From a virus, in IMG/VR virus record IMGVR_UViG_3300009149_000284, positions 1 to 23,756 of that record: 23,756 bases of DNA. One strand, given 5' to 3'. A program made the position numbers and the translations under genes. Shown here one piece after another: positions 1 through 23,756 of this stretch. The first letter of the stretch is position 1; every line of letters begins with the position of its first letter. The notes under the pieces were generated by a model. That model made no database searches and had not been told where the DNA came from. It saw only the letters and a list, made by a program, of their open reading frames with translations.

Positions 1-108
1 AGCCTGTTTTAGACGTCCTACGTAACGTATGGCAAAACCATATCCTGCCTTTTTGAATTCCAGTGCTTTTTCAAAAGATAATTTTACATTACAATCAAAT
101 CCTTTCAT
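1..108 (-). CDS. DUF1906 / Rv2525c-like glycoside-hydrolase-type endolysin, N-terminus only (partial)
   Basis: Only the first 36 codons lie in the window; the gene runs off the left edge. The start is an ATG at 108 preceded by GGAGGAAACAGC. The peptide begins MKGFDCN, continues with an FEKALEFKKAGYGFAIRY stretch, and then reads VGRLKQA. This GFD start followed by an AGY-x-F-x-x-RY strand is characteristic of the TIM-barrel DUF1906 family (Rv2525c-like), used by many Firmicute phages as a peptidoglycan-degrading lysin. The catalytic part and any cell-wall-binding repeats are outside the window, so activity cannot be judged. The start overlaps the upstream membrane-protein gene by four bases (ATGA), which suggests translational coupling within a lysis cassette. 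The family call is fairly good; its role as the endolysin is inferred from position. Confidence 0.65.
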   Translation of the reverse strand, partial: MKGFDCNVKLSFEKALEFKKAGYGFAIRYVGRLKQA

Positions 109-308
109 GCTGTTTCCTCCCTCTCGAGCCTATCTATTCTGTAATGTGCTGATTTTGTGGACTGTTCAACTACAACCATCCTTTCGATAAGTCCGTTGTG
201 TTTGTCTACTTTTTTTTCAAGTTCTCTGATGCGCCACATGACCGCACCAATTGTCACGCCTGCGCTGAATAAATAAACTAACATTTGAATTATTGTACCT
301 TCTTGCAT
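105..308 (-). CDS. Small membrane-anchored coiled-coil protein of the lysis cassette (XhlA-like in size)
   Basis: A 67-residue protein with one hydrophobic segment at about residues 6-25 (IIQMLVYLFSAGVTIGAVMW), then a charged heptad-like region (RELEKKVDKH, later YRIDRLEREE) that should form a coiled coil. The start has a GGGAGGTG site seven bases upstream. It lies between the structural operon and the lysin and overlaps the lysin start by four bases, the usual place for holin or holin-accessory genes. XhlA-type proteins normally have the coiled coil first and the membrane helix last; here the order is reversed, so I do not assign the XhlA name. It may be a holin partner or an anchor near the cell-wall lesion. 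Existence of the gene is very likely; function is inferred from context. Confidence 0.7.
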   Translation of the reverse strand: MQEGTIIQMLVYLFSAGVTIGAVMWRIRELEKKVDKHNGLIERMVVVEQSTKSAHYRIDRLEREETA

Positions 309-324
309 TTTGCACCTCCCGCGT

Positions 325-353
325 ATTATAATGTAAAGACCTTCCTTTATTCA
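325..353 (-). promoter_or_regulatory. Candidate promoter for the lysis genes
   Basis: On the minus strand a perfect TATAAT occupies 330-325. It lies between the terminator at 379-413 and the start at 308. Seventeen bases upstream is TGAATA (353-348), only 3 of 6 matches to TTGACA, so the -35 is weak. The terminator just upstream means the lysis genes need either readthrough or a promoter here, which supports the call. In an A+T-rich sequence an isolated TATAAT can occur by chance. Confidence 0.35.
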
Positions 354-378
354 CCCGCGTGGGTAATTGGAAGGCATG

Positions 379-413
379 AAAAAGGCCGTTGGTATTTGCG
401 TACCTTCGGCCTT
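379..413 (-). terminator. Rho-independent terminator after the Tal-like gene
   Basis: Read on the minus strand, AAGGCCG (413-407) pairs perfectly with CGGCCTT (388-382). Inside it, GGTA and TACC (404-401 with 394-391) form a second four-pair stem, separated from the first by A-A mismatches. A run of T residues follows and the transcript continues as CATGCC. It begins 18 bases after the stop codon of the tail gene and is the strongest terminator candidate in the window, probably marking the end of the tail transcription unit. Confidence 0.8.
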
Positions 414-430
414 CTGCTTTAATTCATGTT

Positions 431-2254
431 TTAATAATTGCCTCCGCCTCGGCTCTGGACGAATATTTGCTTAACTATTGCCGCCGTTATCCTTGCGAGC
501 CCTGTAGGATTATTGCCCGTTATTCCCGGATAAATCTCTACCATATGCCATGCACCACGGGATACCTTCCCTCCGGTTAGCGATAGATAAGGCACTATAT
601 CAATATCATTTCCAGTAAGCTCCGTTATTGGTATAGTTGAGCCATCTACCTTTATCACTACTGTAGTCGGCAAATAACCAAACTCATATATACCATAATC
701 TATATCATGAACGTGATCTGGTAATTCAGTTTCATGTTGATGGGTAAAATTGTTTAAGTTTATCGTATGGATGTGTCCTCTTAATTTATGATTATGAGTT
801 ATATCAGATATATCGTGATTATGATTTTCAAAGTCGCTCGCTTCTTCTGGTGTTGACGCTTTTTCTCTATATGCAGTTGCACTTAATCCAGTATATGAGC
901 TTCCTGTAGTTGCGACAGGATCTACTGAAACATCCCAACTCCAAACATTTTCAGTCGACGTAACTCCAGTTAATCTCGAATCACTTGTAACGGTATCAGC
1001 TCCGCCGCCTTTAGTAGCTTGTTCGTATGCCCTAAAATTACTTGTCTCATATGTCAGCAAACACTTGTTTACAGCCACACATTCCGAGGGTACATAAAAC
1101 TTTATCGTAGCCGGATGCGTGTTATCGCAGTTATCCTGATAATCATTACTGTCAATATTAGTTGCTCCTTGTGCGTACACATCATTTATGTGCTGCCGAT
1201 TTTGCAAACTGGTTGTAGTATCAGCAGAATCCAATATTTTATTGCTTATTTGCACCATTATATCGCCGGGATTGCCAGTCAGATCGGATTTGCTTACCGA
1301 AACAATTCTGGCCGTGAAGCTTACAATATCAATATCATATACTGCAACCATAATCCCGGGATCACGGAAGCGGTCAAGGGAATCTCCTGAGATGGAATAA
1401 ATATCTGCACCGTTTACATTATACGATTTGCGAGGGATTTTTATTGTCTCTAAGTATGCTTCTGCTTTTGCTTTTAAAGTTGCAGCATTTTCCTCTGTTT
1501 TATCAATAAACGGTGCAGAAATAACTCCATATATTCCAATTGTTGAAGCATCAATATAAGCCACACCTCCGTTTACATCTTTAATCGTGAGCTGGTTTAT
1601 ACCTTCGCCGTATCCAAGAGGATATAGCCGTGTGACAATGTAACTCGGGTCATTATCTTCTGATATATCAATGAGATTCTTTTTGCTCATTATTCTGGCC
1701 GTAGCTGTCATAGATGGTTGTATTAGATTCAATATCCATGGATATATCTCAGTATTCCAAGTCCATTGATATTCGCTTGAATAGGCTTTTGGCAAACTAA
1801 ATAAGGCACTTAACAGATTTTCATTCTCCCATTTGTAATCGTAAATTTCAGCAAAATCTACAGTGCCAACTTGCCAACGCGCTATTGATTGATATCCCAA
1901 AATAGTTTCGATATTTTCAGCAGGTATTAATCCTGTCGTTTGGTTATACTGAAACATAATATCATCCAATAATGTTGATAGTACATGTTCGCATTGATAT
2001 GTAATTATTTTACTATCAGCGTTTTTATTGAATTTTGATGGAAGAATCCTGAACAAGTCAACTCGTTCTCTGCTATCGAAAATCTCAACATACCGAAATG
2101 CTAAACATTCCTCTTTTTTAGAATCGTCTGCCGGTAAACTAAATTGTGCTGTCCAGATTTCGTTCAAGCGTTTATCATATCTTATTCCGAAAGCATTTTG
2201 TAAAACAGCGACAGGATTTGATGTACTTATGCTATAATCATAAACTTTTATCAA
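431..2254 (-). CDS. Tal-like tail-tip protein (prophage tail endopeptidase family) with a His-rich HxH segment
   Basis: A 607-residue protein from the TTG at 2254, which follows GAAGGAGGG at good spacing. The N-terminal ~350 residues resemble the gp27-like baseplate-hub domain of Siphoviridae Tal / prophage-tail proteins: an opening beta strand (IKVYDYSIS), a duplicated beta-rich body, IIVSF-type strands around RIVSVSKSDLTG and a QISNKILD segment. Residues ~478-516 carry five HxH motifs (HNH, HNH, HIH, HQH, HVH), as in metal-binding tail needles and receptor-binding tips. The C-terminus is beta-rich and Gly-ended. Tal normally follows Dit directly; here it is the last tail gene, more than 5 kb from Dit and behind a terminator. 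The reading frame is also open 29 codons further upstream (see 2255-2341). No peptidase active site could be identified by eye. Role: tail-tip hub and host contact. Confidence 0.75.
   Translation of the reverse strand: MIKVYDYSISTSNPVAVLQNAFGIRYDKRLNEIWTAQFSLPADDSKKEECLAFRYVEIFDSRERVDLFRILPSKFNKNADSKIITYQCEHVLSTLLDDIMFQYNQTTGLIPAENIETILGYQSIARWQVGTVDFAEIYDYKWENENLLSALFSLPKAYSSEYQWTWNTEIYPWILNLIQPSMTATARIMSKKNLIDISEDNDPSYIVTRLYPLGYGEGINQLTIKDVNGGVAYIDASTIGIYGVISAPFIDKTEENAATLKAKAEAYLETIKIPRKSYNVNGADIYSISGDSLDRFRDPGIMVAVYDIDIVSFTARIVSVSKSDLTGNPGDIMVQISNKILDSADTTTSLQNRQHINDVYAQGATNIDSNDYQDNCDNTHPATIKFYVPSECVAVNKCLLTYETSNFRAYEQATKGGGADTVTSDSRLTGVTSTENVWSWDVSVDPVATTGSSYTGLSATAYREKASTPEEASDFENHNHDISDITHNHKLRGHIHTINLNNFTHQHETELPDHVHDIDYGIYEFGYLPTTVVIKVDGSTIPITELTGNDIDIVPYLSLTGGKVSRGAWHMVEIYPGITGNNPTGLARITAAIVKQIFVQSRGGGNY
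707..823 (-). other. Histidine-rich HxH metal-binding segment in the Tal-like protein
   Basis: The 39 codons here encode five HxH motifs spaced 5 to 10 residues apart. Repeated HxH pairs are known from trimeric phage tips (for example T4 gp12-type and contractile-needle tips), where three chains coordinate iron or zinc along the fibre axis. The motifs are read directly from the sequence; metal binding is inference. Confidence 0.6.
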
Positions 2255-2341
2255 GCTTTTCCCTCCTTCAACTCTGGAAGAGCCACAAAATAATAATAAT
2301 ATAATAGGTATAATCAATAATAATTTTTTAATAAAAATCAA
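2255..2341 (-). other. In-frame hydrophobic leader upstream of the Tal-like gene
   Basis: Twenty-nine codons in frame with the tail gene, from a TTG at 2341, encode a Lys-Lys pair followed by a very hydrophobic run (LLLIIPIILLLF) and then CGSSRVEGGKS. It resembles a signal peptide or lipoprotein leader, though LLFC is a poor lipobox. An AGGAGG lies only one base from the TTG, too close for normal initiation, so whether the leader is translated is doubtful. The hydrophobic character could partly reflect A+T-rich codons (TTA, ATT, ATA). Confidence 0.35.
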
Positions 2342-2357
2342 TCCTCCTTAAAAATGC

Positions 2358-2389
2358 AAAACAAAAGACCCGCTTTTTAGCAGGCCTTT
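2358..2389 (-). terminator. Rho-independent terminator between the aspartyl protease and Tal-like genes
   Basis: On the minus strand AAAGGCCTGCT (2389-2379), an AAAA loop and AGCGGGTCTTT (2374-2364) form an 11-pair stem that includes two G-U pairs, followed by TGTTTT. It starts 17 bases after the stop of the protease gene. With the promoter at 3296-3324 it brackets the two-gene accessory unit. Confidence 0.65.
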
Positions 2390-2405
2390 GTTCATACAAT
2401 TATTT

Positions 2406-2966
2406 TTACGCCAATGCTCCGCAACATTTTTTATATTTTTTACCACTTCCACAAGTGCAGGGGTCATTTCTTCCAACTTTGTCACTATGGGCTTGTTTGT
2501 TCTGCGGCATATTAACAAAACTTATTTCTCTCGTGGAAGGAAATCTATATGTAAACACTGTTTTGCCTTGGAAATTAGATACTGCAAAATCTCCCCGTCC
2601 AATAACATCCATTCCAACTAATAAATCCGCACCGTTAACAACAGCTTCTGTAACCCTGAGCCCATTTATTACTACCCTATTTGGTAGCAATAAATCAATA
2701 ATGTAAACGTTGGTTTGTTTTACTCCACCAGCATTGTGTACATTAGCAACACCAACAGGAACCAAGCCACATTCATTTGCAACTCTTTCTGTAATTGCAG
2801 TGCATGTGGCTCTTGTGTCCCATATGGCATTATATTTTGTTTTGGGTGGTTCAGTTAACGGTTTTCCTGCAAGTCTTGTTGTTATTGGATCTGCTACATG
2901 AACCTCGTTGTTTAATACATTTGAGAGTCCATTATAAGTTGTTGTAAAAGAAAGAATACGATCCAA
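2406..2966 (-). CDS. Retroviral-type aspartyl protease fold with C-terminal SEC-C zinc motif; active site DTR
   Basis: A 186-residue protein starting at a TTG (2966) behind CGGAGG. Residues ~45-145 match the bacterial retropepsin-like fold: the first strand and active-site loop [13 protein letters not shown] (47-59), a flap-like VHNAGG region, strand [14 protein letters not shown], and the second conserved block [19 protein letters not shown] (112-130). Residues 165-183 are a SEC-C motif, with cysteines 170, 172, 181 and 182 in [19 protein letters not shown]. The expected active-site triplet is Asp-Thr-Gly; here codon 52 is AGA (Arg), one transition from GGA. Asp50 is kept. A bulky Arg in the fireman's-grip loop would probably impair dimeric catalysis, so the protein may be inactive or altered. 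It pairs with the small gene just upstream and is followed by a terminator. It is not a virion protein by homology; it reads as accessory cargo. Confidence 0.8.
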
Positions 2967-2986
2967 ATATTTGACCTCCGTATATT

Positions 2987-3247
2987 TCAGTTAATAAAAT
3001 GAACCCTTGAGTGAAACGTCTGCATGTAACATTCATCGTTTGCTTCGCATTTCTGTATAAGAAAAGTTCCCAGTGGATCTGTTTTTTGGGTTTTAATGAT
3101 AGCTGTGTCAAAACTATCATAAACCCCCAAAACCTGATTATTCTTAATAGCTAGGTATTTCCCTTCGTATTTTTTCACAAGATCTTCGCGATTGGTCATA
3201 AAAAAGTCAAATTCATCCTTAAGTATAACTTTTGCATCATTGTTCAT
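2987..3247 (-). CDS. DUF5678-like small protein, partner of the aspartyl protease
   Basis: An 86-residue protein from the ATG at 3247 (AGAGGAGGAG upstream); an in-frame ATG at 3256 is also possible. Longer versions would begin upstream of the promoter at 3296-3324 and are unlikely. The core [20 protein letters not shown], followed by a helix and [10 protein letters not shown] and ending in QTFHSRVHF, is the signature of small bacterial proteins of the DUF5678 type. From memory these often sit beside retropepsin-like aspartyl protease genes. Function is unknown; it may be a regulator, chaperone or substrate of the protease. Twenty bases separate it from the protease gene, so they are co-transcribed. 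I see no membrane segment or signal peptide. Confidence 0.75.
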
Positions 3248-3295
3248 ATACAACATCTCCTCCTCTAATCCATTAATATGAATCAAAGTATTATA

Positions 3296-3324
3296 ATTAT
3301 ACAGTATATCGACTAAAATAACAA
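3296..3324 (-). promoter_or_regulatory. Promoter of the DUF5678-like / aspartyl protease unit
   Basis: Minus strand: -35 TTGTTA (3324-3319, four of six consensus), a 17-base spacer, and -10 TATAAT (3301-3296, perfect). Transcription would start near 3289, about 40 bases before the ATG at 3247. Good spacing and position immediately ahead of a gene pair that ends in a terminator make it convincing for a vegetative sigma factor. Confidence 0.65.
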
Positions 3325-3401
3325 TAAGATTTATATACAATTATATTTACGATTGTATGTGCAGCTTTATCATCTGATACGCATTATAGTCCTTACGTGA
3401 A

Positions 3402-4310
3402 TTACTTAGTTAACACAATATGAGAGTTTTTTATGCCTAATTCACTCACTTTATACTTAGCCAAAAAATACTCATCAATACTCATATTCAATAATATTTT
3501 TAGGTCTATTTCGCTTGGCATATTAGGATTGTCTTCTAATATTTTAAAATCTGAGTTTTTAATAAAGTTTAAATAGTCTTTGTGCCTTAATCTATTTTGG
3601 TAATGTAAGCTCGGGTTGAATTTCCTCCATTCGTTTTTTGAATATTTTAAAAAATTATACTTTGTTATTGAACGGTCAAAATATGCCCAGTGATCCTGAT
3701 AATCAATTATTACTGACATAATACCATTAGGTTTTAGTACACGATAACATTCTTTTAAAATATTCGTCATTATATTCTCTGGAATATGCTCAAATGTAAC
3801 ATTAGATACAATAAAATCAATTGAATCATCTTGAAAATTTGTTTTTTGAGCATCTTGTGGAGCCTCATACTCTAAATTGAAATTGTTTTTTAATATATAA
3901 TCAATATTTGCCTTATTTATAGGAGGTAAGCCATGCGGAACACTAAAATTAAATACCTCTCTGTTTAATTTTATAAGTTCTAATGTATTGCTAATTAATT
4001 CAGGAAATATAAGTCTTCTTACGTCTATGCAGTGCAAGCGTTTCATACCTTTGCTGCTGCAACATAATGGTGCCATTAAATCCCAACCAGCACCAAATTC
4101 GTAATATATAGAATCCTTAATCTTCGTCTGCGAATATTTTTCATATGCGTTTAAATGTTTTTGCACTTTATCTCTATAATGATTTTCAAATGCTTCAAAC
4201 TTAATTGGTAGTGTTTTTGTAATATACTTCTGAAAATAATAATTTAAATAAACGCCACTGTTGAGTTTTGAAAAAACTTTTTGTAATAAACACTTGTAAT
4301 AAAATTTCAT
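3402..4310 (-). CDS. Class I SAM-dependent methyltransferase (Methyltransf_11-like), accessory gene
   Basis: A 302-residue protein; the second ATG (4310) is chosen because AAGGGAG lies nine bases upstream, while the first (4316) leaves only three. It has the Rossmann methyltransferase motifs: motif I YYEFGAGWDL (~69-78), an acidic CIDVRR strand end (~94-99), a DDSIDFIVSNVTFEHIPE block (motif IV region, ~161-178) and YRVLKPNGIMSVIID (~189-203). The N-terminal ~60 residues are basic and helical. The substrate cannot be told; such enzymes near tail-spike genes often modify surface polysaccharide or act on small molecules. The gene is visibly richer in A+T than the structural genes and stands between tail genes where no phage structural gene is expected, so horizontal acquisition (a moron) is likely. 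Confidence 0.8.
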   Translation of the reverse strand: MKFYYKCLLQKVFSKLNSGVYLNYYFQKYITKTLPIKFEAFENHYRDKVQKHLNAYEKYSQTKIKDSIYYEFGAGWDLMAPLCCSSKGMKRLHCIDVRRLIFPELISNTLELIKLNREVFNFSVPHGLPPINKANIDYILKNNFNLEYEAPQDAQKTNFQDDSIDFIVSNVTFEHIPENIMTNILKECYRVLKPNGIMSVIIDYQDHWAYFDRSITKYNFLKYSKNEWRKFNPSLHYQNRLRHKDYLNFIKNSDFKILEDNPNMPSEIDLKILLNMSIDEYFLAKYKVSELGIKNSHIVLTK

Positions 4311-4348
4311 ATACATATACTCCCTTAATTTAATTTAATATATTTAAT

Positions 4349-4383
4349 TCTACATTATTTTATAGTTGCATGTCTACATTATA
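4349..4383 (-). promoter_or_regulatory. Candidate promoter with paired 10-base direct repeats upstream of the methyltransferase
   Basis: The minus strand carries TATAAT at 4383-4378, about 70 bases before the methyltransferase start, without a convincing -35. The sequence ATAATGTAGA occurs twice (4382-4373 and 4358-4349), 24 bases apart, and the first copy overlaps the -10. This could be an operator-like arrangement or chance in very A+T-rich DNA. The 4317-4438 gap holds nothing else I recognise. Confidence 0.3.
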
Positions 4384-4438
4384 GTAAAAATTTATTTCTA
4401 AATTGATTTAACTTTCTACCAATAAAGCGACATTGATA

Positions 4439-4576
4439 TCAGCACTGGGAGTATAGTCTGAGGAGTTCGTCAAACACATATTCATTAGAAAATGCAAATT
4501 CTACTATTGCACCATTTGTTACTGCATCAATTAAAGCCTGTATTTGAGATACAGTCATATTTTTGTTTATATGCAC
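4439..4576 (-). CDS. Small uncharacterised phage protein downstream of the tail spike
   Basis: A 45-residue protein taken from a GTG at 4576 (TTAGGA eight bases upstream); the next start is the ATG at 4558. The frame is open upstream into the tail-spike gene, but that part reads as out-of-frame spike sequence. The peptide has a helix (MTVSQIQALIDAV) and a conserved-looking block IVEFAFSNEYVFDELLRLYS. Similar short ORFs that begin with an HINKNMTV-like sequence follow tail-fibre genes in Firmicute phages, from memory. No function can be assigned; a fibre-associated chaperone is possible. Confidence 0.5.
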   Translation of the reverse strand: MHINKNMTVSQIQALIDAVTNGAIVEFAFSNEYVFDELLRLYSQC

Positions 4577-4596
4577 TTTAAAATTCCTAATGCATA

Positions 4597-6516
4597 TTAA
4601 ACCGTTGTTCCTGCCCCATCTACCCAAACAGGAGTTGTCGTGTGAGGCGTTTTGCACCATATCGGTTTGTTTAATGTTGTATCAAAATACTGCATTCCTG
4701 CGACTTGCCATGTTGGTCTGCTTGCTGTATCACCTGCTAATATAAGCGGAACGTAATAATTTGAACCGTTTGAAAGAGTAGTTGCCGTTTGTGCATATCT
4801 AGTCCATCCTAACACATTTCTTTCCAACACATTAGCGTTAAGGTAAAAAGCATTTAATACACCTCCGACACTTCCACCAAAGTTTGTGCCATCTGAACCA
4901 AGGGTTGGAGTTTTTAATCCTAGTATAATATTATTCATAGTATATATAGGTGTTTCCACATACCAGTCCCAGTATGAACCCATAAATTTAATTAATGGTA
5001 ACATACCCCGTATAGTTGGATTTTCATCTGGAGAAACATATACACGATTAATATTTGCTCCCATTTGAGCCGCCGCCGAATATTTGAAACGGCTTGCAGT
5101 ATTAACGGTTAATCTTAATTTTTCAATTTCTAAATCAAAATACGTGCCACCGTTCCATAAATAACCCTTATTAGTTGCTCCCATTTCAACTGTCATTTGT
5201 TTTATCTTTAAACTTGAACCATTACCGAAAATAACTTCTCCTGTATCAAGATTGCTTTGAATGAGATATGTATTATCTATGGTCACATTACTATTATCAA
5301 GCTTTATAAATCTATCGCAATCAGGGCTTTCACCACCTATTGACGTACAATGAACGTTAGCATAATAAAAGTGAAACATAGTACCTTTACAAAAATCTCC
5401 GTAAACATTTATTAAAGTGGAGTATATACCATTAATATGATACGCAATTTTGTCAGTAGATGCGTAACAATTTTCTAATGTTAAACTTGTACATGATGCA
5501 TTGCTATAAAATCCATAATCACCGTGAAATGTACAATTTTTAAACGACCACGCAAAACCAGTCCCAATATAGAGCGCATATCTGTCGTGCGTGTCTATTG
5601 TTGCATAATCTTTCAAAACCGAAAATGATGTATATTCACAAATGATTCTCGAACCGATTTTTCCATATACTGCATAGGTTATTGCCGCTGTGCTGTCATT
5701 TTTTATTTTTATATTTTCAAAAATTACACCTGTCCAACCATCGTTTATATTTAATGTCGAACCCTTAATTAAAATACAAGTAGCATCTAATGAATAAAGA
5801 GTATCCGTCCCTATCTTTTTAATAGTCGTCCCTGTATTAGCTTCACCGCTTATTATAATAGTAGGAAAGTCATATCCACTTAATTCAGTCGTTACTGTTT
5901 TTATAATTAATGGTTTAGTTGTTTTATATATCCCCAAAGGATGATATATTTTTCCTCCTCCTTTATTATAAACATAATCTAAAATTGCTTGTAGTGCTAA
6001 AGTATCATCAGTAATTCCATCACCTACAGCAGCAATTAATCCATGTCCAAGATATTTTACATTGATTAATAGAGTCGCATAATCTGCCAAATGCGTATTA
6101 TGTTTTGTTTCCCATTTGTCCAATCTGCCATTTAATCCGGTATTTTCCCCTTCGGGACCAAAATCTTCATCCTCAATATCGACTAATGCAGCTGTAACAA
6201 GTGCATCATGTTCTGAGCCGGTAAAGCTAAGATTGTTTACTTGCTGTTGGAGGCTATCAACAGCTCCTTTTACTTCCGTTTCACCGTTCACTTCGCCTGA
6301 ATAGGTCACATTTTGAGCTGCATGCTTGTCTGCAGTACCGGCAACATGCGCTATTACCTGATTATTTATCGCAATAGCATTATCTTTCCATTTTGGCCAT
6401 GCATCTCTTAATTTTGTAATTCCAAGATAATCTTGTAAAGTAGCCATATTATCACTCCCTGTATTTATTGTAGCCAACAAAACAACAACTAAAAGTAAGC
6501 ACATATATTTTTTCAT
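4597..6516 (-). CDS. Tail spike with pectate-lyase-type beta-helix; hydrophobic N-terminal leader in frame
   Basis: The full frame is 639 residues from ATG 6516, behind AGGGGGATAAG. A second ATG at 6447 (residue 24, MATLQDYLG) has its own GGGAG seven bases upstream and is the more likely start of the virion form (616 residues). Residues 1-20 are Lys-Lys plus a hydrophobic core (CLLLVVVLLATI), like a signal peptide. Residues ~24-100 look like a phage tail adaptor (HAAQNVTYSG, then a VKGAVDSLQQQV coil). GDGITDDTLALQ (165-176) and GGGKIYHPLGIY (186-197) are the classic opening of Pectate_lyase_3 beta-helices; the body to ~530 is repetitive beta sequence. The C-terminus ends in a GDTASRPTW...GMQYFDTTLNKPIW motif common in tail fibres. 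Likely role: binding and perhaps cleaving a surface polysaccharide. Catalytic residues cannot be assigned by eye. A consensus promoter lies just upstream, unusual for a gene inside a late operon. Confidence 0.8.
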   Translation of the reverse strand: MKKYMCLLLVVVLLATINTGSDNMATLQDYLGITKLRDAWPKWKDNAIAINNQVIAHVAGTADKHAAQNVTYSGEVNGETEVKGAVDSLQQQVNNLSFTGSEHDALVTAALVDIEDEDFGPEGENTGLNGRLDKWETKHNTHLADYATLLINVKYLGHGLIAAVGDGITDDTLALQAILDYVYNKGGGKIYHPLGIYKTTKPLIIKTVTTELSGYDFPTIIISGEANTGTTIKKIGTDTLYSLDATCILIKGSTLNINDGWTGVIFENIKIKNDSTAAITYAVYGKIGSRIICEYTSFSVLKDYATIDTHDRYALYIGTGFAWSFKNCTFHGDYGFYSNASCTSLTLENCYASTDKIAYHINGIYSTLINVYGDFCKGTMFHFYYANVHCTSIGGESPDCDRFIKLDNSNVTIDNTYLIQSNLDTGEVIFGNGSSLKIKQMTVEMGATNKGYLWNGGTYFDLEIEKLRLTVNTASRFKYSAAAQMGANINRVYVSPDENPTIRGMLPLIKFMGSYWDWYVETPIYTMNNIILGLKTPTLGSDGTNFGGSVGGVLNAFYLNANVLERNVLGWTRYAQTATTLSNGSNYYVPLILAGDTASRPTWQVAGMQYFDTTLNKPIWCKTPHTTTPVWVDGAGTTV

Positions 6517-6556
6517 CTTATCCCCCTATAAATAAATTTTATATATTATAGGAATA

Positions 6557-6584
6557 ATTATATGTTTTTATATATTATTGTCAA
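6557..6584 (-). promoter_or_regulatory. Consensus vegetative promoter ahead of the tail-spike gene
   Basis: Minus strand TTGACA (6584-6579), a 16-base spacer and TATAAT (6562-6557): both hexamers match the consensus at all six positions. It sits in the short gap after the stop codon of the preceding gene (6591) and about 40 bases before ATG 6516. The surrounding DNA is very A+T-rich, but a perfect TTGACA at this spacing is unlikely to be accidental. Confidence 0.75.
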
Positions 6585-6590
6585 CTATTA

Positions 6591-7154
6591 TTATATAAAT
6601 TGTGGACGAAAATCAAATTTAAAGTCAACTTTCCCCCCTGCTTTTGCATATGTTATTACATTGTTGCCTGGAATTAGTTTTAGAAAATCTGCCACATCAC
6701 CCGTGACTTTATCTAATTTATTTACCGCGCCATTTTTCACGGTTGCATTGATATTGTTAATTATTATCGTCTGTTCAGTACAATTCTCTGTGTATATCAA
6801 GGTTTTACCGTTCATTGAAATTGAAAAGAACGTAAACGTACCTGTTACAATTATGTCAAACTGTGCGCCTTCTTCTGCGCCTAAACCCAATTCGGCGGTG
6901 CCATTATATATCATCGTTATTGATGCTGCATTTATTTCCTTTTTGGCAGACACTTTAACTGTCATAGTTAATATTTTATTTATACTTTTGCGGACTACAG
7001 GGTTAATTTTAGCAACAGATGTTAGATACTTGCCTATATCATGTAAAATAGACGTACCGGCTTTAACGCCGGTAGCCAATATCTTGCCTGTGCTTTTACC
7101 CATTATCGAATTAACTTTTATTTCTGTTGTCAATGTCAAATCTGTATTAGCCAT
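6591..7154 (-). CDS. Tail protein with four 18-residue repeats and a Dit-type C-terminal domain
   Basis: A 187-residue protein with a good AAGGCGG site. Residues 6-67 hold four units of an 18-residue repeat built round L[TA]xxxxK (LTLTTEIK, KILATGVK, KYLTSVAK, KILTMTVK). Residues ~83-187 look like the C-terminal galectin-like domain of distal tail proteins: NGTAELG, then DIIVTGTFTFFSISMNGKTL, TIIINNINATVKNGAVNKL, a DVADFLKLIPGNNVITY turn and a terminal KVDFKFDFRPQFI strand. The gene called Dit (7702-8190) is only 162 residues and lacks this domain, so the two may together replace one full-length Dit. Two small genes lie between them. The role is inferred as baseplate or tail-tip assembly; a free-standing adaptor for the spike is an alternative. 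Confidence 0.65.
   Translation of the reverse strand: MANTDLTLTTEIKVNSIMGKSTGKILATGVKAGTSILHDIGKYLTSVAKINPVVRKSINKILTMTVKVSAKKEINAASITMIYNGTAELGLGAEEGAQFDIIVTGTFTFFSISMNGKTLIYTENCTEQTIIINNINATVKNGAVNKLDKVTGDVADFLKLIPGNNVITYAKAGGKVDFKFDFRPQFI
6954..7139 (-). repeat. Four 18-residue protein repeats
   Basis: At residues 6, 24, 42 and 60 of the encoded protein an eight-residue core recurs: LTLTTEIK, KILATGVK, KYLTSVAK, KILTMTVK. The spacing is exactly 18 residues (54 bases). The period suggests a beta-solenoid or short fibrous stalk rather than random similarity. DNA identity between units is low, so the repeat is old or under selection at the protein level. Confidence 0.65.
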
Positions 7155-7166
7155 GATACACCGCCT

Positions 7167-7559
7167 TTATCTTGTAAAGACATTATTTATTGTAAATGTT
7201 ATTGTGTCTCCAACGCTTACGTTGATATCTGAGAATGTACCTCTCATTGATAATGTCCCATTTGTCAAAGCAGAAAATAATCCTACTTCCTTGATAGTTT
7301 TATCGGAACCTGCACAGGTAATCAATCCTACTACTCTATATGTATCATTTGTTACGCCTCCGCCTGATGTTTGTTGTGAAACGGTGCCGACAGTTCTTGC
7401 TTCTGCTCCTTCACTTTCTAACACAGTATCTAAAGGATCTGCTGCTGCTGCTGCTAATACTCCCCAACCTATCCAATGCGGCGTTATTACGCTTATACTT
7501 GCCAATAAGTCTGTTACTTTTGCTAATCCTACATTAGTCCAGACAGCTAAATCAGCCAT
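7167..7559 (-). CDS. Tail-collar / fibre-type protein
   Basis: A 130-residue protein. The ATG at 7559 is preferred to the one at 7568, because the AGGAGG lies nine bases before it and overlaps the other. The order of motifs (WIGWGV, an AAAADPLDTVLESEGAEAR stretch, TNDTYRVVGLITC, then TIKEVGLFSALTNGTLSMRG and a final VGDTITFTINNVF) matches the N-terminal domain of phage tail-collar and fibre proteins (DUF3751-like). There an L-x-x-E...R segment precedes an I-x-E-x-G-L-F turn. Here the domain stands alone, without a long fibre. It lies between Dit and the Dit-C-like gene, and probably contributes to the tail tip. Confidence 0.6.
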   Translation of the reverse strand: MADLAVWTNVGLAKVTDLLASISVITPHWIGWGVLAAAAADPLDTVLESEGAEARTVGTVSQQTSGGGVTNDTYRVVGLITCAGSDKTIKEVGLFSALTNGTLSMRGTFSDINVSVGDTITFTINNVFTR

Positions 7560-7689
7560 TATTTTCATCCTCCTTTGATATTGTTATTTCGGCATTTTCG
7601 CAAATTATACCCAAATCTTCAATCGTTCCATCTTTTCTTGTAACTATCGCAGAAATTGTCACTTGCGGTCTTTTTATCATTGTTTCCAT
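7552..7689 (-). CDS. Small uncharacterised protein between Dit and the collar protein
   Basis: A 45-residue ORF with an AGGAGG eight bases ahead of its ATG and an eight-base overlap with the next gene. The protein begins METMIKRPQVTISAIVTRKD and continues with a GTIEDLGIICENAEITISKED segment: two beta strands around a turn. It has no membrane segment. The strong ribosome site and tight packing support it as a real gene. No family recognised. Confidence 0.6.
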   Translation of the reverse strand: METMIKRPQVTISAIVTRKDGTIEDLGIICENAEITISKEDENNG

Positions 7690-7701
7690 CAAAAAAACCT
7701 C

Positions 7702-8190
7702 CTATAATGAAATAATATAATCGTCACCTGAGTCTAATAAAATGTCCGAATCAAGAGGAATACCATCGTCCAGATAAATATCTTCACCGCTCGTAACGAC
7801 ATATAGGGCGTGCGGTTGACATTCAAATTTTACGATAGCTTTTCCGAGTCGGAAAAACGTTTCGAGTCCGACGGGATCATAGATTTTCGCCAAGTAGTAT
7901 TTATCTGGTTCGTCCGAGAATATGAGTTCTTTATAGCTTGTTTGACTAAGCCATGCAGCTATATCACGCGCCCGTAATCGGAGATCGTTAAATGTGGTTC
8001 CGACGTATTTTATGGACACAGGTATGATTCTATTGTCATAAGTATTGTCTCCAAAATCATAAACACCATGCCTGCCAGGTATCGTTAATTCACGTTTTCT
8101 CAAAGTCGGTAGTATGGGACGATCAACACTTTTGGCAATGATCTGAAAATCGCCATAACTATCTAATGCATTATATTCAAGAGTGATCAT
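7702..8190 (-). CDS. Distal tail protein (Dit), N-terminal domain form
   Basis: A 162-residue protein following the tape measure with a four-base overlap, the standard place for Dit. It has Dit N-terminal-domain features: RPILPTLRKRELTIPGRHGVYDFG, IIPVSIKYVGTTFNDLRLRARDIAAWL, and YYLAKIYDPVG before a KFECQPHALY strand. Dit forms the hexameric hub joining tail tube to tail tip. Full-length relatives continue with a C-terminal domain to about 230-290 residues. This one stops after an acidic repeat-like tail (DGIPLDSDILLDSGDD), and a similar C-terminal domain appears in the gene at 6591-7154. Confidence 0.8.
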   Translation of the reverse strand: MITLEYNALDSYGDFQIIAKSVDRPILPTLRKRELTIPGRHGVYDFGDNTYDNRIIPVSIKYVGTTFNDLRLRARDIAAWLSQTSYKELIFSDEPDKYYLAKIYDPVGLETFFRLGKAIVKFECQPHALYVVTSGEDIYLDDGIPLDSDILLDSGDDYIISL

Positions 8191-11174
8191 GCTGTCACCG
8201 CCTGTCCGCGTGCACGAATGCGACCATTTTGATACTGATATGGTGCTATAACTTGGGCTAAAGTTTTACCATCAACAATAAGATTTACATTTATATTTAT
8301 TGTGCCTTCGGTGCCCCCAGTTCCAACAGCTTCACCGATAGATTTTGCGATTTGCATAGAGATATCATTTGGAATTACCGTTGTGCCTTTTTCGAGATAT
8401 CTTATCTCACCGCCTTTTTCGTTTACGCGTGCAAGACCGCCGCGCCAATTTACTACTCCTTCGGCAAAACCTGGAACATTTGCTTCATGCAAACGCTTCT
8501 TTTCTTCTTCTATTTTTCCAGAAAGTGTTGCTCTTTGTAATAAATCTACGCTAGTTATAGTCCAAAATGGTTTATCAGTTATTTTTTTTAATTGTATCAT
8601 CAAGGAATCAAGTTTCGCCGTGTCAATTTTTACAGCAGTAGCTTTTTCCACAACTTCTTTGGCTTCTTTTTTTCCTTCCTCTATAGCTTTTTTCTCTCCA
8701 GCAATTCCTTCTTTTACTGCTTCAAGCTTAGCAATTTCTGTCTTCTGTTTTTCCTCTAATTCCTTAGCCAAATTAGCTATATATCGTTCAGTATATCCAT
8801 CCATTTCGGTGATTTGTCTATCAATAGAGGATTTTGCAGCATCATATTTTGCATTTTCTGCTTTTTCTTTTTCTATGCGTTCTTTTTGTATGAGACTGAT
8901 TTTATAATTGCTGTCTTTATCAATTTCAATCTTCTGCTCTGAAAGTTTATTTTGCAAAATAATCAGTGCATCGTTCTTTTCTTCAATCGCCTTTTCTTTA
9001 GCTACTTTTATTTGTTCGTTCAAGGATTCGATCTGGATTTTTCTATTTTCTAGTTCTTTTTTACGATTTTGTTCGTTTATTTCATCGGATAAGTTTTTAT
9101 TTGCTTTTTTTCTATCCTCGTCATTTGTAGCGGAATTAACCCTAGCTCGCAAGTCAAGAATTTTTTGTCTGTCATCTTGTTCTTTTTTAATTTTATCTTC
9201 TTCTTTGGTCTTATTATTAATTTCATCTATCTCATCTTGAAATCCTTTTACTTTAGCCGCTAAATCCTGATTGATAAGACCTATTGATTTAAGATATTCC
9301 TGCTCATACATTGCAATCTTTTCGTCATGTACTTCGCGCGCTTTTTCGAGGATTGCATCGTATGTTTTTTCAAATGTCTTTCCTTCTTGTTTTGCTATAT
9401 CCTCTGAAAGCTTAAATACTTCATTAATAACCTTTTTCTTACGTTCAGATTCTTCTTGGACTATGTCGGTTTTGCTCTTTTCCTTTTCCTCAAATACTCC
9501 ATATTCAGCCCTTATATTATCGATTGCTTTTTTATGCGCATCATCAAGAGCCTTACCGCGTTCTTGTAGACTCTTTTTTATTGCTTGTTCTTTTTTGCCT
9601 GCGCCTTTGATTTCCGCATCATATTCATCCTGAATAATCTTCATTCGCTTTCTGGATGCATCTTCTTCTGTAATGAGTTGATTATCTAATGAATCAATCC
9701 TTACGGCATAAGCTTCATCTATAGCGGCTTCTTGAGCTTCTGCTTCTTTTTTATAGCTTTCGATAAGAGAAGCCGTCATTTTTTGCACTTCGCAATTTGC
9801 ACTACCGGCAGCATAAACAATCAAGCCGATTGCTGCAGCTATCGCTGCAATGCCTAAAATTATCGGATTTGCAGCAAGAAAAGTAAAAGCAACGCCCAAT
9901 GCTTTTATGCCTGTAACCAATGCCGGAATAGAAGTTATCAATTTTCCGATAACCAACAATACCGGGCCTGTAGCTGCCAATATTGCACCCCATTTTAATA
10001 TGTTTAATTTTTGCTCCTCACTTAAAGAACCAAATGCCCTTCCCATTTTATCTATATTTTCAATAACTTTGGGTAATACATTCTTTGTCAATTCAGTAAA
10101 TAAAGGCTTCATAACCTCACCCAAAGTAATATTTACAGTGTCTTTCATGGTTGACATTTGTCCATTAAAAGTCTTTGAACCTTCATCCATTGCCTTATAA
10201 AACATGCCGCCTTCGGAAGTGGCTATTTTAAAAGCTTCTGTTACCATGTCGGAACTTATTGCACCAGCTTCCATATCTTTTTTAAGACTCGCCATGCTTC
10301 TTCCGGTTTTTTCAGATATGACTTGTAATGGATTAAATCCGGAGTTAATTAGTTGGTTTAAATCCTGTCCCATTAACCTCCCAGTGCTTTGTATTTGCCC
10401 GAATGCAAGAGTAAGCCTGCCAAGCTTTTCTTGATTTCCTAAAGAGACATCCCCCAACATATTTATAGTACCCATGACATTTTTTGCATTTACGCCAAAA
10501 TTCAATAATACTTTTGCGGAATCGGCAAGTCCTGTCATTTCAAATGGAGTTGCTTTTGCAAATTCTGTTAAATCAGCTATCATGGCCTCGGCTTTTTCGG
10601 CGCTTCCTAGCATGGTCTTGAAGTTCGCTGTAAAATCTTCCATTGTGGCATTGAATTTCAGCCCTGCCCCTGCTCCCGCCAAAAGTGGCGCAGTAATAGC
10701 GATGCTTAATGTCTTGCCTATGCTTTCAAGTTTTTTGCCAGTTGATTCCCATGTTATACCAAGCTCTTGAAATTTCTTACTTGCTTCGGCGGCTGTCATG
10801 CCATGTTTTTGCAGAATATCATTCGTGGAATTAAGTTGTTTTTCTAATCCCCGTAATGTGCCTTCTGCCTTTTTTAATTTTAATTCATAATCTAAAGCTT
10901 TCTTGGAACCTTCTCCAAATTGTTCAGAAGCATTTTTATGAGCCTCTCTGAATTGTTCGACAATCTTTTTCTGTACATTAAGTTGCTTTGTGAGACTTTC
11001 GGCTTTTAATTGTGCTATCTGCATTGCATCCTTGACTTTATCCAGGCTGCCTGATGCATTTTTAAATTCTTCCCGTGCTATAGACATTTGTTTAGATAAT
11101 GTCTGTATGCCCTGATTAAACTCTACTGTATCAAGACTGACTTTTGCCTTTAAACTTCCAACTTCCTCTGCCAA
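8187..11174 (-). CDS. Tail tape measure protein (TP901 family)
   Basis: A 995-residue protein starting at TTG 11174 after GGAGGTGGGATAA. Residues 1-130 are coiled coil. Residues ~145-380 are the TP901-type tape-measure core, with ATMEDFTANFKTMLGSAEKA and FEMTGLADSAKVLLNFGV, a GRLMGQDLNQLINSGFNPLQ motif and FNGQMSTMKDTVNITLGE. Residues ~392-457 are strongly hydrophobic (three possible membrane segments), as needed for the DNA-injection pore. Residues ~465-880 are a Lys/Glu-rich coiled coil. The C-terminus has the GFAEGVVNWRGGLARVNEKG motif and VIPNDIS. The protein fixes tail length; at roughly 0.15 nm per residue, 995 residues suggest a tail of about 150 nm. Confidence 0.95.
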   Translation of the reverse strand: MAEEVGSLKAKVSLDTVEFNQGIQTLSKQMSIAREEFKNASGSLDKVKDAMQIAQLKAESLTKQLNVQKKIVEQFREAHKNASEQFGEGSKKALDYELKLKKAEGTLRGLEKQLNSTNDILQKHGMTAAEASKKFQELGITWESTGKKLESIGKTLSIAITAPLLAGAGAGLKFNATMEDFTANFKTMLGSAEKAEAMIADLTEFAKATPFEMTGLADSAKVLLNFGVNAKNVMGTINMLGDVSLGNQEKLGRLTLAFGQIQSTGRLMGQDLNQLINSGFNPLQVISEKTGRSMASLKKDMEAGAISSDMVTEAFKIATSEGGMFYKAMDEGSKTFNGQMSTMKDTVNITLGEVMKPLFTELTKNVLPKVIENIDKMGRAFGSLSEEQKLNILKWGAILAATGPVLLVIGKLITSIPALVTGIKALGVAFTFLAANPIILGIAAIAAAIGLIVYAAGSANCEVQKMTASLIESYKKEAEAQEAAIDEAYAVRIDSLDNQLITEEDASRKRMKIIQDEYDAEIKGAGKKEQAIKKSLQERGKALDDAHKKAIDNIRAEYGVFEEKEKSKTDIVQEESERKKKVINEVFKLSEDIAKQEGKTFEKTYDAILEKAREVHDEKIAMYEQEYLKSIGLINQDLAAKVKGFQDEIDEINNKTKEEDKIKKEQDDRQKILDLRARVNSATNDEDRKKANKNLSDEINEQNRKKELENRKIQIESLNEQIKVAKEKAIEEKNDALIILQNKLSEQKIEIDKDSNYKISLIQKERIEKEKAENAKYDAAKSSIDRQITEMDGYTERYIANLAKELEEKQKTEIAKLEAVKEGIAGEKKAIEEGKKEAKEVVEKATAVKIDTAKLDSLMIQLKKITDKPFWTITSVDLLQRATLSGKIEEEKKRLHEANVPGFAEGVVNWRGGLARVNEKGGEIRYLEKGTTVIPNDISMQIAKSIGEAVGTGGTEGTININVNLIVDGKTLAQVIAPYQYQNGRIRARGQAVTA

Positions 11175-11202
11175 TTATCCCACCTCCTTATAAAAAAGAA
11201 TG

Positions 11203-11227
11203 AAAAAAAACACCCTTGTTATGGGTG
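11203..11227 (-). terminator. Weak terminator or attenuator ahead of the tape measure gene
   Basis: On the minus strand CACCC (11227-11223), a seven-base loop and GGGTG (11215-11211) are followed by eight T residues (11210-11203). The stem is short (five pairs) but the T run is excellent. Full termination here would block the tail genes, so partial termination or antitermination is expected. Confidence 0.5.
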
Positions 11228-11260
11228 CTAGGTTTTATTTATCTAATATGAGATTGAAAA

Positions 11261-11449
11261 TCACTTTTCTTTTATATATTTTTTAAGCGCCGGCGTATAT
11301 TCCTCGGCAAATTTATTTAATTTCTCTTGGTCGAAGTCAAATTTTTCTTTTAAAACTTCCATTGAACTTACCAAACATATCAGCATTAAATCTGCGTTTT
11401 GTTGCCCTCGTTGTTGCCTGAGGAAACTCTCAAATTCTTTGTTTTCCAT
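11261..11449 (-). CDS. Small hypothetical protein between the tail chaperones and the tape measure
   Basis: A 62-residue acidic, helical protein (MENKEFESFLRQQRGQQN, then LMLICLVSSMEVLKEKFDF). The ATG at 11449 is preferred: AAGGGTGG lies five to six bases before it, and the ATG at 11458 would overlap that site. It lies where some phages carry an extra tail-assembly factor, but no family is recognised. The T-rich terminator at 11203-11227 starts about 34 bases after its stop. Confidence 0.6.
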   Translation of the reverse strand: MENKEFESFLRQQRGQQNADLMLICLVSSMEVLKEKFDFDQEKLNKFAEEYTPALKKYIKEK

Positions 11450-11493
11450 AAATACCACCCTTTCGTATTTACCCTAAATTTTATTAATGGCAA

Positions 11494-11511
11494 GGGGTTA
11501 GGGTTAACCCC
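11494..11511. repeat. G/C-rich palindrome after the gpGT gene
   Basis: Plus strand GGGGTTA (11494-11500), GGGT loop, TAACCCC (11505-11511): a perfect seven-pair stem. It also contains the exact ten-base palindrome GGGTTAACCC (11501-11510). No T run follows on either strand, so it is not an intrinsic terminator. It stands out in an A+T-rich stretch (11465-11581) that holds no gene; a protein-binding site or an mRNA-end stem are both possible. Confidence 0.5.
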
Positions 11512-11581
11512 GTCACCAATTCAAATATGCCTATTTAAAATGGTCAAGCCATATAAATAGTATATCACTTTTTTTGATAAT

Positions 11582-12078
11582 TTACAACACATCATCCGCA
11601 TAAACTATTTCTTCTTGTGTTTTTTCATCAAACCATTCATCACGCAAGGCGATGTACTTTTTAAGGGTCATTTTCCAAAATTCAAATTCTGTAAAGCCCA
11701 TTCTCCATTTTGCAAAACAAAGCATCTTTGTCCATGGTAATGGGCCGGCTATTCCCCCGCGTTGCTTGCCTCTTCTTTCGATTCAGGCAAAGCTTGTGTG
11801 ATTGCCTCCCAAATCTGATTTGTTATTTCCATAAGGTTGTTATACCCAATCATTGAACCTACAAGAGTAGGCGTCAGTGATTCATCCTCATGAACCAATC
11901 CGGCAAATAAGAAATTCTTAACATTCTTGATTCTTTTTTTTTCGACTTGGAACGACTTAAAGGCTGTATCCAAATCGCCGTATATATTTTCAAGCTCTTC
12001 AAAAGCGTTCAAATCAAATATAAGATTCCTTGGTTTATCAAGATTTATTTTTATAGGTCTTATTTTTAAATCAGACAT
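11582..12078 (-). CDS. Tail assembly chaperone gpGT, predicted -1 frameshift product
   Basis: The zero-frame gene stops at TAG 11751-11749. Just before the stop is a run of five G (11758-11754) in codons GCG GGG GAA. A -1 slip there continues as GIAGPLPWTKMLCFAKWRMG, then FTEFEFWKMTLKKYIALRDE, ending VYADDVL at a TAA (11584-11582). This 57-residue extension has the FEFWKMTLKKYIAL signature of the T domain of lambda gpGT-like chaperones. No in-frame start with a ribosome site exists for it: its frame is closed by a TGA a short way upstream of the slip. Expected length about 165 residues. gpGT recruits the tape measure and major tail protein during tail assembly. The slippery site is not a perfect X-XXY-YYZ heptamer, so slip position is approximate. 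Confidence 0.7.
11749..12078 (-). CDS. Tail assembly chaperone gpG-like (zero-frame product)
   Basis: A 109-residue protein located between the major tail protein and the tape measure. It opens with MSDLKIRPIKINLDKPRNLI, followed by FDLNAFEELENIYGDLDTAF, which is typical of tail assembly chaperones in Firmicute siphophages. The C-terminus is short and charged (SKEEASNAGE) and ends at TAG 11749. This product binds the tape measure protein before tail polymerisation; the longer frameshift form is annotated separately at 11582-12078. Confidence 0.8.
   Translation of the reverse strand: MSDLKIRPIKINLDKPRNLIFDLNAFEELENIYGDLDTAFKSFQVEKKRIKNVKNFLFAGLVHEDESLTPTLVGSMIGYNNLMEITNQIWEAITQALPESKEEASNAGE
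11754..11758 (-). other. Putative -1 ribosomal frameshift site
   Basis: Five consecutive G residues (C on the plus strand), three bases before the zero-frame TAG. A -1 slip of the P-site GGG codon re-pairs perfectly. The A-site codon changes from GAA to GGA, so re-pairing there is imperfect. Context (gpG/gpGT position and a T-domain signature in the -1 frame) is the main support. Confidence 0.55.
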
Positions 12079-12080
12079 AA

Positions 12081-12242
12081 TTATTCCCCTTTCGATTCTA
12101 TGGCATTGAAAAATTTCGATTTATAATCATCTCTTATACCTTCTTCTATTCGCTCATCGGAAAATAATTTTTTTAATATTTCAATTGCGTTTTTGAAATT
12201 ATCCAAATCTGTAATATTAATTGGTATTTCTATTTTACCCAT
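12081..12242 (-). CDS. Small hypothetical protein between major tail protein and gpG
   Basis: A 53-residue protein with AGGAGG upstream of its ATG at 12242, ending two bases before the gpG-like start. It opens MGKIEIPINITDLDNFKNAI, continues with ILKKLFSDERIEE and ends in a charged helix. It is acidic, helical and without membrane segments. Position and ribosome site support it being real. No family recognised; a tail-assembly accessory role is possible. Confidence 0.7.
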   Translation of the reverse strand: MGKIEIPINITDLDNFKNAIEILKKLFSDERIEEGIRDDYKSKFFNAIESKGE

Positions 12243-12261
12243 ATTATCCTCCTAAAATATA

Positions 12262-12279
12262 GGCGGAGTTTCCCCCGCC
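12262..12279 (-). terminator. Intercistronic hairpin after the major tail protein gene
   Basis: GGCGG (12279-12275 on the minus strand) pairs with CCGCC (12266-12262) around an eight-base loop, directly after the stop codon. It is followed by TATATTTTAGG rather than a clean T run. It is more likely an mRNA-stabilising stem or weak attenuator than a full terminator. Confidence 0.4.
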
Positions 12280-12283
12280 ATTT

Positions 12284-13177
12284 TTATAATGCAATTGTTG
12301 TGAAATTGCTTACGCTATTCGCAGCCAATGCATTGCCTGAAAGGTCTTTTACATTTGATGTACAAATTGCGATGTACTCTGTTAAATTGTCCAAATCTAC
12401 TGTCGGATTAAGCGTGACAACTGTATCACTTGTGCCGATACTTAACGCTCCTGCGACCGGCGTTCCATCAGCTTTCATCAGGAAGAAGTTTGCTGCATTT
12501 ACAAGTGCGGACTGAATAGCTTTATCGAATGTCCAGACAACATTTACATCGATCGCTACATCAGCGGTTGTATCTACAGGCACAACTCCAACTGTAGGCG
12601 GTGTCACATCAGGCGAAATATCTCCGGTTGTAAACCAATCTGTTCCAGTTGCGGCAACCCATGTTGCCGAATCTTCGTCAGCTACACGTTTTCTTCTTCC
12701 ATCAGATAATCTTTGTATGCCAATGCCGATGAATTTATCCACCTGAGGCATTGATGCACCTTTTTGTGTTTCGTAAGTTTCATCAGGTTCACTGAATTTT
12801 ACCTTTAAAACTTTGCAGTATTTGTACTTCTTGTTTCTCTTTTTGCCTTTCCACATTACGCAGAAATAAGGTTTTTCATCATTCGGAGATGGAGACCTTA
12901 TGCCTGCGGCCATTGTCTGACCAAGCAACATGGCTTTTTCATCTTCTGTTAAATTAGTGACATCTATATCTATTGTGATATCGCCATCCTCCGAATAAAT
13001 ATCTACTGTCATGTCATCCGCATATTGTTTTTCACTTGCTTTTTCTTCCGACACGCCTACCATCATGAGTTTTTTTGTGAATTCATATGGCGTATCATAA
13101 GTAGTGGCTCCTCCTGCCACATCCGATAAAATTTCTGCTACTGTCAATTGCTCAACACCTGTTCTGCTATTTGCCAT
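12284..13177 (-). CDS. Major tail tube protein (phi13-like) with C-terminal Ig-like domain
   Basis: A 297-residue protein. Residues ~1-185 resemble the phi13-type major tail protein: ANSRTGVEQLTVAEI, YEFTKKLMMVGVSEEKASEK, YSEDGDITIDIDVTNLTEDE, KPYFCVMWKGKKRNKKYKYC. Residues ~189-297 form an Ig-like (Big_5/SbsA type) domain: PPTVGVVPVDTT, VAIDVNVVWTFDKAI, VVTLNPTVDLDNLTEYIAIC, KDLSGNALAANSVSNFTT. The first part forms the tube rings; the Ig-like part would project outwards from the tail, as in other phages with decorated tails, and may bind carbohydrate on the cell surface. A hairpin follows directly after the stop. Confidence 0.85.
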   Translation of the reverse strand: MANSRTGVEQLTVAEILSDVAGGATTYDTPYEFTKKLMMVGVSEEKASEKQYADDMTVDIYSEDGDITIDIDVTNLTEDEKAMLLGQTMAAGIRSPSPNDEKPYFCVMWKGKKRNKKYKYCKVLKVKFSEPDETYETQKGASMPQVDKFIGIGIQRLSDGRRKRVADEDSATWVAATGTDWFTTGDISPDVTPPTVGVVPVDTTADVAIDVNVVWTFDKAIQSALVNAANFFLMKADGTPVAGALSIGTSDTVVTLNPTVDLDNLTEYIAICTSNVKDLSGNALAANSVSNFTTIAL

Positions 13178-13209
13178 TTTAAAATTACCTCCTATTTATT
13201 TTTTGATAT

Positions 13210-13230
13210 AAAAAAAGAGCCCTTGAGCTC
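13210..13230 (-). terminator. Weak terminator after the tail-terminator gene
   Basis: Minus strand GAGCT (13230-13226), loop CAAG, GGCTC (13221-13217) form a five-pair stem including one G-U pair, followed by seven T residues (13216-13210). The stem overlaps the stop codon of the upstream gene. It precedes the highly expressed major tail protein gene. Confidence 0.45.
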
Positions 13231-13603
13231 ATGCTACAAAGGTTCCTGAGTAACTTAATATTTTGTGCTTGATAATCTGTCCCGTATCTAATTGCTCGTC
13301 TTGGTCTTGTGAATAATTCCTACCAAAGTCTATATTATGCATTATCCTGTTAACGTGTCCGGCGATTGTAGATAAACTTGCTGTCCCCCATAAATGTATT
13401 CTAAATGTCACCTCACTTTCTCTTTCTTCATCATCAGCATTGAGAGCTTCTATATTTGCTATTTCCTCGTATGTGAGATAAGGGTATATTGGAACTCCTG
13501 TAAATGTCGCTATGCCATCAAACATATAAATTTTAGGTAATAATGCAATAAGTTGTTCATCTGTGCTTAATGCTGTTGCAATAGACGGTTTCATATTAAT
13601 CAC
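13229..13603 (-). CDS. Tail terminator / tail completion protein
   Basis: A 124-residue protein. The start is taken as GTG 13603, nine bases after AGGAGG and overlapping the previous gene by eight bases; ATG 13594 is the next candidate. It reads MINMKPSIATALSTDEQLIA, then FTGVPIYPYLTYEEIAN, an SEVTFRIHLWG strand, and GHVNRIMHNIDFGR. The strand-helix order (YPYLTYEE followed by VTFRIHLW) is that of gpU/YqbJ-like tail-terminator proteins of the DUF3168 type, which cap the tail tube and attach it to the head. It comes just before the major tail protein, as usual. Confidence 0.7.
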   Translation of the reverse strand: MINMKPSIATALSTDEQLIALLPKIYMFDGIATFTGVPIYPYLTYEEIANIEALNADDEERESEVTFRIHLWGTASLSTIAGHVNRIMHNIDFGRNYSQDQDEQLDTGQIIKHKILSYSGTFVA

Positions 13604-13970
13604 TTTCAATAGCCTCCTTAACAATTTCTGCCATGGCCGCAAGTGCTTCTTTGCGCTTTGCTATAAATGCGGGTTCAACAAAAGGCTTTGCTCTCATTTT
13701 TGATGTGCCGAATTCAAGTATCCGGCCATAAAAAGCTTTCTTTTTTTCAGGTCCTACATTTACATATTCGCTGCCGCTTGTATCTTGCTGCATTTCGGAT
13801 ATTACTATATTACGCTTTAAATTTCCTGTATCTTCCGGGGCGCGTGAAATTATTTCATCTTGTATGATTTTTGCTCCTGCAAGTATAGCTTTTCTTTTCG
13901 TTGATTTTACTCTTATTGCAACATCTGTTATTTTCTTTTGAAATTCTTCAATTTCAAATGTTATCGGCAT
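13596..13970 (-). CDS. HK97 gp10-like head-tail joining protein
   Basis: A 124-residue protein; of two consecutive ATG codons the second (13970) is better spaced from AAGGAG. It has the family pattern: an N-terminal helix (FEIEEFQKKI), KAILAGAKIIQDEIISRAPE, the APEDTGNLKRNIV motif, FYGRILEFGTSKMRAKPFVE and a C-terminal helix. The xAPxxTGxLxxxI and EFGTxxMxAxPFxxPA motifs are diagnostic of HK97 gp10 / phage tail-completion proteins at the neck. The gene overlaps both neighbours. Confidence 0.85.
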   Translation of the reverse strand: MPITFEIEEFQKKITDVAIRVKSTKRKAILAGAKIIQDEIISRAPEDTGNLKRNIVISEMQQDTSGSEYVNVGPEKKKAFYGRILEFGTSKMRAKPFVEPAFIAKRKEALAAMAEIVKEAIESD

Positions 13971-14287
13971 CATATCACTCCTTTGCAGGTCAATGTCAAT
14001 GTTTCGTTTTTCTCGCCTTCGTTTATGACTTCGATTATCTCAAAATATTTACATCTGAATTTTACTCTTTGATGTGGATTCACTCCGCCGATATAGCGGA
14101 TTTTAAACACTTCCGTAATCTCGCTGTTCACTGTTGCAAGCTTGTAAAATTCTCTACCTGTTTTCGGCATTGGTGAAGCCCATACCGTACGCCAATCATT
14201 CCATGTTTCAATAGGATTCAATTCGGCATCTTGTGTAATAGTTTTTATTTGTAATGTGATTTGATGTGTCAATTCGCCAATGTTCAT
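13970..14287 (-). CDS. Head closure protein (SPP1 gp16-like head-tail adaptor)
   Basis: A 105-residue beta-barrel protein. Features: LTHQITLQIKTITQDA, NPIETWNDWRTVWASPMP, GREFYKLATVNSEITEVFKI and RYIGGVNPHQRVKFRCKYFE, then IIEVINEGEKNETLTLTCKG. The WxxVWA followed by GREF and KxRYxxGI/VxxxxRV pattern is that of phage head-tail adaptors, which close the portal channel and bind the tail terminator. Overlaps of a few bases at both ends imply coupled translation. Confidence 0.85.
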   Translation of the reverse strand: MNIGELTHQITLQIKTITQDAELNPIETWNDWRTVWASPMPKTGREFYKLATVNSEITEVFKIRYIGGVNPHQRVKFRCKYFEIIEVINEGEKNETLTLTCKGVI

Positions 14288-15213
14288 AGATTCACCAACC
14301 TATCCATCCATAAAAGAGCCGATAATGTGAACGAAAGTTCTTTCTGCACTACCATTGTCCGACTGAGCGGAGCCCTGTTTTCGTACCAATGTGCTATAAG
14401 CAATTTCATCGCCTGAATAACCTTCTCGGGGACATCTGCCGCAGCGCCATATCCGCATGTAAACGTCACTATAACCGCATCCAGGGGAAACGGTGTAAAG
14501 GATGGCCATGATTTACCATAAGTAGGCACTACACGCCCCACAATGCCCCGTATACTTGTTATGTAATCTATTGCTACTGTTAATGGTGTTGTTATCCCTG
14601 CGCTGTTTTTGTATGTGATGGAATCAACCGTGATTAAGTTTCCTTTCGGGATCTCAATTTCACTCGGAAAATAAGGCAATGCCAGCTCCCAACTTTGTGT
14701 GATATAAGCTCTTCCCTGGAAATCCTCACAATATTCGCGCGCTGCAGTAATAAGACTTGTTAAATAAGTATCCTCAGAAGTATATCCCTGATTCAGAATC
14801 ACATTGACCGCATACTCCCCGTTTGCAATCGCCAACACTCCGACAACACGGATATATTTATTGTCGCCGGTATATTGATATTTCAATGTCTGTTCATCGT
14901 TCGCAGGCGTAACTTGCGTAAAACTGTACCAATCAGTCCATGTTGCATTATCGGGACTATCTTGTATTTTTACGTTTAAAGTTCCATCTGTAAGGATTGT
15001 GCCGATGTTAAGTTCCAATGTAGCAGTATATCCCAGCACATCAACCGATGTTCCATTTACCGTCCCAGGTGTTCTCGTGGTAATCAGAATAGACGGTGCG
15101 ATTAAGAGACCCGCGGACGTATCCGCATAATCACTAATTTTCAGATATTCTTTGACTTGCGATAGCGTCAATGGCTCAACTGCCGGAGGCGTTATTAATG
15201 TTAAATTATACAT
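14284..15213 (-). CDS. Head-tail connector (HK97 gp6 / phiE125 gp8-like) with an inserted beta domain
   Basis: A 309-residue protein; relatives are usually about 100-200 residues. The connector part is split. Residues 1-33 contain PLTLSQVKEYLKISDYAD. Residues ~144-309 continue with EDTYLTSLITAAREYCEDFQ, GRAYITQSWELALPYFP, VTFTCGYGAAADVPEKVIQA and LLIAHWYENRAPLS. Between them, residues ~36-143 form a beta-rich domain (RTPGTVNGTSVDVLGYTATL, DGTLNVKIQDSPDNATW, KYIRVVGVLAIANGEYAV) that interrupts the usual helix pair. That domain resembles the decoration-like protein at 17615-18049. The core makes the ring under the portal; the insertion should face outwards. It is preceded by an AGGAGG and overlaps the head-closure gene by four bases. 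Confidence 0.85.
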   Translation of the reverse strand: MYNLTLITPPAVEPLTLSQVKEYLKISDYADTSAGLLIAPSILITTRTPGTVNGTSVDVLGYTATLELNIGTILTDGTLNVKIQDSPDNATWTDWYSFTQVTPANDEQTLKYQYTGDNKYIRVVGVLAIANGEYAVNVILNQGYTSEDTYLTSLITAAREYCEDFQGRAYITQSWELALPYFPSEIEIPKGNLITVDSITYKNSAGITTPLTVAIDYITSIRGIVGRVVPTYGKSWPSFTPFPLDAVIVTFTCGYGAAADVPEKVIQAMKLLIAHWYENRAPLSRTMVVQKELSFTLSALLWMDRLVNL

Positions 15214-15222
15214 AAATACCTC

Positions 15223-15369
15223 CTATAATTCATCTGTCTTAGTTTTAATTGCAGCGATCTTATCCGTTTCAGTATCGATTATATCGATTTTTCCTTCAAC
15301 TATTGTTATGTCAGCACTGATGCCTGTCAAATCATCAGATACATTGGGCGATCCGTTTATTAAAAACAT
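15223..15369 (-). CDS. 48-residue coiled-coil-like phage protein
   Basis: Starts at ATG 15369, seven bases after AGGAGG, and ends ten bases before the connector start. It reads MFLINGSPNVSDDLTG, then ITIVEGKIDIIDTETDKIAA and IKTKTDEL. The second half has a regular hydrophobic spacing suggesting a short helix or coiled coil. A nearly identical phrase, TETDKIAA, occurs in the 530-residue protein at 15977-17569. Strong ribosome sites on both sides support a real gene. Function unknown; a small head or neck accessory is likely from position. Confidence 0.65.
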   Translation of the reverse strand: MFLINGSPNVSDDLTGISADITIVEGKIDIIDTETDKIAAIKTKTDEL

Positions 15370-15380
15370 TTTTCTGCCTC

Positions 15381-15707
15381 CTATAACAATTCATAAACTA
15401 CGGTAAGTCCATATGTTTTGCCTCCGGCATTCTCCCAAGCAAAATTAATTTCATCCCCTGATTCAAACTGCACCGGAATATCAGGTTGCCATACAAGGTC
15501 AGTTACAGCAGTCATGTCCTGAGTGATCATGTTCAAGTCGTAAGCAGTTCCATTTATTGCATTAACTGTTACCGTAAAATTTCCTGCACCGCCAGCGGCA
15601 TTTAAATGTACCCTGATTTCTTTAATCCTAAACGATTCATCTGGCGCAAGTGTTAAGGACATTTCCGCATTTCCAGTTTCATTGAACATCCTTGTGCTAT
15701 TCGTCAT
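15381..15707 (-). CDS. Beta-rich virion protein of unknown function
   Basis: A 108-residue protein with strands NAEMSLTLAPDESFRIKEIR, VHLNAAGGAGNFTVTVNAI, then FESGDEINFAWENAGGKTYG and LTVVYELL. The pattern suggests a jelly-roll or beta-sandwich. The start codon lies in an ATGA overlap with the previous gene and lacks a strong ribosome site, so it is probably translated by coupling. It sits among head genes, where decoration or head-fibre proteins are found. The fold class is read by eye; no named family. Confidence 0.65.
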   Translation of the reverse strand: MTNSTRMFNETGNAEMSLTLAPDESFRIKEIRVHLNAAGGAGNFTVTVNAINGTAYDLNMITQDMTAVTDLVWQPDIPVQFESGDEINFAWENAGGKTYGLTVVYELL

Positions 15708-15928
15708 CTTTTACGCACCGCCTTTTTATCTGTCTTGATTTTCGGTTTGATGATTTTTTGTTCTTCTTCAATTATATTATCAACTTTGATTTCTTCTATT
15801 TTTTCAACTTCAATTGCGTGGCCATCTTTTATCAATGCTTTTGCAAGTGTTCCCAACAAGTCTGGAGTATCTCCTTTTTTAAAACTCCCGGCGGGTCCAC
15901 AAATCGGGACTAATAATTTTACCTTCAT
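15704..15928 (-). CDS. Small phage head-region protein with basic C-terminus
   Basis: A 74-residue protein behind AGGAGG. It begins MKVKLLVPICGPAGSFKKGD, then LLGTLAKALIKDGHAIEVEK, then a very charged tail ending in DKKAVRKR. Short proteins with this layout (beta strand, a GD turn, a helix ending in a G-x-A block, then a low-complexity tail) are common beside phage capsid genes, but their function is unknown. It ends in an ATGA overlap with the next gene. Confidence 0.65.
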   Translation of the reverse strand: MKVKLLVPICGPAGSFKKGDTPDLLGTLAKALIKDGHAIEVEKIEEIKVDNIIEEEQKIIKPKIKTDKKAVRKR

Positions 15929-15950
15929 GATTTTACCTCCTAAAATACTA

Positions 15951-15968
15951 GAGGGCGGTTAAGCCCTC
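15951..15968 (-). terminator. Intercistronic hairpin after the 530-residue protein gene
   Basis: GAGGGC (15968-15963, minus strand) pairs with GCCCTC (15956-15951) around a six-base loop, eight bases past the stop. The following TAGTATTTTAGG is not a clean T run. It may be an mRNA-stabilising stem or weak attenuator. Confidence 0.4.
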
Positions 15969-15976
15969 CATAAATA

Positions 15977-17569
15977 TTACGAAGCGTCTATAGTGGCGGT
16001 GATTACTTCGGCGTTGGAAATACTAAATACATCTTTTACGGTTGCAGCTGCAACTTTAATTAGATTGGTAGCAGTTGTAAGAGCCGCATCAAATGTTACA
16101 ACTATTGTGCTACCTCCAGTAATTGCCACTGTATCAGACCCGCCAAGCGCAGCGTAATTTATGCCATCGGTTGCTATTGTGATACCAGCTTTTAGCGCTG
16201 CTGCATCGCCGACGGCTGTTACTATCTGATTTAAGTAAATAGTAACTATCTTTTTAGTGCCAACATCTAACGTTTCAATTTTACTCGCTAATGCTGTTGC
16301 TGCCGCTGTACCTTCCAGTTTCGTCTTAAAATCATCTTTGTAGAAAAAATCGCCCTCAAGCACATGTGCCACAACGGCATCACCAGTAAGAGCAAATCCC
16401 GCCGCAATTGCATCGGCTATCGCTTCTAGACTATCAGTAGCTTTATCAAATGTATTGCTCCCGGAAGCTATGCTTAAAATATCATTTAAGCTTCCTGCCG
16501 TTGGAGCTGCGGGCACAATAGTATCAAGAGCGTTGTCGACTTCGGTATTTACTTCGGCGGTGCTTATGTTATTTAATGCGGCAATCGCTGCAATCGCCTG
16601 TTTGCCTATGGCAACTAGACTAGTTCCGCCAACTGTATCAGCTTTGATTCCGACTACATCTGCAATTGTTGCATCGTCCGCAACGTCTCCAACTGGCTTG
16701 ATAAGCTTTATCGTGATTGCGGCAACTTCGGTATCGATGTAATTATCTACTACATCAATCAGGTCTTTCAAATCTTCCAGACGTTCCATGATTGAGCCGT
16801 CATTATCGGCTGTTATAGCCGAGCTATCGAATCCGGTACGGAGCATATCATCCAGATTGCTATTGACTGCATCAGGTAATCCTAATATTGCTTCCAGGCT
16901 CTTAAAGTTTGTTCTTGCGGAAGGGTCCCCGATATCTGCCTGAATCGCTGCTGTCTTAATGACTTCCGCAGCTATCTTATCAGTCTCGGTTTTTATGTCT
17001 GCAATCTCAGTATCTACCGCCGCCAGAATGTCGGCAATTTCCGTGTTTGAAAGAGTTTGCAAATATGCCAATCTTTCCAGTATTGAGCCATCAGCGTTTG
17101 CGACAACGGAACTGGAATCGAATGTATTATCTGCATCATTTCTTCCCGTTGCTACAACTGATTCATGCAGAATTAAAATCAGATCACCTGCTTCTACATT
17201 TTCCGAAAACGCATCAGTTGTAAATGTTCCGGTTGCAGTTACATAATTGCTTATTAATCTTACTTCCGGTTCAGGGGCTGCTCCGCCTGACCTTATAACC
17301 TGCATGTAAAAAGTATTGTTGAAAAAATCCTCTCCAAACCCTGCCAACCCTGCGCATTTTACATTTGTCGCGCTTGGTGCCGCTGTGTCAACTACACCAT
17401 TGAGCAATGATTCTCCAGCCGCAAAGGCCGCAACTTGCGCCTGTATAAATTCAAGCCTTTCCAAAACCGAACCATCGGCATTCGCAACAACATTTGTACT
17501 TGCAAAATCATTATCTGCATTATCTGCACCTAAAGGCTGTTCTACTACAAATCCATCTGCTATAGTCAT
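15977..17569 (-). CDS. Large Ala/Asp-rich repetitive virion protein (decoration or head-fibre candidate)
   Basis: A 530-residue acidic protein rich in Ala, Asp and Thr. A motif of about 25 residues occurs three times: NVVANADGSVLERLEFIQ (~26-43), SVVANADGSILERLAYLQ (~154-171) and AITADNDGSIMERLEDLK (~251-268), each introducing a helical stretch. Between the first two is a compact domain (FGEDFFNNTFYMQVIRSGG, FTTDAFSENVEAGDLILILH) that I recall from other phage head-region proteins. Helical heptads and long Ala-rich stretches follow, then a beta-rich C-terminus (DTVAITGGSTIVVTFDAAL). There is no signal peptide or enzyme motif. Located after the capsid and a decoration-like gene, it is probably a fibrous head or decoration protein; a whisker-like role is possible. 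Exact function unknown. Confidence 0.65.
   Translation of the reverse strand: MTIADGFVVEQPLGADNADNDFASTNVVANADGSVLERLEFIQAQVAAFAAGESLLNGVVDTAAPSATNVKCAGLAGFGEDFFNNTFYMQVIRSGGAAPEPEVRLISNYVTATGTFTTDAFSENVEAGDLILILHESVVATGRNDADNTFDSSSVVANADGSILERLAYLQTLSNTEIADILAAVDTEIADIKTETDKIAAEVIKTAAIQADIGDPSARTNFKSLEAILGLPDAVNSNLDDMLRTGFDSSAITADNDGSIMERLEDLKDLIDVVDNYIDTEVAAITIKLIKPVGDVADDATIADVVGIKADTVGGTSLVAIGKQAIAAIAALNNISTAEVNTEVDNALDTIVPAAPTAGSLNDILSIASGSNTFDKATDSLEAIADAIAAGFALTGDAVVAHVLEGDFFYKDDFKTKLEGTAAATALASKIETLDVGTKKIVTIYLNQIVTAVGDAAALKAGITIATDGINYAALGGSDTVAITGGSTIVVTFDAALTTATNLIKVAAATVKDVFSISNAEVITATIDAS
16766..17518 (-). repeat. Three copies of an ANADGS-LERLE repeat in the 530-residue protein
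   Basis: Copies lie at about 17518-17441, 17137-17057 and 16834-16766. The first two share nine consecutive residues (VVANADGSx then LERL); the third is diverged (ADNDGSIMERLE). Spacing is about 380 and 300 bases. Each copy is preceded by DN-x-F or GFDSS and followed by a helix, so it is probably a structural cap on coiled-coil segments. Confidence 0.6.
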
Positions 17570-17593
17570 TCTTTTTACCTCCTATAAAAATTT

Positions 17594-17615
17594 AAGGGAC
17601 AAATTAATGTCCCTT
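17594..17615 (-). terminator. Hairpin after the decoration-like gene, terminator-like
   Basis: AAGGGACA (17615-17608, minus strand) pairs perfectly with TGTCCCTT (17601-17594), an eight-pair stem with a six-base loop. It starts inside the stop codon of the preceding gene and is followed by AAATTTTTA. The T run is interrupted by AAA, so termination would be partial. Confidence 0.5.
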
Positions 17616-18049
17616 TAATTAACCGATATGTTACTATTTACAACATCTGTCGGCTGCGTTGTCGGTATGATTCTGAAATTATATCTAATTCCAATCACAC
17701 CATCAACCACCGCGTTTGCTATCGCTCTTACTAGGTCAAAGCGCACGTATCGCTTGCCCGGTTTAATCACATCAAGCACAAGTAACTTATTATCCGCGCT
17801 GGTTGCTGTTGCAGTTACTGTCGCCGTGTCTGTTTCATATTCACCATCTCCAAGATCGTCTTCATCTCCTGTATACGCTTTAAGTGTTAAGACTGCGTTT
17901 ATTGTTACATTACCCAAAATCGCTATGCCTGTTACACTGTCACAATCCTGCAAATCAAGTATATCACCTTCCAGAGTATCGGTCGTTCCAGCTACCGCTG
18001 CAATATAGACCTTATCGATTTTTGATGCTTTTAATAAAGATTCTATCAT
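17615..18049 (-). CDS. Capsid decoration-like beta-sandwich protein
   Basis: A 144-residue protein from ATG 18049, eight bases after GGAGG; a start at 18064 would use that ribosome site as coding sequence. It is rich in beta strands: DILDLQDCDSVTGIAILGNV, AVLTLKAYTGDEDD, ADNKLLVLDVIKPGKRYVRF, then AIANAVVDGVIGIRYNFR. This K-x-x-V-L-D-V-x-x-P-x-K-R-Y-V-R pattern is one I recall from proteins next to phage capsid genes, probably decoration or minor head proteins. The middle and end resemble the domain inserted in the connector (14785-15108). It follows the capsid gene directly and is flanked by hairpins. Confidence 0.7.
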   Translation of the reverse strand: MIESLLKASKIDKVYIAAVAGTTDTLEGDILDLQDCDSVTGIAILGNVTINAVLTLKAYTGDEDDLGDGEYETDTATVTATATSADNKLLVLDVIKPGKRYVRFDLVRAIANAVVDGVIGIRYNFRIIPTTQPTDVVNSNISVN

Positions 18050-18075
18050 CTTAAATACCTCCATATTTTTTTATT

Positions 18076-18098
18076 TAGGCGGTTTTTAAGACCGCCTA
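18076..18098 (-). terminator. Intercistronic hairpin after the major capsid gene
   Basis: TAGGCGGT (18098-18091, minus strand) pairs perfectly with ACCGCCTA (18083-18076), an eight-pair stem and seven-base loop, four bases after the capsid stop. It is followed by AATAAAAAAATATGG, with no T run, so it is not a canonical terminator. Probable role: protecting or punctuating the capsid mRNA end. Confidence 0.5.
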
Positions 18099-18102
18099 TT
18101 TA

Positions 18103-19302
18103 TTAACCCAACTTAATCCTTGCGAAGGCTTCCGGCATAATGGCCGCGCCATCAGTCTCAAGCCTCGCCATATAACTAATCTGGTTAGTTCTGGCAAACA
18201 ATTCCATAAGTACCTGCATTTCCATTGTCAGACTGTCGCAAATCCAATAGTTTTTCAGGTCGCCATAAAGTCCGACATATAATCCTGTCTCAAATACAGC
18301 AGGAGCATATTCGGATGAATTCACAGGTTTTCCAAGCAACATATCCGGAGTGCCAAGTACAACTGATGCCTGCCAAATGTACTGTCCTTCACTGTCTTTA
18401 AGCTTTGCAAGTTGTTTGATTGCCAAGCGATTGAATATCCATTCGCAATTCCTTTGATACTGGTCTTTTATACTGTACTTTGCTTCAATCAAGCCATCAA
18501 ATTTGATTTCAGAAGCTGTATTGCCGGTCGATACATCTCTTGATGTAGATATGCCATCAGCTGAAGCCGTGAATAATCCGAGAGGTTGTCCGCTTCCACT
18601 ACCTGTCATATAAGCAGTCTCAAGCAATTCTCCGAATATCCAAGCCATTTCGCCAAGAACAATTCCTTCAACTCCGGGTGCATTCCTAATAAGTGTTTTC
18701 GATATCAAGATTTCAGCGGTTGCAGGGTTCGGTTTGAATTCTCTTTTTCCGAATGCTAATGTCGTATCTGCCGTAGGTGCTGCTATTTCAGTACCCCATA
18801 CTGCAGCAGTCATTCTTGCTGTTCTTGTGGGATATCCCAAGGACTGTGCGCCTTTCAATACCGGAAGTACTTTTGCTTTCTGTCTAATAAACAAATTATT
18901 ATCCAGTTCCTTGATCAGATCATTAACAAATTTTTCCGGTGGCACCAAATAACCAGCCTGTGTCGGATTATCCTGCTGCAAAGCATTATAGACTTCAAAC
19001 GCATTTTTGCTGCCGGTAGTAATGTAATCCCTGAATGATGCTTGCGCTTCATCAATTCTACCTTTATCTTTTGTTTCGTCATCATCGTTCAAGTTTTCGC
19101 CAGTGATTCTTTCCCTTTCGAGCTGCTTTTCTTCTTTGATAATTAAGTTGTTTATTTCATCAAACCTGCTCTCATTCTTTACCAATTCATCTTTTTTCGC
19201 GCCTTCCATTTCCTTGTTATCAAATTCTGTCATTATTGCTCTGATACTAGCTGTTAATGTTGCGCGTTCCTGTTTTAGTTCTATGATTTTCTTTCCATCC
19301 AT
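18103..19302 (-). CDS. Major capsid protein (HK97 gp5 fold) with N-terminal delta domain
   Basis: A 399-residue protein. Residues ~1-75 form a Lys/Glu-rich coiled coil (MDGKKIIELKQERATLTASI and on to IIKEEKQLERERIT), the scaffold-like delta domain normally removed by the prohead protease. Then comes the HK97 fold: QAGYLVPPEKFVNDLIKELD, IRQKAKVLPVLKGAQSLGYP, EILISKTLIRNAPGVEGIVL, GSGSGQPLGLF, QRNCEWIFNRLAIKQLAKLK, KPVNSSEYAP and YISMxRL-like C-terminal strands (ISYMARLETDG). The protease gene lies just upstream, consistent with maturation by cleavage. The cleavage site cannot be fixed by eye. Confidence 0.95.
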   Translation of the reverse strand: MDGKKIIELKQERATLTASIRAIMTEFDNKEMEGAKKDELVKNESRFDEINNLIIKEEKQLERERITGENLNDDDETKDKGRIDEAQASFRDYITTGSKNAFEVYNALQQDNPTQAGYLVPPEKFVNDLIKELDNNLFIRQKAKVLPVLKGAQSLGYPTRTARMTAAVWGTEIAAPTADTTLAFGKREFKPNPATAEILISKTLIRNAPGVEGIVLGEMAWIFGELLETAYMTGSGSGQPLGLFTASADGISTSRDVSTGNTASEIKFDGLIEAKYSIKDQYQRNCEWIFNRLAIKQLAKLKDSEGQYIWQASVVLGTPDMLLGKPVNSSEYAPAVFETGLYVGLYGDLKNYWICDSLTMEMQVLMELFARTNQISYMARLETDGAAIMPEAFARIKLG

Positions 19303-19304
19303 CG

Positions 19305-20081
19305 TTAAATACCTCCTAATAGTTTTAGTTTTAATTCATTGAATTTTCCTTGCTGTGCTATGATAACAGGCTGAGTTTCCTCCCTGTGTAATCCGGTTCC
19401 GTTTTCCGTTTCTGTTTCTGTTTCATTACCTGTTTCGATATTTTTTAATTTTTTTACATATTCATGCACTTTTGCAGCATTAATTGATGCTGTATTATAA
19501 ACCTTTCCGGTCATTTCCATAATGGCAGATATTTGTATGTCAGATAAAATTTCTCCTTCTTTTAAATTTATTTCATCAATGAATCCATACTTTTTTGCCT
19601 CTTGCGCCGTCATCCATGTCTCTTTATTCATAATTGCAGCCAATTCTTTTCTTTTCATTCCGGTTTTTATTTCATAAGCATTTATGATAGTTTCATTAAC
19701 ACTTTTCAGCATGATTGCCGCTTGTTCCATATCGCGATAATCTCCACTCGCTGACCTTTGTGCATTATGCATCATAAATTGAGCTGTCGGCGAAGCTATA
19801 ACTTTATTGCATCCTAACATCATTACTGTTGAAGCCGATGCAGAAAGACCGATTATGTTGGCCGTTGATTTTCCTTCATAATCTCTTAAATCGGAATACA
19901 TATCAGAAGCTGTCCAAACACTTCCTCCAAAACAATCAATTCTTAATTCGATTTCTTCACCGTTTGCATCAGCTAAAAAATTTCTTAAATCATTTGGTGA
20001 AATTGAAGATACTCCAAACATTTCATATATCCATTTGTCTTCATTTGGCACTATATATCCTTCAACATTTAATTTTTTCAA
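19305..20081 (-). CDS. ClpP-like prohead (head maturation) protease
   Basis: A 258-residue protein of the ClpP-type phage head protease family. DCFGGSVWTASDMYSDLR (49-66) is the oxyanion-hole region; GLSASASTVMMLG (78-90) carries the expected nucleophile Ser82; AQFMMHNAQRS (100-110) carries His105; ETWMTAQEAKKYGFIDEI is the conserved late block. The C-terminal ~60 residues (VKKLKNIETGNETETETENG) are low-complexity and probably assist scaffold contact. The enzyme cleaves the capsid delta domain inside the prohead. Its start overlaps the portal stop by four bases and the capsid gene follows two bases after its stop. Confidence 0.9.
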   Translation of the reverse strand: MKKLNVEGYIVPNEDKWIYEMFGVSSISPNDLRNFLADANGEEIELRIDCFGGSVWTASDMYSDLRDYEGKSTANIIGLSASASTVMMLGCNKVIASPTAQFMMHNAQRSASGDYRDMEQAAIMLKSVNETIINAYEIKTGMKRKELAAIMNKETWMTAQEAKKYGFIDEINLKEGEILSDIQISAIMEMTGKVYNTASINAAKVHEYVKKLKNIETGNETETETENGTGLHREETQPVIIAQQGKFNELKLKLLGGI

Positions 20082-21343
20082 TTATTTTGTCCTCCTTTTT
20101 GCAATGCTTTTGGAAGATTTGCAGCAGCATTTTTCAGCGAGATCATGTTGCCATTGACAAGATATTCATTGCCGCCTTCTTCTACAGGAATTAGATTCAT
20201 TTCTTCTAAATCTCTTATATCGTTTGCATTCATTACTCCATTTTGACGTAATGAGTTGTAATAGGCTGTTCGTGTCGCTGTATCGCCTTTCAGAAGCTTG
20301 TTTACATTGAAGTTTGCCGAAAGTTTATTCTGTTCTTTGCTGTTCAATAAATCTTTAAAAAGTGTCTGTTCCAATCTTTCAGCCATCGGATTTAAGCATT
20401 CCTGAACATACTCAATATTGATTTGCTCAACATTGTTGAAAGTCATTCTGTCAAGCATAAAGACTTTATGCGGAGGTACACCCCATATCCGACATACTTC
20501 TTCAATCTGCATTTTGCGCGATTCCAAAGCTTGTGCATCCGTTGGATTGCTATCCATTTTATTAACTTTGAAGCCGCCTTCAAGAATGGCCCATTTATGC
20601 TGATTCATTACGCCGCCGTATATTTTCTGCCAATCATCTTTAAATTTATTAAAAGCTTCAGGATTAATTGCAGCCGGGTATTCCAAGAATCCTCCAAGAT
20701 TGCTTCCATTTTCAAAAAAGTCCTTAGCATATCCATTAAGGGCCATTGTTAAACCGAGCACATCGGAAGCAATTCTGATAGCGTCTTCCGGATTTGTTTC
20801 GTCTTGGAATCTAAAACCCGGAGTATACATATACTGGCCTTCGTAAAGGTGTTCATATTTCCCATTGCTCCAAGTCACGTCAATATAATTTTCGGCAGTT
20901 ATAGCGTTCCAGTTTTGATATACTCTGCACGTCGGTATATTCCATAATGCCTTGATAAATCCATTCTGATCTCTTTCTATCTTTGCAAACGCTCCCCAAC
21001 TCAACATGAGATTTGCAATATACATATGCCAAAATTCATACGATGTAGTTTTAGGGTTTGGCAACATACGAAGTATTTTATATAACGGATGGTTCTGTGC
21101 TTTTACTTTACCGTGTTCAGTTTCTTTCTGCAAATGACAACCTAAAGAAGCCATTGTCTTTGCAACCACATCAACGCACCGAATTACAACTGCAACCTTC
21201 AATGCAGTGGAAGCAGATACTGCATATCCCTTACCGCTCAAATAGTTATTCCAGGCAGAATCATCCGATAAATGCGGCAAGCTTTGTGTTAATTGATTTT
21301 TTATATTTATTTCAAACTTTTTCCCAAATATATTAAACTTCAA
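20078..21343 (-). CDS. Portal protein (HK97 family)
   Basis: A 421-residue protein starting at TTG 21343, seven bases after GAGGTG. Conserved blocks: TALKVAVVIRCVDVVAKTMA, HPLYKILRMLPNPKTTSYEF, EFWHMYIANLMLSWGAFAKI, RIASDVLGLTMALNGYAKDF, FENGSNLGGFLEYPA and RIWGVPPHKVFMLDRMTF near the clip, followed by NVEQINIEYVQECLNPMAER. This is the typical Phage_portal layout; twelve copies form the DNA entry channel at one capsid vertex. The C-terminus is Gln/Gly-rich. It overlaps the protease start by four bases. Confidence 0.95.
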   Translation of the reverse strand: MKFNIFGKKFEINIKNQLTQSLPHLSDDSAWNNYLSGKGYAVSASTALKVAVVIRCVDVVAKTMASLGCHLQKETEHGKVKAQNHPLYKILRMLPNPKTTSYEFWHMYIANLMLSWGAFAKIERDQNGFIKALWNIPTCRVYQNWNAITAENYIDVTWSNGKYEHLYEGQYMYTPGFRFQDETNPEDAIRIASDVLGLTMALNGYAKDFFENGSNLGGFLEYPAAINPEAFNKFKDDWQKIYGGVMNQHKWAILEGGFKVNKMDSNPTDAQALESRKMQIEEVCRIWGVPPHKVFMLDRMTFNNVEQINIEYVQECLNPMAERLEQTLFKDLLNSKEQNKLSANFNVNKLLKGDTATRTAYYNSLRQNGVMNANDIRDLEEMNLIPVEEGGNEYLVNGNMISLKNAAANLPKALQKGGQNN

Positions 21344-21359
21344 ACGCTTTTCACCTCTT

Positions 21360-23132
21360 TTATAATAAAATTATGCCTCTATCTGCTGAATAAGGACAAG
21401 TACTTTTAGGTTCATTCAGCAAGGCCCGGAATAAGGCATTTATTATTGCAGCCACTAAATCTATCCTTTGCGTATCATCTTTATGTTTTTTTGATAATTT
21501 TATTAATTGCCCTTCGCCCATTAACTCAATTGCATTACTGAGACACCACGTCAATAATGGGCTTCCATCATGGACGAGCTTTCCTTGCAGGGCAAATTCC
21601 CTTAATTTTTTTGTCGGTTCAGATAAAGATGTAAATCCTTGTCGTACTTCAACAACTGTATATCCCTCCCCGTCCGGTCCCATTTCATTCATAAATTGAC
21701 GAGCTCCGTAAGGATCACAGCATAATTCTTTTATTTTCCAACCCTGATCAAATTCTTTATCATGCAAATAACTTTTGATTTCTCTATCATCCGTTACTGC
21801 GCCCGGCGTAATTGTGCACCATCCTTCGTTAGCCCAGTATTGATATGGTACTTTGTCCGTATGTTCATGTTTTATGACAGTATCTTCCGGTATGAATCCA
21901 TGAGCGCATACTGCATATCGTCCATCATCAAGCCTGAATACAAAACCCGATGCAGTTAAATCTATACATTTACTTAAATCTTCGCCGTTATAACATTCAC
22001 GACCCTTGACAAGCTTCAAGAATTCTTCTCGTGGTATTGCAAGGGATTTCCACTTTTCCATACATCCAGAGAAGTATTTATTTTCTGCACTTGCTTGGAA
22101 TCGATTAACACGCTTTATCATCCATTGCCGAATCTTTGAGGAATCTCCGCTACCGAAAGCAAGCTCATATTCATCATTTACCGTATTAAACAATTCCTCC
22201 GAATATTCGTTCTTATTTTGAAACATCGGATTTGCTTTAATCCAACAGGTCTTATCATGCGGATCATCTTCGTCATCAATTTCACGTATCATTACAAAAT
22301 AAGATTCGTTTGGGATTTCTCCTGAAAGAATCTTTTTACAGATATTGTCTTCTTTGAAGCATGGACTGTTTTCAGCATCTTCTCCGGCGGTTGTGATTAT
22401 GAATTCCAAACATTGTGAGCGTTTGCCCTTACCTGAAGCGGTTACATCTTTAATCAGACTTGTTGGATGTGCATGATACTCGTCAATTATAATCACACAA
22501 GGACTACCGCCATCTTTGTTTTTGCTGTCCTTTGAAAGCTTTCTTATCTTTCCTCCTCGAGTTTTATGTGTTATGGCTACTTTCTGAATTTTCAATCTTT
22601 TTTCTATATCAGGTGAGGCCAAGGCCATTTCCCGGGCATCGCCCCAAACTATATTTGCTTGTTCTTTGTCTACAGCGCCAACAATAATTTCAGGACTTGC
22701 TTCATATTTTGCCAAATCAGGTCTATTAGGTGGATATAAAGCATCTGCACACATTCCGTAATTAGCAATACCGCTCATCATAGTTGACTTGGTATTTCCT
22801 CGTCCAACTCTTATGTAAGCGGTTTTGTACTTTCTTTTTCCTGTTTCTTTATGTACCCACGAAAACACATTTGATAAATCGAAAATTTGCCAAGGTTCAA
22901 GTTCGATTGGTTTACCAGCAATATCTCCCGTACCTCTCACATGCCGACATAATTTAAACCAGTTAATTATTCTGTCTGCCCTACTTTCGTCAAAAACAAA
23001 TGGAAAGTTTTCAGTACCCTGTCTTTCCAAATCATTAAGATGCCGTTTGCATGCTAATTTTTCCCATTTGCAGGATATAATATCACCGTAAACTATGTCG
23101 GTTGCGTATTGAGTTGTAATATACATAGTCAA
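21360..23132 (-). CDS. Terminase large subunit
   Basis: A 590-residue ATPase-nuclease that pumps DNA through the portal. Walker A region: YIRVGRGNTKSTMM (106-119, with Lys115). Walker B: VIIIDEYHAH (213-222, Asp217-Glu218). Motif III-like: LEFIITTAGED (242-252). The nuclease part has GEDLSKCIDLTASGFVFRLD as first acidic strand, ELCCDPYGARQFMNEMGPD in the middle, and TQRIDLVAAIINALFRALLN near the end. The layout is that of Terminase_1 / YmfN-like subunits in HK97-like phages. The start at 23132 overlaps the small-subunit stop (ATGACTATG). Confidence 0.95.
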   Translation of the reverse strand: MTMYITTQYATDIVYGDIISCKWEKLACKRHLNDLERQGTENFPFVFDESRADRIINWFKLCRHVRGTGDIAGKPIELEPWQIFDLSNVFSWVHKETGKRKYKTAYIRVGRGNTKSTMMSGIANYGMCADALYPPNRPDLAKYEASPEIIVGAVDKEQANIVWGDAREMALASPDIEKRLKIQKVAITHKTRGGKIRKLSKDSKNKDGGSPCVIIIDEYHAHPTSLIKDVTASGKGKRSQCLEFIITTAGEDAENSPCFKEDNICKKILSGEIPNESYFVMIREIDDEDDPHDKTCWIKANPMFQNKNEYSEELFNTVNDEYELAFGSGDSSKIRQWMIKRVNRFQASAENKYFSGCMEKWKSLAIPREEFLKLVKGRECYNGEDLSKCIDLTASGFVFRLDDGRYAVCAHGFIPEDTVIKHEHTDKVPYQYWANEGWCTITPGAVTDDREIKSYLHDKEFDQGWKIKELCCDPYGARQFMNEMGPDGEGYTVVEVRQGFTSLSEPTKKLREFALQGKLVHDGSPLLTWCLSNAIELMGEGQLIKLSKKHKDDTQRIDLVAAIINALFRALLNEPKSTCPYSADRGIILL

Positions 23133-23710
23133 TCACCAAACATTCCAGCATTTGAATCTTTAGGCTGTTTTTTTTCTACTTTTGGAATGTTTTTCACTTT
23201 TGCTAAAGGATTAAGAAACAATCTATCTTCCATCTTAATAAGCATATCTTGTTTCTTATTTATAGCTGATTCAATTGTTAATATTGCGTCGATGGAAAAC
23301 AAGTGTTCAAGTTGCTTTCTTACTTTATAACTAAATAAAACTTTGGTTTTATCATTCTCTTCATCATAATAATTTCCATCAATTGCTTCATTGAGTTCTT
23401 TACAATCATAATGGATTTCTGAAACTCTCTGATAAGCATTAAGTAATACTTGGTATTCGCTAAAAGTTTTACAATAGCGTCCTAGCATTCCCGTATCGCC
23501 CGATGAAACAAAATCAACATTCTTATATATTGCAATTATTTCTTTCCATTTTGTAAAAGCTAAAGAATCGCTTTTAATATAAGTTGGGCAAACTAATTTA
23601 TTATTACCGGTTTTAATTTCAGATTCTTTACGTTGTTTAATTTCAGCTTTTGTTAGGTGTTTTTTGTTTTTAGCTTTTAATATATCAATCGGTAGCGCAT
23701 TTCTACCCAT
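23129..23710 (-). CDS. Terminase small subunit (P27 family)
   Basis: A 193-residue protein with a GGAG site before ATG 23710. After a basic start (MGRNALPIDILKAKNKKHLT), the P27-type core follows: CPTYIKSDSLAFTKWKEIIA, IYKNVDFVSSGDTGMLGRYC, KTFSEYQVLLNAYQRVSEIH. The C-terminal part includes a Lys-rich region near the end. The family recognises the packaging start site on phage DNA and recruits the large subunit. The remaining 46 bases of the window upstream contain its ribosome site but no recognisable gene or promoter. Confidence 0.85.
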   Translation of the reverse strand: MGRNALPIDILKAKNKKHLTKAEIKQRKESEIKTGNNKLVCPTYIKSDSLAFTKWKEIIAIYKNVDFVSSGDTGMLGRYCKTFSEYQVLLNAYQRVSEIHYDCKELNEAIDGNYYDEENDKTKVLFSYKVRKQLEHLFSIDAILTIESAINKKQDMLIKMEDRLFLNPLAKVKNIPKVEKKQPKDSNAGMFGD

Positions 23711-23756
23711 GTTATCAACTCCTATATCTTATAAAGGGATGTTTTTATACGGAAGA

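Follow-up and report, generated by a model that had tools for sequence, protein, structure and literature searches.

Several described phage systems hold parts of the arrangement considered here. The tail-spike gene of the BTP1 prophage of Salmonella D23580 has secondary promoters of its own (PMC7067206), and the seroconverting prophage Kapi1 carries glycan genes near its spike (PMC8787464). Ltp of the Streptococcus thermophilus phage TP-J34, a moron, is a superinfection-exclusion surface lipoprotein expressed by the lysogen (PMC3952083), and PblA and PblB of the Streptococcus mitis phage SM1 are tail proteins which come to lie on the lysogen surface by way of holin/lysin permeabilisation (PMC2920869). 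In-frame dual starts are common among the endolysins of phages infecting Gram-positive hosts (PMC9430671). An export or signal leader on a tail spike was not found to be reported in the open-access literature searched.

The DNA analysed here (the window) is a linear fragment of 23,756 bases, IMG/VR virus record IMGVR_UViG_3300009149_000284. All of its clear genes lie on the minus strand and form a one-strand structural operon in the order terminase (TerL), portal, Clp-type protease, capsid, connectors, tail tube, tape measure, Dit, spike and Tal. The terminase is similar to those of Geobacillus phages, most of the closest Tal relatives among genomes belong to the Bacillota, and the host of the phage is probably a Gram-positive bacterium. 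It was also observed that the major tail protein (window 12284–13177) has a Big_5 bacterial Ig-like domain at its C-terminus. The N- and C-terminal domains of Dit are encoded by separate genes in the window (6591–8190), in L084 (5629–7305) and in L007 (8956–13272), with a Gp80-like fibre gene, along with others, between the two domain genes; Dit is a single gene in L002 and L085. The features of the region from the Dit C-terminal gene to Tal are as follows:

6591–7154, minus strand: gene for the Dit C-terminal domain, upstream neighbour of the spike
6448–6590, minus strand: 143-nt segment of 21.7% GC that separates the Dit C-terminal stop from the ancestral start of the spike (12 nt in relatives)
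6557–6584, minus strand: sigma-A/70-type promoter TTGACA-16-TATAAT, the only 12/12 site (0/3000 gap shuffles)
6521–6527, minus strand: ribosome site AGGGGGA of the upstream start, SD pairing −9.3 kcal/mol
6448–6516, minus strand: leader MKKYMCLLLVVVLLATINTGSDN from ATG 6516, signal-peptide-like or signal-anchor-like by translation and shuffles
6452–6460, minus strand: internal ribosome site AGGGAGTGA of ATG 6447, SD pairing −11.1 kcal/mol
4597–6447, minus strand: tail spike or fibre from the ancestral start, with a MATLQDYLG adaptor and a weakly pectate-lyase-like middle
3402–4316, minus strand: class I methyltransferase, cargo, 27% GC, promoter-like TAGACA-18-TAGAAT 30 nt upstream
2987–3246, minus strand: DUF5678-like small protein, cargo, from about 3246, promoter-like TTGTTA-17-TATAAT at 3324–3296
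2406–2966, minus strand: aspartyl protease-like protein with a SEC-C tail, cargo, 38% GC
2364–2389, minus strand: terminator-like hairpin with a U tract between cargo and Tal, the strongest in the scan
2255–2332, minus strand: in-frame Tal leader IKKLLLIIPIILLLFCGSSRVEGGKS from ATT 2332, no ATG, SD at 2349–2343
431–2254, minus strand: Tal (prophage endopeptidase tail protein), TTG start 2254, SD GAAGGAGGG

A sequence-only reading of this DNA had proposed a perfect TTGACA-16-TATAAT promoter inside the late operon and directly before the spike, and this was confirmed at 6584 to 6557 on the minus strand, within the 74-nt gap separating the Dit C-terminal gene from the spike. The −35 box lies at 6584–6579 and the −10 box at 6562–6557, matching the sigma-A/70 hexamers at 12 of 12 positions upstream of a gene, with a spacer of 16 nt where 16–18 nt was sought; transcription would be expected to start at about 6550. 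Past the Dit end at 6591, the minus strand reads TAATAG-TTGACA-16 nt-TATAAT, a leader RNA of about 34 nt, AGGGGGATAAG and ATG 6516, the promoter ending 40 nt before this start codon. The 12/12 match is unique in the window and never arose when the 74-nt gap was dinucleotide-shuffled 3000 times; shuffling of the whole window gave such a site, at any position, in 3% of cases. For the other genes of the window, the best site in the 150 nt ahead of the start matches 7–10 positions, compared with 12 for the spike. An 11-nt inverted repeat around the −35 box (window 6567–6599) was noted as a possible operator and then discounted, one of its arms being the conserved Dit gene end and the repeat probably being partly coincidence.

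The same reading had called for two in-frame starts with good ribosome sites. ATG 6516 and ATG 6447 do share one open frame, the long form consisting of MKKYMCLLLVVVLLATINTGSDN followed by MATLQDYLG, and an SD precedes each of them (−9.3 kcal/mol at 6516 and −11.1 kcal/mol at 6447). These energies, computed against a Bacillus-type anti-SD, are near the bottom of the range for the other genes of this phage, and mRNA structure across both starts is unremarkable (z −1.2). The leader was assessed with a crude rule for signal-peptide-like starts, namely two Lys or Arg in residues 2–7 and a mean hydropathy of 2.9 or more over 11 residues. With two Lys in residues 2–7 and an 11-residue hydropathy of 3.44, ATG 6516 is the only one of the 956 ATGs on both strands of the window to pass. 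Dinucleotide shuffles of the spike leader were left open in 13.5% of cases (8% for shuffles of the Tal leader) and were both open and signal-peptide-like in 0.06%. The claim that ATG 6516 adds a signal-peptide-like segment of two lysines and a hydrophobic stretch is thus upheld as a resemblance beyond chance. Among 588 ORFs of at least 250 aa in the fetched loci, two pass the same strict rule, both resembling ordinary secreted cell-wall-type proteins and neither being a tail gene.

It is less clear what kind of product such a leader would give. Four classical Bacillus signal peptides have hydropathies of 1.8–2.7, against 3.4 for the core of the spike leader, and an anchor is therefore indicated as much as a cleaved peptide. 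Cleavage candidates, judged by eye on the translation, are weak and comprise only LLA/T, which is too early, and TGS/D, with no AXA site, so that anchoring in the membrane and secretion are equally likely fates of the product. The spike protein itself matches PHROG tail and tail-spike families at 1e-3 to 1e-7, its match to the pectate-lyase-like family PF12708 scores 24.4 bits, below the curated cut-off of 27, and its AlphaFold model has a pLDDT of 31.

Comparison with relatives bore out ATG 6447 as a normal adaptor start. In four distinct phage contigs (L002, L083/L084, L085 and L086, the near-identical pair L083/L084 being counted as one) the adaptor begins at the homologous codon, 12 nt past the Dit stop, and the Dit end and adaptor are homologous to those of the window with no space for a leader. 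The adaptor start (M/L)ATL.DYLG is common to the window, L002, L084 and L085. Since the spike of all four relatives begins at the codon that corresponds to 6447, the alignments settle this codon as the ancestral spike start and identify the promoter and leader as an insert. The insert, the methyltransferase gene and the Tal leader have GC contents of 22–27%, against 37% for the window. The relatives came from adaptor and Dit-C alignments; scans of viral contigs with the spike or the Dit-C protein singly returned no relatives, and a scan of genome contigs with the adaptor returned no match. The insert is absent from all four distinct close relatives, no conservation being seen, and conservation therefore gives no sign of selection. 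A degenerate pattern of the leader had no match across viral contigs, and nothing useful was found for the insert in phage and plasmid DNA collections. When 391 genomes from the class to which L087 belongs were searched for the DNA of the insert, the only matches were AT-rich ones of 38–47 bits, scattered over many places, which were taken as noise. More distant junctions between Dit and the next gene are likewise tight, with the exception of L087. In L087 (2333–4265) an IS607-like element, made up of a serine recombinase with a MerR-type N-terminus and TnpB, lies at the Dit–fibre junction, which is uninterrupted in L004 and L005.

Downstream, the spike and Tal genes are neighbours 16 nt apart in L002, and in the window they are separated by extra genes, the distance of about 2.3 kb being mostly cargo. 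Promoter-like sites matching 10 of 12 positions, the site at 6584, the hairpin at 2389–2364 and the 27% GC of the methyltransferase gene agree with the promoter, terminator and composition of a moron, the SEC-C gene at 38% GC departing from the low-GC pattern. It should also be noted that at window 2406–3340 a DUF5678-like gene adjoins a retropepsin-like aspartyl protease with a SEC-C tail within a tail module. The methyltransferase match covers the SAM motif only and a link to any glycan is not claimed. The slot between spike and Tal in L084 (9394–10587) holds an EpsG-family exopolysaccharide polymerase (PF14897, 1.9e-45), which is likely to be lysogenic-conversion cargo in a slot shared with the methyltransferase of the window. 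The L084 record also carries a tyrosine integrase, which makes lysogeny plausible; none was found within the window fragment. The cargo-bearing phage of the window is probably temperate.

Tal was found to have a leader of its own. Comparison with L002 places the ancestral Tal start at TTG 2254, which has a strong ribosome site, and in front of it (window 2255–2349) lies a further in-frame segment of two lysines and hydrophobic residues, again preceded by a strong ribosome site. Such a leader arises in 0.035% of shuffles, and none was present on the other Tal proteins of the fetched set. No ATG, GTG or TTG is suitably spaced from its SD, TTG 2341 being one base off it, and the first workable codon is ATT 2332. 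This want of a usable ordinary start codon is consistent with decay, and a similar, ATG-less leader on Tal counts against a device made for the spike alone. Duplication of the two leaders is not claimed, their DNA aligning only loosely.

It is tentatively proposed, with a little less than even confidence, that a promoter and secretion leader were captured and fused to the spike, supplying it with a host-type promoter and a membrane-targeted long form. A short stretch of foreign AT-rich DNA, bearing the 5′ part of an exported-protein gene with its host-type promoter, ribosome site, start codon and leader, would have entered the Dit–spike junction and become joined in frame to the spike gene. 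During the late programme, translation of the long operon mRNA from the internal site at ATG 6447 would give the normal virion spike, and ribosomes could begin at 6447 on any transcript. The promoter at 6584–6557 would be read by the host polymerase, most likely in the prophage, to give a shorter mRNA from about 6550 that could extend over the spike and cargo as far as the terminator at 2364. On this mRNA the first start, ATG 6516, would yield a spike with a hydrophobic N-terminus that would be led to the membrane and be anchored there or secreted. At that place it could bind or cleave the polysaccharide of the cell surface, preventing re-adsorption and so hindering superinfection. We infer promoter activity, use of ATG 6516, export and the exclusion role from this arrangement, and it is plausible that a lysogen makes a membrane-targeted spike. 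The possibility raised in the sequence-only reading, of a polysaccharide-active spike exported by the lysogen beside an unmodified one on lytic particles, is supported in part. Were the lytic cycle to produce the long form as well, an N-terminal extension left uncleaved might interfere with assembly of the spike. Capture of the leader is favoured by the perfect promoter 40 nt before an SD and ATG, the signal-like leader, the low-GC insert, the cargo with its own signals and the relative with EpsG in the same slot and an integrase; it is opposed by the unconserved insert, the missing clear cleavage site, the ATG-less Tal leader and the lack of an integrase in the window.

The main rival, somewhat doubtful but a serious one, is that cargo came and went by insertion and deletion on either side of the spike, leaving in front of spike and Tal the 5′ remnants of earlier signal-peptide genes, such as those of superinfection-exclusion lipoproteins, the promoter perhaps still firing and the long forms being by-products or never made. 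The ATG-less Tal leader and the absent conservation favour such a relic, as does the presence of two such leaders which each adjoin acquired DNA. Native ribosome sites are moreover retained at 6447 and 2254, which suggests that the phage needs neither leader. However, both leaders are still open and in frame, as expected in only 13.5% and 8% of shuffles, and the spike leader retains its ATG, SD and perfect promoter with no apparent decay.

Captured leaders could also serve both tail-tip proteins, the spike from ATG 6516 and Tal from the weak ATT 2332, so that the lysogen would display or secrete them from the host-type promoter and virions would use the internal-start forms, giving superinfection exclusion by self-displayed tail tips; this extension appears unlikely. 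It is rather improbable that the promoter alone matters, serving separate transcription of the spike and downstream cargo in the lysogen or the lytic cell with the leader as 5′ untranslated DNA that only accidentally reads as protein. A unit from promoter 6584 to terminator 2364 and the documented promoters of a prophage tail-spike gene (PMC7067206) would suit this explanation, but the leader has an SD and an ATG to itself and resembles a signal peptide to a degree that only 0.06% of its shuffles reach, and promoter-like sites already precede the methyltransferase and DUF5678 genes. That a promoter-like site and a frame of two lysines and hydrophobic residues arose meaninglessly is very improbable, since even in a gap of 84% A+T, where 8% of shuffles reach 10/12, none of 3000 reached 12/12, the two leaders arise in 0.06% and 0.035% of shuffles, and promoter, SD and ATG stand in the correct order and spacing.

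If the long form is made, the prophage would be reusing a virion protein as a surface protein, one insertion having given both promoter and export, and receptor-binding spikes would have a route to become lysogenic-conversion factors. If the leaders are relics, the Dit–spike and spike–Tal junctions would still be cargo entry points in this phage group.

With regard to the known systems, BTP1 resembles the window in having a spike gene with its own promoters within a prophage late operon (PMC7067206); it is another phage type in another host, a signal-like leader has not been described for it, and its promoter activity was measured, whereas that of the window is predicted from sequence. Ltp, which comes from a phage of a Gram-positive host, is likewise a surface protein that bears a signal peptide and is expressed by the prophage (PMC3952083), but it is a small dedicated lipoprotein of the lysogeny module and not a virion protein with a putative leader. 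PblA and PblB are tail proteins displayed on the lysogen surface, reaching the wall by holin/lysin permeabilisation where the spike would use a Sec-type leader. Two-polypeptide endolysins also have two in-frame starts in a single phage gene, each with its ribosome site (PMC9430671); there the internal start gives a C-terminal subunit, whereas in the window it would give the complete virion protein, with only a leader added by the start upstream of it. Kapi1-type prophages share glycan-modifying cargo, or candidates for it, beside the spike, as with EpsG in the spike–Tal slot of L084, and differ in that no glycan role is claimed for the methyltransferase of the window. Spike promoters, lysogen surface proteins and dual starts are thus already known as parts, and it is their combination that appears to be new.
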